From Azospirillum brasilense (GTDB taxonomy: Bacteria; Pseudomonadota; Alphaproteobacteria; Azospirillales; Azospirillaceae), in contig NZ_CP032345.1 of assembly GCF_005222205.1 (NCBI RefSeq), positions 1,181,001-1,245,000 on the forward strand: 64,000 bases of DNA. Direction: 5' to 3'. Every line of letters begins with the position of its first letter. Position 1 is the first letter of the stretch. The position numbers were made by a program, and so were the translations under genes. Positions 1-64,000 of the stretch are shown in pieces. The notes under the pieces are model-generated. The model ran no database searches. It saw only the letters and a list, made by a program, of their open reading frames with translations, and was not told the origin of the DNA.

Positions 1-23
1 TCGCGGATTTGAAGCACGGATTA

Positions 24-102
24 CACGGATTTTTCTTTGATCTTGCTCAGCAGAAGCGTCTCGAAAAGCCATTGCTGGGCGAGCATGAAAGAAAAATCCG
101 TG
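24..102. repeat. AT-rich inverted repeat built on CACGGAT
   Basis: A 15-bp perfect inverted repeat (CACGGATTTTTCTTT at 24-38, its complement at 88-102) flanks about 49 bp. The core hexamer is reiterated: CACGGATT occurs twice in the left arm (from about 16), and TCCGTG three times in the right arm and beyond (about 97-123). The stretch is far more AT-rich than its surroundings and has no plausible gene. It lies downstream of the 3' end of the minus-strand SDR gene. A transcript could fold into a long hairpin, so it may act as a terminator, or it may be a dispersed repeat. Neither is proven from one copy. Confidence 0.6.
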
Positions 103-171
103 AAAAGATCCGTGAAATCCGTGTGAATCTTGTGATCCAAGCCCATCACCCGCAACGGGCAACCACCCGCA

Positions 172-909
172 TCAATACAGATGCTGCCCGCCGGTGATGA
201 ACATTTCCGTCCCGGTGACGTAGCCCGAGTCGGGGCCGCACAGGTAGAAGATCACCGCCGCCACGTCCTCCGGCGTGCCCATGCGCTTCAGCGGGATGCG
301 CGGGATCAACACGTCGTATTCGGGGCCGGTCATGGCGGTCTCGATCTCGCCCGGCGCCACGGCGTTGACGCGCACGCCGATCTCGGCGAACTCCACGGCC
401 ATCTCGCGGGTCAGGCCGGACAGCGCCGCCTTGGACGTCGAATAGGCCGACCCCGCGAAGGGGTGCACCGAATGGCCGGCGATCGAGGTCACGTTGACGA
501 TCGCCCCCTTCGCCCGCGACAGCGGCGCCGCGAAACCGCGGGCCAGCACCAGCGGGGCGAAGAAGTTCAGCTCGAACACCCGGTGCCAGCCTTCGATGGC
601 CCCGTTCAGGCAGCCGAGACGCTCCTTGATCGGCGTCTTGGGCGAGATGCCGGCGTTGTTGATCAACGCGTGCAGCGGCGCCCCGTCCAGCGCGCGGTTG
701 GCCTCCTCCAGGAAGCGGGCGCGGCTGTCCGGATCGGACAGGTCCGTCGGGATGTGGTGGGTCCAGTTCGGATCGCGCCGGCAATGGTCCGGCACCTCCT
801 CGCGGGAACAGGAAATGACCCGCCAGCCCTCGGCGCTGAAGCGCTGCACGGTGGCGTGGCCGATGCCCCGGCTCGCGCCGGTCAGAATGACGGTTTTACG
901 GTGCGGCAT
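172..909 (-). CDS. SDR-family oxidoreductase (3-ketoacyl-ACP reductase-like)
   Basis: Short-chain dehydrogenase of 245 residues, the classical SDR size. The N-terminal Rossmann motif TGASRGIG lies at about residues 9-16, followed by the NNAG motif, the catalytic Ser in the VNVTSIAG segment and the YSTSK pair (Tyr-x3-Lys). The C-terminus ends in a YVTGTEMFITGG block like those of FabG-type enzymes. The start at 909 (MPHRKT) is preferred because the upstream extension is low-complexity and the glycine motif then sits at the normal distance from the N-terminus. It is predicted to be a cytosolic NAD(P)(H)-dependent reductase or dehydrogenase. The substrate cannot be read from sequence, and the gene stands alone on this strand, so neighbours do not help. 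Confidence 0.88.
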   Translation of the reverse strand: MPHRKTVILTGASRGIGHATVQRFSAEGWRVISCSREEVPDHCRRDPNWTHHIPTDLSDPDSRARFLEEANRALDGAPLHALINNAGISPKTPIKERLGCLNGAIEGWHRVFELNFFAPLVLARGFAAPLSRAKGAIVNVTSIAGHSVHPFAGSAYSTSKAALSGLTREMAVEFAEIGVRVNAVAPGEIETAMTGPEYDVLIPRIPLKRMGTPEDVAAVIFYLCGPDSGYVTGTEMFITGGQHLY

Positions 910-1050
910 GATGTCCAAGGATACCCCGCTTCGCCGCACCGCGCCAGCGCGGCCGTTGCCGGTCGGACCATGCACCGTTGACGGGCGCCCTCCACCGCCC
1001 AACCTTCAGCCTGCGTCCAACCGTTTCACGTGTCCAGGAGGGCCGCCGAC

Positions 1051-2226
1051 GTGCTCCCCCGTTTGATGGCTGTCCTTCTCCTCTCCGGCGGCCTGTTGGC
1101 CGGTCTGGGCGACAAGGCTGCGGCGCAGGCCGCCGCCCCGACCAATGCCTGCGTGCCGCCCGGCGGCTGGTCCGACGCCGCCGCGCGCCCGCTGAACGCC
1201 GCCGACCTGCTGCGCCGCGCCGCGGCGTCGCCCGCCGTGCTGCTGGGGGAGCGGCACGACAACGCCGACCACCACCGCTGGCAGCTTCACAGCCTGGCGG
1301 CGCTGCACGCGCTGAACCCCGATCTGGCGGTCGGCATGGAGATGTTCCCGCGCAGCGTCCAGCCGGTCCTCGACCGCTGGAGCGCCGGGCAACTGACCGA
1401 GGCGGAACTGCTGCGCGACACCAACTGGGCCAAGGTCTGGGGGTTCGACGCGCGCTTCTACCTGCCGATCCTGCATTTCGCCCGGATGAACCGGCTGCCG
1501 GTGATCGCGCTGAACGTCGACCGCGGGCTGGTCAGCCGCACCGCGCGCGATGGCTGGGCCGCCGTCCCCGCCGGCGAGCGCGAAGGCGTCGGCGACCCGG
1601 CCCCTCCCCCCGCCTCCTACACCGAGCGGCTGCGCCAGGTGATGGCCGCCCACGGCCCGTCCGAGCGCCGCTCCGGCAGCTTCGAGCGATTCGTCGAGGC
1701 GCAATCGGTCTGGGACCGCGCGATGGCGGAGCGGATCGCCGAGACCCACCGCCGGACCGGCCGCACCGTCGTCGCCATCCTGGGCCAGGGGCACATCGAA
1801 GGGCGCGACGGCGTCCCCCACCAGCTGGCCGACCTGGGCGTCCGGAACAGCGTCGTCCTGCTGCCCTGGGACGAGGACCGCCCCTGCACCGAGTTGGACG
1901 GGCGGATCGCCGACGCGGTCTATGGGCTGGGCGAGAGCGAGGCGCCGGCCGAGACGCCGCGCCCCCGGCTGGGCGTGATGCTGGAGCCGGGGAGCGAGGG
2001 GGTGCGCGTGCGCTCCGTCACTGAGGGCAGCGTCGCCGCCGCCGCCGGCCTGGCGGCGGGCGACCTCGTGGTCGCGGCGGCCGGGGCCCCGGTGCGCGAG
2101 GCCTCCGACCTGACGGCGGTGGTGCAGCGGCAGGCCCCCGGCACATGGCTGCCGCTGACCGTGAAGCGCGAACAGGGCACGGCGGAGCTGGTGGCGAAGT
2201 TCCCCGCATCGCCCGTGGTGGAATAG
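1051..2226 (+). CDS. Secreted ChaN-family protein with C-terminal PDZ domain
   Basis: The protein has 391 residues. It begins with a signal peptide (hydrophobic MAVLLLSGGLLAGLG, then an AQA-type cleavage site). The ChaN/haem-binding-uptake domain follows, with the hallmark LLGERHDNADHH (GExH motif shared by the TraB/Tiki/EreA superfamily), then GMEMFPR and a late GQGHIEGRDG segment. The last roughly 90 residues form a PDZ-like domain (LGVMLEPGSEGVRV, GLAAGDLVVAAAG). The GTG at 1051 is preferred because AGGAGGG ends 9 nt upstream. GTG 1030 and ATG 1066 are in-frame alternatives. ChaN proteins bind haem or iron, while PDZ domains bind peptide C-termini. A periplasmic role is likely but the ligand is unknown. 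Confidence 0.85.
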   Translation: MLPRLMAVLLLSGGLLAGLGDKAAAQAAAPTNACVPPGGWSDAAARPLNAADLLRRAAASPAVLLGERHDNADHHRWQLHSLAALHALNPDLAVGMEMFPRSVQPVLDRWSAGQLTEAELLRDTNWAKVWGFDARFYLPILHFARMNRLPVIALNVDRGLVSRTARDGWAAVPAGEREGVGDPAPPPASYTERLRQVMAAHGPSERRSGSFERFVEAQSVWDRAMAERIAETHRRTGRTVVAILGQGHIEGRDGVPHQLADLGVRNSVVLLPWDEDRPCTELDGRIADAVYGLGESEAPAETPRPRLGVMLEPGSEGVRVRSVTEGSVAAAAGLAAGDLVVAAAGAPVREASDLTAVVQRQAPGTWLPLTVKREQGTAELVAKFPASPVVE

Positions 2227-2247
2227 CGGGGTGGAGTGATCGGGGGC

Positions 2248-2361
2248 TAAAGCGGATTGCAATCCGCTTTGGATCGCGACGGCGGTCCCGGCCGCACATG
2301 CGGCCGAAGCCCGCCGGCAAGTGAGGCGATGTGAGTCTAAAGCGAACGGAAGTTCGCTTTA
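2248..2361. repeat. 114-bp composite palindromic repeat, copy 1
   Basis: Three dyads in series. The first is a perfect 22-bp palindrome (2249-2270, AAAGCGGATTG and its complement). The second is a central hairpin around ACAT (stem CGGCCGC/GCGGCCG, about 2289-2306). The third is a 9-bp stem with GGAA loop (2339-2360). The ends TAAAGCGGA and, inverted, TAAAGCGAA form imperfect terminal inverted repeats. Copy 2 is at 31685-31798. The right end supplies the TAA stop codon of the Nudix gene (2359-2361). Confidence 0.9.
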
Positions 2362-2928
2362 GAGCATCCGCTCCCACTGCGCCAGCACGTCCGGCGTGGG
2401 GTTCACCGCCGGGGCGAAGTCCTGGCGGCCGAGACGCGACCGGTGCTCGCGCAAGGCCCACTGAACGGTCGGGAAGGCCAGATCGTCCCAGGGGATCTCC
2501 TCCCAGCGGAACAGACCGACCTCCTGGCTTTCCGGCCCGGCGGACACGTCCGGCGACAGCAGGCGGGCGCGGAAGATCAGTTGCACCTGGCTGATGCGCG
2601 GGATGTCGTAGACGGCCAGCAGCGAGTCGATGGCGATTTTGGCCCGCGCCTCCTCCCACGCCTCGCGCGCGGCACCCTCCATGGTGCTTTCCCGCTCCTC
2701 CATGAAGCCGGCGGGCAGCGTCCAGTAGCCCTTGCGCAGTTCGATGGCGCGGCGGCACAGCAGGATGCGGTCCTCCCACGTCGCCACCGACCCGACGACG
2801 ATCAGCGGGTTCTGGTAGGCGATGTAGCCGCAGTCCGGACAGGTCAGCCGCTCGCGGTCCTCGCCGGGCGGGATGGTGCGGACGCGGGGGCCCTTATGGG
2901 GGCCGGGGGAGGACGGATCGTCGGGCAT
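2359..2928 (-). CDS. Nudix hydrolase with short Zn-ribbon-like N-terminus
   Basis: The protein has 189 residues. The N-terminal segment holds a CPDCGYIAYQNP motif, which resembles the second half of the zinc ribbon found before some Nudix domains. Only one CxxC pair is present, so metal binding is doubtful. The Nudix box (Gx5Ex7REUxEExGU) starts at GFMEERE and reads REAWEEARA, so the catalytic REx2EE core is intact but the usual last Gly is Arg. The family hydrolyses nucleoside diphosphates linked to another group. The specific substrate (ADP-ribose, NAD-like or other) is not evident. The gene is convergent with the ChaN gene, and its stop codon is embedded in the 114-bp repeat. Confidence 0.87.
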   Translation of the reverse strand: MPDDPSSPGPHKGPRVRTIPPGEDRERLTCPDCGYIAYQNPLIVVGSVATWEDRILLCRRAIELRKGYWTLPAGFMEERESTMEGAAREAWEEARAKIAIDSLLAVYDIPRISQVQLIFRARLLSPDVSAGPESQEVGLFRWEEIPWDDLAFPTVQWALREHRSRLGRQDFAPAVNPTPDVLAQWERML

Positions 2929-3054
2929 CCGTCGGATATGGCGCAGACGGGGACGGCGGGCAAGCCCGCATCGCCACCCGTGCCGCAGGCGGAACGGAGC
3001 CGCGGAGGGGTTCTTCTTTGTTCATTGCCCGTTCTCTTTCCTGATTCGTTCCTG

Positions 3055-3113
3055 TAGTCTCGCCTGAGATCTCGCCTATGGTCTCGCCTGTGGTCTCGCT
3101 TGTGGTCTCGGGA
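3055..3113. repeat. 12-bp tandem repeat upstream of rmuC
   Basis: About five head-to-tail units of a 12-bp sequence close to TGGTCTCGCCTG. The first two units are the most diverged, and the last ends as TGGTCTCGGGA. The array ends about 25 bp before the rmuC ATG (3139) and just upstream of its Shine-Dalgarno-like GGGGAA, so it lies in the presumed leader or promoter. Unit number could vary between strains. Confidence 0.85.
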
Positions 3114-3138
3114 TTTGCAGCGTTCTTTGGGGAATTTC

Positions 3139-4629
3139 ATGCAGTTCGCGTTCGACGCACAGTCGGTGCTTCTCGGCGGCCTCGCCGGCGCCCTTCTCGG
3201 GGCGATCCTCGCCGGCATGATCGTGCGCCTCTACGCCGCACGCGCCGAGGCGGAGGCCGCCGCCATCCACGCCGAACTGGTCACCCGGCTCGACGTCGCC
3301 GAGCGAATCGAGGGCGACCTGCGCGAGGAGGTCGAGGCCCGCGACCACCAGATCACCCGGCTGACCGGCGAGCTGTCCGCCGCCCGCGAGCGGCAGGCGG
3401 AGCTGTCCACCACGCTGGCCCGCGAGCGCGCGTCGGCGGCGGAGAAGCTGGCCCTTCTGGAGCGCGCGCAGGCCACCCTGTCCGACAGCTTCAAGGCCCT
3501 GTCGGCGGAGGCCCTGCGCTCCAACAACCAGAGCTTCCTCGACCTCGCCAAGGAAACCCTGACGACCTTCCAGGAGCAGGCGCGCGGCGACCTGGAGAAG
3601 CGGCAGACCGCCATCGCCGACATCGTCGCCCCGGTGCGCCAGTCGCTGGAGCGCATGGACGGCCAGATCCAGGAGATGGAGCGCAGCCGCGCCGGCGCCT
3701 ACGAGGGGCTGAAGCAGCAGGTGCTGTCGCTGGTGGAAACCCAGTCCCAGCTCCGCGCGGAGACCGGCAACCTCGTCCGCGCCCTGCGCAGCCCGGTGGC
3801 GCGCGGGCGCTGGGGCGAGATCCAGCTCCGCCGGGTCTGCGAGATGGCCGGGATGCTGGACCATTGCGACTTCGCGGAGCAGATGAGCGTGGAGGCTGCC
3901 GGCGGGCGGCTGCGCCCCGACCTCGTCGTCAAGCTGCCCGGCGGCAAGACCATCGTGGTGGACGCCAAGACGCCGCTGGAGGGCTATCTCGACGGCGTGC
4001 AGGCGGCCGACGACGGCGCCCGCCGCGACGGGTTGTCGCGCCACGCCCGCCATGTGCGCGAGCATATGAAGCAGCTCGGCACCAAGGCCTATTGGGACCA
4101 GTTCGCGGATTCCCCGGAATTCGTCGTGCTGTTCCTGCCCGGCGAGAACTTCTTCTCCGCGGCGCTGGAGCACGACCCGGCGCTGATCGAGGCCGGCATC
4201 GACCACCGGGTGATCCTCGCCACCCCGACGACGCTGATCGCGCTGCTGCGCGCCGTCGCCTACGGCTGGCGCCAGGAACGGCTGACCGACAGCGCCCGCG
4301 AGATCAGCGCCTTGGGCGCCGAGCTGTACAAGCGCCTGCACGACCTGGGCGGCCATATGGAGCGGCTGGGCGGGCAGCTCGAAAAGGCCGTGGGCAGCTA
4401 CAACGGGGCGGTCGGCAGCCTGGAATCCCGCGTCCTGGTCACCGCCCGCCGCTTCCGCGACCTCCACGCCACCCCGGACAGCGCCGAGGAGATTCCCCTG
4501 CTGGAACCGCTGGACCACGCCCCGCGCCCGCTCCAGGCGCCGGAGCTTCGCGCGGCCGAGCCCCGGGCAGCGGAATTGAGGGCAACGGAATTGAGAGCCG
4601 CGGACCTGCGAGCGGCAGCCAGGGCGTAG
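3139..4629 (+). CDS. rmuC: DNA recombination protein RmuC
   Basis: 496 residues. An N-terminal membrane anchor (LLGGLAGALLGAILAGMIV, about residues 9-27) is followed by a long coiled coil rich in Ala, Glu and Arg (about 30-230). The nuclease-like RmuC core follows, with GRWGEIQLRRVCEMAGM, the DAKTPLEGYL segment and the FLPGENFFSAAL block, all typical of the family. RmuC limits inversions at short inverted repeats, probably through a PD-(D/E)xK-type nuclease fold. ATG 3139 is chosen because GGGGAA sits just upstream and the anchor then begins at the N-terminus. An earlier in-frame start at 3100 would read through the 12-bp repeat. The C-terminus is extended by six pentapeptides of AAELR type (4537-4626), which are not part of the conserved core. 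Confidence 0.93.
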   Translation: MQFAFDAQSVLLGGLAGALLGAILAGMIVRLYAARAEAEAAAIHAELVTRLDVAERIEGDLREEVEARDHQITRLTGELSAARERQAELSTTLARERASAAEKLALLERAQATLSDSFKALSAEALRSNNQSFLDLAKETLTTFQEQARGDLEKRQTAIADIVAPVRQSLERMDGQIQEMERSRAGAYEGLKQQVLSLVETQSQLRAETGNLVRALRSPVARGRWGEIQLRRVCEMAGMLDHCDFAEQMSVEAAGGRLRPDLVVKLPGGKTIVVDAKTPLEGYLDGVQAADDGARRDGLSRHARHVREHMKQLGTKAYWDQFADSPEFVVLFLPGENFFSAALEHDPALIEAGIDHRVILATPTTLIALLRAVAYGWRQERLTDSAREISALGAELYKRLHDLGGHMERLGGQLEKAVGSYNGAVGSLESRVLVTARRFRDLHATPDSAEEIPLLEPLDHAPRPLQAPELRAAEPRAAELRATELRAADLRAAARA

Positions 4630-4830
4630 GGCCGAAGCCTGCAACCAAGATTTGCCCGTCTTGTTTCGCCTTGCAAAGGACGGGAGCGGTCCCAATTTCC
4701 CTCCTGTCATTCTGCTTCGGACTGCCGGCCTGCTACGCCTTCGGGTGCCCAGATCGTCGCTATGCCTGGACACAGTCTGATGCGCCGCACCGGCCGATGC
4801 GGCGCCTTTCATACGAAACGGAGAGCAATC

Positions 4831-5040
4831 ATGCCCGTCGGTACCGTCAAGTGGTTCAACAGCACCAAGGGTTATGGCTTCATTCAGCCGGACAACGGCG
4901 GCGCGGACGTCTTCGTCCACATCTCCGCGGTCGAGCGTGCGGGCCTGCGCAGCCTGAATGAAGGCCAGAAGGTGTCCTACGAGGAGCAGCGCGATCCGAA
5001 GCGCGGCAAGACCTCGGCGGAGAACCTGAAGGCCGTCTGA
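4831..5040 (+). CDS. cspA: Cold-shock protein, CspA family
   Basis: The 69-residue single cold-shock domain begins [20 protein letters not shown]. Both RNA-binding motifs are visible: KGYGFI (RNP1) and VFVHIS (RNP2). The start is fixed by GGAGAG 6-11 nt upstream. This small cytosolic protein binds single-stranded RNA and DNA and melts mRNA structure. The roughly 200-bp gap from rmuC leaves room for the long leader usual for csp genes, but I cannot point to a confident promoter. A strong intrinsic terminator follows directly, so the gene is probably monocistronic. Confidence 0.95.
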
Positions 5041-5068
5041 GCCACGTCTCACGGCACGGCATCGGAGG

Positions 5069-5094
5069 GGGCACCGGGAAACCGGTGCCCTTTT
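5069..5094 (+). terminator. Intrinsic terminator of the csp gene
   Basis: The stem GGGCACCGG (5069-5077), loop GAAA and complementary CCGGTGCCC (5082-5090) are followed by TTTT. This is a textbook Rho-independent terminator 28 bp after the csp stop codon. Confidence 0.9.
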
Positions 5095-5148
5095 CCGTTG
5101 CACGCTTTTCCTCTACAAGCACCCCCCTGACGTTCGGAGTTTCCCCCC

Positions 5149-5379
5149 ATGGCCAAGACCAAGAAGAAGCAGCCGGTGGACAGCGCCTTCGTGCTGTTCG
5201 ACGTGCTGTACGAAGACGGCGCCCGCACCTCCAACCGCAAGGTCCCCGGCACGCTGGTCGGCGGGCTGGACGGCGACGAGCCGGCCCGCGGCTTCATCGA
5301 GGAGCAGGACCGCAAGATCGCCGAGATGTCCGGCAATCCGCGCGGCCCCATCAAGTCGATCACCCGCTCGCCCCTCTGA
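5149..5379 (+). CDS. Small conserved-looking hypothetical protein
   Basis: 76 residues, beginning MAKTKKKQPVDSAFVLFDV. It has a lysine-rich N-terminus, an acidic middle (LVGGLDGDEPARGFIEEQD) and a basic tail (GPIKSITRSPL). It has no signal peptide, membrane segment or cysteine. Codon use matches its neighbours and the reading frame is clean from ATG to stop, so it is probably a real gene. The sequence lacks any motif I recognise. It lies between the csp terminator and def on the same strand. The 140-bp gap before def argues that it may be transcribed separately. Confidence 0.72.
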   Translation: MAKTKKKQPVDSAFVLFDVLYEDGARTSNRKVPGTLVGGLDGDEPARGFIEEQDRKIAEMSGNPRGPIKSITRSPL

Positions 5380-5519
5380 GACGAGGCCAGCATGGCTGGG
5401 CCGTCATGACAGGATCGGCGGGTCGCCGCGGGTTGTGCCTTGCGCCTTCCTTGACCTCGTGGCCCGCCCCTCATATTTTGACGGATTGTCGCACCTCCAC
5501 GCACCGTTGCTGAGTTCCC

Positions 5520-6026
5520 ATGGCCGTTCTCGATATCCTCGTCGCCCCGCACCCCGTCCTGAAGCAGAAGGCGAAGCCCGTCGAAAAGGTCGACGCCCGC
5601 ATCGCCAAGCTGATGGACGACATGGTCGAGACCATGTACGCCGCGAAGGGCATCGGCCTCGCCGCGCCGCAGATCGGCGTCCTGGAGCGCGTGATCGTCG
5701 TGGACGTGCACGACAAGGATGAGAAGCCGAACCCCATCCGCCTCGCCAACCCGGAAATCGTCTGGAAGTCGGACGAGACATCGGTGTGCGAGGAGGGCTG
5801 CCTGTCGGTGCCCGACCAGTACGCCGAAGTCACCCGCCCCTCGTCGGTCCGCGTCCGCTATTTGGACGAGACCAACGAGACGCGCGAGATCGAGGCCGAC
5901 GGCATGCTGGCCACCTGCATCCAGCACGAGATCGACCATCTGAACGGCGTGCTGTTCGTCGACTACCTGTCGATGCTGAAGCGCAACATGATCCTGCGCA
6001 AAGTCCAGAAGATGCAGCGCGCCTAA
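5520..6026 (+). CDS. def: Peptide deformylase
   Basis: 168 residues, the usual length. All three signature motifs are present: GIGLAAPQ (44-51), EGCLS (92-96, with metal ligand Cys94) and HEIDH (136-140, two His ligands and the catalytic Glu). The enzyme removes the formyl group from the initiator methionine of nascent proteins at the ribosome. It heads the run def-fmt-truA. The following fmt gene makes formyl-Met-tRNA, so the pair forms the formylation/deformylation cycle. The def-fmt gap is 24 bp and fmt overlaps truA, which points to one operon. I see no strong Shine-Dalgarno sequence before the ATG. Confidence 0.97.
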   Translation: MAVLDILVAPHPVLKQKAKPVEKVDARIAKLMDDMVETMYAAKGIGLAAPQIGVLERVIVVDVHDKDEKPNPIRLANPEIVWKSDETSVCEEGCLSVPDQYAEVTRPSSVRVRYLDETNETREIEADGMLATCIQHEIDHLNGVLFVDYLSMLKRNMILRKVQKMQRA

Positions 6027-6050
6027 CTTTCTGACGTTGGACGACTCTTC

Positions 6051-7019
6051 ATGACGCCGCTCCGCCTCGTTTTCATGGGCACGCCGGACTTCGCCGTGCC
6101 CAGCCTGCGCGCCCTGGCCGATGCCGGGCACGAGGTGGTCTGCGTCTACAGCCAGCCGCCCCGCCCCGCCGGGCGCGGGCAGCAGGTCCAGAAATCCCCG
6201 GTCCACCGCTTCGCCGAGGAGCGCGGCATCCCCGTGCGCACGCCCAAGTCGCTGCGCAACGCCGAGGCCCAGGCGGAGTTCGCCGAGCTGAAGGCCGACG
6301 CCGCGGTGGTCGCCGCCTATGGGCTGATCCTGCCGCAGCCGATCCTCGACGCGCCGCGGCTGGGCTGCCTGAACGTGCACGGCTCCCTGCTGCCGCGCTG
6401 GCGCGGGGCGGCCCCGATCCAGCGCTCGATCCTGGCCGGCGACGCCGAGACCGGCATCACCATCATGCAGATGGACATCGGGCTCGACACCGGGGCCATG
6501 CTGCTGAAGGACGCGGTGCCGATCACCGCGGAGACCACCGCCAGCAGCCTGCACGACGCGCTGGCCGACATGGGCGCCCGGCTGATCGTCGAGGCGCTCG
6601 ACGGCCTCGCCGCCGGCCGCCTGACCGGCGAGCCGCAGCCCGAGGCGGGCGTGACCTACGCCGCCAAGCTGACGCGCGAGGATGGCCGGCTCGACTGGAC
6701 GCGTGATGCCGCCTTCGTGGAGCGGCAGGTCCGCGCCCTTACCCCCTGGCCCGGCTGCTGGTTCGACGCCCCGACGCCGACCGGCGGGGTGGAGCGCATC
6801 AAGGTGCTGAAGGCCGAATTGGCACCAGACGCCCGCAAGGCGGCGCCCGGCACGCTGCTCGACGACCGGCTGACCATCGCCTGCGCCGACGGCGCCGTGC
6901 GCCTCACTCTGGTGCAGCGGCCCGGCAAGGCCCCGGTGGACGGCGCCGCCCTGCTGCGCGGCTTCACTCTGCCCGTCGGCACCCGTCTCGGCGACGCCGC
7001 ATGCAGCGCTGGAAACTGA
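6051..7019 (+). CDS. fmt: Methionyl-tRNA formyltransferase
   Basis: 322 residues. The N-terminal formyltransferase domain begins [15 protein letters not shown] and carries the catalytic/folate motif around [17 protein letters not shown], where Asn, His and a downstream Asp (GLDTG) are the usual active-site residues. A C-terminal OB-like tRNA-binding domain follows (from about residue 205). It transfers a formyl group from 10-formyl-tetrahydrofolate to Met-tRNA(fMet). Its 3' end overlaps the truA start by 19 bp, so the two are probably translationally coupled. Confidence 0.97.
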
Positions 7020-7738
7020 CCCTCGAATATGACGGCCGGCCCTTCGTCGGCTGGCAGCGGCAGGACAACGGCCCCTCCGTCCAGCAGACGCTGGAGGAAG
7101 CCATCGAGCGCCTGTCCGGCGAGACCGTGCGCGTCCACACCTCCGGGCGGACGGACGCCGGGGTGCACGCGCTGGGTCAGGTCTGCCATTTCGACCTGGA
7201 GAAGCCCTTCACCGGGCTGAAGCTGCGCGACGCGCTGAACTTCCACCTGAGGCCCGCCCCCGTGGCCGTCCTGCTGGCCGAGGCGGTGCCGGAGGAGTTC
7301 CACGCCCGCATGACCTGCCTGGGGCGCAGCTACGTCTTCCGCATCGTCAACCGCCGCGCCCCGCTCGCCCTGGAGACAGGCCGCGCCTGGCACGTCATGC
7401 GCCCGCTGGACGCCGAGGCGATGCACGCCGCCGCGCAGGTCCTGGTCGGCCGGCACGATTTCACCAGCTTCCGCGCCGCGCTCTGCCAGGCCAACTCCCC
7501 GGTCAAGACGCTGGAGCGGCTGGCCGTCGAGCGGGTCGGCGACGAGGTCCGGGTGCACGCTGCCGCCCGTTCCTTCCTGCACCATCAGGTGCGCAACATG
7601 GTGGGCACTCTGGAGCTGGTCGGGGCCGGCAAGTGGAGCGCCGACGACCTGCGCCGCGCGCTGGAGGCCCGCAACCGCTCCGCCGCCGGGCCGACCGCCC
7701 CGCCGGATGGGCTGTATTTCGTCAACGCCCGCTACTGA
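7001..7738 (+). CDS. truA: tRNA pseudouridine(38-40) synthase TruA
   Basis: 245 residues. The catalytic Asp is Asp52 in [13 protein letters not shown], and the family N-terminus [16 protein letters not shown] is intact. A second conserved block ([17 protein letters not shown]) and the C-terminal [13 protein letters not shown] also match TruA. It isomerises uridine to pseudouridine at positions 38-40 of the anticodon stem. The start at 7001 lies inside the 3' end of fmt, which fits coupled translation. Confidence 0.97.
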
Positions 7739-7821
7739 CGCCCATAAGGCGGCGTCTGGCGCTCGTCGCCAATTGCCGATAGACTCTCAGGCGAAGCACA
7801 ACCGGCCGGATTTCCGTCGCC

Positions 7822-9153
7822 GTGCACCGCCGTCCGCCACGCCTGTTCCCACCCTTCCTTCTGCTGATCGTCGCGCTGCTGCTGACCGGCTGCGGCGTGG
7901 ACGGCGATCAGGCCGCGCTGTGCGGCAAGCTGATCCCCGCCTTCGACTCCGGACCCGTCACCATCCTGGGCACGGAAGCGCTGGGCGGCGACGAGCCGGC
8001 GCTGCGCCTGACCTACCGCACGGACACCGGACCCCACTGGATCGCCTGCCGCTTCGGCGGCCGCTTCTTCGATTCGCGCCGGCACGAGCTGGTGATGGTG
8101 GCGACCGACCGCATGGGGCGGCTGCGGCCCATGCAATTCACCATGCTGCGCATCTGGGCCGGCCTGCCCGCCTCCCGCCTCGGTTTGCCGCCGGAGACGA
8201 GCGGAGCGGAACGGGGACCGCAAACGGACTGGGCGCCGTTGCTGTTCTTCCTGCAGCAGGTCATCAACGCCGCCACGGTGGCCTGCGTCTACGGGCTGCT
8301 GGCGCTGGGCTACACGCTGGTCTACGGCATCCTCGGGCAGATCAACCTCGCCATGGGCGAGCTGACGATGATCGGCGCCATGCTGACCGCCATGGGGGCG
8401 GCGGCGCTGGGCATGGCCGGGCTGGGCGGGATGCCGCTGGCGGTGCTGGGCGTCTTCGCCACGGTGATGGCCTTCACCGCGGTCCAGGGCTGGACGATGG
8501 ACCGGCTGGTGTTCCGCCGCCTGCGCCGCGCCCGCAACCACACGCCGCTGATCGCCGCGGTGGGCCTGTCCATCGCCTACCAGGAGGGGATGCGGCTCCT
8601 GCACGGCGCCCGCGACTGGTGGCCCGCCCCCTTCCTGGCCGACCGGCACGAGCTGCTCAGCGACGGCGCCTTCACCGTCACCGCCCTGACCTCGCAGGCG
8701 GTGATCCTGTTGATGACCGGCGGGCTCTACGCCCTGCTCTGGGCGATCATGCAACGCACCGCCTACGGCCGCGCCCACCGCGCCTGCGCCGACGACGTCG
8801 GGGCGGCGGAACTGGTCGGGGTGGATGTCGACCGCACCGTCGCCACCACCTTCGCCGTGGGCGGCGCGCTGGCCGCGGCGGCGGGGGCGGTGATCGCGCT
8901 CTACTATGGCGGGGTCAATTTCTACACGGGCTATCTGATCGGCTTCAAGGCGCTGGCCGCCGCGGTGGTCGGCGGCATCGGGTCGGTCCCCGGCGCCATG
9001 CTGGGGGGCGCGCTGCTGGGGCTGGTCGAGACCTTCTGGTCGGCCTATTTCGCCATCGCCTACAAGGACATCGTGGCCTTCGGCCTGCTCACCCTCTTCC
9101 TGATCTACCGCCCGGACGGGCTGATGGGGCGCCGCCGCGGGCGGGGGGACTGA
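7822..9153 (+). CDS. LivH-type ABC permease with extra lipoprotein-like N-terminal domain
   Basis: 443 residues. The C-terminal roughly 300 residues are a branched-chain amino-acid permease (LivH type): many membrane helices, the segment GLLALGYTLVYGILGQINLA, and the late FKALAAAVVGGIGSVPGAML stretch. Unusually, this is preceded by about 130 extra residues that begin with a lipobox-like LLLTGCG after a basic, hydrophobic N-terminus, then a soluble segment with two further cysteines (ALCGK, IACRFGG). No ATPase, LivM or binding-protein gene is nearby. The start is GTG at 7822 with no good Shine-Dalgarno sequence, so the exact N-terminus is uncertain. It may be membrane-anchored by the leader, but lipidation is only a guess. 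Confidence 0.8.
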   Translation: MHRRPPRLFPPFLLLIVALLLTGCGVDGDQAALCGKLIPAFDSGPVTILGTEALGGDEPALRLTYRTDTGPHWIACRFGGRFFDSRRHELVMVATDRMGRLRPMQFTMLRIWAGLPASRLGLPPETSGAERGPQTDWAPLLFFLQQVINAATVACVYGLLALGYTLVYGILGQINLAMGELTMIGAMLTAMGAAALGMAGLGGMPLAVLGVFATVMAFTAVQGWTMDRLVFRRLRRARNHTPLIAAVGLSIAYQEGMRLLHGARDWWPAPFLADRHELLSDGAFTVTALTSQAVILLMTGGLYALLWAIMQRTAYGRAHRACADDVGAAELVGVDVDRTVATTFAVGGALAAAAGAVIALYYGGVNFYTGYLIGFKALAAAVVGGIGSVPGAMLGGALLGLVETFWSAYFAIAYKDIVAFGLLTLFLIYRPDGLMGRRRGRGD

Positions 9154-9173
9154 GCCCCCGCACCGCAGGCCGG

Positions 9174-9614
9174 TCAGGGGAGAGCCGCCCCCATGGCCGC
9201 GGCGATGGTGTTCAGGTCGCGGTCGGTGACCGTGAACAGCCCGAAGCGCAACGGATAGCCCCAGTTCCGCACCCCGGCGGAGAAGTCCAGCCGGTCGAGC
9301 AGGGGCAGGATCGGCGTCTCCCGCCCGCCCAACCACCGCACGTCGCGGCGAAAGGGAACGAAGCCTCCGCCCATGTCGAACGGGTAAGGCGTGCCGTCCC
9401 GCACGATCCCCACGGCGGTGAAGGATTGCAGGCGGTCCTTCCCCTGGAAGCGCTCGGTCGGCGAATAGTAGGCGACGCGGTCCCCCGGACGGATGCGGCG
9501 CAGCGGCGCCGCCTTGCCGTGGCAGACCTGCATGAAGCCCTCCGCCCGCCCCCGCCGGACATGCTCGGCGGAGGCGACGGCGATCCAGCTGCGGCTGGTG
9601 GTGGCCTGATCCAT
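9174..9614 (-). CDS. EVE-domain protein
   Basis: 146 residues, matching the EVE/PUA-like family in size. Recognisable parts are the opening SRSWIAVASAEHVRRG, the central RRIRPGDRVAYYSPTE and the closing RFGLFTVTDRDLNTIAAAM. EVE domains are PUA-related folds thought to bind modified nucleic-acid bases. The true target is unknown here. It follows the VOC gene by 8 bp and is certainly co-transcribed with it. The start at 9614 (MDQATT) is chosen because it fits this spacing. The longer open frame upstream is a shadow of the VOC gene. Confidence 0.85.
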   Translation of the reverse strand: MDQATTSRSWIAVASAEHVRRGRAEGFMQVCHGKAAPLRRIRPGDRVAYYSPTERFQGKDRLQSFTAVGIVRDGTPYPFDMGGGFVPFRRDVRWLGGRETPILPLLDRLDFSAGVRNWGYPLRFGLFTVTDRDLNTIAAAMGAALP

Positions 9615-9622
9615 GGCGGACC

Positions 9623-10000
9623 TCACGCTTCCGTCGGGGCGAAGACGCGCAGGCGGTGACCGTCCGGGTCCAGCGCGACGAAGGTGTGTCCGAAATCCAT
9701 GGCGGTCGGAGGCTGGGCGATGGTCAGGCCGCGCCGCACCCAGTCGTCGTGAAGGGCCTGCACCGCCTCGGCGCCGGCCACCCGGAAACCGATCTCGCCG
9801 CTGCCGCCGAGCGGTCCCGTGGAGGCCGGCGGCTGCACCGTGTGGCGCGACCACAGCCCCAGCATGACGCCGGAGTCCAGGGCGAACATGGCGAAGGTCG
9901 GCGACGCCTCGACCGGCGGCTTGCCGGTCAGGTCGGCATAGAAGGCGGCGCTTGCGGTCGGGCTGTCCACATAGAGGAGGATGATGTTGGCGCTGAACAT
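9623..10000 (-). CDS. VOC (glyoxalase/bleomycin-resistance fold) protein
   Basis: 125 residues, one VOC module pair. It begins MFSANIILLYVDSP and ends with the family-type VALDPDGHRLRVFAP. VOC proteins are small metal-dependent dioxygenases, isomerases or binding proteins. The reaction cannot be assigned here. It sits between a WYL-type regulator (upstream, same strand) and the EVE gene (8 bp downstream). A 17-bp perfect dyad at 10070-10086 lies in its promoter region, so it is the likely target of the adjacent regulator. Confidence 0.88.
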   Translation of the reverse strand: MFSANIILLYVDSPTASAAFYADLTGKPPVEASPTFAMFALDSGVMLGLWSRHTVQPPASTGPLGGSGEIGFRVAGAEAVQALHDDWVRRGLTIAQPPTAMDFGHTFVALDPDGHRLRVFAPTEA

Positions 10001-10069
10001 GGGCTGGTGTCCTCGCTGGTCTCCGGCTCGGGCGATCCCGTCCGGTGAAGACCAAGCTAGGGCAACACA

Positions 10070-10086
10070 CTGACAGTTTCTGTCAG
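10070..10086. promoter_or_regulatory. Palindrome, candidate operator of the VOC-EVE unit
   Basis: CTGACAG, TTT, CTGTCAG: a perfect 7-bp dyad with a 3-nt spacer in the gap between the WYL regulator's stop (10106) and the VOC start (10000), about 70 bp upstream of the latter. The position suits a repressor or activator site. That the adjacent regulator binds it is inference. Confidence 0.55.
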
Positions 10087-10105
10087 CAGTCGTGCGCGGC
10101 GACGC

Positions 10106-10795
10106 TCACCGCGCCGGGATGCCCTCGGCCTCGCGCCACTCCTTGAGCAGCGCCTGCCGCCGCCGCGGGTAGCGGGCCTCCAGCGCCGTCACGGAGACGA
10201 TGCGGTCGGCGCGGAAATGGCGGATCGCCCCGCGCAGTTCGCACCACGCGACCATGACGCGCAGCCGGTCGAAGAAGCCGAGCGCGAAGGGCCAGACGAT
10301 GCGTTCGGTGGCGGCCCCGTCGCGGTCGCGGTAGGCGATGGACAGCTTGCGCTCGCCGCGGATGGCCCGCCGGACCACGGCGAGGTCGACGCCGTCCCCG
10401 ACGATCGGTTCCCCCGGCCCGACGAGCAGCGCCGAGGCGTCCATGCGGTCGCGGAGGTCCGGCGGCAGCACCGCCGCGATCTTGGCGAGCGCGTTCTGCG
10501 CCGCCGCCCCCAGCGCGCCGTCCGCCCGGTCGGCCACCCAGCGGATGCCGAGGGCGAGCGCCTCGATCTCCTCCTCCGCGAACATCAGCGGCGGCAGCAG
10601 GAAGCCGGGCTGGAGGAGATAGCCGACGCCCGGCTCGCCGTCGATGCGGGCGCCCTGCGCCTGGAGGGTGGCGATGTCGCGGTAGATCGTGCGCAGGCTG
10701 ACGCCGAGTTCGTCGGCGAGGACGTGCCCGCTGACCGGCCGGCGGTGGCGCCGCAGGCACTGGATCAGATCGATGAGGCGTTCGGCGCGCGACAG
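10106..10795 (-). CDS. YafY-type HTH/WYL transcriptional regulator, apparent CTG start
   Basis: 229 residues if started at CTG 10795. The N-terminus then reads (M)SRAERLIDLIQCLRRHRRP, the standard opening of YafY regulators. An HTH segment follows (SGHVLADELGVSLRTIYRDI, about 20-40), then the WYL ligand-sensing domain, whose core here is KLSIAYRDRDGAATERIVWP. An in-frame TAG lies four codons before the CTG, and no ATG, GTG or TTG falls between them. AGGGG sits 9 nt before the CTG. Starting at the next ATG (10585) would delete the whole HTH. It probably controls the downstream VOC-EVE genes. It begins only about 15 bp after the leuC terminator. Confidence 0.85.
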   Translation of the reverse strand: MSRAERLIDLIQCLRRHRRPVSGHVLADELGVSLRTIYRDIATLQAQGARIDGEPGVGYLLQPGFLLPPLMFAEEEIEALALGIRWVADRADGALGAAAQNALAKIAAVLPPDLRDRMDASALLVGPGEPIVGDGVDLAVVRRAIRGERKLSIAYRDRDGAATERIVWPFALGFFDRLRVMVAWCELRGAIRHFRADRIVSVTALEARYPRRRQALLKEWREAEGIPAR

Positions 10796-10809
10796 CGGAG
10801 GATGCCCCT

Positions 10810-10852
10810 AAAAACGACGAAGCGGGGACGGCTGGAAGGCCATCCCCGCTTC
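10810..10852 (-). terminator. Intrinsic terminator of leuC
   Basis: Read on the minus strand: a 10-bp stem (GAAGCGGGGA at 10819-10828 paired with 10843-10852) and a 14-nt loop, followed after GTCG by a run of five T (10814-10810). It lies 26 bp beyond the leuC stop and directly abuts the ribosome-binding region of the WYL regulator. Confidence 0.85.
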
Positions 10853-10877
10853 GGGCGTCACAGCGGACCGCGAGCGC

Positions 10878-12281
10878 TTAGAGGCTGCGCACGTCGGTCA
10901 GGTGCCCGGTCACCGCCGCCGCGGCGGCCATGGCCGGGCTGAGCAAGTGGGTGCGCCCGCCGCGGCCCTGGCGGCCCTCGAAGTTGCGGTTGGAGGTCGA
11001 GGCGCTGCGCTCGCCCGGCGACAGGCGGTCGGCGTTCATGGCGAGGCACATGGAACAGCCCGGCTCACGCCACTCGAAACCGGCCTCGGTGAAGATCTTG
11101 TCCAGACCCTCTTCCTCCGCCTGCTCCTTGACGAGGCCCGAGCCCGGGACGACCAGGGCGCGCACGCCCTCGGCGACCTTGCGGCCCTGGGCGATCACCG
11201 CGGCGGCGCGCAGATCCTCGATGCGGCCGTTGGTGCAGGAGCCGATGAAGACGGTGTCCACCTTCACGTCGGTCAGCTTCTGGCCGGGCTCCAGGCCCAT
11301 GTAGGCCAGCGAGCGCTCGACGGCGGCGCGCTTGCCGGCGTCGGCCACGTCCGCCGGGTTCGGCACGGTCGCGGTGATCGGGAGCACGTCCTCCGGGCTG
11401 GTGCCCCAGGTGACCTGCGGGATGATGTCGGCGGCGTTCAGAACGACGGTGGTGTCGTAGACCGCGCCCTCGTCCGACGGCAGGGTCTTCCAGTACTCCA
11501 CCGCCTGCTCCCAGGCGCCGGCCTTCGGGGCCAGGGCGCGGCCCTTCACATACTCGAAGGTCTTCTCGTCCGGGGCGATCAGGCCGGCGCGGGCGCCGCC
11601 CTCGATGGCCATGTTGCAGACGGTCATGCGGCCTTCCATCGACAGGCCGCGGATGGCGTCGCCGGCGAACTCGATGACGTGGCCGGTGCCGCCGGCGGTG
11701 CCGATCTTGCCGATGATCGCCAGCACGATATCCTTGGCGGTCACGCCCGCCGGCAGCTCGCCGTCGACGCGGACCAGCATGTTCTTGGCCGGCTTCTGCA
11801 GCAGGGTCTGGGTGGCCAGCACATGCTCCACCTCGGACGTGCCGATGCCGAAGGCGAGCGCGCCGAAGGCGCCGTGCGTCGCCGTGTGGCTGTCGCCGCA
11901 GACGATGGTGGCGCCGGGCAGCGTGAAGCCCTGCTCCGGACCGACGATGTGCACGATGCCCTGGCGGACGTCGTCCATCGGGAAGTAGCGGACGCCGAAG
12001 TCGCGCGCGTTCTTGTCCAGCGTCTCGACCTGGATGCGGCTCTCCTCCTCGGTGATGCCCTTGGAGCGGTCGGTGGTCGGCACGTTGTGGTCGGGAACGG
12101 CGAGGGTCGCTTCCGGACGGCGCACCGGACGGCCGGCAAGCCGCAGCCCCTCGAACGCCTGCGGGCTGGTCACCTCATGGACCAGATGGCGGTCGATGTA
12201 GAGGATGCAGGTGCCGTCGTCCTGACGGTGGACGACGTGGCTGTCCCAAATCTTGTCGAACAGGGTGCGCGGCTTGGACAT
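10878..12281 (-). CDS. leuC: 3-isopropylmalate dehydratase large subunit
   Basis: 467 residues, the standard LeuC size, beginning [17 protein letters not shown]. The three Fe-S ligand cysteines are seen in FIGSCTNGR and in the CSMC pair of [25 protein letters not shown] substrate-binding motifs are intact. With LeuD it isomerises 2- to 3-isopropylmalate in leucine synthesis. leuD and leuB are not in the window, and a terminator follows leuC at once, so LeuD must be encoded elsewhere. It lies downstream of rplS, as in other alphaproteobacteria, but about 1.6 kb with two opposite-strand genes separates them. The start is set by GAGAGAGAG just upstream and the conserved N-terminus. Confidence 0.97.
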
Positions 12282-12282
12282 A

Positions 12283-12313
12283 GCAACTCTCTCTCGCGGC
12301 AATTCTCTCTCGC
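12283..12313. repeat. Tandem 15-bp repeat in the leuC leader
   Basis: On the minus strand GCGAGAGAGAATTGC is followed after one base by GCGAGAGAGAGTTGC. The second unit contains the purine-rich ribosome-binding region of leuC. The duplication creates two possible Shine-Dalgarno tracts, of which only the proximal one is correctly spaced. Confidence 0.7.
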
Positions 12314-12356
12314 AAACCACAGACCGGACGAACGAAGCGTGCGGTAAGAGGGCCGC

Positions 12357-12385
12357 ACAATAGCCGTCTCTTTCAACCAGGACAA
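12357..12385 (-). promoter_or_regulatory. Candidate sigma-70 promoter of leuC
   Basis: On the minus strand, TTGTCC (12385-12380), a 17-bp spacer and TATTGT (12362-12357). This would give a leader of about 70 nt before the leuC ATG. The prediction rests on consensus match and spacing only. Confidence 0.45.
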
Positions 12386-12529
12386 GGCCGAGCCTGTGGA
12401 AAACACCCCGCATCCCGCAGCGAAAAATCGCCGCTCCTTCGCCCCGCCCATCGGCTGGCGGGCGGGGCGCTGCTTATGGTAGCGTCCGCCCACCGATCTC
12501 CTTTGCCCCATTCGATGAAGGGTCATCCC

Positions 12530-12727
12530 GTGACGGACCCCACTGTCCGCTGTGAGCGCTGCGAACGGCCGTATCCCGCCAACCTGCCCGGCTGCCCGAA
12601 CTGCCGGCGCATCCGCCAGACCAACATCGCCATCGCCACCACCATGGTCCTTCTGGTGCTGTTCGCCATCGGCGGCTGGTTCGGCATCCAGGTCCTCACC
12701 GGCTTCTCCACCGGCGGCACGCCGTAA
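12530..12727 (+). CDS. Small zinc-ribbon protein with one membrane helix
   Basis: 65 residues from GTG 12530. The N-terminal half carries two CxxC knuckles (VRCERCERPYP and LPGCPNCRR), a compact zinc ribbon. The C-terminal half is one hydrophobic helix (IAIATTMVLLVLFAIGGWFG). GAAGGG lies 7 nt before the GTG. ATG 12515 is an in-frame alternative adding five residues. Such proteins are probably anchored in the inner membrane with the ribbon in the cytoplasm. No function is known to me. It is transcribed away from leuC and precedes the EamA gene by about 95 bp. Confidence 0.7.
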   Translation: MTDPTVRCERCERPYPANLPGCPNCRRIRQTNIAIATTMVLLVLFAIGGWFGIQVLTGFSTGGTP

Positions 12728-12822
12728 CGCCGCCCCCTCGCGGGGCTGCCGCACCGGGAACGCAGACCTCCCGCCCCCACCCGCGCCGTAGGATGCGGCA
12801 AAATTCGGGGTTGGGAGGACTC

Positions 12823-13752
12823 ATGGCGGATCAGGCCATGCCACGCGCCGCGGCCGGCCAGGGACCCGTCGGCGGGCCAGGCGCCGTGGTCTACGCGCAG
12901 CTTGCGGGAATCGTTCTGTTCTGGGGCGCCAACTGGCCCCTGATGAAGCTGGCCCTGTCCGACATCGGGCCGCTGACCTTCTGCTTTCTCCGTTTCGCCG
13001 GGGCGGCGGCGGTGCTGGCCCTGCTGTCGCGGGTGCTGCGCTTCCCCCTCCTGCCGCCGCCGGGGGAGCGCTGGCCGCTGGCCCTGGTCGGGCTGCTGCA
13101 GATCGCCGGCATGCTGGACCTCAGTTCCATCGCGCTGCGGGTCGTACCGCCGGGGCGGGCCGCGGTGCTGGCCTACACCATGCAGATGTGGGCGCTGCCG
13201 CTCGGCGTCCTGCTGGCCGGGGAGCGCTTCACGCGCGGGCGGGTGATCGGCGCGCTGCTGACCTTCGCCGGCGTCCTCGTCTTCTTCAACCCGGCGCTGA
13301 TGGACTGGAGCGATCCGGCGGTGCTTCTGGGCAACGGCCTGCTGCTGGCCTGCGCGCTGAGCTGGGCGCTGGGCGCCACCCTCTACCGCCGACGCCGCGG
13401 CGGCTGGCGCACGCCCTTCTGGACCCAGACCTTCTGGCAGATCGCCGTCAGCGCCGTGGCGACCGCGCCGCTGGCCCTGGCGGCGGAGCACGCCCGGCCG
13501 ATCCACTGGACGCCCGCGCTGGGCACCGTCCTGGCCTTCAACTGGGTGAGCGCGACGGGGCTGTGCTTCTGGTGGTGGGCGAAGTCGCTGACCGCGATGC
13601 CGGCGGCCCAGGCCGGGCAGATCATCTGCCTCGTCCCCGTCACCGCCCTGCTGCTGAGCGCGGTCTTCATGGGCGAGCCGCTGACCGCCGGCGTGCTGAT
13701 CGCGGTGGCGCTGATCGGCGCGGGGATCCTGACGACGATGCGGGCACGGTAG
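12823..13752 (+). CDS. EamA/DMT-superfamily transporter
   Basis: 309 residues with about ten hydrophobic helices in two EamA halves. The first half begins LAGIVLFWGANWPLMKLALS, and the second contains the FNWVSATGLCFWWWAKSL region. The start at 12823 is supported by GGGAGG 6 nt upstream. An ATG at 12793 has no such site. The family exports or imports metabolites such as amino acids, and the substrate cannot be read. It is convergent with rplS and shares a terminator with it. Confidence 0.9.
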   Translation: MADQAMPRAAAGQGPVGGPGAVVYAQLAGIVLFWGANWPLMKLALSDIGPLTFCFLRFAGAAAVLALLSRVLRFPLLPPPGERWPLALVGLLQIAGMLDLSSIALRVVPPGRAAVLAYTMQMWALPLGVLLAGERFTRGRVIGALLTFAGVLVFFNPALMDWSDPAVLLGNGLLLACALSWALGATLYRRRRGGWRTPFWTQTFWQIAVSAVATAPLALAAEHARPIHWTPALGTVLAFNWVSATGLCFWWWAKSLTAMPAAQAGQIICLVPVTALLLSAVFMGEPLTAGVLIAVALIGAGILTTMRAR

Positions 13753-13807
13753 GGGGTGACGTTCGAGGGTGGTTGAATCGCCCCCTCCCAGCTTCCCCAA
13801 CGCCAAA

Positions 13808-13835
13808 CACCCGCCCGGATCGCTCCGGGCGGGTG
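13808..13835. terminator. Hairpin between EamA gene and rplS (bidirectional terminator)
   Basis: A 12-bp perfect stem (CACCCGCCCGGA at 13808-13819 with its complement at 13824-13835) and loop TCGC lie between two convergent genes. On the minus strand it is followed by TTTGG, a weak U-tract, so it best serves the ffh-rplS operon. Confidence 0.75.
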
Positions 13836-13869
13836 CTGGCTCAGGCGTACCGAACGAAAGGGCGCCGGA

Positions 13870-14265
13870 TTACTCCGCGGCGGCCTTCGTGCTGTTCATG
13901 CCGCGGCCGGTGGTGCGCTCGGCGATACGGGCCGACTTGCCGCGACGGTCGCGCAGATAGTACAGCTTGGCGCGGCGGACGGCGCCCTTGCGGACCAGCT
14001 CGATCGACTCCAGACGCGGGGAGTAGAGCGGGAACACGCGCTCCACACCCTCGCCGTAGCTGATCTTGCGGACGGTGAAGGACGAGTTCACGCCGGCGTT
14101 CCGGCGGGCGATCACGACGCCCTCGTAAGCCTGGACACGCTCGCGCGTGCCCTCGACCACCTTCACGTTCACGCGGACGGTGTCGCCCGGCGAGAACTCA
14201 GGAATGGTCTTGCCGCCGAGGGCCTTCTCGATCTGCTCCTGCTCGAGCTGCTGCAACAGGTTCAT
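13870..14265 (-). CDS. rplS: 50S ribosomal protein L19
   Basis: 131 residues, slightly longer than E. coli L19 because of a C-terminal Ala/Lys tail (STKAAAE). It starts [14 protein letters not shown] and contains the conserved [20 protein letters not shown] and [19 protein letters not shown] blocks. L19 sits at the 30S-50S interface. It is the last gene of the run ffh-rpsP-rimM-trmD-rplS. The gap to trmD is about 40 bp, so it is co-transcribed. Confidence 0.97.
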
Positions 14266-14305
14266 GACACTACCCCTTTCCATCGGTGCGCCTCGCGGCG
14301 GACCG

Positions 14306-15106
14306 TCACTCTGGTTTCGGGCCGCGCCGGCGACCCCGTTTCCCAATCTGACCCTCGGCCTTCCTGCCCGCCTCGTAGCGGTCCCACAGGTCCGGTCGCC
14401 GGGCCTGGGTGATCCGCTCCGCCTCGGCGAGCCGCCAGGCGCGAACCTTCTCGTGGTGGCCGGACAACAGGATGTCCGGAACCGACCGTTCCACACCCTG
14501 CCCGTCGGTCCAGACCGCGGGCCGGGTGTAGTGGGGGTATTCGAGCAACCCCCGTTCGAAACTTTCCTCGCCCGCCGTCTCCACATTGCCCATGACACCG
14601 GGGAGCAAGCGCACCACGGCGTCGATCAGGCACAGGGCGGCGGTCTCGCCGCCGGACAGCACGAAATCCCCGAGGCTGACCTCCTCAAGGCCGTGCGCGT
14701 CCAGCACCCGCTCATCCACCCCTTCGTACCGGCCGCAAAGCAGGGTGACCACCGGGGTGGCCGCCAGCTCCTTGACCAGCTCCTGGTCGAGCACCCGTCC
14801 GCGAGGCGACAGGTAGATCGCCCGTCCGCGTCCAGGAGTGCCCGGAGGACCCGCCGTCGCGGTCAGAGCCGCGTCCAGCACGTCGGGCCGCATGACCATG
14901 CCGGCCCCTCCGCCGAAGGGGGTGTCGTCGACGGAGCGGTGTTTATCGCGCGCGAACGAGCGAATGTCCACTGATTCCAACGCCCAGACTCCATTTTCCA
15001 GCGCCTTTCCCGCGAGGCTGAGCCCCAGCGGACCCGGAAACATCTCCGGGAACAGCGTCAGAACCTTGGCCGTCCAGACAAGAGAACCGGAAGCGCCGTG
15101 ATTCAC
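14306..15106 (-). CDS. trmD: tRNA (guanine(37)-N1)-methyltransferase
   Basis: 266 residues. The SAM-binding trefoil-knot motifs are clear: [13 protein letters not shown] and [15 protein letters not shown]. The N-terminus ([17 protein letters not shown]) and [16 protein letters not shown] are also typical. It methylates G37 next to the anticodon and prevents frameshifting. The ATG overlaps the rimM stop by 4 bp (ATGA), an arrangement that usually couples translation. The C-terminal tail is basic ([12 protein letters not shown]). Confidence 0.97.
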
Positions 15107-15699
15107 GGGCGGGTTCCCTTGTTTTCAACGTCGTCTTCAGCGACATCCGCGCCCTCCGGCGCGTCCTCTCCGTCCTTTTCCGCCTCGCCTTCGCGCGCTT
15201 CGATGACCGCGGGAAGATCGACCACGACGCGGCCTCCCTTCACATCGACCACCGGAACGCAGGCGCGGGTGAAGGGCAGCATCTCCAGCGGCCCCGATTC
15301 CGTGCGGATCTCCAGCACGTCACCGGCTCCGAAGTCATACAGCGCCTTCACCGTGCCCCAGACGGTGCCGTCGGCGAGTTCCGCACGCAGCCCGATCAGG
15401 TCGGCGTGGTAGAACTCGTCCTCGTCCTCCGTCTCGGGCAAGGCGGAACGGTCCACGTAAAGCCGGACGCCGGTCAGCTCCTGCGCCTGTTCGCGCGTGG
15501 CGATGCCATCGACGCGGACCAGGAACAGGTCCTTCATGGTGCCCTGAAGCGTCAGCGCGAAGCGCCGGGCGCCCCGCTCGTCCGAGAGGGGGCCGTAGGA
15601 CGCCACGGCCGGCGCGTCCTCGGTGAAGCTTTTCACCTTCACGAGACCGCGCACACCGTGCGCCCCGGCGAACTGGCCGACGCAGACTTTTGTGGACAT
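15103..15699 (-). CDS. rimM: 16S rRNA processing protein RimM
   Basis: 198 residues from ATG 15699. It starts [20 protein letters not shown], the conserved RimM N-domain, and includes the PRC-barrel-like half ([17 protein letters not shown]). An acidic C-terminal tail rich in Glu and Asp (from about residue 170) is not part of the core. RimM binds S19 and assists maturation of the 30S head. The 115-bp gap from rpsP contains a GC-rich palindromic repeat. A frame open to 15729 is not used because the family N-terminus begins at 15699. Confidence 0.96.
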
Positions 15700-15729
15700 G
15701 GCTTGAGCGTGTGCGTTGCGGGGCGTCAC

Positions 15730-15799
15730 TTGCCCCCTCCCTACCCCTCCCCCGCCTTCGGCGAGGGAGGGACCCGCAAAGCGGGAGGGAGGGGGGCAA
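15730..15799. repeat. GC-rich nested palindrome between rpsP and rimM
   Basis: An outer stem (TTGCCCCCTCCCT with AGGGAGGGGGGCAA) encloses a hairpin of CCCTCCCCCGCC, TTCG and its near-complement, and a small CCCGCAAAGCGGG hairpin. It belongs to the same family as the elements at 31646, 31801, 42188 and 58376. It sits within the ffh-rplS transcript, so the RNA could fold and affect processing or partial termination. Confidence 0.8.
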
Positions 15800-15814
15800 A
15801 CACGCCGATCCCTA

Positions 15815-16168
15815 TCAGCCCTCGGCGGCGGCCTTGGCGGCGGCCTCGGCCTTCAGACGCTCCTGCGCCTTGGCCTTCGGGGCGGACTTCTTCGGGGTCT
15901 CGCGGATTTCCGGCTTGGCGATCAGGCCGGCGTTCGCCAGGAACAGGGCGACGCGGTCCGTCGGCTGGCCGCCGACCGACAGCCAATGCTTGGCGCGCTC
16001 GGCGTCCAGGACGATGCGCTGCTCGTGCTCGCGCGGCAGCATCGGGTTGTAGGTGCCGATCTTCTCGATGAAGCGGCCGTCACGCGGGCTGCGGGCGTCG
16101 GCGACGACGATCGAGTAGAACGGGCGCTTCTTGGCGCCGCCACGGGCCAGACGGATCTTCAGGGACAT
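15815..16168 (-). CDS. rpsP: 30S ribosomal protein S16
   Basis: 117 residues. The conserved core starts [20 protein letters not shown] and includes [13 protein letters not shown] and the [13 protein letters not shown] block. An Ala/Lys-rich C-terminal extension (about residues 92-117) is common in alphaproteobacteria. It lies between ffh and rimM in the conserved operon order. Confidence 0.97.
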
Positions 16169-16249
16169 GGGACAGTCGCTTCCTTGGTGTAGTCGCTTGG
16201 TGTGCGGTTGAAGGTGATCGCGCTCATCGCGCGTTGCGGTCGCCGGGGA

Positions 16250-17617
16250 TCAGTTCGGTCCCCGGAAATTCTTCGGCAGGAGGCTCTGCAGCCCGTGGCG
16301 CATCAGCCCCTTCTGCCCCAGCTTCTGCACCTGCTTCATCATGCCGCGCATGGTGTCGTACTGCTTGAGCAGCTTGTTCACCTCCTGCACGCTGGTGCCG
16401 GAGCCGGCGGCGATGCGCTTGCGGCGCGACGCCTTGATGAGCTCGGGGTGCTTGCGCTCCTTCTTCGTCATCGAGGAGATGATCGCCTCCTGGCGCTTGA
16501 TCACCCCGTCGTCGATGTTCGCGTCCTTGAGCTGGTTCTTGATCTTGCCGATGCCCGGCAGCATGCCCATCAGGCCGGACATGCCGCCCATCTTGCGCAG
16601 CTGTTTGAGCTGGGAGGCCATGTCGTCGAGGTCGAAGCCCTGGCCCTTCTCCATCTTGCGGGCGAGCTTCTCGGCCTCTTCCTTGTCGATGGTCTCGGCG
16701 GCCTTCTCGACCAGCGACACGACGTCGCCCATGCCGAGGATGCGGCCGGCGATGCGGTCGGGGTGGAAGGCCTCCAGGGCGTCGATCTTCTCGCCCATGC
16801 CCAGCAGCTTGATCGGCTTGCCGGTGATCTGCCGCATCGACAGGGCGGCACCGCCGCGGGCGTCGCCGTCCACACGGGTCAGCAGGATGCCGGTGATGCC
16901 GACCTTGTCGTTGAAGTTGGTGGCGACCGTCACCGCGTCCTGGCCGGTCATGGCGTCGGCGACCAGCAGCGTCTCCGCCGGCTTGGTCGCGTCGCGCACG
17001 GCCGCCACCTCGGCCATCAGCTCCTCGTCGATGGACAGGCGGCCGGCGGTGTCGAGCATGACCACGTCGTAGCCTTCGCGCCGGCCGGTCTCGATGGCGC
17101 GGCGGGCGATGGCGACGGGGTCCTGGCCGGGAACGATCGGCAGCGTGGCGACGCCGGTCTGCTCACCGAGGACCTTCAGCTGCTCCTGGGCCGCAGGACG
17201 GCGCACGTCCAGCGAGGCCATCAGGACCTTCTTGCGGTCCCGGTTCTTCAGGCGCAGCGCGATCTTGGCGGTGCTGGTGGTCTTGCCCGAGCCCTGCAGG
17301 CCGACCATCAGGATCGGCACGGGGGCGGCGGCGTTGAGGTTGATCTCCTCGCCCTGCCCCAGCATCTCCACGAGGTTGTCGTGGACGATCTTGATGACCT
17401 GCTGGCCGGGGGTGATCGAGCGCAGGACCTCCTGGCCGATCGCGCGTTCCTTGACCTGGTTGACGAACTGCTTGACCACCGGCAGGGCGACGTCGGCCTC
17501 CAGCAGCGCCACGCGCACCTCGCGCAGCGCGGCGTTGACGTCCTCCTCGCTCAGCGCGCCGCGGCGGCGCAGCTTGTCGAAGATGTCGCCCAGGCGTCCG
17601 GTCAGGCCATCGAACAT
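16250..17617 (-). CDS. ffh: Signal recognition particle protein Ffh
   Basis: 455 residues. An N-terminal four-helix N domain (MFDGLTGRLGDIFDKLRRRG) is followed by the GTPase G domain with P-loop GLQGSGKTT (about 108-116), DTAGRL and TRVDGDARGG. The methionine-rich M domain follows, with the GMGDVVSLVEKA linker and the RRRKRIAAGSGTSVQEVN RNA-binding stretch. Ffh with 4.5S RNA and FtsY targets nascent membrane proteins. It heads the minus-strand translation operon. The 395-bp region upstream should hold its promoter. Confidence 0.98.
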   Translation of the reverse strand: MFDGLTGRLGDIFDKLRRRGALSEEDVNAALREVRVALLEADVALPVVKQFVNQVKERAIGQEVLRSITPGQQVIKIVHDNLVEMLGQGEEINLNAAAPVPILMVGLQGSGKTTSTAKIALRLKNRDRKKVLMASLDVRRPAAQEQLKVLGEQTGVATLPIVPGQDPVAIARRAIETGRREGYDVVMLDTAGRLSIDEELMAEVAAVRDATKPAETLLVADAMTGQDAVTVATNFNDKVGITGILLTRVDGDARGGAALSMRQITGKPIKLLGMGEKIDALEAFHPDRIAGRILGMGDVVSLVEKAAETIDKEEAEKLARKMEKGQGFDLDDMASQLKQLRKMGGMSGLMGMLPGIGKIKNQLKDANIDDGVIKRQEAIISSMTKKERKHPELIKASRRKRIAAGSGTSVQEVNKLLKQYDTMRGMMKQVQKLGQKGLMRHGLQSLLPKNFRGPN

Positions 17618-18013
17618 GGGTCAGCGGTCCTCAGTTTCGGTCTCCATCCGCTCGAACGCGATCGGCTCAAGCACAAACGAGCCAGTGCGCGAAACTCGCG
17701 GACTGGCGGAGGTCCCCGGCACGCAGGCCGATGGTACCCGGTCGATGGCTCGACGGATGCAGGTCGGCGGACCATACGCATCGCGGGGTGCGGAGTCAAC
17801 CATGCAGAAACGCCCTGCCCAAGCGGAGCCTCTTGCGCAACGGCGCGCAAAAGGTCACTATTTCCATACACAACAAGGGGCTTTGCGGCCCAGGGAAAGC
17901 GCCCGCGATAGAACGCATTCGAGGCGTACTTGAATAAAGCGTTACCGATTGTTAACTTTTTCTTCGCGGCTCCCCTTTAGAGTGTGTCGCGACTCCAACC
18001 CGGGATTTCCCTG
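17618..18013. other. Divergent intergenic region between ffh and pentapeptide gene
   Basis: About 395 bp with no supportable gene. The short open frames here lack coding signs. The part near 17850-17975 is markedly more AT-rich and probably carries the divergent promoters. A possible plus-strand box pair is TTGAAT (about 17929) with TTAACT about 16 bp downstream, but it is weak. I see no tRNA-like or riboswitch-like fold. Confidence 0.5.
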
Positions 18014-19378
18014 ATGCCCCCCGCGCAAGGCTTCGGAACGAACACGCCGCGCACGAAGCTGACGCAGAGTCAGCTGAACACGATCCTGCTCCGCCATCAG
18101 GCTTTCCGGAAAAGTCAGCCGGGCGGCGTGCGCGCGAATCTGAAGATGCGCGACCTGTCGCATCTGGACCTGTCCGGCATCGACCTGTCCGACGCCGACC
18201 TGTCCGGGGCGAAGCTGTTCAGCGCCCGGCTGACCCGGGCCAACCTGACCAACGCGAACCTCTACGCCGCCGACCTGCGGCTGGCCAACCTGGAGAAGGC
18301 CGACCTGCGCCGCGCCGACCTGCGCGGCGCCTGCCTGCGCGGCGCCGTTCTGTCGGAAGCCATGCTGGTCGAGGTGGACCTGCGCGACGGCACGCTGCTG
18401 CACTACACCCCGTCGGGCGAGATGATGGCGCACAACTTCGAGGACTCGGTCCTGACCTCGGAGCTGACGGCGGCGGTCATCCGCGGCGCCGACCTGTCGC
18501 GGGCCAAGGTGGCGAACGCCTTCGTCATGCAGACCGACCTGACCGACGCGATCCTGCGCGGCACCAAGTTCATGCGCGCGAACCTGACGAACTCCAACCT
18601 GACGGGCTGCGACCTGACCGACGCCGACCTGTCGGAGGCCAACCTGTCCGGCGCCCGGCTGTCCGGCGCGGTGATGACCAACTGCGCCATCGGGCGCGCC
18701 AACTTCACCAACGCCAACCTGATCGGCGCCATCCTCGACGCGGCCCAGCTCCGCTCCCCCAACCTGTCCGCCGCGGTGATGGCGAAGGTTCTGGAGAATC
18801 CGGACGACGACCTGCGCAACATCCTGACCCTGCACCTCTCCTGGATCGACAGCGGCGGCAAGGACGGCAAGCGCGCCGACCTCTCCTCCATCGACCTGTC
18901 GGGGCGCACCCTCGACGGCATCAACCTGTCGGCCGGCATCCTGCAGTGCATCACGCTGCGCGGCGCCTCGATGATGGGCACCTCGCTCGCCATCGCCGAC
19001 CTGTCGCTGTCGGACCTGCGCAAGGTCAACTTCACCAAGGCCGACCTGCGCGGCGTCAATTTCGAGCGGGCGACCCTGACCGGCGCCAACCTGACCGAGG
19101 CGCAGCTCGGCCCCGTGCACATCCAGGGGTCCAGCAGCCACGTCTGGCGGGCCAACCTGCAGCGCGCCCGCATGGGCATGGCCATTCTGAAGGACGCCGA
19201 CCTGCGCAAGGTCAATCTGTCCGGCGCCAACCTCGCCGGGGCGGACCTGCGCGGCGCCAATCTGAGCGAGGCCGACCTGACCGGCACCGATCTGACCGGC
19301 GCGGACCTCGACGGCACGGTTCTGGACGGGACCAGCCTGACCGACGCCATCGGGATCGAGGAGATGACCGGGACCTGA
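18014..19378 (+). CDS. Pentapeptide-repeat protein with duplicated cap-plus-array architecture
   Basis: 454 residues, most of them A(D/N)LxX pentapeptide repeats that should form a right-handed quadrilateral beta-helix. Two similar leader segments are visible: near residues 20-50 (LNTILLRHQAFRKSQ, then RANLKMRDLSHLDLSGIDL) and near 265-300 (LRNILTLHLSWIDSGGKDG, then RADLSSIDLSGRTLDGINL). Each precedes a repeat array, so the gene looks like an internal duplication. There is no signal peptide or membrane helix, so it is probably cytosolic. Some members protect DNA gyrase, but nothing here proves that. GTG 17984 is a possible earlier start. Neither candidate has a strong ribosome-binding site. 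Confidence 0.9.
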   Translation: MPPAQGFGTNTPRTKLTQSQLNTILLRHQAFRKSQPGGVRANLKMRDLSHLDLSGIDLSDADLSGAKLFSARLTRANLTNANLYAADLRLANLEKADLRRADLRGACLRGAVLSEAMLVEVDLRDGTLLHYTPSGEMMAHNFEDSVLTSELTAAVIRGADLSRAKVANAFVMQTDLTDAILRGTKFMRANLTNSNLTGCDLTDADLSEANLSGARLSGAVMTNCAIGRANFTNANLIGAILDAAQLRSPNLSAAVMAKVLENPDDDLRNILTLHLSWIDSGGKDGKRADLSSIDLSGRTLDGINLSAGILQCITLRGASMMGTSLAIADLSLSDLRKVNFTKADLRGVNFERATLTGANLTEAQLGPVHIQGSSSHVWRANLQRARMGMAILKDADLRKVNLSGANLAGADLRGANLSEADLTGTDLTGADLDGTVLDGTSLTDAIGIEEMTGT

Positions 19379-19417
19379 TCCCGGCTTCAAACAGAGTCCG
19401 CCTCAGAGCCGTCGTCT

Positions 19418-20113
19418 TCAGGGACGCCGCTGCGTCCAGGGGCCGGAGCGGTAGGCCGTGCGGACGTGGTTGATCAGCAGGTTGCGCGCGTCGATCAGCT
19501 GGGCCATGCGGTCGCGGCAGGCGACCACCCCGGTGTCCGGGTGATAGACCGGGGCCAGCTCGCGGAAGCGCTTCACCACCCGGTCCTCGTCGAAGCACCA
19601 TTCGTTGACGAAGCCGAACATCTGCGCGGCGTCGCGCACCTGCGTCAGCTTGCCGTCCAGCGGGCGGAAGGACACCCGCTCCAGCGCGTGGGCCAACGCC
19701 TTGTTGCGGTAGGTCAGGGTTTCCACCGCGCCTTCCAGCCGCCCCGCCTCCTCGGCGGGCATCAGCCGGCAGCCGGGTTCGGCCAGCGCCAGCGCCGCCG
19801 CCAGCGCCCGGCGAATCGCCGCGTCGCCGTGGCCGGGCGGCAGCCGCAAGTCCAGCACCGCCCGCTCCGCATCATCTTGCGGCGCCCCCGGGTCGGGCAT
19901 CCGCTCGGGCGCCAGCAACAGCGCGGCGGCGGCGAGCGCGGACAGGTCGGTGCCGCGCCGGGTGGCCAGACGCGCGACGGCAGTCGCGAAGGCGGGGGCG
20001 CAGGGAACCCGGTAGGGGATGGCGGGCGGAGCGCCGACGCTCCTGGCCGACGGGAAGAACCCGGCGTCCGCTTCGGTCAGCGCGGCGAAGGGATAGCCAT
20101 CCGGAGCGGTCAT
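19418..20113 (-). CDS. Protein with C-terminal J domain
   Basis: 231 residues from ATG 20113. The first roughly 150 residues are Ala-rich, predicted helical and of unknown relation. The C-terminal roughly 65 residues resemble a J domain: MFGFVNEWCFDEDRVVKRFR, then ELAPVYHPDTG with the essential HPD tripeptide, then an IDARNLLINHV helix. J domains stimulate DnaK-type ATPases. No dnaK or dnaJ gene is near, so the client system is unknown. The start is uncertain: the frame is open to 20221, and no clear ribosome-binding site marks either codon. It is convergent with the pentapeptide gene. Confidence 0.72.
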   Translation of the reverse strand: MTAPDGYPFAALTEADAGFFPSARSVGAPPAIPYRVPCAPAFATAVARLATRRGTDLSALAAAALLLAPERMPDPGAPQDDAERAVLDLRLPPGHGDAAIRRALAAALALAEPGCRLMPAEEAGRLEGAVETLTYRNKALAHALERVSFRPLDGKLTQVRDAAQMFGFVNEWCFDEDRVVKRFRELAPVYHPDTGVVACRDRMAQLIDARNLLINHVRTAYRSGPWTQRRP

Positions 20114-20260
20114 GAAGGGCACCAACGCGTCGTGCGTGTGGCGCGACTCTAACGCAATCCCTGGATTCCGCGCAACGGCCCACCCCGTCGCAGGAGGTGT
20201 AACGCGGAACGCGTCATCCACCGCCCGCCCGCGCTAGCACAGCCGCGCTCATCCGGCCGG

Positions 20261-20902
20261 TCAGCGGTGCATCAGCGCCGGCTTGGCCGGCAGCTTCTGC
20301 AGCATGTCCTCGATATAGGCCTCGTCGCTCTTGCCCGACATGGCGGCGAAGCCCTTCAGCATCTGGCTGCCGAAGCTGAAGACGCCGGTCAGGTCGATCT
20401 TCCACGCCCCGCCCTCGCGCACGAAGTCGGCGGGCACCAGGGCCGGGCGGTTGTCGACCATCAGGATGGCCGAGGCGCGGTCGCCGCGCACCCGCACCGG
20501 GCCGAGCCCGCTGCTGCCGATGACGTTGGGGCCGAGCCAGCCGTTCTTCATGCCGTGGTCGGCCAGCTCGCCGAGCGACATGCGGCGCAGATCCGCCGGG
20601 CTGACGTAGCGGCGCAGGCCCATGGCGGCGAACTTCTCCGCCGGCTCCAGCTTGGCGAGGCCGGCGTCGTTGCCGCTGCGGGCGACGCCGCGCACCTGCT
20701 CCAGCTTGTCGACCGAGGCGCGGGACAGCAGCGGGACGACCGCCGCGCCGCGCTTCTGCGCCAGGGCGGAGCGGGCGCTCTCGAAGACCGCCGCGACCTC
20801 CCGCTCCTCCGGAGAGGCGGGCGGCGGGGCGGCGGCAGCGGGAAGGGAGAAGACGGGAAGGGAAAGACCGAGGAACAACAGCAGCAGGGCCAGGGCGCGC
20901 AT
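20261..20902 (-). CDS. Secreted protein of unknown function
   Basis: 213 residues. A clear Sec signal peptide (MRALALLLLFLGLSLPVFS, Ala-rich cleavage near residue 25) is followed by a soluble domain with no cysteine. The body has an alpha/beta pattern ending in WKIDLTGVFSFGSQMLKGF, reminiscent of DUF4878- or NTF2-like periplasmic domains. I do not claim membership. It is predicted to be periplasmic. The gene follows the DUF2336 gene by about 26 bp on the same strand and is probably in its transcript. Confidence 0.78.
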   Translation of the reverse strand: MRALALLLLFLGLSLPVFSLPAAAAPPPASPEEREVAAVFESARSALAQKRGAAVVPLLSRASVDKLEQVRGVARSGNDAGLAKLEPAEKFAAMGLRRYVSPADLRRMSLGELADHGMKNGWLGPNVIGSSGLGPVRVRGDRASAILMVDNRPALVPADFVREGGAWKIDLTGVFSFGSQMLKGFAAMSGKSDEAYIEDMLQKLPAKPALMHR

Positions 20903-20928
20903 GAACGGGTCCGTGTGGTGGCGCGGCG

Positions 20929-22263
20929 TCAGGCTTTCTCCTCGACTCCGAAGAAGGCGAGCTGCCAGCGCATCTCGTCGTCAGACATCGGGTAAAGGAC
21001 GCCTTCCCTTGCCATAAGCGCGGTTTTTGGCGGAATCTGGGCGATGCGCAATTGCACCTGCCGGGCGAAGCGCATCGACAGGCCGCAGCGCCAGACCAGG
21101 GAGGTGACGGCGCGCGGGGCGTGCGTGCCGATGATGCGGTCGATGATCGGCATGGGAAGCTGCGCCAGCTCGCCCAGCCCGGCCAGGACGAAGGCCCGGT
21201 CGCCCTCCGCCAGCGCGCCCTCCAGCAGCTTCTCCGTCAGCTTGCCTTCCTTGTTCAGCCTTGCCGCCTTGTCGGACGGGCGTTCGGCCGCCTTGTCCTT
21301 GTCGCCCGGCAGATGGCCAAGCTCCTCCTCCCCGAAATCGACGAGACCGCGGGGGCCACCGGGTCCACCGCCGCCGTTGCCCCCGGCCCCGCGGTTGACG
21401 CGCACCCGCACGCCCTCGGCCAGGGCGTGGGCGGCAGCGGGGTCGAGGTCGGTGCGCTCGCGCAGGACCTTCAGCAGGTTGTCGGCGACGAAGCTCGCCA
21501 GACGCGCCACGGCGCGGGCCGGCAGGCGGGGACGGCGCACCAGCGGGGCGTGCCAGGGCTCGTGCTGCGGCGCCTGGTCGAGGATGCGGTCCAGCGTCTC
21601 CTCGCGGATCTGGGCCGAAGGGTTGGCGAGCAGCGCGGTCATCGCCGCCTCGTCGTCGGAGCGCGCGATCGCGTCGGCGACGGAGGCCGAGATCTGCTTG
21701 CGCCCGGCGATCGCCGACAGGGCGCCGGCCACCGGCCCGCGCATGATGATGTCCGACAAGTCCTCGTCGGTCAGGATCGGCGAGAATTGCAGGACCGGGG
21801 CGCAGACCGACAGCTCCACGTCGCGGGCCAGCGTGTTGATGACGCCGTGGGGGGCGCCGGGCAGTTCCTTCAGCGCCTCCGACAGGATGCCGCGCACCTC
21901 CGTCGCCTGGTCGCGGGCCAGCGCCTCCAGGCACTCCAGAGTCAGCCGCTCGATCTGCGACGCCTGGTCGGCGGACAGGTCGGGCAGCAGCCGGGCGACC
22001 TTCTGGGCCAGGGCGCCGCGCACCGCGACCTCCCGGTCCTTGGCCAGCATCAGGTCGGCCTGCCGCGGCGTGCCGGCGTTGGTGGCGATGGCCTCCCGGA
22101 CCTCCGTCGCGGTGTCGGCGGCCAGGAAATAGAGCAGCTCCGGCCGGGTCTCGGGCGACGCGGCGACGCGGCGACGCACCGCCGGGTCGGCGCTGCGCGC
22201 CATCCGCTTGGCCGCCTCGTAATCGGCGGGATCGAGAAGCTGGGGATCCCCGTGGACGGTCAT
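20929..22263 (-). CDS. DUF2336 (HEAT-like repeat) protein
   Basis: 444 residues of mostly helical repeats. The opening YEAAKRMARSADPAVRRRVAA and repeated motifs such as LLANPSAQIREETLDRILDQ match DUF2336, a family typical of alphaproteobacteria. A Gly-rich hinge (residues about 300-315) separates two helical parts. The ATG overlaps the stop of the upstream GGDEF gene by 4 bp, so the two are translationally coupled. This suggests DUF2336 works as a partner or effector of the diguanylate cyclase. No catalytic motif is visible. Confidence 0.85.
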   Translation of the reverse strand: MTVHGDPQLLDPADYEAAKRMARSADPAVRRRVAASPETRPELLYFLAADTATEVREAIATNAGTPRQADLMLAKDREVAVRGALAQKVARLLPDLSADQASQIERLTLECLEALARDQATEVRGILSEALKELPGAPHGVINTLARDVELSVCAPVLQFSPILTDEDLSDIIMRGPVAGALSAIAGRKQISASVADAIARSDDEAAMTALLANPSAQIREETLDRILDQAPQHEPWHAPLVRRPRLPARAVARLASFVADNLLKVLRERTDLDPAAAHALAEGVRVRVNRGAGGNGGGGPGGPRGLVDFGEEELGHLPGDKDKAAERPSDKAARLNKEGKLTEKLLEGALAEGDRAFVLAGLGELAQLPMPIIDRIIGTHAPRAVTSLVWRCGLSMRFARQVQLRIAQIPPKTALMAREGVLYPMSDDEMRWQLAFFGVEEKA

Positions 22264-23852
22264 CGGGACGCCTCCGCCACGGCGGCGTCCGTGGGGAGCG
22301 GGGCGACGGCGTAATGGCCCTTCCCGCGCTTCTTGGCGTCGTACATCGCCGAGTCGGCGCGATCGGTCAGTTCCTGCAGGGTCTCGCGCCCCACCCGGTG
22401 GACCGCGACGCCGATGGACAGGCCCAGCGGCTTGTCCGGCGCGGCGGACAGATGGCGCAGCGCGGCCATGCCGGCCAGCAGCCGCTCGGCCACCGCCACC
22501 GCCTGCGCCTCGTCGGTGCGGCCCAGCCACAGGACGAACTCGTCGCCGCCCAGCCGCCCCGGCAGGTCGCCCGGTCGGACGCCGTTGGTCAGCAGCCCGC
22601 CGATGGCCTTCAGCACGGCATCGCCCTGCTGGTGGCCGTGCAGGTCGTTCACCGCCTTGAAGTTGTCGAGGTCCACATAGAGAAGCGCGGACGGCCCGGT
22701 GTCCGGACGGCCGAGCACCTCCTCCAGCCGCTCGAAGAAGGTGCGGCGGTTGAACAGGCCGGTCAGCCCGTCGCGTTCCGACAGGCGGCGCAGCCGCTCC
22801 TGGTAGGCCAGATGCGCATGGGCGATGCCGATGTGGTCGGCGACGCCGGACAGCAGGATCCGGTCCTCCTCGTCCCAGGGATCGGAATCGTCGCCGCGCC
22901 AGATCACCACGGCGCCGTTGACGGCCTGCCGGTGCTCCGTCCGGGCGGCGAGCAGCCGGTTTGCCCCCAGCGTCAGCTCCCGCGCGTCCTCGCCGGCGGC
23001 GATCTCCTCCAGAAGCGGCCGCGACAGGTCGGACAGCAGCTCCTGCGGAATCTCCGCGGCGAAATCGGCGGCGGGACGCAGGGCGCCGGTTTCCGTCGCA
23101 CGGTAGATGCGGCAGCCGTCGGCGCCCAGCGCGCGGGCGGTTTCCACCGCGGCGACATGCAGCGCCTTCTGGGCGTCGAGCTGGTCGCGCAGCGTGTGGA
23201 CGATGTGGGCAAGCATCTTCTCGCGGTTGCGCACCCGCGCCAGCTCGGCGGAGCGCAGCACCTGCTCCGTCGTCTCCCGGCAGACGCCGCGCGCGCCCAG
23301 CCATTCGCCCTGCGGCCCGAACAGCGGCACCGCCGACACCACGAAGCAGGCGGGCAGATCGTCCACCCGCTTCAGCCACAGCTCCGCCTGATCGACGGGA
23401 CGGCGGCTGTCGAACGGCAACGGCAGGTCGCCCCACTCGGTCACCGCCAGATCCTTAGGGTTGCGACCAATCAACGCATCGGAGGTGTAGCCCAGCGCGC
23501 CCTTGGGCGTGACGAAGACGAATCGCCCGTCGCTGCCCGTTTCCCAGGCAAAATCGCTCGAAACCTCGACCAGATCCTTGTAGCGGCGGCGCGACTCGAT
23601 CAGCGTCTGGCGGAGCTGCCGCTCCAGCGTGGCGTCGCGCCCCAGCAGCAGGATCTCCCCGTCGGGCAGCGGCGTGGCCGCCCATTCGACGATCATCACG
23701 CCGCGCGGCAGCTCCACCGGAAGGGAGCGCAGGCCCGGGGCGACGCTGCAGGTCGCCAGCCACCCCTGGATGTCCGCGAGCCAGCGTCCGCCGGCGGACA
23801 GCAGCTCCTCCGCGGCGGCGTTCGCGGCGGCAACCGCGTGAGCGGAATCCAA
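22260..23852 (-). CDS. PAS-GAF-GGDEF diguanylate cyclase (N-terminus possibly frameshifted)
   Basis: 530 residues from TTG 23852. Domains in order: a partial PAS, a second PAS (about 90-200, FAWETGSDGRFVFVTPKG), a GAF-like domain (about 220-350) and a GGDEF domain at the end. The active site LGGDEF is intact near residue 434, with an RPGD inhibitory I-site five residues before it. It should make c-di-GMP with product feedback. The coding frame continues upstream of the TTG as a good PAS N-terminus (LLAAFPGPAIRLD) but finds no ATG, GTG or TTG. A start MSEVPPATPP at 23935 is in another frame, separated by a C7 tract (23907-23913). It overlaps the DUF2336 gene by 4 bp. Confidence 0.88.
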   Translation of the reverse strand: MDSAHAVAAANAAAEELLSAGGRWLADIQGWLATCSVAPGLRSLPVELPRGVMIVEWAATPLPDGEILLLGRDATLERQLRQTLIESRRRYKDLVEVSSDFAWETGSDGRFVFVTPKGALGYTSDALIGRNPKDLAVTEWGDLPLPFDSRRPVDQAELWLKRVDDLPACFVVSAVPLFGPQGEWLGARGVCRETTEQVLRSAELARVRNREKMLAHIVHTLRDQLDAQKALHVAAVETARALGADGCRIYRATETGALRPAADFAAEIPQELLSDLSRPLLEEIAAGEDARELTLGANRLLAARTEHRQAVNGAVVIWRGDDSDPWDEEDRILLSGVADHIGIAHAHLAYQERLRRLSERDGLTGLFNRRTFFERLEEVLGRPDTGPSALLYVDLDNFKAVNDLHGHQQGDAVLKAIGGLLTNGVRPGDLPGRLGGDEFVLWLGRTDEAQAVAVAERLLAGMAALRHLSAAPDKPLGLSIGVAVHRVGRETLQELTDRADSAMYDAKKRGKGHYAVAPLPTDAAVAEASR

Positions 23853-24140
23853 CCGGATCGCCGGACCGGGGAATGCGGCCAGGAGCGTGGGGGTGAGGAC
23901 GGCGCCGGGGGGGTGGCCGGCGGAACTTCGGACATTGGGTCTGCGGACACGGTGCGAACCTGAGACTGCGCGGGGCGGAGTATACCGGAAAAATGCGTTT
24001 CTTCGCCGAATCTTTCTTCAGGCGGTCCGGGCACCTGCCATACGCAACCACTCATTGAAAGCGCTTCCACTCCGGAGCGGAAACAGGCCATGCGGCGAAG
24101 CGGCTTGCGGGAGGGCCGGCGAAGCCCCATTCTTCAGCCC

Positions 24141-24815
24141 ATGATGGCTTCCCTCCGCGACACCGGGGTCTGGATCTTCGACCTCGACAACACCCTCTAT
24201 CCCGCCTCCTGCAACCTGTTCGCCCAGGTGGACCGGCGCATCGGCGATTTCATCGCCGGGCATTTCGGCATCACCTACGACGAGGCGCGCGTCATGCAGA
24301 AGCGCTTCTTCCGGGAGCACGGCACGACGCTGCGCGGCCTGATGGTGGAGCACGACGTCGATCCGGTGCCCTTCCTCGACTATGTGCACGACATCGACGT
24401 CAGCCCGGTGGCCCCCTGCCCCAGCATGGCGGACGCGCTGAACCGGCTGCCGGGGCGCAAGATCATCTACACCAACGGTTCCGTCCGCCACGCCGAGAAC
24501 GTGACGCGGCAGCTCGGCATCGACGGCTGCTTCGAGGCGACCTTCGGCATCGTCGAGGCCGGCTATGTACCCAAGCCCGACCCGCGGCCCTACGACATCC
24601 TGGTGGATCACTACGGCATCGACCCCGCCCGCGCCTGCATGGTGGAGGACATCGCCCGCAACCTCGTCCCCGCCCACGCGCTCGGCATGACGACGGTGTG
24701 GGTGCGCAGCGAAGCCGACTGGGCCCGCCCCGACGAGGGCGGAGTCGGCACCGGCAGCCACATCGACCACACCGTGGACGACCTGCCGGCCTGGCTGGAG
24801 GAGATCGCGGGCTGA
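24141..24815 (+). CDS. HAD-superfamily pyrimidine 5'-nucleotidase-like phosphatase
   Basis: 224 residues. HAD motif I is FDLDNTLYP near the N-terminus (nucleophile Asp), motif II is IYTNGS, motif III lies around KPDPRPYD, and motif IV is VEDIARNL. This set matches the yeast Sdt1/pyrimidine 5'-nucleotidase group. It probably dephosphorylates nucleoside or pyridine-nucleotide monophosphates. The start is one of two adjacent ATGs (24141, 24144). The longer frame from 24090 has no support. It lies upstream of dapD with a 134-bp gap, and a functional link to lysine synthesis is not implied. Confidence 0.88.
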   Translation: MMASLRDTGVWIFDLDNTLYPASCNLFAQVDRRIGDFIAGHFGITYDEARVMQKRFFREHGTTLRGLMVEHDVDPVPFLDYVHDIDVSPVAPCPSMADALNRLPGRKIIYTNGSVRHAENVTRQLGIDGCFEATFGIVEAGYVPKPDPRPYDILVDHYGIDPARACMVEDIARNLVPAHALGMTTVWVRSEADWARPDEGGVGTGSHIDHTVDDLPAWLEEIAG

Positions 24816-24949
24816 GAGGCGGCCGCAAGGCCCCTCGACCCTCCGTAGGAACCCTTTAAGAACCCATTGAGAACAAGGCAACGTTGACAAGGCGGCGCGG
24901 CCCGGCCCATGTTCCGAACCCTCGAACAGACAGCCCAGCGAATGCCGCC

Positions 24950-25792
24950 ATGAGCCACGCCAGCCTCGAATCCGCCGTCAACGCCGCGTGGGAAACCCGC
25001 GACACCCTGAATGTTTCGACCAAGGGCGCCGTCCGCGACGCCGTGGAGGAGGCCCTGTCCGGCCTCGACTCCGGCGACCTGCGCGTCGCGCAGAAGACGG
25101 ACGCCGGCTGGGTCGTGAACCAGTGGCTGAAGAAGGCGGTCCTGCTGTCCTTCCGCCTGAACGCCAACGAGACGATCCCCGGCGCGCCGGGCGGCGCCTC
25201 CTGGTACGACAAGGTGCCGCCGAAGTTCGAAGGCTGGTCCGAGGCGCAGTTCCAGGCCGCCGGCTTCCGCGCCGTTCCGGGCGCGGTCGTCCGCCGCTCC
25301 GCCTACGTCGCGCCGAACGTCATCCTGATGCCCAGCTTCGTCAACGTCGGCGCCTATGTCGACAGCGGCACCATGGTGGACACCTGGGTCACCGTCGGCT
25401 CCTGCGCGCAGATCGGCAAGAACGTCCACCTGTCGGGCGGCGTCGGCATCGGCGGCGTGCTTGAGCCGCTCCAGGCCAACCCGGTCATCATCGAGGACGA
25501 TTGCTTCGTCGGCGCCCGCTCCGAGGTGGTCGAGGGCGTGATCGTGGAGCGCGGCGCCGTGCTGTCCATGGGCGTCTTCATCAGCGCCTCCACCAAGATC
25601 ATCGACCGCAACACCGGCGAGGTCTTCGTCGGCCGCGTTCCGGCCTACTCCGTCGTGGTGCCGGGCACCCTGCCGGGCAAGCCGCTGCCCGACGGCACCC
25701 CGGGTCCGGGCCTTTATTGCGCCGTGATCGTGAAGCGCGTGGACGAGCAGACCCGCGCCAAGACCTCCATCAACGACCTGCTGCGCGACTGA
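24950..25792 (+). CDS. dapD: Tetrahydrodipicolinate N-succinyltransferase
   Basis: 280 residues. The N-terminal helical domain ([20 protein letters not shown]) is followed by a left-handed parallel beta-helix built from hexapeptide repeats ([20 protein letters not shown] onward). The substrate-binding segment around [20 protein letters not shown] is typical of DapD. It succinylates tetrahydrodipicolinate with succinyl-CoA in the diaminopimelate/lysine pathway. dapE follows 19 bp downstream, so the two consecutive-pathway genes form an operon. The start at 24950 matches the family N-terminus. Confidence 0.97.
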
Positions 25793-25811
25793 CGCCGGGG
25801 AAGACCGCAAG

Positions 25812-27002
25812 ATGACCACCGCCGCCGCTCCTTCCTTTGACCCCTGCGATCCCGTCGCGGTGGCGCAGGCCCTGATCCGCTGCCCCAGCGTGACGCCCGA
25901 GGACGGCGGCGCTCTGGGCGTCCTGGAGGCGGCGCTCGCGCCGCTGGGCTTCGTCTGCCACCGCCTGCGGTTCGAGGAGGAGGGCACGGCGCCGGTGGAC
26001 AACCTCTACGCCCGCCTGGGCACGGAGGGGCCGAACTTCTGCTTCGCCGGGCACACCGACGTGGTGCCCCCCGGCGAGTTGAAGGGCTGGTCCATCGATC
26101 CCTTCGCCGCGGAGATCCACAACGGCCGCCTCTACGGCCGGGGTGCGGTGGACATGAAGGGGGCCATCGCCGCCTTTGTCGCCGCCGCGGCCCGCCATGT
26201 GAAGGCGGCCAAAGAAACGGGCAATGCGCCCAAAGGCTCGATCAGCCTGCTGATCACCGGGGACGAGGAAGGGGTCGCCATCAACGGCACCCGCAAGGTG
26301 CTGGACTGGATGCAGGCCAAGGGTGAAAAACTCGACGCCTGCGTGGTCGGGGAGCCGACCAACCCCAAGGCGCTGGGCGACATGATCAAGATCGGGCGGC
26401 GCGGCAGCATGACCGCCTTCCTGACCGTCCACGGCGCGCAGGGGCACGTCGCCTACCCGCATCTGGCCGACAACCCGCTGCCCCGGCTGGCCCGCATGCT
26501 CGCCGCCATCACGGCGGAGCCGCTGGACGCCGGCACCCCGCATTTCCAGCCGTCGAACCTGGAGCTGACGACCATCGACGTCGGCAACCCGGCGCACAAC
26601 GTCATCCCGGCGCAGGGCAAGGCGACGCTGAACATCCGCTTCAACGACCTGCACACCGCCGACACGCTGCTGGCGTGGCTGCGCCAGCGGCTCGACGGGG
26701 TGGGCGGCTCCTACGAGCTGGACCATTTCGTGTCGGGCGACAGCTTCCTGACCCCGCCCGGCCCGCTGACCGAGCTGGTGGCGGAGGCGGCGGAGCGCGT
26801 CACCGGGCGCCGTCCCGAATATTCGACGACCGGCGGCACGTCGGACGCCCGCTTCATCAAGAATTTCTGCCCGGTGGTCGAGTTCGGCCTCGTCGGGCAG
26901 ACGATGCACAAGGTGGACGAGCACACCGCGCTGGACGACCTGACCCGCCTGACCGAGATTTACGGCGAGGTTCTGCGGAACGTCTTCGACCGGATCGGTT
27001 GA
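25812..27002 (+). CDS. dapE: Succinyl-diaminopimelate desuccinylase
   Basis: 396 residues, an M20-family dinuclear zinc amidohydrolase. Metal ligands and catalytic residues are visible in [11 protein letters not shown] (His, catalytic Asp), [10 protein letters not shown] (bridging Asp), ITGDEEG (catalytic Glu and ligand Glu) and the late GQTMHKVDE (His ligand). It removes succinate from N-succinyl-LL-diaminopimelate, two steps after DapD. The length and C-terminus match the proteobacterial enzyme. Confidence 0.97.
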
Positions 27003-27049
27003 CGTAAGGCTTCCTCCGCCCGTTCCCACCACCCTCCGGTGACCGCAAC

Positions 27050-27619
27050 ATGCCGCTGACCGCCCGGGACGTCGCCTCTTCCGTCTTCGGCGCCTATCGT
27101 CTGGCGCGGTTCGACCCCACCGGATTGCAGCATCTGGACCGCACCCCCGAAGGGGCGTGGAAGTCCTTCTACGCCGCTGTGATCGTCGCACCGGCCTGGA
27201 CTCTGCTGCTGGCGATCCGGCTGTGGGGCCAGGTGCCGGACACGCCGCTGTTCCAGCTCGTGGTGGTGGAGGCCATCGCCTACGTCATCAGCTGGACGGC
27301 CTTCCCCGTGGTCATGCACGGGGTGAGCGGGCTGCTGGACCGGCAGAACCGCTACGTCGATTTCCTGTGCGCCTACAACTGGTCGTCGGTCGTGCAGATG
27401 GGCATCTATCTGCCGGTGGTGATCCTGGCCGCCACGGGGCTTCTGCCCGGCCCGATCTCCGAGGGGCTGGTGTTCGGCATCATGCTGGCGATGCTGACCT
27501 ACCAGTGGTTCGTCATGCGCACGGCGCTGGACATCTCCGGCGTCGCGGCGGCGGTCCTGGTCCTGCTTGACCTGTTCCTGTCCGCCCTCATCACCGATTT
27601 CGCGGATGGGCTGCTGTAA
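27050..27619 (+). CDS. Integral membrane protein of unknown function
   Basis: 189 residues with about five predicted membrane helices (for example IVAPAWTLLLAIRLWG, VVVEAIAYVISWTAFPVVM, VQMGIYLPVVILAATGLL, VFGIMLAMLTYQ and AAAVLVLLDLFLSALI). A soluble N-terminus of about 40 residues carries RDVASSVFGAYRLARFD. The layout resembles Yip1/DUF1282-type small membrane proteins, but I see no decisive motif. It starts 48 bp after dapE and may be the last gene of that operon. A small GC hairpin follows. Confidence 0.8.
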   Translation: MPLTARDVASSVFGAYRLARFDPTGLQHLDRTPEGAWKSFYAAVIVAPAWTLLLAIRLWGQVPDTPLFQLVVVEAIAYVISWTAFPVVMHGVSGLLDRQNRYVDFLCAYNWSSVVQMGIYLPVVILAATGLLPGPISEGLVFGIMLAMLTYQWFVMRTALDISGVAAAVLVLLDLFLSALITDFADGLL

Positions 27620-27632
27620 CCATCGTCTCTTC

Positions 27633-27654
27633 ACGCCGCGCCGTTGAGCGGCGT
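27633..27654 (+). terminator. Possible weak terminator hairpin
   Basis: ACGCCGC and GCGGCGT form a 7-bp stem with an 8-nt loop, 14 bp after the membrane-protein stop. There is no T-run, so it is only a candidate for the end of the dapD-dapE transcript. Confidence 0.35.
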
Positions 27655-27729
27655 CTGACCTGTAACCCATGCCGGCGCATCCGGAACCACCGGTTCGGCC
27701 CTGGGGGATTATAGGAAGGAGACGATTTG

Positions 27730-28416
27730 ATGCTGCCTGTCGCCAGCAACACCTATGCGGACACGATCTTTAAATCGGGTGTCGGCAAGAAAGGACTCCA
27801 GGAATCGCGCACGGCGATCATGGAGGCTCTGCGCATACTGAAGCCGGTCCCTGTCAACGTCCCGCAATCCTTCAACCTGCCTGCGGAGCCGGCGGCCCCC
27901 CTCGCGTCTCAGAAGATCATCCCGACGATCAAGGCGTTGCGGAACGGAAGGGCGGAGCCGGGCCAGATCAGCATCGTGCTGGTCGGCGAAACCCACACCA
28001 GCGCCGACGACCGAGAGCGGGCCGAAACCGTCGCCACGGCGGTTCAGAACCGGGACATCGTTCCGGACATGGTCATCCGCGAGCGGGGACTGACATACGA
28101 CACTCGACCGACCGTCTCTCCGGTGTCCGAAAGCTATCTGACCCAGTCCCTGCTCTACGGCGCGCCTCATCACGACTTCGGCTTGGACATGCTGGACGTT
28201 CACCAACGCAGTTCGGTCATCGCCGGCTATATTGCCGGAAGCCTTGCCGGAGGCGACCAGACCACCCATGACATCATCCTGATCTTCTTCGGCGAACAGC
28301 ACAGCGACATCCTCACCGAGTTGGAATACTACATCGGCAACGGATCACGGTTCGGCATCGAATGGCTCCAGCGGCGGCCCCGACGTTACTTCATGGTCCG
28401 CTCGCAGGAACGGTGA
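27730..28416 (+). CDS. Unrecognised protein with two GExH motifs
   Basis: 228 residues. The start is certain: AGGAAGGAG ends 7 nt upstream of the ATG. I do not recognise a family. Two motifs of the GExH type occur, IVLVGETHTSADDRERAE (about residue 86) and LIFFGEQHSD (about 188), each after a hydrophobic beta-strand. The first resembles the catalytic or metal motif of the TraB/Tiki/ChaN/EreA superfamily. There is no signal peptide or membrane helix. Third codon positions are visibly less GC-biased than in neighbours, which hints at horizontal acquisition. It is flanked by dyads on both sides and has its own translation signals. Confidence 0.75.
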   Translation: MLPVASNTYADTIFKSGVGKKGLQESRTAIMEALRILKPVPVNVPQSFNLPAEPAAPLASQKIIPTIKALRNGRAEPGQISIVLVGETHTSADDRERAETVATAVQNRDIVPDMVIRERGLTYDTRPTVSPVSESYLTQSLLYGAPHHDFGLDMLDVHQRSSVIAGYIAGSLAGGDQTTHDIILIFFGEQHSDILTELEYYIGNGSRFGIEWLQRRPRRYFMVRSQER

Positions 28417-28423
28417 CGTTCGG

Positions 28424-28454
28424 CGGCACGGTCCCGAAAGCGCGGACCGTGCCG
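28424..28454. terminator. Convergent-gene hairpin (terminator without T-run)
   Basis: CGGCACGGTCC (28424-28434) pairs perfectly with GGACCGTGCCG (28444-28454) over a 9-nt loop. It lies in the 47-bp gap between two convergent genes. There is no U-tract on either side, so its efficiency is uncertain. Confidence 0.65.
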
Positions 28455-28463
28455 GCTCCGACC

Positions 28464-29492
28464 TCACACCCCGCGGGTGCTGACGCCCGCGTCGGCGAAG
28501 GTCGCCATGCCGGCGTGGCAGGCGCAGGCCGACTTCACGATGTTGATGGCCAGCGCCGCGCCCGAACCCTCGCCCAGACGCATCCCCAGATCGAGCAGCG
28601 GCTCCTTGCCGATGGCGGCGAGCAGATGGTCGTGGCCCGGCTCGACCGAGCGGTGGGCGACCATGCAATGGTCGAGCGCCCGGCGGTCGGCCTTGAACAG
28701 CACCGCCGCCGCCGCCGTGCAGGCGTAACCGTCGAGCAGCACCGGCACCCGCGCCATGCGGGCGGCCAGGATGGCGCCGGCGATGGCCGCCAGCTCATAG
28801 CCGCCGAAGCAGCGCAGCGCCTCGAACGGGTCGTTCTTGGCCTGCGGGTTGGCGGCCAGACCGGCCTCGACGGCGGCGACCTTGCGGGCCAGCCCCTCGT
28901 CGTCCACGCCGGTGCCGCGGCCCGTCCAGTCCTTGGCCTCGCCGCCGAACAGCGCGTGGCAGAGCGCCGCCGCCGCGGTGGAGTTGCCGATGCCCATCTC
29001 GCCGAGCGCCAGAAGCTGGACGCCCGTCTCCACGGCCATCATGCCGTAGGCCATGGCTTGGCAGCAGTCCTCCTCGCCCATCGCCGGCTTCTCGGTGAAG
29101 TCGGCGGTGGGGGTCTCCAGGTCCAGCTCGTAGACGCGCAGGTCGGCGTCGGCCACCTCGCAGAGCTGGTTCACGGCGGCGCCGCCGTTCTGGAAGTTCT
29201 GGACCATCTGGGCGGTCACCGCCGCCGGGTAGGCCGAGACGCCGCGGGCGGCGACGCCGTGGTTGCCGGCGAAGACGGCGACGCGCGGCCGGCGCACCTC
29301 CGCCGGATGCTGGCCCTGCCACGTCGCCATCCACTGGGCGATCTCCTCCAGCCGGCCGAGCGCGCCCGCCGGCTTGGTGAGCTGCCGTTCGCGCTGGAGG
29401 GCCGCCGTGCCGGCGTCGAGGTCCGGCCCCGGCAGGTTGCGCACCAGCGCACGGATTTCCTCGAAGGTGATGGCGGGCTGCGTGTTGCTCAT
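28464..29492 (-). CDS. cobT: Nicotinate-nucleotide-dimethylbenzimidazole phosphoribosyltransferase
   Basis: 342 residues. The conserved KPAGALGRLEEIAQWMATWQ, VFAGNHGVAARGVSAYP, GEMGIGNSTAAAAL and C-terminal GMRLGEGSGAALAI (catalytic Glu) match CobT. It makes alpha-ribazole phosphate for the lower ligand of cobalamin. cobS and cobC are transcribed in the opposite direction just upstream, so the three late cobalamin genes form a divergent group. ATG 29492 gives the family N-terminus. The much longer open frame upstream is non-coding. No cobalamin riboswitch is recognisable in the 177-bp gap. Confidence 0.96.
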   Translation of the reverse strand: MSNTQPAITFEEIRALVRNLPGPDLDAGTAALQRERQLTKPAGALGRLEEIAQWMATWQGQHPAEVRRPRVAVFAGNHGVAARGVSAYPAAVTAQMVQNFQNGGAAVNQLCEVADADLRVYELDLETPTADFTEKPAMGEEDCCQAMAYGMMAVETGVQLLALGEMGIGNSTAAAALCHALFGGEAKDWTGRGTGVDDEGLARKVAAVEAGLAANPQAKNDPFEALRCFGGYELAAIAGAILAARMARVPVLLDGYACTAAAAVLFKADRRALDHCMVAHRSVEPGHDHLLAAIGKEPLLDLGMRLGEGSGAALAINIVKSACACHAGMATFADAGVSTRGV

Positions 29493-29669
29493 GGCGAAGG
29501 GTCCTGGCGCTGACGGCAGAGGATGCGGTGAAGGGTAAACAGTGGAAAAAGCGGCGCGACCTTGGACCATTCCCGATCCGCTGTCAAAGCGCCTCTCGTC
29601 CGGTCTGTCATCCGTTGTTGGGCTGTTATCCGTTGCGGCGGGCCTGGGGTTGCCGTACTCCGAAGCGCC

Positions 29670-30449
29670 ATGTCCGCAGATTCCCCCGCCCCGCCCGTCT
29701 CCAACTGGATCGCCGATCTGGCGCTGGCCGTCGTCTTCCTGACGCGTCTGCCGCTGCGCCTGTCCGGCCCGCTGGCCGGGGACGCCCACGCCCGCGCCAT
29801 GGGCTGGTTCCCGCTGGTCGGCGCCGGGGTCGGGCTGTGCGGCGGCGCCGTCTACGGACTGGCGGCGCTGGCCCATCTGCCGCCGCTGCCGGCGGCGCTG
29901 CTGGCGCTGGGCGCCATGGTCTGGCTGACCGGCGCCCTGCACGAGGACGGGGCGGCGGACGTCGCCGACGGCTTCGGCGGCGGGCGCGACAAGGCCCGCA
30001 AGCTGGAGATCATGCGGGACAGCCGGGTCGGCAGCTACGGCGTGCTCGCCATCGTCTTCTCGGTCACGGTCCGCGCTTCGGCGCTGGCGGCGCTGGCCGA
30101 GCCGCGCCTCGTCATCCCCGCCCTGCTCGCCGCGGGCGCCCTGTCGCGCGGCGGCATGGCGGTGATCGCCCGATTCATGGACCCGGCCCGTGCCGACGGT
30201 CTCGCCGCCCGGCAGGGACGCCCGTCCCCCGGCACGGTGGCCCTGTCGCTCGCCTTGGCGCTGGCCGCGGCCGTGACGGCGCTGAAGGGGCTGGCGCCCG
30301 CCGCGATTCTGGCGGCGATCCTGGCGGTCGCGGCGGTGGCTTGGCAGGCGCGGCGGCAGATCGGCGGCCACACCGGCGACGTGTTCGGCGCCGCCCAGCA
30401 GGTGGCGGAGGCCGCCGTTCTGCTCACCCTGGCCGCGACTGTTGCATGA
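29670..30449 (+). CDS. cobS: Adenosylcobinamide-GDP ribazoletransferase (cobalamin synthase)
   Basis: 259 residues, polytopic membrane protein. The metal-binding motif EDGAADVADGFGGG followed by KLEIMRDSRVGSYG, and the C-terminal GHTGDVFGAAQQ, are diagnostic. It joins alpha-ribazole (phosphate) to AdoCbi-GDP in the inner membrane. The stop overlaps the cobC ATG (ATGA), so the two genes are coupled. The start at 29670 (MSADSPAPP) gives a normal length. Confidence 0.96.
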   Translation: MSADSPAPPVSNWIADLALAVVFLTRLPLRLSGPLAGDAHARAMGWFPLVGAGVGLCGGAVYGLAALAHLPPLPAALLALGAMVWLTGALHEDGAADVADGFGGGRDKARKLEIMRDSRVGSYGVLAIVFSVTVRASALAALAEPRLVIPALLAAGALSRGGMAVIARFMDPARADGLAARQGRPSPGTVALSLALALAAAVTALKGLAPAAILAAILAVAAVAWQARRQIGGHTGDVFGAAQQVAEAAVLLTLAATVA

Positions 30450-31075
30450 AAAACACTCGCTGGTGGCTCATCCGCCACGCTCCCGTCCCGAATCCGGGCA
30501 AGGTGATCTACGGGCGGAGCGACCCGGCCGCCGACACCGGCGATTCCGACGCGCTGGCGGCGCTGGCGGCGCGGCTGCCCGCGCAGGCGGTCTGGGTGAC
30601 CTCGCATCTGCGCCGCACCCGCCAGACGGCCGCGGCGCTGCGCCTGCCCGGAAGCGACATGGCGCTGGTCGAGCGGGCGCTGGCCGAGCAGGATTTCGGC
30701 CGCTGGGAAGGGCTGTCCCACGACGACGTGGCGGGGTTGCATCCCGAGGAGGCCCGCCGCTTCTGGACCGATCCCGCCGTCGAGTCCCCACCGGACGGCG
30801 AGAGCTTCGCCGCGGTGATGGAGCGGGTGGCCGGGGCGGTCGCCCGCCTGACCACCCTCTACGCCGGACGTGACATCGTGGCGGTGATCCACGGCGGTTC
30901 GATCCGCGCGGCGTTGGCCCTGGCATTGGATCTAACGCCGCAGGCGGCGCTGCGGCTGTCGGTGGCGCCGCTCTCGCTGTCACGAATCGACCATTACGGC
31001 CGCGAGGGAATGGACGGCTCCTGGTCGGTCGCGGCCCTGAACGCGCTTGGAACCTTTCCAGGCAGCGGGCGTTGA
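30446..31075 (+). CDS. cobC: Histidine phosphatase, probable alpha-ribazole phosphatase
   Basis: 209 residues of the phosphoglycerate-mutase-like fold. The phospho-acceptor His is in LIRHAPV. Further conserved parts are the ERALAEQDFGRWEG segment and the second catalytic His in VIHGGSIRA. The 4-bp overlap with cobS and the nearby cobT support the CobC role, removing the 5'-phosphate of alpha-ribazole or of cobalamin phosphate. Sequence alone would allow a broader phosphatase. Confidence 0.88.
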   Translation: MKNTRWWLIRHAPVPNPGKVIYGRSDPAADTGDSDALAALAARLPAQAVWVTSHLRRTRQTAAALRLPGSDMALVERALAEQDFGRWEGLSHDDVAGLHPEEARRFWTDPAVESPPDGESFAAVMERVAGAVARLTTLYAGRDIVAVIHGGSIRAALALALDLTPQAALRLSVAPLSLSRIDHYGREGMDGSWSVAALNALGTFPGSGR

Positions 31076-31111
31076 CCGGACTCCGTTGGGCTACCAATAG
31101 AGGGGCAGACC

Positions 31112-31621
31112 ATGGCAAGAAGCGCTGACGATCGCGAGGCCGCCGAGAAGCTCTGGGGCATGATCAAGGGCCTCCGCATCTGTATGATGACGACGCTGGA
31201 CGAGAACGGCATTTTGCATTCCCGCCCGATGGCGACCCTGCCGCACGCGGGATTCGACGATGGAACCTTGTGGTTCTTTACACGGGCCGACTCGCCGAAA
31301 GTCCATGAACTGAAAACCCACTGGCGCGTGAACCTGTCCTACGCCGATCCCGACAAGCAGGATTACGTGTCGGTGTCCGGTGTGGCGGAGACGGTGCGCG
31401 ACCGCGACAAGATCCGCTTCCTGTGGCGGGACATCCTGTCCACCTGGTTCCCGCAGGGGGTGGACGACCCCGATCTCGCGCTGCTGAAGGTCAGCGTCGA
31501 TCAGGCCGAATATTGGGACAGCCCGTCGAGCGCGATGGTCTACGCCTACGGCTATGTGAAGGCGAAGATCACCGGCGAGCCGCCGAAGCCGGGGGATCAC
31601 GCGAAGATCGCGTTCCAATAA
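31112..31621 (+). CDS. Pyridoxamine-phosphate-oxidase-like (general stress protein 26) protein
   Basis: 169 residues. The split-barrel flavin-binding fold is suggested by GLRICMMTTLDENGILHSRP, TLWFFTRADSPKVHEL and VNLSYADPDKQDYVSVSG, which match the small stress-type PNPOx family. The C-terminus ends VYAYGYVKAKITGEPPKPGD. Such proteins bind FMN or FAD and respond to stress. True PdxH activity is unlikely. GAGGGG lies before the ATG. It is followed by a nest of palindromic repeats rather than a simple terminator. Confidence 0.87.
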   Translation: MARSADDREAAEKLWGMIKGLRICMMTTLDENGILHSRPMATLPHAGFDDGTLWFFTRADSPKVHELKTHWRVNLSYADPDKQDYVSVSGVAETVRDRDKIRFLWRDILSTWFPQGVDDPDLALLKVSVDQAEYWDSPSSAMVYAYGYVKAKITGEPPKPGDHAKIAFQ

Positions 31622-31645
31622 GCGCATCACAGGGGCAGGGTTTGC

Positions 31646-31683
31646 CCCACCCTTCCCTCCCCCGCTGACGCAGGAGAGGGAGC
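31646..31683. repeat. GC-rich palindrome, left member of a repeat nest
   Basis: CCCTCCCCCGC, TGAC and an imperfect complement GCAGGAGAGGG, preceded by CCCCACCC. It is the same family as the elements at 15730, 31801, 42188 and 58376, and abuts the 114-bp repeat with 1-2 bp between them. Confidence 0.65.
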
Positions 31684-31684
31684 T

Positions 31685-31798
31685 TAAAGCGGATTGCAAT
31701 CCGCTTTGGACCGCGACGGCGGTTTCGGTCGCACATGCGACCGGAGCCCGCCGGCGAATGAGGCGATGTGAGTCTAAAGCGAACGGAAGTTCGCTTTA
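31685..31798. repeat. 114-bp composite palindromic repeat, copy 2
   Basis: It has the same length and order of dyads as the copy at 2248-2361, in the same orientation. It differs at eight positions, all transitions. In the central stem C-to-T and G-to-A changes are paired (CGGTCGC/GCGACCG), so the hairpin is kept. The outer palindromes are identical in the two copies. Confidence 0.9.
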
Positions 31799-31800
31799 GT

Positions 31801-31842
31801 CCCCTCCCCTGCGATAGCGGGGGAGGGTCAGGGAGGGGGCAA
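31801..31842. repeat. GC-rich palindrome, right member of the repeat nest
   Basis: The stem CCCTCCCC-TGC with GC-GGGGGAGGG over a GATA loop is followed by TCAGGGAGGGGGCAAG. It is nearly identical to 58379-58419, from which it differs only in the loop. Confidence 0.85.
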
Positions 31843-31859
31843 GCAGCCCCCCATCGCCC

Positions 31860-32987
31860 TCACTTCTCCTCGACCGCCGACTTTCCGCCGCCATCCAGCG
31901 CCCCGACCCGCTTCTTGAGGTCGGTCACATCCGCGAACATCCGCTTCAGCCGGGCCAGCCCCTTGTACTGGTCGAAGGCGCGGTCGCGCGGCACCGCCGG
32001 GTAGCCCATGTAGACGGCCTTGGCCGGAATGTCCGTCCCCACGCCGGAATTCGCCGCCACCACCGCGTCGTTGCCGATCTTCACGTGATCCGCCACGCCG
32101 ACCTTGCCGGCCAGCACCACGCGGTCGCCGATGGTCGTGCTGCCGGCGATGCCGACATGGCCGCACAGCATGCAGTTGGTGCCGATCTGCACGTTGTGGC
32201 CGATCTGCACGAGGTTGTCGATCTTGGTGCCGGAGCCGATGCGGGTCGCCGTGATGGTGCCGCGGTCGATGGTCGCGTTCGCCCCGACCTCCACATCGTC
32301 GCCCAGGATCACCGTGCCGATGGAATTCACGCGGTGGATCAGCACGTTGGTGCCGACCACCTTGCCCGTCGCCTTGGCCGACTCCACGCTGCCCGGCTCG
32401 GGCGTCACGAAGCTGAAGCCGTCGTTGCCGACCGCGGCGTTGGGGTGGATGATGCAGCGCTCGCCCATCACCACCCGCTCGCCGATGCGGGCGCCGGGGT
32501 GCAGCAGGCAGTCCTTGCCGATCACCGCCTCCGCCCCGACCGTGGCGTGGGGCATGACGATCACCCCCTCGCCCAGCACCGCCTTCGGCCCGACATAGGC
32601 GAAGGGACCAACCGACACGCCCGCGCCCAGGATCGCCTCCGGCGCCACGAAGGCGGCGGGGTGGACCCCCGGCTCGGCGTGGACCGGCTTCTCGAAGACC
32701 GTGGTCAGCCCGGCCATGGCGAAGCGCGGGCGCTTCACGACGATCCAGCCCTTCAGGTTGGCCGGCACCTCCGCCCCTTCCGCGACCACGGCGGCGACGG
32801 CCCGGCCGTTGGCCAGCAGCTCCGTCATGCCCTTTTCCATGCCGAGCGCCAGATCCTCCGGCCCCTCGGCCTCCGACGGGTGGACGGCGCGGGCGATGCG
32901 CAGGCTGCCGTCGCCCTCCAGCGCCGCGCCCAGGGCGGCGGCGATCTCGGCGAGGGTGACCGGGGCGGCGGGGGAAACGGGAGTCAT
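31860..32987 (-). CDS. lpxD: UDP-3-O-acylglucosamine N-acyltransferase
   Basis: 375 residues. An N-terminal uridine-binding domain (VTLAEIAAALGAALEG, then the VVKRPRFAMAGL region) is followed by a left-handed beta-helix of hexapeptide repeats from about residue 110. The motif IGHNVQIGTNCMLCGHVGIA carries the catalytic His. The C-terminal helix with KRMFADVTDLKKRV closes the trimer. It adds the amide-linked acyl chain in lipid A synthesis. The usual neighbours bamA, fabZ and lpxA are absent here, so this could be a relocated or second lpxD. ATG 32987 gives the family N-terminus. Confidence 0.94.
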   Translation of the reverse strand: MTPVSPAAPVTLAEIAAALGAALEGDGSLRIARAVHPSEAEGPEDLALGMEKGMTELLANGRAVAAVVAEGAEVPANLKGWIVVKRPRFAMAGLTTVFEKPVHAEPGVHPAAFVAPEAILGAGVSVGPFAYVGPKAVLGEGVIVMPHATVGAEAVIGKDCLLHPGARIGERVVMGERCIIHPNAAVGNDGFSFVTPEPGSVESAKATGKVVGTNVLIHRVNSIGTVILGDDVEVGANATIDRGTITATRIGSGTKIDNLVQIGHNVQIGTNCMLCGHVGIAGSTTIGDRVVLAGKVGVADHVKIGNDAVVAANSGVGTDIPAKAVYMGYPAVPRDRAFDQYKGLARLKRMFADVTDLKKRVGALDGGGKSAVEEK

Positions 32988-33067
32988 GGCGGGGCTCTGG
33001 CTGTCGGTCCGAAGAGGCCGGGACGCTACCACGGCGGGCCGGTGCTGGCGAGGGCCAGCGCTTTTTG

Positions 33068-33904
33068 TCATTCCCCGGTCTGCAGCAGCGCCCCGCGCAC
33101 CCGCGCCTGATGGAAGGAATAGAGGAAGGCCGCCGTGCACAGCCCCATGAACAGCGCGTTCAAGCCCACCGCCCAGGCCAGATGGTCCCAGCGCATGGTG
33201 CCGTCGAACAGGATGGCGCGCATCCCCTCGAAGACGTGGGCGGAGGGCAGCGACAAGGCGACCCATTGCAGCCAGCCCGGCAGGACGCTGACCGGGTAGT
33301 AGACGGCGCTGACCGGGGCGAGCATGAAGACGACGATCCAGGCCAGCCCTTCCGCCCCCATGCCGTAGCGCAGGATCAGCGCGACAATGACCAGCCCCAG
33401 CGACCAGCCGAAGACGATCAGGTTGGCGAAGAAGCCGGCCAGCGGCAGCCCGAGGTCGAACAGCGAATAGCCGAACAGCGGGATCGCCAGCAGCGCCGCC
33501 GGGACGACGCCGATGACGGTGCGGATCAGGCTCATCCCGAACAGCGCCGCCACCCATTCGCCGGGGCGCAGCGGGCTGACGAAGAGGTGGCCGAGGTTGC
33601 GCGACCACATCTCCTCCAGGAAGGACACCGACACGCCGAGCTGGCCGCGGAACAGCACGTCCCACAGCAGCACCGCGCTGACCAGCACCCCCGCCCCCTG
33701 CGCCACCCAGGCGCTGGAGGAGGCCATGAACTGGTTGATGTAGCCCCACAGGATCATCTGCATGGTCGGCCAGTAGGCCAGCTCCAGGAAGCGCGGCCAG
33801 GAGCCACGCAGCAGGTACCAGTAGCGCAGCACCATCGCCCCGACCCGGCGCAGCGAGAAGGCCGGATTCGGGTGAACCATCGCAGCGGCGTCACTCGGCA
33901 GCAT
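33068..33904 (-). CDS. ABC-2 type transporter permease
   Basis: 278 residues with six or so membrane helices. The family blocks FLELAYWPTMQMILWGYINQ and FLEEMWSRNLGHLFVSPLRPGE are followed by LAPVSAVYYPVSVLPGWLQW, which identifies an ABC-2 exporter subunit. The start at 33904 is preceded by GGGAGG, and the gene overlaps the ATPase gene's end by 14 bp, so the pair is coupled. The substrate may be lipid-linked, drug or polysaccharide. The sequence does not decide. Confidence 0.9.
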   Translation of the reverse strand: MLPSDAAAMVHPNPAFSLRRVGAMVLRYWYLLRGSWPRFLELAYWPTMQMILWGYINQFMASSSAWVAQGAGVLVSAVLLWDVLFRGQLGVSVSFLEEMWSRNLGHLFVSPLRPGEWVAALFGMSLIRTVIGVVPAALLAIPLFGYSLFDLGLPLAGFFANLIVFGWSLGLVIVALILRYGMGAEGLAWIVVFMLAPVSAVYYPVSVLPGWLQWVALSLPSAHVFEGMRAILFDGTMRWDHLAWAVGLNALFMGLCTAAFLYSFHQARVRGALLQTGE

Positions 33905-34694
33905 CGGCGGCCTCCCGCCGGGCGTCTTCCCCGCCATTGGCGCGGTCGCGGGCGATGTCGAGGAACACGTCCTCCAGCGAGGTCCGGCCGTAGCGGGCGA
34001 GCAGCCCCGCCGGCGACCCGCGGTCGACGATCCGCCCCTGGCGCATCATCAGCACGTCGTCGCACATCCGCTCCACCTCCAGCATGTTGTGGGAGGCGAG
34101 CAGGATGGTGGCCCCCGACTCCAGGCGGTAGCGCTCCAGATAGGTGCGGATCCAGTCCGCCGTGTCGGGGTCGAGCGAGGCGGTCGGCTCGTCCAGCAGA
34201 AGAAGCTCCGGCCGGTTGAGCAGCGCCTTGGCCAGCGCCACCCGCGTCTTTTGCCCGGCTGACAGCCCGCCGGAGGGCCGCTCCAGGAAGCGCGTCAGCT
34301 CCAGATGTTCGGCCAGCTCCTCGACCCGCCGCTTCACCCCCTTCAGCCCGTAGAGATGGCCGTAGACGGTCAGGTTCTCCCGCACGGTCAGCCGGTGCGG
34401 CAGCTCCACGTAGGGGGAGGAGAAGTTCATGCGGGGCAGCGCCGCGTGGCGGTGGCGCACCATGTCCACGCCCAGCACCTCCACCGTGCCAGAGGTCGGC
34501 AGCAGCAGCCCGAGCAGCATGGAGATGGTCGTCGTCTTGCCGGCCCCGTTGCCGCCGAGAAGCCCGGTGACCGACCCCGCCGCGACGGTGAAGGAAATGC
34601 CGTCCACGGCGGTGACCTCGCCGGACCGGACGGTGCCGTAGCGTTTGGTCAGGTTCACGGCCCGGATGGCGTGCTGTTTTGCGCATTGATCCAT
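33891..34694 (-). CDS. ABC transporter ATP-binding protein
   Basis: 267 residues. Walker A is GGNGAGKTT, the signature is LSAGQKTR (the usual SGGQ altered to SAGQ), Walker B is LLLLDEPTASLD, and the switch His is in LLASHN. A C-terminal tail (SLEDVFLDIARD) is typical of ABC-2 exporter ATPases. It pairs with the permease encoded next. The start MDQCAKQ at 34694 follows the divergent gap to the RegB-like kinase. Confidence 0.93.
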   Translation of the reverse strand: MDQCAKQHAIRAVNLTKRYGTVRSGEVTAVDGISFTVAAGSVTGLLGGNGAGKTTTISMLLGLLLPTSGTVEVLGVDMVRHRHAALPRMNFSSPYVELPHRLTVRENLTVYGHLYGLKGVKRRVEELAEHLELTRFLERPSGGLSAGQKTRVALAKALLNRPELLLLDEPTASLDPDTADWIRTYLERYRLESGATILLASHNMLEVERMCDDVLMMRQGRIVDRGSPAGLLARYGRTSLEDVFLDIARDRANGGEDARREAADAAE

Positions 34695-34803
34695 AGGCGG
34701 AGAATATGGCCGCTTGGCGCGCAAACGCCAGAGTGGCAAAACAGCACCCAGCCATTCGATGTGACGCCGCGGGAAGAGCGGCCTTGCCGGAAAGTCCGTC
34801 CCC

Positions 34804-36144
34804 ATGACCGTCGGTTCCGCAACCGCCGCCGCCTCCCTTCGCCACGCCATGACCCACGCCGGCCGGCCGGGTCCGGCCCAGTGGACCAACCTGGACGGGC
34901 GCGTCACGCTGCGCACCCTGATCCTGATCCGCTGGATCGCCGTGATCGGGCAACTCGCCACCGTGGCGACGGTGCAGCTCGTCATGGGCTTCCCATTGCC
35001 GCTGGGGCCGGTGCTGGCGGCCATCGGGGCCTCGGTCCTGCTGAACCTCGTGGCGATGGCCCAGCGCGGCGGGCGGCTGCGGCTGGCCGACCGCGACGCC
35101 GCGCTCTACCTCGGCTACGACATGCTGCAGCTCACGCTGCTGCTCTATCTGACCGGCGGCCTCGCCAACCCCTTCGCCATCCTGCTGCTCGCCCCGATGA
35201 CGGTGGCCGCGGCGATCCTGTCGCGCTACAGCGTGGTTCTGCTGACCGGGCTCAACCTCGTCTGCCTGACCGTGCTGGCGCTGTGGCACTTCCCGCTGCC
35301 CTGGCCGGAGCCGATGCCGTCGGTCGCCCCGCTCTACGCCTTCGGCATCTGGCTGTCGCTGTCGGTGTCGGCCGGCTTCATCAGCGGCTACGTCTTCCGC
35401 GTGGCCGAGGAGGCGCGGCGCTTCGCCAACGCCCTGTCGGCCTCGCAGGTGGCGCTGGCGCGCGAGCAGCGGCTGTCCTCGCTGGGCGCCCTGGCCGCCG
35501 CGGCCGCGCACGAGCTGGGGTCGCCGCTCGGCACCATCGCGGTGGTGGCGAAGGAGCTCCTGCACGACATGCCGCCGAACAGCCCCTACACCGAGGACGT
35601 CGCCCTGCTGCAAAGCCAGGTGATGCGCTGCCGCGAAATCCTGGCGGAGCTGGCCCGCAAGCCGGAGGCCGACGGCGGCGACCCGTTCGAGCGGCTGCCG
35701 CTGACCGCGCTGGTGGAGGCGGCGGGCGCGCCGCACCGGCTGGGCCACATCCAGTTCACGGTCGAGCGCAGCGACGGCTCCGTGGGGGAGGAACCGATCG
35801 TCCGCCGCAGCCCGGAGATCATCCATGGTCTGGGCAACTTCATCCAGAACGCCCACCAGTTCGCCGGCGGACGGGTGACGGTCGCCGCCTCCTGGGACGC
35901 CAAGTCCGCGACCGTCGTGGTGATGGACGACGGGCCGGGCTATCCCGCCCATCTGCTGAGCCGCATCGGCGAGCCCTACCTGTCCGCAAGAAGCGAGCGG
36001 TCGGGCCATATGGGGCTGGGAATCTTTATTGCACAAACGCTGCTAGAGAAAACGGGCGCCCTTGTAGCCTTTAGCAATAACCGTAGCGGCGGCGCGCGAG
36101 TTGTCGTACGTTGGGACCGTGGTGTCTTAGAACCAGAGGACTAG
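34804..36144 (+). CDS. RegB/PrrB/ActS-type redox sensor histidine kinase
   Basis: 446 residues with about six N-terminal membrane helices (about 40-200). The quinone-site motif TGGLANPFAILLLAP is present. The H-box is AAAAHELGSPLGT (phospho-acceptor His), close to the redox-active Cys in QVMRCREIL. The N-box NFIQNAHQF and the G-boxes DDGPGYP and GHMGLGIFIA complete the kinase. RegB senses quinone and thiol redox state and phosphorylates RegA, which controls respiration, nitrogen fixation and related genes. The response-regulator gene starts 2 bp after its stop. No senC lies next to it. Confidence 0.94.
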   Translation: MTVGSATAAASLRHAMTHAGRPGPAQWTNLDGRVTLRTLILIRWIAVIGQLATVATVQLVMGFPLPLGPVLAAIGASVLLNLVAMAQRGGRLRLADRDAALYLGYDMLQLTLLLYLTGGLANPFAILLLAPMTVAAAILSRYSVVLLTGLNLVCLTVLALWHFPLPWPEPMPSVAPLYAFGIWLSLSVSAGFISGYVFRVAEEARRFANALSASQVALAREQRLSSLGALAAAAAHELGSPLGTIAVVAKELLHDMPPNSPYTEDVALLQSQVMRCREILAELARKPEADGGDPFERLPLTALVEAAGAPHRLGHIQFTVERSDGSVGEEPIVRRSPEIIHGLGNFIQNAHQFAGGRVTVAASWDAKSATVVVMDDGPGYPAHLLSRIGEPYLSARSERSGHMGLGIFIAQTLLEKTGALVAFSNNRSGGARVVVRWDRGVLEPED

Positions 36145-36146
36145 TG

Positions 36147-36743
36147 GTGGATAGCGCGATGACCACGGACGAGAGTCCAACGGGCGAAACCGCCAAGCTG
36201 ACGTTCACGGGTGACGTTACCCGCAGCCTCCTCATCGTCGACGACGACGCGCCTTTCCGAACCCGCCTCGCGCGCGCCATGGAAAAGCGCGGTTTCAACG
36301 TGGTGGCCGTGGACAGCGTGCAGCTCGGCATCGACGTCGCCCAGGAATCGGCGCCGGCCTTCGCGGTGGTCGACCTGCGGCTGGCCGACGGCAGCGGCCT
36401 GGACGTGGTCAAGACCCTGCGCGACGCCCGCCCCGACGCCCGCATCGTCATGCTGACCGGCTACGGCAACATCGCCACGGCGGTGGCCGCGGTGAAGGCC
36501 GGCGCGGTGGACTACCTGCCGAAGCCGGCGGACGCCGACGCCGTGGAATCCGCCCTGCTGGCCGACGGCCGCCCGCTGCCCTCCCCGCCGGAGAACCCGA
36601 TGTCCGCCGACCGCGTGCGGTGGGAGCACATCCAGCGGGTGTTCGAGCAGTGCGACCGCAACGTCTCCGAAACCGCCCGCCGGCTGAAGATGCACCGCCG
36701 TACCCTGCAGCGCATCCTGAACAAGCACGCCCCGCGCGGCTGA
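36147..36743 (+). CDS. RegA/PrrA/ActR-type response regulator
   Basis: 198 residues. The receiver domain has the acidic pair in LLIVDDDAPF, the phospho-acceptor Asp in FAVVDLRLADG, Thr in VMLTGYG and Lys in DYLPKPAD. The C-terminal Fis-type helix-turn-helix (CDRNVSETARRLKMHRRTLQ) is nearly invariant in this family. It forms the redox pair with the preceding kinase. GTG 36147 is chosen because AGAGGA lies 6 nt before it. ATG 36159 would be too far from that site. A strong terminator follows. Confidence 0.94.
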   Translation: MDSAMTTDESPTGETAKLTFTGDVTRSLLIVDDDAPFRTRLARAMEKRGFNVVAVDSVQLGIDVAQESAPAFAVVDLRLADGSGLDVVKTLRDARPDARIVMLTGYGNIATAVAAVKAGAVDYLPKPADADAVESALLADGRPLPSPPENPMSADRVRWEHIQRVFEQCDRNVSETARRLKMHRRTLQRILNKHAPRG

Positions 36744-36759
36744 TCCGTCTCCTTCCGAC

Positions 36760-36805
36760 ACGACAACGCCCCCTCTCCACAGCGGTGAGGGGGCGTTGTC
36801 GTTTC
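36760..36805. terminator. Strong terminator after the RegA-like gene
   Basis: A 16-bp perfect stem (36760-36775 with 36787-36802, arm ACGACAACGCCCCCTC) is followed by TTTC on the plus strand. It lies between convergent genes, so it may also serve the EamA gene on the minus strand. Confidence 0.88.
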
Positions 36806-36820
36806 ATGGCCCGGCCGGCC

Positions 36821-37789
36821 TTACGCCGGTGCCGGTTGCCGCGCGGCCTCCGGGGACGGCGGCTTCGGGCGGTGTGCCGCGACGCAGGACAGAACGCTGC
36901 CGGTCACGCAGACGAGGGCGGCAAGCTCCATCCCCGTCGGCAGCCGCTGCTCCCACAGGAAGCCGTAGAGCAGAGCGAACAGGGTTTCGAACAGGATCAT
37001 CTGACCGACCAGGGTCAGCGGCAGCAGCCGGCTCATCCGGTTCCAGAGGGCGTTGCCGACGATGGAGGCGAGGATGGCCACGCCGGTCACCACGGCGGCG
37101 AAGCGCAGCCAGTCCCCGGCGGCGTGGCCGATCGGGGCGAACAGGAAGGCGGGAACCGCGAGCAGCAACGCCTGCGCGCCGGTCACCACGCCGGTCAGCA
37201 GGCTCCAGTCATGCGCCGAGACGTGGCCGAGCCGGGCGAGCCAGCGGCTGTTGCCCACGGCGTAGACCGTCCAGGAGACGAGCGCGCCGACCGCGCAGAG
37301 CAACCCGGTCATCCCGGCCATCGGCATCCCCGTTTTGGTGTCACCCAACGCGTCGCCCAGCGATTGCCAGCCGATGCACAGGATGCCGGCCGCGCCGAGC
37401 AGCAGCGACGGCAGAAGCTTCCGGACGGGAACCGCCCCATGATCCCGGCTGCCGATGACGGTGACCGCGACCGGCAGGAAGCCGATCACCAGCGAGGTCA
37501 TCGCCATCCCGCCCAACTGAACGGCGTTGGCCAGCAGGGCGTAGTAGAGGATGTTGCCGAGCAGGCTCAGCCACGCCAGCGCCCACCACTCGCGCCGGCC
37601 GAACCCGGCGCACAGGGTGCGCCAGCGCGGCAGCACGAGCAGGACGGCAAACAGGCCGTAGGCGAGGTAGCGCCCGGCGGCGAGCTGAAGCGGCGTGAAG
37701 GCCGACGCCAGTTCCGGGGCGAGGAAGACCAGCCCCCACAAGGCCCCCGCGACGATGCCGCAGGCGATCCCCAACCACGTCGTGCCCAT
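36821..37789 (-). CDS. EamA/DMT-superfamily transporter
   Basis: 322 residues with about ten membrane helices, beginning MGTTWLGIACGIVAGALWGLVFLAP. Two EamA repeats are visible. The closing segment QMILFETLFALLYGFLWEQRLP is typical. ATG 37789 is preceded by GGGAGCAAGG. A TTG 12 bp upstream is in frame but less likely. The gene follows an AraC-type regulator by 70 bp on the same strand, so its expression is probably under that regulator. The substrate is unknown. Confidence 0.9.
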   Translation of the reverse strand: MGTTWLGIACGIVAGALWGLVFLAPELASAFTPLQLAAGRYLAYGLFAVLLVLPRWRTLCAGFGRREWWALAWLSLLGNILYYALLANAVQLGGMAMTSLVIGFLPVAVTVIGSRDHGAVPVRKLLPSLLLGAAGILCIGWQSLGDALGDTKTGMPMAGMTGLLCAVGALVSWTVYAVGNSRWLARLGHVSAHDWSLLTGVVTGAQALLLAVPAFLFAPIGHAAGDWLRFAAVVTGVAILASIVGNALWNRMSRLLPLTLVGQMILFETLFALLYGFLWEQRLPTGMELAALVCVTGSVLSCVAAHRPKPPSPEAARQPAPA

Positions 37790-37859
37790 CCTTGCTCCCA
37801 ACCCTCACTGGTTTGCGGGGTGAGGATGGCATGGGACGCGGCGGTGGTCTTGTCCCGGG

Positions 37860-38618
37860 CTACGGACTTTTGTGCCGGGTCTCGCGGCTTTGGCGCCGGT
37901 AGGCCGCGGGGGTCAAACCGGTGGCCCGCCGCATCGCCCGTGTGAACGCGCTCTGGTCGGCGTAGCCGGTGCGGTAGGCGATCTCCGCGATCGGCAGCTC
38001 CGACCGCGCGAGCCACTCGCACGCCCGCTTCAGCCGGACCTCCGCCAGCCACGCGCGCGGGGTGGTGTCCAGTTCGGCGCGGAACAGGGCGTGCAGCCGG
38101 CTGACGCTGAGGCAGGCCCGCTCGGCCATCGTCTCGGCGGTCCACGGCTTGGCGAGGTCGGGCTCGACCACGGCCAGCAGGGTTCCGAGCCGCGACCGGG
38201 GCCGCGCGGGTTCCTCGGCGAGCGCGTCGAGCAGCAGGGGCACCCAGAGACGGAGGGTGTCCGCCGACACGCCGCCGCTGTCCAGCATCAGGCCCATGTA
38301 GTCGATCAGCTTGCCGGCCACCGGGGTCAGCGCGACGAAGGGATGGCGGATCAGCCGGTCGCCGACCGCCGGTTCCAGGACAACCGGGTCGAGATCCAGG
38401 ATGAGCGAGCGGTTCGGCCCGTCGCTCGCCTGGGTGTGCGGGGAGCCGGCTTCGACGAACGCCGCCCGGCACGGCCCGAGACGGCCGCCCTTCCCGGCGA
38501 TGTCGATCTCCAGGGCGCCGTTCAACGGCAGAACGAGCTGAGCGAAATCGTGCCGGTGGGCGCTGTGCGCCGCCCCGTAGCTGCGGACATCGATGCTGAG
38601 TCGCGGCGATGTGGACAT
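37860..38618 (-). CDS. AraC-family transcriptional regulator
   Basis: 252 residues. An N-terminal cupin-like sensor domain (HSAHRHDFAQLVLPLNGALE, about residues 18-100) is followed by the two HTH motifs of the AraC DNA-binding domain: AERACLSVSRLHALFRAELD and IAEIAYRTGYADQSAFTRAM, ending GLTPAAYRRQ. It probably senses a small molecule and activates the downstream EamA exporter gene. The start at 38618 has AAAGG close by. The longer frame to 38966 is not supported. Confidence 0.92.
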   Translation of the reverse strand: MSTSPRLSIDVRSYGAAHSAHRHDFAQLVLPLNGALEIDIAGKGGRLGPCRAAFVEAGSPHTQASDGPNRSLILDLDPVVLEPAVGDRLIRHPFVALTPVAGKLIDYMGLMLDSGGVSADTLRLWVPLLLDALAEEPARPRSRLGTLLAVVEPDLAKPWTAETMAERACLSVSRLHALFRAELDTTPRAWLAEVRLKRACEWLARSELPIAEIAYRTGYADQSAFTRAMRRATGLTPAAYRRQSRETRHKSP

Positions 38619-38698
38619 CACCTTTCTATAACCGAAACCCGGCGCGCCGGCCACCCGCCGAAAGGGGCGGCGGGGGCGCGGCGCTCCGCCCCCGTCCC

Positions 38699-38890
38699 TC
38701 ACTTCTTGACCGGACAGCTTCGCACGCCGAACAGGGTGTAGGCCGGGCAGAAGCCGACCACCGCGGTCAGTAGCGGGACGAGGCCGACCCAGCCCCAGGG
38801 GGTCTGCGGACCGACGAAGACGAGGGCGATCAGGACGAGGCCGACGATGGCGCGCAGCGCGCGGTCGATGGTGCCGACGTTGACGGGCAT
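38699..38890 (-). CDS. DUF2892 (YgaP-like) small membrane protein
   Basis: 63 residues with two membrane helices. The N-terminal VNVGTIDRALRAIVGLVLI and the C-terminal VVGFCPAYTLFGVRSCPVKK (two conserved cysteines) are diagnostic of DUF2892. It lies 72 bp downstream of a Crp/Fnr-type regulator on the same strand, a pairing common in proteobacteria and often linked to sulfur or redox stress. The function is unproven. Confidence 0.9.
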   Translation of the reverse strand: MPVNVGTIDRALRAIVGLVLIALVFVGPQTPWGWVGLVPLLTAVVGFCPAYTLFGVRSCPVKK

Positions 38891-38962
38891 GGATGCACCT
38901 TTGGATTTGGGTGGGTGGTGCGCCCATCCAAGCCCGTTTCCGCCCGCCGGTCTGTGACTCCG

Positions 38963-39655
38963 TCACACCCCGTCCGTGCGCTCCAGCGCCAGCAGCGCCT
39001 CGGGATCGCGCACCCCGACGCGGCCGCGCGACAGCTCCACGAGGCCCCGCCGCTCGAACTCCTTCAACTGGCGGCTGACCACCTCGCGCGCCGTGCCCAG
39101 CTCGACGGCGAGCGTCTGGTGGGTGGTGTCCAGCCCGCCGCGCGCGTCGCGGTGATCGACCAGGAAACGGGCCAGCCGCAGGTCGATGCGCCCGAAGGCC
39201 ACCTCCTCCACCAGCATCATCATGCCGAGCAGCCGCGTGCCGAAGGAGGCGAAGACGAAGTCGCGGAACGGCGCGGAGCGCGCCAGCAGCTCATGGAAGG
39301 CCCCCGCCCCGAGCGCGATGGCGTCGAGGTCGGTTTCGGCCACGCCCTCGGCGCTGTAGTCGGCGCGCGTCATCAGGCAGGCGGTGGTCAGGATGCAGGT
39401 CTCGCCCGCCCCGACGCGGTAGAGGACGATTTCCCGCCCGGTCTCGGCGGTCATCTGCACCCGCACCGTTCCGTCCAGCAGCATGAGAAAATTGTGGCAC
39501 AGGCTGCCGATGCGGAACAGCACCGTGCCGCGCGGCACCGCCATCCGGGTTCCCTGGGCGCGCAAAAGGGCCCGCGCGTCGGGCTCCAGGGCGGACAGGG
39601 CCGGGAACGCGCCCGCCCAGTCGGCGTCAGTCTTTTCAGCATGTTGCGGCAGCAT
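38963..39655 (-). CDS. Crp/Fnr-family transcriptional regulator
   Basis: 230 residues. The cyclic-nucleotide-type sensor domain spans about residues 20-140 (GTVLFRIGSLCHNFLMLLDG), followed by a dimer helix. The winged HTH is TLAVELGTAREVVSRQLKEF. The N-terminal Fe-S cysteine cluster of FNR is missing. A GETCILTTACLM segment in the sensor holds two cysteines, which could be redox-active. AGGGGG before ATG 39655 sets the start. It probably controls the DUF2892 gene downstream, and it is divergent from the polysaccharide locus. Confidence 0.92.
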   Translation of the reverse strand: MLPQHAEKTDADWAGAFPALSALEPDARALLRAQGTRMAVPRGTVLFRIGSLCHNFLMLLDGTVRVQMTAETGREIVLYRVGAGETCILTTACLMTRADYSAEGVAETDLDAIALGAGAFHELLARSAPFRDFVFASFGTRLLGMMMLVEEVAFGRIDLRLARFLVDHRDARGGLDTTHQTLAVELGTAREVVSRQLKEFERRGLVELSRGRVGVRDPEALLALERTDGV

Positions 39656-39842
39656 GCCCAGCCCCCTTCGATCGGCGATGACCATTATCCGCGAAGGGGC
39701 ATCCCCGGTCCACCCCGCCGACCGCCCAACCCAATGGCGACTCCGGGGAGGGGTACCCAATGAGCGTGTCTTCCCCACCATATGCCCTCCGGGCAGCATG
39801 AAACGGCCGGACGGTCGATGACGTTCTAGGCACCGTAACGCC

Positions 39843-39862
39843 CCGAACGGGGTGCCGTTCGG
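39843..39862 (+). promoter_or_regulatory. Leader hairpin before the BY-kinase gene
   Basis: CCGAACGG, GGTG, CCGTTCGG: a perfect 8-bp stem ending 6 bp before the Shine-Dalgarno AGGAGG of the BY-kinase gene. It could modulate translation initiation or mRNA stability. There is no T-run, so it is not a terminator. Confidence 0.5.
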
Positions 39863-39881
39863 CATGCGAGGAGGACCCGCT

Positions 39882-42155
39882 TTGGCGACCCAGGACATTC
39901 AGGATCAACCCCAGCGGCGGCAATCGGCACCGGTCCCGGGACCGGTCTCGTTCGACCTGTCGACCGCGGCGGCCAGCGCGGTGCGCCGCACCACCGGCAT
40001 GCTGCTGCGCCACAAGCTGCTGATCGGGACGGTGATCGTGCTGGGGACGGGCATCGCGGGTCTCGTCGCCCTGCGCATGACGCCGCTCTACACCGCCCAG
40101 ACCCTGATCATGGTGGAGCACCGCAAGAACCAGGTGATGAACTACCAGGAGGTCGTCTCCGGCCTCTCGACGGAACTGGGCGCCCTGCAGAGCGAGGTGG
40201 CGATCCTCAAATCCCCCGCCTTCGCCGAGAAGGTGGTCGACAAGCTCGGCCTGATGAACGACCCGGAGTTCAACGCGGCGCTGCGGCCCGAGCAGACCAA
40301 CTGGTTCTATTATCTGAACCCGAAAAACTGGGTGCCCGACTCCTGGTGGAACAGCGCCCGCGGCGACCGGCCCGAGATCACGCTGAGCCCGGAGGAGAAG
40401 ACAGCCAACGAGCGGACCTCGGTCGTCAACAGCTTCATCGAAAATCTGGCGGTGCGCCCGCAGGGCCGCTCCTACGTCATCGCCGTGGACTTCGACAGCG
40501 AGGACCCGCGCAAGGCCTCGCTCATCGCCAACACCATCGGCGAGATGTACCTCGTCGACCAGCTGGACGAGAAGTTCAAGGCGGCCAAGCGCGCCACCGC
40601 CTGGCTGGAGGAGCGCATCACCGAGCTGCGCCGCGAGGCCAAGACGACCGGCGAGGCGGCGGAGAAGTACCGCGCCGAAAGCGGCCTGACCAACGCCAAC
40701 GGCGAAACCACCCTGATCGCCCAGCAGCTGGCCGAGCTGAACACCAGCTACGTCCTGGCCCGCACCAAGCGGCAGGAGGCGGAGGCCAAGCTGCGCGAGG
40801 TGTCCACCCTGGCGCAGAGCCCGCGCGGCGTCTCGGCCATCGGCGACGTGCTCGGCTCCCCCCTGATCCAGGCGCTGCGCCAGCAGGAGGTCGAGCTTCA
40901 GCGCAAGATCGCCGACGCCGCCAACAAGTACGGCGCCCGCCACCCGACGCTGACCGCGCTGCAGAGCGAGCTGCGCGACCTGCAGGGCCAGATCAAGGCC
41001 GACGTGGGCCGCATCGTCCAGAACCTGAGCAACGAGGTGGAGCTGGAGCGCGGGCGCGAGGCCGCCCTGAAGGCCAACCTCGACCAGCTCCAGGCCCAGC
41101 GCAACCAGCAGCAGGAATCCAACGTCACACTGCGCACGCTGGAGCGCGACGCCGAGACCTCGCAGACCATGTACGAGGCGATGCTGACGCGCTTCCAGGA
41201 GATCGCCGGCCAGACCGAGATCCAGCAGCCCGACGCCCGCATCGTGTCGGAGGCGGCGATTCCCCTGAACCCGTCGCAGCCCAACAAGAAGATGATCGTT
41301 CTGCTGGCCCTGATCGCCTCGGCCACGCTGGGCGTTCTGCTGGCGATGCTGCGCGAGCAGTCGGAGCGCGGCTTCCGCAGCCCGCACCAGTTCGAATCGG
41401 CGACCGGCGTGCGCTCGCTGGGCATCGTCCCGGCCATCGGCCGCCGCCGCCGCGGGACCTCGCCCGCCGCCTACGCCATCGACAAGCCGATGTCGGCCTT
41501 CGCCGAGGCGATGCAGAACCTTCGCACCACGCTGCTGCTCGCTAACCCGGACGGCCACCAGCGGGTGATCCTGTTCAGCTCCTCCGTCCCCGGCGAGGGC
41601 AAGAGTTCGATCGCCGCGGCCTTCGCCCGCATCTGCGCCAACGCCGGCCAGAAGACGATCATCCTGGACTGCGACATGCGCCGCAAGGGCCTGCACCCGA
41701 TGCTGGGGCTGGAGAACCGGCACGGGCTGTACGAGGTGCTGTCCGGCGAATGCGCGCCGAACGAGGTGATCCAGACCGACCCGCGCACCGGCCTGCATTT
41801 CATCGCCTCCGGCCGCGGCTCCGCCCTGCCGCAGGACATGCTGGGCTCCAGCCGGATGCACCAGCTCATCTCGCGGCTGGCGCTGGAGTATGACCGGGTG
41901 ATCCTGGACAGCCCGCCGGTGCTGGCGGTGTCGGAGGGCAAGCTGCTGGCGGCGCTGGCCGACCAGACGGTCTTCATCGTGCACTGGGGCAGGACCAAGC
42001 GGGAGACCGCCATGGCCGGGCTGAAGGAGATCGTCGAGGCGGGCGGCGAGGTTGTCGGGGTCCTGTTCTCCCAGGTCGATATCCGCCGCCACGCCCAATA
42101 CGAGTTCCCGGACAGCGGGCGCTACCACGGTTACCGCCGCTACTACGCGAACTGA
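39882..42155 (+). CDS. Polysaccharide co-polymerase/BY-type tyrosine kinase (Wzc/ExoP-like)
   Basis: 757 residues. A Wzz-like domain with first membrane helix (about residues 48-66) is followed by a long periplasmic coiled coil (about 190-450) and a second helix (IVLLALIASATLGVLLAML). The cytosolic kinase follows: Walker A VPGEGKSS (Gly571-Ser575), Walker A' ILDCDMRRKG and Walker B ILDSPPVL. The C-terminus has a tyrosine cluster (YEFPDSGRYHGYRRYYAN) for autophosphorylation. It controls polymer length and export in Wzy-dependent pathways. TTG 39882 is the likely start because AGGAGG lies 7 nt upstream. ATG 39864 is the alternative. Confidence 0.93.
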   Translation: MATQDIQDQPQRRQSAPVPGPVSFDLSTAAASAVRRTTGMLLRHKLLIGTVIVLGTGIAGLVALRMTPLYTAQTLIMVEHRKNQVMNYQEVVSGLSTELGALQSEVAILKSPAFAEKVVDKLGLMNDPEFNAALRPEQTNWFYYLNPKNWVPDSWWNSARGDRPEITLSPEEKTANERTSVVNSFIENLAVRPQGRSYVIAVDFDSEDPRKASLIANTIGEMYLVDQLDEKFKAAKRATAWLEERITELRREAKTTGEAAEKYRAESGLTNANGETTLIAQQLAELNTSYVLARTKRQEAEAKLREVSTLAQSPRGVSAIGDVLGSPLIQALRQQEVELQRKIADAANKYGARHPTLTALQSELRDLQGQIKADVGRIVQNLSNEVELERGREAALKANLDQLQAQRNQQQESNVTLRTLERDAETSQTMYEAMLTRFQEIAGQTEIQQPDARIVSEAAIPLNPSQPNKKMIVLLALIASATLGVLLAMLREQSERGFRSPHQFESATGVRSLGIVPAIGRRRRGTSPAAYAIDKPMSAFAEAMQNLRTTLLLANPDGHQRVILFSSSVPGEGKSSIAAAFARICANAGQKTIILDCDMRRKGLHPMLGLENRHGLYEVLSGECAPNEVIQTDPRTGLHFIASGRGSALPQDMLGSSRMHQLISRLALEYDRVILDSPPVLAVSEGKLLAALADQTVFIVHWGRTKRETAMAGLKEIVEAGGEVVGVLFSQVDIRRHAQYEFPDSGRYHGYRRYYAN

Positions 42156-42187
42156 CGGCGGCGCCTGAGAGAAGCGACGGTTTCGGG

Positions 42188-42236
42188 CCCCCACCCAACC
42201 CTCCCCCGCTTTGCAGGGGGAGGTCGGGAGGGGGGC
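42188..42236. repeat. GC-rich palindrome between BY-kinase and flippase genes
   Basis: CCCTCCCCCGC, TTTGC, then AGGGGGAGG, enclosed by an outer CCCCCACCC and GGGAGGGGGG. It belongs to the family at 15730, 31646, 31801 and 58376, in opposite orientation to the last two. It could attenuate transcription into the flippase gene. Confidence 0.75.
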
Positions 42237-42272
42237 TCCGACACGACACGCCCACACACCCGCAAAGACCAA

Positions 42273-43718
42273 ATGACTGCCGGACGACGCATTTTCCTGA
42301 ACATCCGCGCGCTGGGTCTGGCCCGCGTCGCCACGCTTCTGAGCGGGCTGATCACCACGGCCTGGACCGCGCGCGCGCTCGGACCGGACGGGTTCGGCGT
42401 GCTGGGTTTCGGCACCTCCATGCTGGCCTACGCCGCGCTGTTCGTGAATCTCGGCCTGTCCACCTACGCGGTGCGCGAGATCGCCCGCGACCGGCAGAAG
42501 GCCACCGATCTCGCCGACCACGTGCTGACGCTGCGGATGCTTCTGGCCCTGCTGGTCGGCGGGCTCTACGCCCTGTTCGTGCTCCAGCTCGACAAATCGG
42601 CGCTGGTCAAGGCGGTGCTGCTGGTCCAGGCCATCCAGCTTCTCGGCAACGCGCTGCTGCTCGACTTCGTCTATCAGGCGACCGAGCGGATGAGCGTCAT
42701 CGCGGTGCGCGAGATCGGCACGTCGCTCGGCAACATGGTCGCGGTGCTGGCGCTGGTGCGCGGGCCGGACGATCTGGCCATCGCCGCCGGCATCACCGCC
42801 GTCTCCTTCGTCATCAACGCCGCCCTGATGCTGGCCCGCTTCAGCCGCGATTTCCGGATGCCGCGGCCGCGGGTTGACCTCGCCAAATGGCGGGAGATCC
42901 TGAAGACCTCCGCCCCGATGGCGGTCAGCGTCTTCGCCTGGGCGCTGTTCTCCCACCTCGATCTGGTGATGCTGGGCTTCATGGCCCCACAGACGGAGGT
43001 CGGCTGGTACGCCGCGGTGACCAAGCTGCTGGTGCTGTCGCTGACCGCGGGGAACATCATCCTCAGCGCCTTCATGCCGCAGCTCGCCGCCGCCTATGGC
43101 GACCGCGAGGCGATGCGGGCGCGGATGCGCGACTACGCCGCGACCATCCTGTCCATCGGCGCGCTGATCGCGGCCGGCGGCTTCACCCTGGCGCCGGCCA
43201 TCCTGGGCACCGTCTTCGGCCCGGCCTACGCGCCGGCCGCCGACACGCTGCGCCTGCTGATGATCGCGGTCGCCATCGTCCACATCAACCTGACGATGGG
43301 CAACCCGCTGCTCGTCTGGCACCGGCAGACCGGCTACATGACCGCCATCCTGGTCGGCGGGCTGACCAACGCCGCGCTGAACCTGATCCTGATCCCGCGC
43401 TACGGGATCGAGGGGTCCGCCGCCGCCACCATCGTCGCGGAGCTGACCGCCATGACCGGACTTGCCTGGCTGCACCGCCAGGCGGTCGGCCAGCTCTATC
43501 TCGGAATCGCCGCGCGGGCGGCGCTGTGCGCAGCGTTCGCCATGGCAGCGACCATGGGGCTGACCCACGCCCTGCCCGACCTGATGGCCCCCGCGCACCC
43601 GCTGCCCGCGCTGCTGATCGGCGGCAGCGTGCTGGTCGCGGTCTACGCGCTGGCGGCCCTGGCGACCGGGCTGATCCGCCCGTCGCGGCTGCGCCGGCTG
43701 ATCATGGCGGCGGCATGA
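42273..43718 (+). CDS. Lipid-linked repeat-unit flippase (Wzx/polysaccharide biosynthesis family)
   Basis: 481 residues with 12-14 predicted membrane helices. The opening NIRALGLARVATLLSGLITT and ARALGPDGFGVLGFGTSM are characteristic of the MOP-superfamily polysaccharide flippases. Charged residues within helices are retained. It would move undecaprenyl-linked units across the inner membrane for a Wzy polymerase such as the one at 53832. It lies third from the locus edge, after the BY-kinase, and is followed by 230 bp before the dehydrogenase gene, so a second promoter may exist there. Confidence 0.9.
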   Translation: MTAGRRIFLNIRALGLARVATLLSGLITTAWTARALGPDGFGVLGFGTSMLAYAALFVNLGLSTYAVREIARDRQKATDLADHVLTLRMLLALLVGGLYALFVLQLDKSALVKAVLLVQAIQLLGNALLLDFVYQATERMSVIAVREIGTSLGNMVAVLALVRGPDDLAIAAGITAVSFVINAALMLARFSRDFRMPRPRVDLAKWREILKTSAPMAVSVFAWALFSHLDLVMLGFMAPQTEVGWYAAVTKLLVLSLTAGNIILSAFMPQLAAAYGDREAMRARMRDYAATILSIGALIAAGGFTLAPAILGTVFGPAYAPAADTLRLLMIAVAIVHINLTMGNPLLVWHRQTGYMTAILVGGLTNAALNLILIPRYGIEGSAAATIVAELTAMTGLAWLHRQAVGQLYLGIAARAALCAAFAMAATMGLTHALPDLMAPAHPLPALLIGGSVLVAVYALAALATGLIRPSRLRRLIMAAA

Positions 43719-43948
43719 TGCGCCCGCCTCATCCCGAATCCCGCAGGACGCCGACCGGACGCACCCTTGCCGCCGGTCCGGGGTACCACGAACAAAACAA
43801 TGCCCGATCAACGGCATAGCCAATTCACGCCACCACGAATGGCCGGAACAATGCCGCGTTGCAAGACGTTCGGATTGCGCATGGCGCGGGTGGCGGATGG
43901 CGGCGCCTTTGGATGCATGCTCCAATCACTAAGCAGGATCGAAAGACT

Positions 43949-45304
43949 ATGCTCCCAAAGTCCTTTCCCGACCGGAACGTCTGCGTGCTCGGTCTCGGCT
44001 ATGTCGGGCTGACGCTGGCCGTCGCCATGGCGGATGCGGGATTCCAGGTGCACGGCGTGGAGGTCCGGGACGAGGTGCTGGACAAGCTGGCCCACGGCGT
44101 CCCCCATTTCCATGAGCCTGGCCTCGCCGAGAAGCTTCGCCACGTGATGGAGCGCGGGCGCTTCACCTTCGGCCGCACGCCGGACGGTTGCCGGGACTGC
44201 ACCGTCTTCATCATCACCGTCGGCACCCCGCTGGACCGCGACGGCCGCGTGCGCACCGACATGATCGAGGCGGCGACCCGTCAGGTGGCCGACCGCATCC
44301 ACGACGGCGACCTCGTCATCCTGCGCTCCACCGTGAAGCTGGGAACGACCCGCGAGGTGGTGGCGCCGATCCTGCGGCGCACCGGCAAGCGCTTCGACAT
44401 CGCCTTCTGCCCCGAGCGCACGCTGGAGGGCCAGGCGCTGATCGAGCTGAACCAGCTTCCCCAGATCATCGGCGCGGAAAGCGTCGAGGTGGCGGCCCGC
44501 GCCTCGCAGATCTTCGGCATGCTGACCCCGACGACGGTCAAGGTCTCGACGCTGGAGACGGCGGAGATGATCAAGCTGGTGGACAACACCTACCGCGACG
44601 TCACCTTCGCCTTCGCCAACGAGATCGCCCGGCTGTGCAACGCCATGGAGGTGTCGGCGCTGGAGGTGTCGCGGGCGGGCAAGCTGGGCTACCCGCGCAC
44701 GCAGCTCCCGCTGCCCGGCCCGGTCGGCGGCCCCTGCCTGGAGAAGGACCCCCACATCCTGATCGAATCCGCGCGCGGGTTCGGGGTGGACATGGACATC
44801 ACCGCCGCCGGGCGCCGCATCAACGAAAGCCAGCCGGTCGAGGTGTCGCACTTCCTGGAGCGGCTGACCGGCTCCATGCAGGGCTTCCCGCAGGAACCGA
44901 CCATCAGCCTGATGGGCCTCGCCTTCAAGGGCCGTCCGGCGACCGACGACCTGCGCGGCACCATGGCCAAGCCGCTGTTCGAGGAGTTGCGCACCCGCTT
45001 CCCCAAGGCGCGCTGGCGCGGCTTCGACGCGGTGGTGGCGGCGGACGACATCCGCGGCTTCGGGCTGGAGCCCGCCAACAGCATGGCCGAGGCGGTGCAG
45101 GGCGCCAACCTCGCCGTCATCCTGAACAACCACCCGGTCTTCACCTCCATGCCGCTGCCGGATCTGGCGCGCCGCATGGACCGTCCGGGGGTCATCTACG
45201 ACTTCTGGAACAACTTCAACAGCCGCGAAGTGGACCTGCCCGAAGGCACGGCCTACGTGGCGCTGGGCAGCCACGGCGCCGCCCGCTTCGCCCATGTCGC
45301 CTGA
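43949..45304 (+). CDS. UDP-sugar 6-dehydrogenase (WecC/UDP-ManNAc dehydrogenase type)
   Basis: 451 residues from MLPKSFPDRN. The NAD motif GLGYVGLT lies near residue 15, TVGTPLDRDG and the catalytic Cys in GGPCLEKDPHIL follow, and the C-terminal UDP-binding domain starts about residue 310 (LMGLAFKGRPATDDLRG). The GGPCLEKD form is closer to WecC/TviB-type enzymes than to UDP-glucose dehydrogenases. It oxidises a sugar nucleotide to a uronic acid, giving the polymer negative charge. The 54-bp gap to the epimerase gene suggests an operon. Confidence 0.9.
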   Translation: MLPKSFPDRNVCVLGLGYVGLTLAVAMADAGFQVHGVEVRDEVLDKLAHGVPHFHEPGLAEKLRHVMERGRFTFGRTPDGCRDCTVFIITVGTPLDRDGRVRTDMIEAATRQVADRIHDGDLVILRSTVKLGTTREVVAPILRRTGKRFDIAFCPERTLEGQALIELNQLPQIIGAESVEVAARASQIFGMLTPTTVKVSTLETAEMIKLVDNTYRDVTFAFANEIARLCNAMEVSALEVSRAGKLGYPRTQLPLPGPVGGPCLEKDPHILIESARGFGVDMDITAAGRRINESQPVEVSHFLERLTGSMQGFPQEPTISLMGLAFKGRPATDDLRGTMAKPLFEELRTRFPKARWRGFDAVVAADDIRGFGLEPANSMAEAVQGANLAVILNNHPVFTSMPLPDLARRMDRPGVIYDFWNNFNSREVDLPEGTAYVALGSHGAARFAHVA

Positions 45305-45357
45305 AGAGGCGCCGCTCAACGAAGCGTCGCCCGACGCTGTTGCCTGAGGAAGATCCA

Positions 45358-46359
45358 ATGCCGAAACATTACCTCGTGACCGGGGGCAGCGGCTTCATCG
45401 GCGCCGCCCTGGTCCGCCGGCTGGTGCGCGACGGACATCGCGTGCGCGTTCTCGACGACAATTCCCGCGGCCACCCGCGCCGGCTGGGCGACGCCGTCCA
45501 GGCGGTCGAGTTCGTGTCCGGCGACATCCGCGACCCGGCGGCGGTGGACAAGGCGGTGCGCGGCGTGGACGGCGTGCTGCATCTGGCCGCCGTCAACGGC
45601 ACCAAGCACTTCTACGAGAAGCCGGAGGTGGTGCTGGACGTCGGCGTGCGCGGCATGCTGAACGTTCTGGACGCCTGCCGGGCGAACGGGGTGGGCGATC
45701 TGGTGGTCGCCTCCTCGTCCGAGGCCTACCAGACCCCGCCGACGGTCCCGACGCCGGAGGACATCCCGCTGGTCGTCCCGGACGTGCTGAACCCGCGCTA
45801 CAGCTACGGCGGCTCCAAGCTGATCTCGGAGCTTCTGGCGGTCAACTGGGGCCGCACCGGCTTCGACCGCGTCGCCATCTTCCGCCCGCACAACGTCTAC
45901 GGCCCCGACATGGGGTGGGAACATGTGGTGCCGGAGTTCGTGCGCCGCGCCGTGGCCGCCATCGACCGCAGCACGGAGGTCCTCGTGCCCTTCCCCATTC
46001 AGGGGGACGGCACCCAGACCCGCGCCTTCGTCCACATCGACGACGCGGTGGACGGCATCATGACGGTGATCGAGCGCGGCGAGCATCTCGGCATCTACCA
46101 TGTCGGCACGCCGGAGGAGATCTCCATCGCCGAACTCGCCCGGCAGATCGTCGCCGCGCTGGGACGGGTGGCGGACATCCAGGCCGGCCCGCCGGCCCCC
46201 GGCGGCACCCAGCGGCGCAGCCCCGACATCGCCCGCCTGTCCGCGCTCGGCTACGCGCCGCGCATCCCGCTCAAGGACGGGCTTCCGGGCGTGGTCGACT
46301 GGTACGCCGCCCGCAGCCGCGACCAGGGCCGGGATGGAATCGCCAGCGCCGCGGAATAA
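45358..46359 (+). CDS. NAD-dependent sugar-nucleotide epimerase/dehydratase
   Basis: 333 residues, extended SDR fold. The glycine motif GGSGFIG is near the N-terminus, HLAAVNGTKHFYE follows, and the catalytic YSYGGSK (Tyr-x3-Lys) lies after a SSSEAYQTPP segment. The gene sits between the dehydrogenase and fucose synthase genes (13 bp to the latter), so it acts in precursor synthesis, probably as a UDP-glucuronate or UDP-HexNAc 4-epimerase. The exact substrate cannot be read. Confidence 0.88.
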   Translation: MPKHYLVTGGSGFIGAALVRRLVRDGHRVRVLDDNSRGHPRRLGDAVQAVEFVSGDIRDPAAVDKAVRGVDGVLHLAAVNGTKHFYEKPEVVLDVGVRGMLNVLDACRANGVGDLVVASSSEAYQTPPTVPTPEDIPLVVPDVLNPRYSYGGSKLISELLAVNWGRTGFDRVAIFRPHNVYGPDMGWEHVVPEFVRRAVAAIDRSTEVLVPFPIQGDGTQTRAFVHIDDAVDGIMTVIERGEHLGIYHVGTPEEISIAELARQIVAALGRVADIQAGPPAPGGTQRRSPDIARLSALGYAPRIPLKDGLPGVVDWYAARSRDQGRDGIASAAE

Positions 46360-46372
46360 GGAAGACACGCTC

Positions 46373-47347
46373 ATGGAACGAAACAGCCGAATCTTCGTCG
46401 CGGGGCATCGCGGCCTTGTCGGATCGGCCATCGTCCGCCGGTTGGTGGAGGACGGCCACACCGATCTCGTCCTGCGCGGCCGCGACGAGCTGGACCTGAC
46501 CGATCAGGCGGCCGTGCGCGCCTTCTTCGACCGGGAGAAGATCGACTATGTGCTGCTGGCCGCGGCCAAGGTCGGCGGCATCCTGGCCAACGAGCGCTTC
46601 GGCGGCGACTTCATCCGCGACAACCTGTTGATCCAGACCAACGTCATCGACGCGGCCTGGCGGGCGGGGGTGAAGAAGCTGCTGTTCCTCGGCTCCTCCT
46701 GCCTCTACCCGAAGTTCGCGGAGCAGCCGCTGAAGGAGGAGGCGCTGCTGACCGGCCCGCCGGAGCCGAGCAACAAGCCCTACGCCATCGCCAAGATCGC
46801 CGGCATCACCCTGTGCCAGGCCTACCGGCGGCAGTACGGCTTCAACGCCATCTGCGCCATGCCGGCGAACCTCTACGGCCCCGGCGACCATTTCGACCCG
46901 GAGGGCTCGCACGCCGTCCCCGGCATGATCCGGCGCTTCCACGATGCCAAGATGGAGGGGGCGCCCAGCGTCACCCTGTGGGGCACCGGAACGCCGCGGC
47001 GCGAGTTCCTCTATGTGGACGACATGGCCGACGCATGCCTGCATCTGATGGACCATTACGACGGGGAGGACATCATCAACGTCGGCTCCGGCGAGGACGT
47101 CCCGATCGGTGATCTGGCCCGCACCATCCGCGGCGTGGTCGGCTACGAGGGCGCGCTGACCCAGGATCTGAGCAAGCCGGACGGCCACCCGCGCAAGCTG
47201 ATGGACGTGTCGCGCCTGCTCGCCACCGGCTGGCGTCCCAAGGTCGGGCTGGAGGAGGGGCTGACCCGCACCTACGCGTGGTTCCTGGAGAACGCCGCCC
47301 CGCCGGTTCCCCGCCCCGGATCCGTCGCCGGCGAAGCCGCGGAGTGA
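46373..47347 (+). CDS. fcl: GDP-L-fucose synthase
   Basis: 324 residues. The glycine motif is AGHRGLVGSA, the catalytic Ser and Cys lie in GSSCLYPKFAEQP, and YAIAKIAG provides Tyr-x3-Lys. The downstream PANLYGPGDHFDPEGSH is invariant in Fcl/WcaG. It epimerises and reduces GDP-4-keto-6-deoxymannose to GDP-L-fucose. Its partner GMD is not in the window and must be encoded elsewhere. The glycosyltransferase gene starts 6 bp downstream. Confidence 0.93.
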   Translation: MERNSRIFVAGHRGLVGSAIVRRLVEDGHTDLVLRGRDELDLTDQAAVRAFFDREKIDYVLLAAAKVGGILANERFGGDFIRDNLLIQTNVIDAAWRAGVKKLLFLGSSCLYPKFAEQPLKEEALLTGPPEPSNKPYAIAKIAGITLCQAYRRQYGFNAICAMPANLYGPGDHFDPEGSHAVPGMIRRFHDAKMEGAPSVTLWGTGTPRREFLYVDDMADACLHLMDHYDGEDIINVGSGEDVPIGDLARTIRGVVGYEGALTQDLSKPDGHPRKLMDVSRLLATGWRPKVGLEEGLTRTYAWFLENAAPPVPRPGSVAGEAAE

Positions 47348-47353
47348 CCGCCC

Positions 47354-48625
47354 ATGCCCGATGACTCCACACCCCTGCGCGCCGCGGTCTCCTCCGGGAC
47401 GGCGGCTCCGTCCGCCCTGCCGCCCTCGGTCCTGCTGGTGGCGATGAGCTATTGGCCGGAACCCGCGGGCAGCGCGCCGATGATGACCGACCTCGCCACC
47501 GCCTTCGCCGCGGCGGGAACGGACATGACCGTGCTGACCGCCCGTCCCAACTATCCGGGCCAGGCCATCTACGACGGCTACGCCGACGGGGCCGAGGACC
47601 GCCGCACCGTGAACGGCGTCCGCATCGAGCGGCTGCTCACCATCCCGCCGAAGGGCGGCGGCATGAAGGCCCGGCTGATCCACGAGGGCGTGCTGCACGC
47701 CGGCTTCCTGGCCGCCCGCGCCCGCGGGCGCGTCGCGCGGCACAAGGCGGTGCTGTCGCTCTGCCCCTCCATCTTCAGCGTCGCCGTCGCCGACCGCTTC
47801 CGGGCGCCGGGCGGACGGCACATCGCCATCGTCCACGACATCCAGTCGGGCCTCGCCGGCGCGCTGGGCATGGGCGGCGGGGCCGCGCTGAAGGCCATCC
47901 AGGCGGTGGAGCGCACCGCGCTGAACCGCGCCGACGGCATCGTCGTGCTGTCGGAGGCGATGGCCGACGTGCTGCGCGACCTCGGCGTGCGGCGGCCGAT
48001 CACGGTGATCCCGCCCCACGTCGACGCCGACGCCGTCCGCCCCCTGCCCCGGCCCGAGGGCCAGCCGCCGACCGTGCTCTACAGCGGTGCCTTCGCCCGC
48101 AAGCAGGGGCTGGACCAGGTGCTGGAGATGGCCCGCCACCTCCACGCGCTGCGCCCCGACGCCCGCGTGCTGCTGCGCGGCCAGGGCGGGCTGGAGGAGG
48201 AGCTGAAGGCCCAGGCCAAGGCCATGGCGCTGCCCAACGTGGAGTTCGCCCCTCTGATCCCGTCCGACCGGCTCGGCGAGGGCTTGGCGGAGGGCGACGT
48301 GCATCTGGTGCCGCAGCGCCCCGAAGGGGCGGCCTTCGCCATGCCCGGCAAGGCGGTGACCATCCTGGCGGCCGGACGGCCCTTCGTCTGCACCTGCCTG
48401 CCGGGCTCGGCGCTCGACCGGCTGGGGACGGAGATCGACGCCTTCCTGCGCACCCCGCCCGACGCGCCGGAGGCCATGGCGCAGGCCGTGGCCGACCTGT
48501 TGAACGACCCCGCCCGGAGCGCCGCGATGGGCCGCCGGGGCCGCGCCTGGGTGGAGGGCAACGCCAGCCGCAGCGCCGTCCTGGCGCGCTACGCCGCGCT
48601 GCTGCTGGGAGACGACGCCGCATGA
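47354..48625 (+). CDS. GT4-family glycosyltransferase (WcaI-like)
   Basis: 423 residues. The N-terminal half opens VLLVAMSYWPEPAGSAPMMT and the acceptor side carries PNYPGQAIYDGY, both typical of WcaI-type transferases of colanic-acid-like loci. The C-terminal GT-B donor domain starts at TVLYSGAFARKQGLDQVLEM. The E-x7-E motif is not obvious. It adds one sugar to the lipid-linked repeat unit at the inner membrane. The stop overlaps the next gene's ATG by 4 bp. Confidence 0.88.
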   Translation: MPDDSTPLRAAVSSGTAAPSALPPSVLLVAMSYWPEPAGSAPMMTDLATAFAAAGTDMTVLTARPNYPGQAIYDGYADGAEDRRTVNGVRIERLLTIPPKGGGMKARLIHEGVLHAGFLAARARGRVARHKAVLSLCPSIFSVAVADRFRAPGGRHIAIVHDIQSGLAGALGMGGGAALKAIQAVERTALNRADGIVVLSEAMADVLRDLGVRRPITVIPPHVDADAVRPLPRPEGQPPTVLYSGAFARKQGLDQVLEMARHLHALRPDARVLLRGQGGLEEELKAQAKAMALPNVEFAPLIPSDRLGEGLAEGDVHLVPQRPEGAAFAMPGKAVTILAAGRPFVCTCLPGSALDRLGTEIDAFLRTPPDAPEAMAQAVADLLNDPARSAAMGRRGRAWVEGNASRSAVLARYAALLLGDDAA

Positions 48626-49833
48626 CGAAGCCCGCCCTGGTCTTTTCCTGGGAGATGTTCGGCCCCTACCACATGGACCGGCTGGAGGCGGTCGGGCGAC
48701 GGCTCGGCCATCTCTACGACGTGGTCGGCCTGGAGGTCGGGTCGAAGTCCCACACCTACGCCTGGGACTCCACCGGAGAGGGCCAGCATTTCCGCAAGGT
48801 CACGCTGTTCCCCGGACGCTCCAAGGCGGACATCCCGTCCTTCCAGGTCTACCGCGCCCTGCTGCGCGAATGCCGCAAGGCGGGGGCCAGCCACGTGTTC
48901 CTGTGCCATTACGAGGAGCCCGACGTCTTCGCCTTGGCGGTGACGATGCGTCTGATGGGCCGGCGCGTCGTCAACATGAACGCCTCCAAGTTCGACGACA
49001 AGCCGCGCGTCCTCTGGCGCGAGGCGCTGAAGTCCCTGCTCTACAAGCCCTATCAGGCGGCGATCGGGGGCAGCCACCGCACGGTCGACTACTACCGCTT
49101 CCTGGGGCTTCCCAAGGATCGGCTGTTCATCGGCTACGACACCCTGTCGCTGGAGCGGGTGCGCCGGCTGTCCGGCATGACACCGGCCCCGGACGGCGTG
49201 CCCTTCGCCGAGCGGCACTTCACCATCATCGCCCGCTTCGTGCCGAAGAAGAACCTGTTCCGCGCCGTCGAGGCCTACGACCTCTACCGCCGGCTGGCGG
49301 GAGACGCGGCGCGGCCCCTGCACCTCTGCGGCTCCGGCCCCCTGGAGGCCGATCTGCGGGCGGAGGTTGCGAAGCGCGGGCTGGAGGGGCACATCATTTT
49401 CCGCGGCTTCCTTCAGGAGAAGGGGATCGCGGAGACGCTGGGCTCCACCCTGTGCCTGCTGCTGCCCTCGCTGGAGGAGCAGTTCGGGCTGGTGGTGAAC
49501 GAGGCGCTGGCCATGGGCGTGCCGACAATCCTGTCCGACCAGTGCGGCGCCCGCGACGTGCTGATCCGCAGCGGCCTGAACGGCCACATCGTCGAGCCCG
49601 ACAACCCGGAGGGGCTGGCCCGCCACATGCTGTCCGTCGCGTCGGACGAGGCGGAATGGCGCCGCCTCAGCCTCAACGGACGGCCCTTCCAGGCGCTGGC
49701 CGACGCCGGCTATTTCGCGGAGGCCGTGGAGAAGGCCCTGCACAGCCTGGGCGCCCGCAAGGATGCCGACCAGGGCGCCGCCCAAAGCACCGATGAAAGC
49801 GCCCACAAGGGCACCCGTGAAAGCGAAGCCTGA
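48622..49833 (+). CDS. GT4-family glycosyltransferase
   Basis: 403 residues. The donor domain contains IIARFVPKKNLFRAVEAYDL and the diagnostic EEQFGLVVNEALAMG (E-x7-E retaining motif). The N-terminal half opens LVFSWEMFGPYHMDRLEAVG. A low-complexity polar C-terminus (about residues 380-403, DADQGAAQSTDESAHKG) looks like a repeat-derived tail. Overlaps of 4 bp upstream and 1 bp downstream tie it into the transferase operon. Confidence 0.88.
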   Translation: MTKPALVFSWEMFGPYHMDRLEAVGRRLGHLYDVVGLEVGSKSHTYAWDSTGEGQHFRKVTLFPGRSKADIPSFQVYRALLRECRKAGASHVFLCHYEEPDVFALAVTMRLMGRRVVNMNASKFDDKPRVLWREALKSLLYKPYQAAIGGSHRTVDYYRFLGLPKDRLFIGYDTLSLERVRRLSGMTPAPDGVPFAERHFTIIARFVPKKNLFRAVEAYDLYRRLAGDAARPLHLCGSGPLEADLRAEVAKRGLEGHIIFRGFLQEKGIAETLGSTLCLLLPSLEEQFGLVVNEALAMGVPTILSDQCGARDVLIRSGLNGHIVEPDNPEGLARHMLSVASDEAEWRRLSLNGRPFQALADAGYFAEAVEKALHSLGARKDADQGAAQSTDESAHKGTRESEA

Positions 49834-50981
49834 TGACCGACCGCCGCAACACCCCCCACATCGTCGTCTCGGGCCGCCTTCCCCCGCCCATGGACGGGAT
49901 GAGTCGGGTCACCGCCCTGGTGCTGGACCGCCTGCGCGATCGCGGCCCGGTGCAGGCCACGGTGGAGGTCGCGGACCTGTCGCCGGGCTGGAACGGCGGC
50001 GGCCTGCGCTACCACGCGGCCAAGGCCACGCGTGTCCTGCTGGCGGGCCTGCGTCTGGCGGCCGGGGCGACGATCCCCGGCCGGCGGTTCTACATGCCCG
50101 TCGATTCGGGGCTGGGGATCTTCTACACGGCGGCGCTGGCCGGAACGGCGCGGCTGTTCGGCTATGAACGGACGCTGCACCACCATTCCTTCGCCACCAT
50201 CTCCAAGCCGACCTGGCGGATGAGCCTGCTGACCCGGCTGGCCGGCACGGATTGCATGCATGTTCTGCTCTGCCCGGCCATGCAGGCGCGGTTCCAGGCG
50301 CTCTACCCGGCGGCGAAGACGGCGATGAGCGTCTCCAACGCCATCTTCACCCCGCCGGTGCCGCGGCCGCGCCACGGCAAGTCCGGCCCGCTGCGCATCG
50401 GCCACCTGTCCAATCTGTGCGCCGACAAGGGGCTGGACACGCTGTTCACCCTGCTGCGCGCCCTGCGGTCGGAGGGGGTGGACGTCAAGCTGGTGCTGGC
50501 CGGGCCGGGGCTGGGGCGCATGGACAACGCGCTGGTCGCGGCGGGGCTGGCGGCCTTCGACGGCGACGTGGAGTATCATGGCCCGGTGGACGACGACGCC
50601 AAGGCGGCCTTCTACCGCGACATCGACGTCTTCGTCTTCCCCACCCGCTACCGCAACGAGGCGCAGCCGCTGGTGCTGTTCGAGGCGATGGCGGCGGGCG
50701 TGCCGGTGCTCGCCTACGACCGCGGCTGCATCGGCAGCGACATCCCCCGCCCCGGCCTCGTCCCCCAGGACCGGGATTTCATCCAGGCGGTGCTGCCGGC
50801 GCTGCGCCTGTGGGCCAAGGACCGCGACGCTCTGGCGCTCGCCTCCGAACAGGCCCACGCCCGTGCCCGCGCCGCCCATGAGGCCGGGCACAGCGGCATG
50901 GACGCGCTGCTCGACCGCATCGCCGGCCCGCTGCCCGAAGCCGCCGGGCCGGCCGTCCGCCCGAAGCGCGCCATGGGCTGA
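49833..50981 (+). CDS. GT4-family glycosyltransferase
   Basis: 382 residues, starting at an ATG that shares one base with the previous stop (TGATG). The N-terminal part contains VVSGRLPPPMDGMSRVTALV. The donor domain is marked by LRIGHLSNLCADKGLDTLFT and RNEAQPLVLFEAMAAGVPVL, a GT-B signature. Acceptor and donor are unknown. It is the last plus-strand gene before two minus-strand genes (COQ7-like and beta-helix). Confidence 0.86.
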   Translation: MTDRRNTPHIVVSGRLPPPMDGMSRVTALVLDRLRDRGPVQATVEVADLSPGWNGGGLRYHAAKATRVLLAGLRLAAGATIPGRRFYMPVDSGLGIFYTAALAGTARLFGYERTLHHHSFATISKPTWRMSLLTRLAGTDCMHVLLCPAMQARFQALYPAAKTAMSVSNAIFTPPVPRPRHGKSGPLRIGHLSNLCADKGLDTLFTLLRALRSEGVDVKLVLAGPGLGRMDNALVAAGLAAFDGDVEYHGPVDDDAKAAFYRDIDVFVFPTRYRNEAQPLVLFEAMAAGVPVLAYDRGCIGSDIPRPGLVPQDRDFIQAVLPALRLWAKDRDALALASEQAHARARAAHEAGHSGMDALLDRIAGPLPEAAGPAVRPKRAMG

Positions 50982-51003
50982 GCGCGCCGGGGGCTGAGCG
51001 CCG

Positions 51004-51594
51004 TCACACCCAGCGCGCCGCCCTCACCCCCACACGGGACAGGAACACCGCCAACCCGGCCAGCGCGCGGGCGGTCCAGGGCGGCGCCGGGTCCAGCCGG
51101 GCGGCGTCGCGGGCGTGGAGGCGCTCGTCGAGGCGGCAGGCCTCCAGCACATTCAACAGGTCCGGATCGGGGGCGAGCCGCCGCGCCAGGGCGATCTGCC
51201 GGGCGTAATGCCCGTCCACCCACGCCTCCACCCCGGCGACCACCGCGTAGAAGTAGGGCGGGCCGAGCCAGGCCGGCAGCCCGCCCATCACCCGGCCCGA
51301 CCAGCGCCAGAAGGCCATGGGGGCGCTGCGCCTCTGCGGCGGCAGGACCGCCTCGAACAGCCGCAGGTGCCGCCGCTCGACCCTTCGGTGGGAGGCGGCG
51401 AACCGCAGGATCTCCGGGTCGGTCGTGGCGCCGGCGACCCCGTCGTAGAGGGCGACCGCCACGGTCTCGCCGACATGGCTGGCGCGCAGCTCGCGCAGGA
51501 TGCGCGGCGGCAGGGCGGACAGATCGAGTTGCGGCGGCGCCAGCCCGATGGTGGCGGATGGCGGAGCCTCAGGCGACGGAGCGTGCGTGTCCAC
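51004..51594 (-). CDS. COQ7-family diiron protein inside the polysaccharide locus
   Basis: 196 residues. The N-terminal 28 residues are Pro-rich and disordered. The rest fits COQ7 (demethoxyubiquinone hydroxylase): ELRASHVGETVAVALYDG (Glu43), VERRH (Glu73, His76), GVEAWVDGHYARQ (Glu123) and LDERLH (Glu157, His160). The intervals 30, 3, 47, 34 and 3 are close to those of known COQ7 (30, 3, 49, 36, 3), so all six metal ligands are present. A C-terminal hydrophobic helix could contact the membrane. COQ7 hydroxylates C6 of the ubiquinone ring. Whether this copy does so or acts on another lipid cannot be told. It starts 5 bp after the beta-helix gene, so they are co-transcribed. Confidence 0.85.
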   Translation of the reverse strand: MDTHAPSPEAPPSATIGLAPPQLDLSALPPRILRELRASHVGETVAVALYDGVAGATTDPEILRFAASHRRVERRHLRLFEAVLPPQRRSAPMAFWRWSGRVMGGLPAWLGPPYFYAVVAGVEAWVDGHYARQIALARRLAPDPDLLNVLEACRLDERLHARDAARLDPAPPWTARALAGLAVFLSRVGVRAARWV

Positions 51595-51598
51595 GTGT

Positions 51599-53551
51599 TC
51601 AGCGCGCCCCTTCCGGGCCGATGCGCGACCAGGGAAGCTCCTGGAAGCCGATCTTCAAAGCGGGGGAGTTCGGGCGCAGGCGGTAGTCGTCCTTCGCCGG
51701 GTTCATGAAATAGGGGTCCGGCTGGTTGCCACCCTGGACGGAGCGCGCCTGCGTGCGTTCCACGGGCGCCCCCGGCGCGCGCAGGCCGCGGCCCGGACGG
51801 TCGAAGATGTTGTTCTCCAGCCGGTACTCGCCGCCGGTCAGCGCCGTCACCAGCTGCTCCACCGGGACGCGGGCGTGGATGATGTTGCGGCTGGCCTCGT
51901 TGTCGCGCAGGAAGCCCGCCGTCCCCGCCTTCGGCACCCACTCGAAGCGCAGGAAGCGGTCGCGCTCGTCGGTCAGCACGGCGATGTTGTTCTCCACCCG
52001 GTTGCCGTCGCCGCCATGGACGAAGACCGCCGCCCAGCCGGTGTCCTCCAGGAAGTTGCCCTCCACCCGCACGCCGTTGGTCAGGTCGTCCAGATAGACG
52101 CCGAAGCCCTTGTAGCGGGTCATCCAGCGCCCCGCCGCATCGGTGGCGATCCCGCCGGTCCCCCGGATGTCGTTGAAGCGGATGACCAGCCTGGTGTCGA
52201 TGTCGCTGCGCCCCAGCGTCTCGATGGCGCCGAGGTCGGCGGTCTCCCGCCCGACGTCGCGGATGCGGTTGTACTCGATCACGTTGTCGGTGTTCTTGGT
52301 CTCCGGGTTCCAGTTCTTCATGGAGATGCCGTAGCGCGCGGCGTGCCGGATGTCGTTGTGGGCGATTTGCGTGCGGGTCACCCCGGCGCTCATGATGCCG
52401 CCGCCGTAGAAGTTCACCTCGCCGACGTGGCGGATGGTGTTGGCGATGATCCGGTTGCCGGCGCTGCCCGGGGTCAGCTCGATCCCGCTGCGCCCCAGAT
52501 GCTCCAGCCGGTTGCCGCGCACCTCGCTGTCCGCGACGCCGACCAGCAGAACGCCCGTCCCGACGGCGGAGAAGCGGTTGTCGCGGACGCGGTGCCCCGA
52601 ACCGCCGGCCAGCCGCACCGCCGCCCCGTTGTAGGGCACGTCGGCGAAGAACAGCCCGTCGAGCGTGATGGAGTCCGCCTTCTCCGCCTGGATCAGCGGG
52701 GCGGTGCGCGCCACCACCGCCTCGCCGTTGCGGGCGAAGCCCGCCGGATCGTGAGGGCGCAGCAGCAGGCGCCGGTCCTTGGCGCTCCAGGCGAACTGGC
52801 CGGGGAATTTCAGGAAGTCGGGATGGCCGAGCAGGCGGAAGGTGCTGCCGTCGCGGAACGGGTACCAGCCGTCCCGGTCCAGAACCAGCGTTCCGCTGCG
52901 GTCGATGCGCTCGATGCCGCGGATGTCGTCGGCCTGCCGCTCGCGGTCGAGCGCCTGGACGCGGACGCCGGGGACCGCCCAGGCCGCCTGGACGGTGCCC
53001 GGCGGGAAGCGGAACTGCCGCTTGTCGCCGCCGCCCTTGGTCTGCTGGGCGATGAACCAGCCGCTGCGGATCGGGTCCTGCGGGTCGAAGGCGCCGCTCT
53101 GCGCCGCGCGCAGCCGCACCCCGCCGGCGCTGACGTCCAGCCCCGGCTCGCGCGCCAGCGGGGCGGAGACGACGCCGTCGCGCTCCGCCGTGAAGCCCGT
53201 CACCACCTCGCCGCCCGACAGGACCGGGGTCTCGCCGGGAAAGGCGGCGATGCGCAGCCCGGAATCCTCCGGACCCAGCGTCACCGTGTCGGTCAGCCGG
53301 TGGGTGCCGCCGCGCAGCAGAATCAGGTGCAGGCCGCGCTTGCGCGCCTCCTCCACCGCGCGGGCCAGCGTGGCGACGGGGCCGTCCCGCCCGTCCGGTG
53401 TGGAGGCGGCGACCCGCCCGGACCAGCGGTCGTCGCCCTGGGGGGAGACGTGGATCGCCGGCTCCGCCGCGACGGACGGGGCGGGGCCAGCCAGCAACAG
53501 GACCAGCCACAACAGCCCGCCCGCGAAGAGTCCAGGAATCCGGCGCGTCAT
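51599..53551 (-). CDS. Secreted right-handed parallel beta-helix protein
   Basis: 650 residues. A signal peptide (MTRRIPGLFAGGLLWLVLLL, Ala-rich cleavage site) is followed by a mature chain opening with IHVSPQGDDRWSG. Pectate-lyase-like PbH1 repeats follow, with motifs such as NRIIANTIRHVG, AHNDIRHAARYGISM and EGNFLEDTGWAAVFV. Such proteins are polysaccharide lyases, epimerases or hydrolases acting in the periplasm or outside. Within this locus it may modify or trim the polymer. The start is supported by GAGGTGAT directly upstream. No catalytic residue set is certain. Confidence 0.88.
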   Translation of the reverse strand: MTRRIPGLFAGGLLWLVLLLAGPAPSVAAEPAIHVSPQGDDRWSGRVAASTPDGRDGPVATLARAVEEARKRGLHLILLRGGTHRLTDTVTLGPEDSGLRIAAFPGETPVLSGGEVVTGFTAERDGVVSAPLAREPGLDVSAGGVRLRAAQSGAFDPQDPIRSGWFIAQQTKGGGDKRQFRFPPGTVQAAWAVPGVRVQALDRERQADDIRGIERIDRSGTLVLDRDGWYPFRDGSTFRLLGHPDFLKFPGQFAWSAKDRRLLLRPHDPAGFARNGEAVVARTAPLIQAEKADSITLDGLFFADVPYNGAAVRLAGGSGHRVRDNRFSAVGTGVLLVGVADSEVRGNRLEHLGRSGIELTPGSAGNRIIANTIRHVGEVNFYGGGIMSAGVTRTQIAHNDIRHAARYGISMKNWNPETKNTDNVIEYNRIRDVGRETADLGAIETLGRSDIDTRLVIRFNDIRGTGGIATDAAGRWMTRYKGFGVYLDDLTNGVRVEGNFLEDTGWAAVFVHGGDGNRVENNIAVLTDERDRFLRFEWVPKAGTAGFLRDNEASRNIIHARVPVEQLVTALTGGEYRLENNIFDRPGRGLRAPGAPVERTQARSVQGGNQPDPYFMNPAKDDYRLRPNSPALKIGFQELPWSRIGPEGAR

Positions 53552-53831
53552 ATCACCTCCGTTCGGCTCCCCAGCGAAACTGGCGGCGGGGGGCGGATGA
53601 AGCAAAAGCGCGGACGGGGTGCCTCGAAGGCGCGGCGCGGATAGCCCTGACCGGGCGACCCTCGCCGTCTGCGCTTCCGGACGGGGGGACCCGACCGGGT
53701 CCGGCGGTGTTGCTTCCGGGTGCGCCACCCTCGCCCTTGGGGGTCGGCACGACGACACCGCCCCACCGGCCGCAACACCACCGGCCGTGGCCGGCGGCGC
53801 CGCGCGTTCACGAGGTCAAGCGGAGTCCGGT

Positions 53832-55274
53832 ATGATCGAAACGGCGTTGATCGCGCAGGTGCTGGTGGTGGCCCTGGTCATCGTGGCCTATCTCAGCACC
53901 GGCACCGCGTCGATGTTCCACCCGTTGACCTACTATCTGATCTTCCACACGCTGGTCTTCGTGATCCGGCCCCTGCTGGTCCATGGCTTCGGCATCGACA
54001 ACGCCTGGCTGTTCATGGGCTACTGGCCGAGCGCGGCGGAGTTCGTGAAGTCGCTGACGGTCAGTTCGGTCGCGCTGATCGCCTTTTCCATCGCCTGCGG
54101 CTGGGCCGGGCGGGTCAAGCCGGACCTCAGCCGGGCGCCCACCTTCACCTTCGACCGGCTGGACATCACCGCCTTCGCCCTGACCGTGGCGGCGCTGGGG
54201 CCGCTGGCCATCTATTCGGCGATTTTGCGCCAGGACGGCGCCGACTTCACCGGCACCGGCGACGTGCAGATGGAGCGCGACCCGCTGACCGGCCAGCCGG
54301 TCTACGTCAACACCACCGGCTACATCGCCGAGGCCCATTCGATGGGCCTGCCGCTGACGCTGGGCATCATCTGGGTCAGCCGCTTCCACCCGCTGTCCTT
54401 CATCCCCTTCATCGCCTTCGTCAGCTACCGCGCCTATCTGGGCTGGGGGCGCTGGGCGATCATCATGGGCGTGCTGGGCATGGTCCTGCTGATCCTCTAC
54501 CACACGCGCACCAAGTGGTTCCGCTGGTGGCAGCTCGCCTGCGGCCTGCCGGTGCTGCTGCTGTTCCACACGCTGGGCAACAACCGCGACTTCCTGCGCG
54601 GCGTGCTGGCCGGCACGGAGAATCCGAGCAAGCTGTTCAGCATCTTCCAGGGCGGCGAGGGCTCCTTCGTCGAGAGCGTGTCGAACCAGGACATCGCCAA
54701 CTTCGACTTCCTGGCCTTCATCCTGTGGGCGGTGCCGCAGCAGTCGGGGACCTACACCTGGTTCACCCAGTATCTCCAGCTCTTCACCGAGCCGATCCCG
54801 CGCATGCTGTGGCCGGACAAGCCCATCGGCGCGCCGGTCAAATGGGTGTCGCTGCACGATTTCGGCAACTTCTCCAACCTGACCACCTCGCTGGCCGGCG
54901 ACGGCTGGATGAGCGCGGGGTGGATCGGCGTGATCGTCACCATGGTGGTGGTCGGGCTGATCCTGGGCCGGCTGCACCGCTGGTTCTGGGAGTCGGGCTT
55001 CACCAACCGCTACGCGGTGCTGTTCTATTGCGCCTTCATCCCGCTGTCGCTGCAATGGTACCGTGACGGCAACATCACCATCGTCAAGTTCGGCTTCTTC
55101 TCGCTGCTGCCCATCCTGCTGTGGATCGGCGCGACCAAGGCGTTGCGCCTGTGGATCGGCGACTCCGCCGGATCGCCGCTCGCCCAGAGCCGCATGTCCG
55201 TCTTCCACAAGCCCGGCTTCCACAAGCCCGGCTTCCGCCTGCCCGGCCTCCGGTTCCCCGCGGACCGGGCGTGA
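53832..55274 (+). CDS. Polytopic O-antigen/exopolysaccharide polymerase-like protein (Wzy-type)
   Basis: 480 residues with about 10-12 hydrophobic helices and one larger extracytoplasmic loop (roughly residues 280-345, GGEGSFVESVSNQDIANFD), as in oligosaccharide-repeat polymerases. Arg and Trp clusters near PRMLWPDKPIGAP resemble EpsG/Wzy-type proteins, but the family is too diverse for certainty. The C-terminus ends in a tandem pentapeptide (FHKPG, FHKPG, FRLPG). It follows a 280-bp gap with several dyads, and its stop overlaps the next gene's GTG start by 4 bp. Confidence 0.8.
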   Translation: MIETALIAQVLVVALVIVAYLSTGTASMFHPLTYYLIFHTLVFVIRPLLVHGFGIDNAWLFMGYWPSAAEFVKSLTVSSVALIAFSIACGWAGRVKPDLSRAPTFTFDRLDITAFALTVAALGPLAIYSAILRQDGADFTGTGDVQMERDPLTGQPVYVNTTGYIAEAHSMGLPLTLGIIWVSRFHPLSFIPFIAFVSYRAYLGWGRWAIIMGVLGMVLLILYHTRTKWFRWWQLACGLPVLLLFHTLGNNRDFLRGVLAGTENPSKLFSIFQGGEGSFVESVSNQDIANFDFLAFILWAVPQQSGTYTWFTQYLQLFTEPIPRMLWPDKPIGAPVKWVSLHDFGNFSNLTTSLAGDGWMSAGWIGVIVTMVVVGLILGRLHRWFWESGFTNRYAVLFYCAFIPLSLQWYRDGNITIVKFGFFSLLPILLWIGATKALRLWIGDSAGSPLAQSRMSVFHKPGFHKPGFRLPGLRFPADRA

Positions 55275-56452
55275 GGCGACCGGTGGGGGGCGGGCTGGAC
55301 AGGATCCTTCTGCGCGGGCTGGCCCTGGCCGCGGCGCTGGTCCTGCCGCTGGCCTTCGTCCTGGACCCGCCCGACGGCGACCTGACGGAACTGGGCGGCT
55401 ATGCGGAAAACCGCTTCGGCCCCAGGACGCCCGAAGCGATCTTCGTGCCGCCGCTGGCCGAAGCGGCGCGGCCCGGCGCCGATTACGACGCGCTGGTGTT
55501 CGGCGACGGCTTTTCCCGGCCGGAGGCGGAGGAGCGCCACGGCCGCTACGGCCGTTACTGGACCGACCACCTGCGCAACCTGACCGGCCTGACCGTCGGC
55601 GTACGGACCGCGGGCGTGGCGCCGCTGGCCGCCTATCTGGCCTCCCCCGATTTCCGGGAGCGCCCGCCGCGCGTGGTCATCCTGCAGTTATCGGAGCGCG
55701 ACCTGGGGGAGCGCGTCGGCGGGCTGGACCTGTCCACCGTCACCACCCCCCGCCCCCATGGGGTGACGACGCTGCGCGCCCTCGCCGTCCAGCCCCTCAA
55801 CCGTCAGCCGCGCGTCCTGGAGCGCGCCCGCGCGCAGGCCTGGAACCCGCCGCCCGTCGGCCACGCGCTGGACCTGCTGGTCAAGGCGCTGCCGCGCGCG
55901 CTGCTGAACGCGACCGGCGGCCCGGTGGAGGAGCGGCCCCTGGCCTATGCGGGCCTGTTCAGCTCCGCCGCCGCGACGACCACCCTCTTCCGCGCCGAGG
56001 ATTTCCAGCCCTGGCGCACCGACCACCGGCTGCTGGAAGAGCGCCGCGCCGGGCTGCACGCGATCCAGGACGCGGTGGAGGCCAACGGGGTGACGCGCTT
56101 CCTGCTGCTGATCGCGCCCGACAAGGGGACGGTCTACGCCGATTTCCTGCTCGATCCGCCACCCCGGCGGTCCGCCGTGGACGAGGTCATGGCCGCCGAT
56201 CCGACGCTCCAGGCGGTGCCGCTGGCCTCCGGCCTGACGGCGCTGGCCGCCGGCGGGGTGCGGGATGTCTACGCGCCCAACGGCAGCCGCTGGGGATTGG
56301 AGGGGCAGCTCTACGCGGCACGGATGGTCGCCCGCACGCTGGGGCGGCTGGGCGTGCTGTCCGGCGCCACCGATGCCTCGCCGGACGTCGCCATCCTGCC
56401 CTGCCGGCCGGGCAGGGGCGACTGCGCTCCCAACCGCACCCAAACCGACTGA
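55271..56452 (+). CDS. SGNH/AlgX-AlgJ-like membrane-anchored protein
   Basis: 393 residues from GTG 55271, which overlaps the previous stop. An N-terminal helix (about residues 10-30, RGLALAAALVLPLAFVLD) anchors a soluble domain. The opening YAENRFGPRTPEA resembles the start of AlgX/AlgJ proteins. The usual GDSF nucleophile segment may be the LVFGDGFSRPEAEE region, where Ser is displaced, and the expected C-terminal DxHW-like motif appears as GSRWGLEGQLYAA. If these are the active-site positions, the triad is degenerate. It may be an acetyl-modification partner or a structural protein of the secretion complex. Confidence 0.7.
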   Translation: MRRPVGGGLDRILLRGLALAAALVLPLAFVLDPPDGDLTELGGYAENRFGPRTPEAIFVPPLAEAARPGADYDALVFGDGFSRPEAEERHGRYGRYWTDHLRNLTGLTVGVRTAGVAPLAAYLASPDFRERPPRVVILQLSERDLGERVGGLDLSTVTTPRPHGVTTLRALAVQPLNRQPRVLERARAQAWNPPPVGHALDLLVKALPRALLNATGGPVEERPLAYAGLFSSAAATTTLFRAEDFQPWRTDHRLLEERRAGLHAIQDAVEANGVTRFLLLIAPDKGTVYADFLLDPPPRRSAVDEVMAADPTLQAVPLASGLTALAAGGVRDVYAPNGSRWGLEGQLYAARMVARTLGRLGVLSGATDASPDVAILPCRPGRGDCAPNRTQTD

Positions 56453-56481
56453 TGGACAGGACCAGGAGGAACCGCCCAGCC

Positions 56482-57516
56482 ATGGCTCAGGACCAATTTT
56501 CGGCAAACAGCGTCCCGGCGGACATCGCTTCGACAGACATCGCTTCGACGGACATTGCCCACGGCGTCGTGGCGATCGTCGTCACCCACAACCGCCTGCC
56601 GCTTCTCGCCACCTGCGTCGCGGCGATCCTCGGGCAGCAGCCGCGGCCGGAGCGGCTGGTGGTGGTGGACAGCGGCTCCAGCGACGGCACGCCCGAGTGG
56701 CTGGCCGCGCAGGCGGAGGAGCGGGGCGACGCGCTGGTCGTGGTGCGGCAGGCCAACTGCGGGTCAGCCGGCGCCTACCACACCGCCTTCGAGACAGCGC
56801 TCGGCCTCGGCGCCCGCTGGATCTGGAGCACCGACGACGACGGCATCCCGCAGCCCGGCGCGCTGGCCGAGCTGCTGGCCCAGGCGCGGCACCACGGCCT
56901 GTCCATGGTCGGCCCGCTGGTGCTGGCGGCGGAGGACCGCTCCACCCTGGCCTTCCCCATGCAGGGCACCCGCGACCCGGACAGCCTGATGGCGCGGGCG
57001 GTCGACGGGCTGGCGCCGGGCACCATCGCCCTGTTCAACGGCACGCTGATCGGGCGGGCGGTGTTCGAGCGGATCGGCAACGTGAAGCGCGAGATGTTCA
57101 TCTGGGGCGACGAATACGAGTTCACCCTGCGCGCCCGCCGCGCCGGGCTGAAGGTCGGCACGGCGGTCAAGGCCCTCCACGTCCATCCCGGCATGTCGCG
57201 GACGGAGCACAAGGTGCTGGGCGGCCGGCTGGGCACGGTGGAGACGATGCGGGCCGACCGGGCGCCGCATTTCTTCCGCAACATGGGCTACATCCACGCC
57301 AACTACGAGAAGGCCGGGGTGATCCCGCGCATGATCGCCAAATACACCGCCCATTATCTGGTGAACCGGGATTTCCGCGGCCTGCGGGTCTTCCTGAACA
57401 GCTACCTGTCCGGCCTGCGCGACGAGTATCCGGAGGAGCTGAAGCGCCCGCCGGTCCGGCTGCCCCTGCCCGAGCGGCCGCGCGCCGCTTCGTCCTCCTC
57501 CAGCGAGGTCGCCTGA
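56482..57516 (+). CDS. GT2-family glycosyltransferase (galactofuranosyl/rhamnosyltransferase-like)
   Basis: 344 residues from ATG 56482, with AGGAGG 12 nt upstream. ATG 56452, which overlaps the preceding stop, is an in-frame alternative. The GT-A core is clear: VVAIVVTHNRLPLLATCVAA, VVDSGSSDGTPEWL, the metal motif WSTDDDGIPQPG and the acceptor motif WGDEYEFTLRARRAG. The N-terminal roughly 25 residues contain a DIAST repeat encoded by near-identical 15-bp units. It adds a sugar to the repeat unit. The stop overlaps the next ATG by one base. Confidence 0.9.
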   Translation: MAQDQFSANSVPADIASTDIASTDIAHGVVAIVVTHNRLPLLATCVAAILGQQPRPERLVVVDSGSSDGTPEWLAAQAEERGDALVVVRQANCGSAGAYHTAFETALGLGARWIWSTDDDGIPQPGALAELLAQARHHGLSMVGPLVLAAEDRSTLAFPMQGTRDPDSLMARAVDGLAPGTIALFNGTLIGRAVFERIGNVKREMFIWGDEYEFTLRARRAGLKVGTAVKALHVHPGMSRTEHKVLGGRLGTVETMRADRAPHFFRNMGYIHANYEKAGVIPRMIAKYTAHYLVNRDFRGLRVFLNSYLSGLRDEYPEELKRPPVRLPLPERPRAASSSSSEVA

Positions 57517-58445
57517 TGCCCACCGTCAGCGCCGTCATCGCCACCTTCAACCGCGCGCCGGAGCTTCGCACCGCGCTGTCCCGCCTGCTCGCCCAGACGC
57601 ACCCCGTCGCGGAGATCCTGGTGGTGGACGACGGGTCCACGGACGGCACCGACGCCATGGTGCGGGGGGAGTTCCCCAGCGTCCGCTACGTCCGGCTGCC
57701 GCACAACGCCGGGCTGATCTACGCCCGCAACTTCGGCTTCGTGAACACGACGGGCGATTACGTGCTGTCGGTGGACGACGATTCCTGGTTCGCCGAGCCG
57801 GACGGCCTCGCCCGGACGGTGGCCTACATGGAGACGCACGCCGACGTGGCGGCGGTGGCCTGCAACATCGAGACGCGCGACGGGCTGGTCTATTTCCCGC
57901 CGCAGGCCGATCCCTTCGACGCGCCCTGGTACGTCGGCTGCGGCCATCTGCTGCGCCGCAGCGCGGTCGCCGCCACCGGCCTCTACATGCCGGAGCTGTA
58001 CCGCCAGGGGGAGGAAAAGGACCGCTGCCTGCGGCTGATCGGTGCCGGCCACCGGGTGGTCGCCCTGCCCGGCGTCATGGTCTATCACGACAAGAGCGAG
58101 AAGGGCCGCAAGCCGGGGCTGGAACGCTTCTACAACCACCGCAACGACCTGATCCGCGAGATCGCCCGCTGCCCCGCCGGCCTGCTGCCCTGGCGCTTCG
58201 TACGGAGCTGGATCGGCAACAGCTGGAAGAACCTGCGCCACGGCCCGCGGCTGACCGACCTCAAGGTTCTGCTGGCCCTGCCGGAGATCCTCCGCATCGG
58301 CCTGAAGCACCGCGCCCCCGTCAGCGAGGACGCCTACCGCCGCTGGCTGCACCTGTCCAAGACGGCAGCACCCAATTCCCCTCCCCTGCAAAGCGGGGGA
58401 GGGTCAGGGAGGGGGCAAGTGCCCGTCAGCCGCACCTCCCCCTGA
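57516..58445 (+). CDS. GT2-family glycosyltransferase with repeat-derived C-terminus
   Basis: 309 residues. The core begins TVSAVIATFNRAPELRTALS, with VVDDGSTDGTDAM and the metal motif SVDDDSWF. The acceptor side holds WYVGCGHLLRRSAVAATGLY and the GEEKDRCLRLIGAGH segment. The last roughly 22 residues (after LHLSKTAAPN) are encoded by the GC-rich palindrome at 58376-58419. The repeat reads in frame, replaces the natural C-terminus and supplies the path to the stop codon. The N-terminal catalytic domain is intact, so the enzyme is probably active. Confidence 0.9.
   Translation: MPTVSAVIATFNRAPELRTALSRLLAQTHPVAEILVVDDGSTDGTDAMVRGEFPSVRYVRLPHNAGLIYARNFGFVNTTGDYVLSVDDDSWFAEPDGLARTVAYMETHADVAAVACNIETRDGLVYFPPQADPFDAPWYVGCGHLLRRSAVAATGLYMPELYRQGEEKDRCLRLIGAGHRVVALPGVMVYHDKSEKGRKPGLERFYNHRNDLIREIARCPAGLLPWRFVRSWIGNSWKNLRHGPRLTDLKVLLALPEILRIGLKHRAPVSEDAYRRWLHLSKTAAPNSPPLQSGGGSGRGQVPVSRTSP
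58376..58419. repeat. GC-rich palindrome inserted in the 3' end of a glycosyltransferase gene
   Basis: CCCCTCCCCTGC, AAA, GCGGGGGAGGG, then TCAGGGAGGGGGCAAG: nearly identical to 31801-31842 outside the loop. It lies inside the reading frame of the upstream glycosyltransferase and encodes PPLQSGGGSGRG. Confidence 0.85.
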
Positions 58446-58454
58446 AAACACCCC

Positions 58455-59957
58455 CTACGCCGACGTCCGCGCCAGATGGTGCCCGATCGCCGTGCGCAGC
58501 TTGTTCAGGCGGCGCGGCAGCTTGCGCAGCTGGCGCAGCACGGCGGGCTGCGGCGGGTTGATCGGCTCGCTCAGCAGGTCGGGGGCCATGCGGCGGATCA
58601 GCTCCGCCTGATGCTGGCTGGAGCGGCGGACGTCCACCGGCATGGCCAGGGCGATCGCCAGGAAGTCCGCGCAGTTGCCGACCTGGAAGAGCTGCCGCCC
58701 GGTCAGGTCCACCCCCTGGTCGATGGCCGACAGCCAGCCGGCCACCCGCTGCTCCAGATAGAAGCGGTCGCGCAGGTCCATCGCACCACCCGGCAGGACG
58801 TCCGGCGTCCTGACCACCCAGGCCAGCCACTCGCGCAGCGCCTCGCAATGGGACGGCGGGTTGTAGAGCTTGCCGCGGAAGGCGTCGAAGATCCGGGCGG
58901 CGGTGTCCTCGCCGTCGGCGGCGAGCCCCGGCGGGATCTGGCCCCAGTAGAAGCAGCGCGCCACCTCGAAGACGCCGCCGTGCAGGACCACGGCGCCCTC
59001 CGGCACGCCGTCCCACGCGCCGTTGGCGTAGAACTCCCCGTCCATCGCCGCGGTGTGCCCGCCGGTGTGGGCGGCGTAGTCGCGCGCGCGCTGGGCGTCC
59101 AGCGGCGGACAGGGGATCAGGTGATGCTCAACCCCGGCCAGCCGGGCCAGCTTCGGCGGCAGCTTGCGGTCGCCCGGCGTCAGGTCGCGGTGATCGAAGG
59201 TGAAGGTGGCGAAGGGCACCTCGGCCTTCTGCGCCGCGGCCAGCAGCAGCCGCGTGTCGTAGCCGGCGGTGAGCTGGAGCATCAGCGGGCGGTTGCCGCC
59301 CTCCGGCCCCGACAGGGTGCGGTGCAGGTTGCGGATGGCGGTGACCAGGATGGATTCCATCCGCTCATAGGCGAGTGAATCAGAAAAGCCCGGCGGAATG
59401 GCCGGAAAGGGCCGGCGGAAGGTCAGGAAGCCCGGATCGTCCATCGGGCGGGCGGGGTCGAGCACCTGGGTCGGCAGCAGCCGGCGCACCCCCGCCAATC
59501 CGGAGCCGGGCAGCGGGTACCAGTCCAGCCCGGCCTCGTGGGCCAGCGGGCGGCGGAAGCTCGCCTCCTCGCCCAGCAGTTCGGCCATCACCCCGGCGCT
59601 GGAGGTGAGGGTGAGGGCGCCGTCCACCATCCCGTAGAAGCAGCCGAGCGTCCCGCCGGTGTCCAAGTGGACGGCCCGGTTGTTGAGCAGCAGCCAGCGT
59701 CCCGTCCAGGAGCGGCACAGCTCCGCGATGTCCCCGGCGCGCGACGCGGCCAGCGCCTCCGCCGGGTCGGGGCGCGCCGGGTCGGTCTGCACGGGAAGTC
59801 CCAGCAGGTGCCAGACCGTCTTGTCGGCGCCCAGCACGCGCCGGACCGGCAGGTCGGGACAATGGGACAGGACGAGCCCGCCGATGTCACGGCTCACCCA
59901 ATCCGGACGGAGCGCGTGGGTGTTTCTGGACACGATGAATTGCCGCCGGTGCAGCAT
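58455..59957 (-). CDS. Asparagine-synthase-like ATP-pyrophosphatase protein
   Basis: 500 residues from ATG 59957, with GGGGGAAG 5 nt upstream. The N-terminal roughly 150 residues have a glutaminase-like outline ([19 protein letters not shown], then [15 protein letters not shown]) but lack the catalytic N-terminal cysteine. The synthetase half has an ATP-pyrophosphatase loop [14 protein letters not shown] (usual SGGxDS altered to TAGYDT), then [16 protein letters not shown]. Related proteins occur in polysaccharide clusters and are thought to amidate or ligate sugar acids using ammonia. The reaction is not known for this one. It is the last gene of the locus, on the opposite strand to its neighbours. 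Confidence 0.82.
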
Positions 59958-60116
59958 GCCGACTTCCCCCGGACCTTTCGCGAATGTCAGGGGGTAAACA
60001 CGCCGCACGGCGGGGGAGGCAGGGCCCTACCCCTTTTCACCCTCCTTTGCGCCACCCTTCTTGCCTTTGCCCATCCGAACGGAGAATATTTCCCACGCTT
60101 GGGTGGCAGCGCGTGA

Positions 60117-60145
60117 TTGACTCCGGGGGTCGGTACCTCTATACA
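60117..60145 (+). promoter_or_regulatory. Sigma-70-like promoter of rpmH
   Basis: TTGACT (60117-60122), exactly 17 bp, then TATACA (60140-60145), 43 bp before the rpmH GTG. It is a near-consensus promoter with optimal spacing, as expected for a ribosomal protein operon. The transcription start should fall near 60152. Confidence 0.75.
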
Positions 60146-60187
60146 GCGGGGCTCATTTTTTGCCCTGAGATCGAGGAGTATGGTGCC

Positions 60188-60322
60188 GTGAAACGCACGT
60201 TCCAGCCCAGCAAAATCGTGCGCAAGCGCCGGCATGGCTTCCGCGCCCGCATGGCGACCGTCGGTGGCCGCAAGGTGATTGCCCGCCGTCGCGCCAAGGG
60301 CCGCAGTGTCCTGAGCGCCTGA
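60188..60322 (+). CDS. rpmH: 50S ribosomal protein L34
   Basis: 44 residues, [20 protein letters not shown], essentially the universal L34 sequence. The start codon is GTG at 60188, since the protein sequence is invariant from there. A longer open frame upstream is non-coding. It is the first gene of the conserved rpmH-rnpA-yidD-yidC run. Confidence 0.98.
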
Positions 60323-60327
60323 TACGC

Positions 60328-60810
60328 ATGGCGGCGCCGGACCCCAGGGTCGGGCGCCTGAAGCGGCGGCCGGAGTTTCTGGCCGTGGCCGGTACACGGC
60401 GCAAGCATGTGGCTCCCGGCCTTATCCTGCAGGTGCGCCGACACGACGAACGGCAGCGGCCCGCCCCTGGCGAGCCGCCGATTCGTCTTGGCCTGACGGC
60501 GAGCCGCAAAGTGGGGAACGCGGTCGTGCGCAATCGCGCACGCCGCCGCCTTCGCGAAGCGGCCCGCCAAATTCTGGTCGCCCACGCGGCCCCCGGTCAC
60601 GATTTCGTGCTGGTGGCCCGCGCCGCGACGGCCGAACGGCCGTGGACGGAGCTTGTGGGCGATCTGATCGCGGCGCTGAAACGCCTCGGTCTATGGCGCG
60701 ACGTCTCCAAGAGCGACGCGTCCGGAATCGAGGTGAATGGCGGGCCAAACGCCGTCACTCCCAACGGCGGGACCGGCAACGGTTCCGGCGGCGGGGAGGC
60801 CGGCGCGTGA
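60328..60810 (+). CDS. rnpA: Ribonuclease P protein component
   Basis: 160 residues, starting 5 bp after rpmH. The RNA-binding motif [14 protein letters not shown] (RNR box) and the hydrophobic [17 protein letters not shown] segment are present. It supports the RNase P RNA in tRNA 5' processing. The C-terminal roughly 35 residues are Gly/Asn-rich and are not part of the fold. The stop overlaps the yidD start GTG by 4 bp. Confidence 0.96.
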
Positions 60811-61127
60811 GCCCGCTCGCCTATTTTCTGCGCGCGCTCGTGGTCGGCTATCAGTGGACCCTGTCACCCTTCATCGGGTGGCACTGCCGATTTCAGCCGA
60901 CCTGTTCAAACTACGCGCTGGATGCGCTATCTAAGCACGGAGCGATCCGGGGCAGTTGGCTGACCGTCCGGAGGCTTCTGCGCTGCCATCCCTGGGGCGG
61001 GTGGGGATATGATCCCGTGCCCGAACCGGGGCGGTCCACCCGCTGTTCGCACGGGCCGGACGAAGCGGCGCATCGATGCAGCAATTCGCATGCCGGCCTG
61101 AAAACCGGCGTTCGGCCCCCTTCTTAA
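60807..61127 (+). CDS. yidD: Membrane protein insertion efficiency factor YidD
   Basis: 106 residues from GTG 60807. The family signature [15 protein letters not shown] and the [17 protein letters not shown] block are intact, followed by a Ser/His-rich tail longer than usual. YidD assists YidC-dependent membrane insertion. The GTGA overlap with rnpA links it to the operon. Confidence 0.95.
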
Positions 61128-61154
61128 CAGAAGGCCCACGGCAACCGGGATGCC

Positions 61155-62894
61155 ATGACCGATCAACGCAACCTCATCCTCGCGATCGCTCTGTCGATCG
61201 CCATCCTCCTGGGATTCCAGTATTTCTACGATGGACCCCGGGTGAAGCAGCAGCAGGCTGCGCAGCAGGCCGCCCAGACGGAGCAGTCGGTCACTCCCGG
61301 CGCCGCGCCCGCTCCGGGCGCCGCTCCCGGTTCGGTGCCCGGTACGGCGGCTCCCGCCACGGTCCGCGACCGCGCCGGGCTGCTCGCCGAGCAGATGGCC
61401 GCCGGAACGCGCGTCAAGATCAACACGCCGTCGCTGCACGGATCGGTCAATCTGGTTGGGGGCCGCATCGACGACCTGACGCTGGCCGACTACCGCGTCA
61501 CCCCCGATCCCAAGAGCCCGGAAATCGTCCTGCTGGCCCCCGCCGGCACGCCCGAGGCCTATTACGCCGAGTTCGGCTGGGTTCCGGAGGACAAGTCGCA
61601 GCCGGTGCCCGGCGCCGACACCCGCTGGACCGCCGCCGGCACCGCGCTGACGCCGGACCAGCCGCTGGTCCTGACCTGGGACAACGGCAAGGGCCTGGTG
61701 TTCGAGCGGACCATCGCGGTCGATCCGAACTTCATGTTCACGATCACCCAGAAGGTGCGCAACACCGGCTCCGCCCCGGTCAGCCTGCTGCCCTACAGCC
61801 TGGTCAGCCGCGCCGGCACGCCGCACACCGACGGCTACTACATCCTGCATGAAGGCCCGCTCGGCGTCTTCGACGGCAAGCTGAACGAGCACAAGTACGA
61901 CGATCTGCGCAAGGCCGGCACCATCTCCGCCCAGTCGACCGGCGGCTGGATCGGCATCACCGACAAGTACTGGCTGGTCTCGCTGGTCCCCGACCAGAAG
62001 GCCCCGATCACCGCCCGCTTCGTCCACTCCGCCCCCGGCGCCGCCGACCGCTATCAGGTCGACACGCTCGGCAAGGCCGTGGAGGTCGCCCCCGGCGCCA
62101 CCATCGAGCTGACCGACCGCCTGTTCGCCGGCGCCAAGCAGGTCCGCCTGCTGGACGAGTATTCGGACAAGCTGGGCATCGCCAACTTCGACCTGGCGAT
62201 CGACTTCGGCTGGTTCTACTTCCTGACCAAGCCGTTCTTCTACGGGCTGGACCTGCTGGGCCGCCTGTTCGGTAACTTCGGCATCGCCATCCTGGTCTTC
62301 ACCGTGATCGTCAAGGCGGCCTTCTTCCCGCTGGCCAACAAGTCCTATCACGCGATGGCCAAGATGAAGAAGCTGCAGCCCAAGATGATGGAGCTGCGCG
62401 ACCGCTTCGGCGACGACAAGGTCCGCCTGAACCAGGAGATGATGGCGCTCTACAAGCGCGAGAAGGTCTCGCCGGTGTCGGGCTGCCTGCCGATCCTGAT
62501 CCAGATCCCGGTCTTCTTCGCGCTGTACAAGGTGCTGTTCGTGACCATCGAAATGCGGCACGCGCCGTTCTTCGGCTGGATCCACGACCTGTCCGCGCCC
62601 GATCCGACCACCATCTTCAACCTGTTCGGTCTGATCCCGTGGCAGCCGCCGCACATCCTGATGCTGGGCCTGTGGCCGATCATCATGGGCATCACCATGT
62701 ACTTCCAGCAGAAGCTGAACCCGGCACCGCCCGATCCGGTGCAGCAGAAGGTGTTCCAGTTCCTGCCGATCATCTTCACCTTCATGCTCGCCAGCTTCCC
62801 GGCTGGTCTGGTGATCTACTGGGCCTGGAACAACACCCTGTCCATCGCCCAGCAGTGGATCATCATGCGGCAGGACGGTGTGAAGGTGACCTGA
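61155..62894 (+). CDS. yidC: Membrane protein insertase YidC
   Basis: 579 residues. The N-terminal membrane anchor (LILAIALSIAILLGFQYFYD) is followed by an Ala/Pro-rich linker, a large periplasmic P1 domain (about 80-330) and five conserved helices. Signature segments are FGNFGIAILVFTVIVKAAFF (about 370) and VQQKVFQFLPIIFTFMLASF (about 535), with KMKKLQPKMMELRDRFGDDK in the cytosolic loop. It inserts proteins into the inner membrane alone or with SecYEG. An intrinsic terminator follows. Confidence 0.98.
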   Translation: MTDQRNLILAIALSIAILLGFQYFYDGPRVKQQQAAQQAAQTEQSVTPGAAPAPGAAPGSVPGTAAPATVRDRAGLLAEQMAAGTRVKINTPSLHGSVNLVGGRIDDLTLADYRVTPDPKSPEIVLLAPAGTPEAYYAEFGWVPEDKSQPVPGADTRWTAAGTALTPDQPLVLTWDNGKGLVFERTIAVDPNFMFTITQKVRNTGSAPVSLLPYSLVSRAGTPHTDGYYILHEGPLGVFDGKLNEHKYDDLRKAGTISAQSTGGWIGITDKYWLVSLVPDQKAPITARFVHSAPGAADRYQVDTLGKAVEVAPGATIELTDRLFAGAKQVRLLDEYSDKLGIANFDLAIDFGWFYFLTKPFFYGLDLLGRLFGNFGIAILVFTVIVKAAFFPLANKSYHAMAKMKKLQPKMMELRDRFGDDKVRLNQEMMALYKREKVSPVSGCLPILIQIPVFFALYKVLFVTIEMRHAPFFGWIHDLSAPDPTTIFNLFGLIPWQPPHILMLGLWPIIMGITMYFQQKLNPAPPDPVQQKVFQFLPIIFTFMLASFPAGLVIYWAWNNTLSIAQQWIIMRQDGVKVT

Positions 62895-62940
62895 GGGTCC
62901 TCTTCACCTGACACCCGGCTTCCCTGACTTCAGGGCATCG

Positions 62941-62990
62941 ACCGCCGGCAAGCGCCTCCCTTGACGGGCGTTTGCCGGCGGTTATGTTTT
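62941..62990 (+). terminator. Terminator after yidC
   Basis: A 16-bp stem with one G-T pair (ACCGCCGGCAAGCGCC at 62941-62956 with 62967-62982) is followed by TATGTTTTG. It separates the rpmH-yidC operon from engB, which may also be reached by read-through. Confidence 0.85.
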
Positions 62991-63038
62991 GGGCCGGTCA
63001 CGATCATCCGCATCCCGTGTCTTTCGAAAGCGCCGTCC

Positions 63039-63701
63039 ATGACCTCTTCCAGCAGCTCCCCGATCTCCGGTTTCGACGAGGAGGCCCTGGAAGCGGGGCG
63101 GCTTCTGTTCGCCAAGGAATGCGATTTCATCTGGGGCGCCCAGACGGCGGAGCAGCTGCCGGAGGCCGACCTGCCGGAGGTCGCCTTCGCCGGGCGGTCC
63201 AACGTCGGCAAGTCCAGCCTCGTCAACGCGCTGACCGGGCGCAAGACGCTGGCCCGCACCTCCAACACGCCGGGCCGCACCCAGCAGCTCAACTTCTTCA
63301 ATCTCGGCAACCGGCTGAAGCTGGTCGACATGCCCGGCTACGGCTACGCCAAGGAATCGAAGGAGAAGATCGAACTCTGGAACGACATGGTCCGCCGCTT
63401 CCTGCGCGGCCGCGTCACGCTGCGCCGGGCGCTGGTGCTGGTCGATTCGCGCCATGGGCTGAAGCCCAACGACGAGGAGATCATGACGATGCTCGATCAG
63501 GCGGCGGTGCCCTACGTCGTCGTCCTGACCAAGTCGGACAAGGTGCGGTCGCAGGAACTGGCCGAGGTGAGCAAGCGCACCGTGGCGGCGCTGAAGAAGC
63601 ACCCCGCCGCCTTCCCGGAGATCCACGCCACCAGCTCCGAGAAGGGCCAGGGCATCGCGGAGCTGCGGGCCAGCCTCGCCCAGCTCGCCAGCCTGGGGTG
63701 A
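63039..63701 (+). CDS. engB: Ribosome biogenesis GTPase EngB (YihA/YsxC)
   Basis: 220 residues from MTSSSSSPIS. G1 is FAGRSNVGKSS, G2 lies around TSNTPGRTQQ, G3 is DMPGYGYA and G4 is TKSDK. These define the EngB group, which acts in 50S subunit assembly. The start at 63039 is preferred over 62961 because the latter would read through the terminator hairpin. It lies 4 bp upstream of the antiporter gene. Confidence 0.95.
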   Translation: MTSSSSSPISGFDEEALEAGRLLFAKECDFIWGAQTAEQLPEADLPEVAFAGRSNVGKSSLVNALTGRKTLARTSNTPGRTQQLNFFNLGNRLKLVDMPGYGYAKESKEKIELWNDMVRRFLRGRVTLRRALVLVDSRHGLKPNDEEIMTMLDQAAVPYVVVLTKSDKVRSQELAEVSKRTVAALKKHPAAFPEIHATSSEKGQGIAELRASLAQLASLG

Positions 63702-63705
63702 CCCG

Positions 63706-64000
63706 ATGGCCTTCGAGCTGACGCCGGCCCTGCTGTTCCTCATCCAGGCCATCCTGCTGATCGCCGGCCCGTTCCTGCTGTGGCGGTTGTCCGGCCTGAA
63801 GCATGTGGTTCCGATGGTGGTCATCCAGATCCTGTTCGGGATCGCGCTCGGCCCGTCGGTTCTCGGGCAGGCCGCGCCGGAACTCTGGCAGCCGCTGTTC
63901 GCCAAGGGGTCTCTGGCGCCGCTCTCAGGGCTGGCTCTGCTCGCCGTGGTCTTCTTCGCCTTCCTGACCGGGCTGCATCTCGATCTGGAGGAGTTCAAGG
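63706..64000 (+). CDS. CPA2-type cation/proton antiporter, 5' part only
   Basis: 98 codons are visible before the window ends. The hydrophobic N-terminus LTPALLFLIQAILLIAGPFL and the segment VPMVVIQILFGIALGPSVLG (discontinuous-helix type) are characteristic of KefB/Na-H antiporter (CPA2) families, as is the following LAVVFFAFLTGLHLDLEEF. The ATG lies 4 bp after the engB stop. The remainder of the gene, and any C-terminal TrkA-N domain, lies beyond the window. Confidence 0.8.
   Translation, partial: MAFELTPALLFLIQAILLIAGPFLLWRLSGLKHVVPMVVIQILFGIALGPSVLGQAAPELWQPLFAKGSLAPLSGLALLAVVFFAFLTGLHLDLEEFK

What the first reader, a model, noticed from the sequence alone, without database searches (positions are those of the whole stretch)
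2248..2361. 114-bp composite palindrome present twice, with a compensatory stem change
The element recurs in the same orientation at 31685-31798, about 29 kb away, with exactly the same length. The outer palindromes are identical. All eight differences are transitions. Two of them fall on paired positions of the central stem (C to T with G to A), keeping the hairpin, which is what selection on a folded RNA or DNA structure would leave. The ends TAAAGCGGA and TAAAGCGAA form imperfect terminal inverted repeats flanked by TA, as in small MITE-type elements. This looks like a structured dispersed repeat, perhaps an undescribed Azospirillum REP or small-RNA family.
Basis: partly seen in the sequence, partly recalled or inferred. 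Interest (0 to 1): 0.75.

Follow-up and report, generated by a model that had tools for sequence, protein, structure and literature searches.

The report
Mobile pseudoknot element at gene ends
A 114-base DNA element sits at about sixty places in this Azospirillum genome, mostly on or just past the stop codons of genes, and holds a core predicted to fold whose paired bases change together across species; it is likely moved by the enzyme of a larger transposon in the same genome, and a similar core with different ends occurs across many Alphaproteobacteria.

Summary
The two window copies belong to a family of about 60 places in this 7.2-Mb genome, with matches in 27 of 45 genus genomes, own included. 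At both window loci, relatives hold the empty site, with a single TA in the exact matches. All 52 distinct copies examined lie in YTAR (6.5% of TA sites expected). A resident 1,064-bp IS630-type element has closely similar ends and the same target. So this is an IS630-type TA-MITE. About half the copies (29 of 54) replace a stop codon: TA plus the element's AA restores TAA.

Pairing constraint is strong: five helices, 16 pairs with double changes against 4.6 shuffled. The inner core reads as an H-type pseudoknot. Unexpectedly, the same core, with unrelated terminal hairpins and TNA instead of TA duplications, occurs elsewhere in Azospirillaceae, and the pseudoknot motif across Alphaproteobacteria. 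Rfam 15 searches found no family. Mobility by IS630 is well supported; an RNA-level role of the core is likely but unproven. A conserved GANTC site links the group to published Caulobacter CIR repeats, which I could not compare.

The parts
2248..2361 (+). copy 1 of the element (114 bp including both TA)
   Evidence: absent in 20 of 20 relatives with both flanks aligned, of 22 loci given
31685..31798 (+). copy 2 of the element
   Evidence: absent in 6 of 6 relatives with both flanks aligned, of 21 loci given; exact empty site with a single TA in L103 and L104
2248..2249 (.). left copy of the duplicated target TA
   Evidence: empty site GGGGGC-TA-GAGCAT in L070
2360..2361 (.). right copy of the duplicated target TA
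2249..2270 (+). H1: left terminal hairpin AAAGCGGAT-TGCA-ATCCGCTTT; the element's first 12 bases (2248-2259) equal the IS630 left end
2271..2288 (+). H2: 7-bp stem with GACG loop
   Evidence: inner 4 pairs also by RNAalifold
2289..2306 (+). H3: 7-bp stem, loop ACAT; column pair 45-56 shows all four Watson-Crick pairs in the family
2309..2318 (+). pseudoknot: S1 GCC (2309-2311) with GGC (2316-2318), enclosing the 5' arm of S2 (2312-2315)
   Evidence: S1 (columns 62-64/70-72); S2
2319..2328 (+). pseudoknot loop AAGTGA (2319-2324) and 3' arm of S2 (2325-2328)
2333..2337 (.). GANTC site (GAGTC), 25-29 nt from the right end, same distance as GATTC in the IS630 right end
   Evidence: 111 of 136 distinct rows
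2338..2361 (+). H5: right terminal hairpin, GNRA-type loop GGAA
2359..2361 (-). stop codon TAA of the flanking Nudix gene (2359-2928, minus), supplied by the element; TAG at this site in the empty allele L070
31686..31707 (+). H1 of copy 2
31708..31725 (+). H2 of copy 2 (two outer pairs become G-T)
31726..31743 (+). H3 of copy 2 with the compensated T-A pair
31746..31765 (+). pseudoknot of copy 2
   Evidence: by alignment with copy 1
31770..31774 (.). GANTC site (GAGTC) of copy 2
31775..31798 (+). H5 of copy 2

Best explanation
This is a 114-bp non-autonomous transposable element (a TA-MITE) that is likely moved in trans by the transposase of a resident 1,064-bp IS630-family element and that carries a core predicted to fold as an H-type pseudoknot. 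Shown: about 60 places in the genome; TA duplicated at the two window copies and TA at both ends of all 52 copies examined; target YTAR in all 52; the IS has the same first 12 bases on the left, a similar right end with TTTAGA-GANTC at the same distance, and the same target. Shown, with my own gene calls: about half the copies lie exactly on a stop codon, where TA plus the element's own AA gives TAA, so the protein end is unchanged. Shown: five helices covary across the genus. Inferred: the transposase binds the terminal hairpin arms. Inferred: the inner core is kept by selection on base pairing, most likely as RNA of the plus strand when neighbouring genes are read through, where it probably acts as a barrier at transcript 3' ends; copies upstream of genes would then be purged, which fits their near absence between divergent genes. 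Inferred from relatives: the core is a module that has been combined with unrelated transposon ends (TA/IS630-like here, TNA type elsewhere).
For: Copies and sharp ends. Empty sites: copy 1 in 20 of 20 relatives with both flanks aligned (of 22 given); copy 2 in 6 of 6 (of 21 given), exact in 2. Target: 52 of 52 own copies and 75 of 77 relative copies in YTAR against 6.5% of TA sites (the right flank of L131 corrected, still YTAR); 9 of 9 IS630 copies in YTAR. IS ends: right ends share 22 of the first 29 bases including GANTC at 25-29; the best of about 464,000 background positions on one strand was 19. One IS copy sits in the terminal TA of a MITE copy (L060), and two MITE copies share one TA. 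Stop codons: 29 of 54 own copies and 20 of 31 relative copies, against 20 of 227 background non-coding YTAR sites. 43 of 52 own copies have a gene ending within 60 nt. Covariation: 97.7% of cells paired (shuffled 94.8%), 16 pairs with double changes against 4.6, 0 of 500 shuffles, slid versions 28-46% paired. S2 third pair in 114 rows of the wider group: 99 paired against 60.9 shuffled, maximum 74. GNRA loop on the plus strand in 105 of 136 rows, on the minus strand in 1. G-T against A-C in H2+H3 20:4.
Against: No transposition, transcript or structure probing data. G-T against A-C over all helices is 51:35, p 0.105, so the H2+H3 result (20:4) is post hoc, and H4 (the pseudoknot S2) goes the other way (7:10). 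Between co-directional genes the element is 9 to 9 in orientation, which does not favour a one-strand function in host mRNA. No intrinsic-terminator-like site (at least 5 T in the tail) was found at either copy. Close IS630 relatives were found in only some element-bearing genomes, and G034 has an 85% identical transposase but no element match, so elsewhere the partner is lost, different or not enough. 3 of 9 IS copies also sit at stop codons, so part of the 3'-end bias comes from the target site and not from the core. The left end of the MITE after base 12 is not similar to the IS (17 of 29 in all).
Confidence: 0.74

Rival explanations
1. A purely selfish IS630 MITE: the helices are cruciform or hairpin arms kept symmetric by template-switch (quasi-palindrome) correction during replication, without any RNA role.
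For: Correction makes both sides of a stem change together in one step and acts on either strand; no orientation bias among co-directional genes (9:9); G-T against A-C not significant overall (51:35).
Against: Loop motifs (GACN, GNRA on one strand in 105 of 136 rows, NNNTGA) are conserved although loops are free under this model; the core persists while the terminal palindromes change completely.
Confidence: 0.3
2. A domesticated bidirectional 3'-end element (terminator or mRNA stabiliser) or a small RNA family: copies are kept where they help the host.
For: 32 of 54 copies lie between convergent genes and 1 between divergent genes; similar bias in the wider group: 30 convergent, 50 co-directional, 5 divergent among 85 resolved of 123 places.
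Against: Insertion sites are not shared between species at the two loci tested, copies within the genome are near identical, and no classical terminator tail is present.
Confidence: 0.2
3. A lineage of the published Caulobacter CIR repeats (about 110 bp, conserved GANTC, Alphaproteobacteria), with DNA methylation by CcrM as the key feature; the pseudoknot core would then be an unrecognised part of a known repeat group.
For: GANTC at a fixed place with all four N in 111 of 136 rows; size, intergenic place and class as described in PMC2229807 section 7. In the G072 relative, GANTC lies at the loop of the right hairpin in 8 of 8 copies (GAGTC 7, GAATC 1), as described for CIR, and in the wider group 37 of 118 cores have GANTC within 60 nt downstream against 10.6 expected.
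Against: In the window family the GANTC lies in the linker before H5, not in a loop; it is also in the IS630 end, so it may be an end feature; no GANTC in the element in 8 of 8 G032 copies or in the 4 G091/G095 copies looked at; 81 of 118 cores of the wider group lack it within 60 nt.
Confidence: 0.25

Closest known systems
RUP of Streptococcus pneumoniae (107 bp, IS630-Spn1)
   Same: Similar size; TA target; ends like those of a resident IS630; proposed trans mobilisation (passages of PMC3049150 and PMC2229807)
   Different: RUP is AT-rich, its ends pair with each other, and it was proposed to insert near IS elements; no pseudoknot core or stop-codon placement appears in the passages read
CIR repeats of Caulobacter and other Alphaproteobacteria
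   Same: About 110 bp, two long inverted repeats, conserved GANTC, strictly intergenic (PMC2229807 section 7; PMC10969869 passage). The G072 relative also has GANTC at a hairpin loop
   Different: In the window family the GANTC is in a linker; CIR mobility is described as unclear; sequences could not be compared (Chen and Shapiro 2003 not held)
RIME and AB/C elements of Sinorhizobium
   Same: About 108 bp with two palindromes (recalled), alphaproteobacterial, intergenic (PMC2573895 passage)
   Different: No match of model R1 with E below 0.17 in 299 kb of pSymB
IS630 itself (CTAG target)
   Same: TA duplication, preference for TA in CTAG (reference title in PMC2170065)
   Different: IS630 codes its transposase; the element codes nothing
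SPRITE of S. pneumoniae
   Same: Enriched at 3' ends of convergent genes (a passage of PMC3049150 that appears to mean SPRITE)
   Different: Single terminator-like duplex with a long U-rich tract

Membership tests
IS630-type TA-MITE | TA target duplicated on insertion | tested here: met
   single TA in exact empty sites of both window copies; shared TA in adjacent elements
IS630-type TA-MITE | Terminal repeats match a full IS630 in the genome | tested here: met
   left 12 of 12 first bases (17 of 29), right ends 22 of 29; DDE_3 transposase
IS630-type TA-MITE | Same target preference as the IS | tested here: met
   YTAR 52 of 52 and 9 of 9
IS630-type TA-MITE | No coding capacity, many near-identical copies | tested here: met
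   114 bp
IS630-type TA-MITE | Moved by the IS transposase in trans | not testable with these tools
   needs an assay
REP/BIME with RAYT | GTAG or CGTC foot next to the hairpin | tested here: not met
   ends are TAAAGCG; the presence of RAYT genes was not tested
CIR repeats | Conserved GANTC in an about 110-bp intergenic repeat | tested here: met
   111 of 136 rows
CIR repeats | GANTC at a terminal loop of a long stem | tested here: not met
   in the window family it lies in the linker before H5 (structure); met in the G072 relative, 8 of 8 copies
CIR repeats | Sequence homology to CIR1-CIR4 | not tested
   sequences not available
RIME of Sinorhizobium | Homology to RIME copies | tested here: inconclusive
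   no R1 match below E 0.17 in 299 kb of pSymB; no RIME reference sequence at hand
Any Rfam 15 family | Match above gathering score | tested here: not met
   window; L001, L285, L286, L287, L291 at E up to 1: only naRNA4, 24.2 bits against 59.5 needed
H-type pseudoknot | Two interleaved stems with covariation | tested here: met
   S2 covaries in the family and its third pair in the wider group; S1 is nearly invariant, so it is supported by pairing only
H-type pseudoknot | Forms in RNA | not testable with these tools
   needs probing

The most novel reading that the evidence does not exclude
The pseudoknotted core is an undescribed alphaproteobacterial structured-RNA module that travels between transposon chassis: it is packaged as MITEs with IS630-type ends (TA, YTAR) in Azospirillum and with unrelated TACC...GGTA ends (TNA) in other lineages, and is parked at gene ends, where its ends rebuild the stop codon.
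Probability: 0.42. Interest if true: 0.87.

Novelty: new variant of a known kind. Interest (0 to 1): 0.72.

Why it matters
MITEs are usually defined by conserved ends around a free interior. Here the interior is what persists, with covarying stems and a pseudoknot, while the ends change with the transposase system. If confirmed, it would explain how one structured element family spreads through a class of bacteria, would add a motif that Rfam 15 searches did not name, and would give a clean test of whether mobile repeats act as portable 3'-end modules. The stop-codon-rebuilding ends show how an insertion can be placed on a coding boundary without changing the protein end. The GANTC shared with the IS630 right end also makes a direct test possible of whether CcrM methylation times transposition.

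Tried and rejected
Considered and set aside: sRNA gene with its own promoter (no sigma-70-like site, and H1 starts at the element end); REP/BIME (no GTAG/CGTC foot); classical intrinsic terminator (no T-rich tail); phage origin (no match in 50,697 phage records); RIME homology; Rfam families.

Tests that did not support my reading: G-T against A-C over all helices is 51:35, p 0.105; only the post hoc subset H2+H3 is skewed (20:4), and H4 is 7:10. In the extra hairpin of the wider group it is 3:4. Orientation among co-directional genes is 9:9. S2 pairs 4-6 in the wider group are near the shuffled level (48, 18 and 37 of 114 against 45.4, 20.2 and 35.6). The CCCTCCCCCGC arm next to copy 2 is not over-represented in the window by single-arm count (12 against 9.15). 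RNAalifold alone does not find the S2 helix. Of 9 IS630 copies 3 are at stop codons, 1 between divergent genes and 1 in a predicted gene. G034 has a close IS630 but no element match.

Limits: gene calls are from my own codon model and shift slightly with training (30 convergent, 10 and 9 co-directional, 0 divergent, 1 spanning, 2 unresolved of 52; 32, 9 and 9, 1, 1, 2 of 54). One search scored only 14 candidates per genome and only 40 of 130, so their counts are lower bounds. The scan pattern fixes S1 and two bases of S2', so only S2 pair 3 onward is a fair test there. Rows dropped: 1 of 137 with many gaps before (136 left); one search listed 118 rows (every second own row); 82 of them, from 15 genomes, were chosen by me for A1; identical copy-plus-flank pairs were merged. 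Relative copies whose ends are not TA were left out of the YTAR count of 77. Among the 52 own copies two have another element as right flank (L023, L060), and L131 was measured at an internal TA; its true right flank is G.

Literature: searches showed no description of this element in their listings; this covers open-licence PMC papers only. Seen as passages: PMC3049150, PMC2573895, PMC3189936, PMC2170065, PMC5172544, PMC10969869; passages and section 7 of PMC2229807; PMC2267715 searched for five words with no hit. Not held: Chen and Shapiro 2003, Osteras 1995. Recalled, from no call: TNA duplication as typical of the IS5-family IS1031 group; RIME size and palindromes; Dam control of IS10. GTAG/CGTC feet of REPs are from an abstract.

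Full report
Observation. The left and right palindromes each occur twice in the window (expected 0.00 and 0.01). The 8 differences are all transitions, and the pair at columns 45 and 56 is compensated. Both strands of both copies fold 5.4-5.9 sd better than shuffles.

Family. In the window's own genome, blastn gives 41 full-length places with only 40 of 130 candidates scored; a left-end pattern gives 53 places after leaving out the same palindromes read backwards; a covariance model gives 60 places, the other 46 of its 106 rows being those places, whole or in part, on the other strand. Of the seven extra places fetched, two are full (L315, L316) and five have altered or missing ends (L317-L321). 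I extracted 52 distinct copies; all begin and end with TA, and the flanks shown are unrelated. In the genus, 15 of 36 other genomes match by blastn; 2 of 24 genomes of other genera show only weak short matches. With the model, 27 of 45 genus genomes including the own one match at E up to 1e-5, 19 strongly (below 1e-25) and 8 weakly. The genus is Azospirillum.

Insertion. Copy 1 is absent in all 20 relatives (of 22 loci given) whose two flanks could be aligned. In L070 the site reads GGGGGC-TA-GAGCAT, the flanks of copy 1 with one TA. Copy 2 is absent in 6 of 6 relatives with both flanks (of 21 given), and L103 and L104 have the exact site with one TA. Two copies lie head to tail sharing one TA, and one IS630 copy lies in the terminal TA of a MITE copy (L060).

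Partner. DDE_3 (IS630-type) transposase genes occur 10 times. Nine belong to one 1,064-bp IS (length TA to TA) whose ends begin TAAAGCGGATTG and, from the right, TAAAGCGGATTT. The MITE left end begins with the same 12 bases and then differs (17 of 29 in all). The right ends agree at 22 of 29 bases, with TTTAGA and GANTC at the same distance; the best of about 464,000 background positions on one strand was 19. The MITE target is YTAR in 52 of 52 own copies (TTAG 27, CTAG 16, TTAA 5, CTAA 4; L131, counted there as TTAA, is TTAG) and in 75 of 77 relative copies with intact ends. The IS target is YTAR in 9 of 9. The background is 283 of 4,351 TA sites in 464 kb (p 2e-62 for 52 of 52). TTAG exceeds its reverse complement CTAA (27:4 and 41:9), so insertion is oriented. 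That IS630 prefers TA in CTAG is known to me from the title of Tenzen and Ohtsubo 1991, cited in PMC2170065.

Gene ends. By my own gene calls, 29 of 54 own copies and 20 of 31 relative copies have a neighbouring gene whose stop codon is the element's terminal TAA; 43 of 52 own copies have a gene ending within 60 nt. At copy 1 the empty allele has TAG there: inserting at TA restores a stop because the element adds AA. Among own copies 32 lie between convergent genes, 18 between co-directional genes (9 in each orientation), 1 between divergent genes, 1 is read through by a gene, and 2 are unresolved; among the 31 relative copies the numbers are 12 convergent, 18 co-directional and 1 divergent. 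Background non-coding YTAR sites are stop 20, convergent 26, co-directional 106, divergent 75. Stop codons are enriched (odds 13.6, p 4e-13) and divergent regions depleted (p 4e-7). Three of 9 IS630 copies also lie at stop codons, so part of this is the target site.

Structure. On 82 aligned copies from 15 genomes the five-helix structure has 97.7% of cells paired (shuffled 94.8%), 16 pairs changed on both sides (4.6), 99 such cells (24.5), 0 of 500 shuffles reaching any of these; sliding the partner drops pairing to 28-46%. Pair 45-56 occurs as C-G, T-A, A-T and G-C. RNAalifold on its own finds H1, H2, H3 and H5 (H1 and H2 in their inner pairs) and the GCC/GGC stem at columns 62-64/70-72, not my H4. 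These last two are compatible as an H-type pseudoknot: S1 = GCC/GGC; S2 is formed by the S1 loop and a downstream arm, with a 6-nt loop ending TGA. S2 occurs as CGCC/GGCG, GGCC/GGCC, GACC/GGTC and CACC/GGTG within the genus.

RNA or DNA? The H5 loop is GNRA on the plus strand in 105 of 136 rows and on the minus strand in 1. G-T exceeds A-C in H2+H3 (20:4) but not in the terminal hairpins (24:21), in H4 (7:10), or overall (51:35, p 0.105). This favours RNA of the plus strand for the core, weakly and post hoc.

Relatives with other ends. The model also gives 23 rows of a mostly 120-121-bp relative in G032 (another Azospirillum), 145 rows among 150 scored in G072 (another genus of the family), and 4 and 7 rows in G091 and G095; outside the genus 12 of 37 genomes of the order sample match at E up to 1e-4. 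They share H2 with a GACN loop, H3, AGCC, an optional hairpin with a GGAT or GAAT loop, and the pseudoknot with other S2 pairs (TGCGT/ACGCA, GCCC/GGGC, GCT/AGC, TCC/GGA), but their terminal hairpins are unrelated. Their ends are TACC...GTA or GGTA with a 3-bp TNA duplication: 6 of 8 distinct G032 copies printed, 3 of 3 G072 copies with both ends in view, and L345. Of the 80 with titles, 78 name alphaproteobacterial taxa and 2 are MAGs titled only Proteobacteria. The unforced third pair of S2 is formed in 99 of 114 rows (shuffled mean 60.9, maximum 74; C-G 70, G-C 27). These places show the same avoidance of divergent regions (5 of 85 resolved, of 123). No Rfam 15 family was found for the window element or for five loci.

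GANTC. The CcrM methylation site stands at a fixed place in 111 of 136 rows with all four bases at N (52 G, 49 A, 6 C, 4 T). In the G072 relative it lies at the loop of the right hairpin in 8 of 8 copies; it is absent from the 8 G032 elements and the 4 G091/G095 elements looked at; in the wider group 37 of 118 cores have it within 60 nt downstream, against 10.6 expected. This recalls the Caulobacter CIR repeats, where the site is at a terminal loop (PMC2229807 section 7) and whose sequences I could not compare. In the window family it is in a linker next to the right end, at the same distance as in the IS630 end. It may mark a methylation-timed transposition end, as known for Dam and IS10 (recalled); that is untested.

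Verdict. An IS630-type TA-MITE, strongly supported, with a covarying pseudoknotted core that is shared with elements bearing other ends. The mobility class is known; the exchangeable structured core is not described in the listings I could search, with the CIR repeats as the open question.

Noticed in passing
window 31655-31665, 31802-31827; also 15745-15771 and 58379-58403: Copy 2 is inserted inside another inverted repeat (CCCTCCCCCGC ... GCGGGGGAGGG). Similar arms flank other copies (L021, L027, L136, L138). Single-arm counts in the window are not above chance.
   Followed up: partly
window 17672-17723, minus strand: ffh sRNA (Rfam RF01793, 40.1 bits).
   Followed up: no
L026:1501-1614: A predicted gene reads through the whole element in frame and ends with its right TA plus the flanking G: an apparent C-terminal extension of about 38 codons.
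   Followed up: no
L131 (G000:C1:519817-519952): A 136-bp copy carries an apparent 22-bp tandem duplication of the linker with S2' and GANTC.
   Followed up: partly
L405, L344, L336, L386, L409: Relatives of the core form tandem arrays with spacings of about 104-141 bp in Nitrospirillum, a Rhodospirillales MAG and the Roseomonas group.
   Followed up: no
G072 contig ends (for example L325-L329): 145 model rows of a relative of mostly about 110-135 bp; many lie at contig ends, so the repeat probably breaks this assembly.
   Followed up: no
L077 and L079, at the site of copy 1: Two relatives hold a different insert of roughly 90 bp, in L077 with inverted GTAGGTTGGGTGGA / TCCACCCAACCTAC ends, between the same two genes.
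   Followed up: no
L157, L160, L174: Other IS630-like elements of the genus have TAGAGCGGATT ends, a near variant of the ends here.
   Followed up: partly
L456:2119-2190 and L458:25546-25615 (Sinorhizobium meliloti pSymB): A dispersed repeat begins TAGAGCGGGATG, has CATCCCGC, and is followed by GAATC: similar IS630-like ends and a GANTC without the core.
   Followed up: no
L012 around 1501-1614; window 1-120: A copy is inserted within a CACGGAT / ATCCGTG repeat; a similar repeat opens the window.
   Followed up: no
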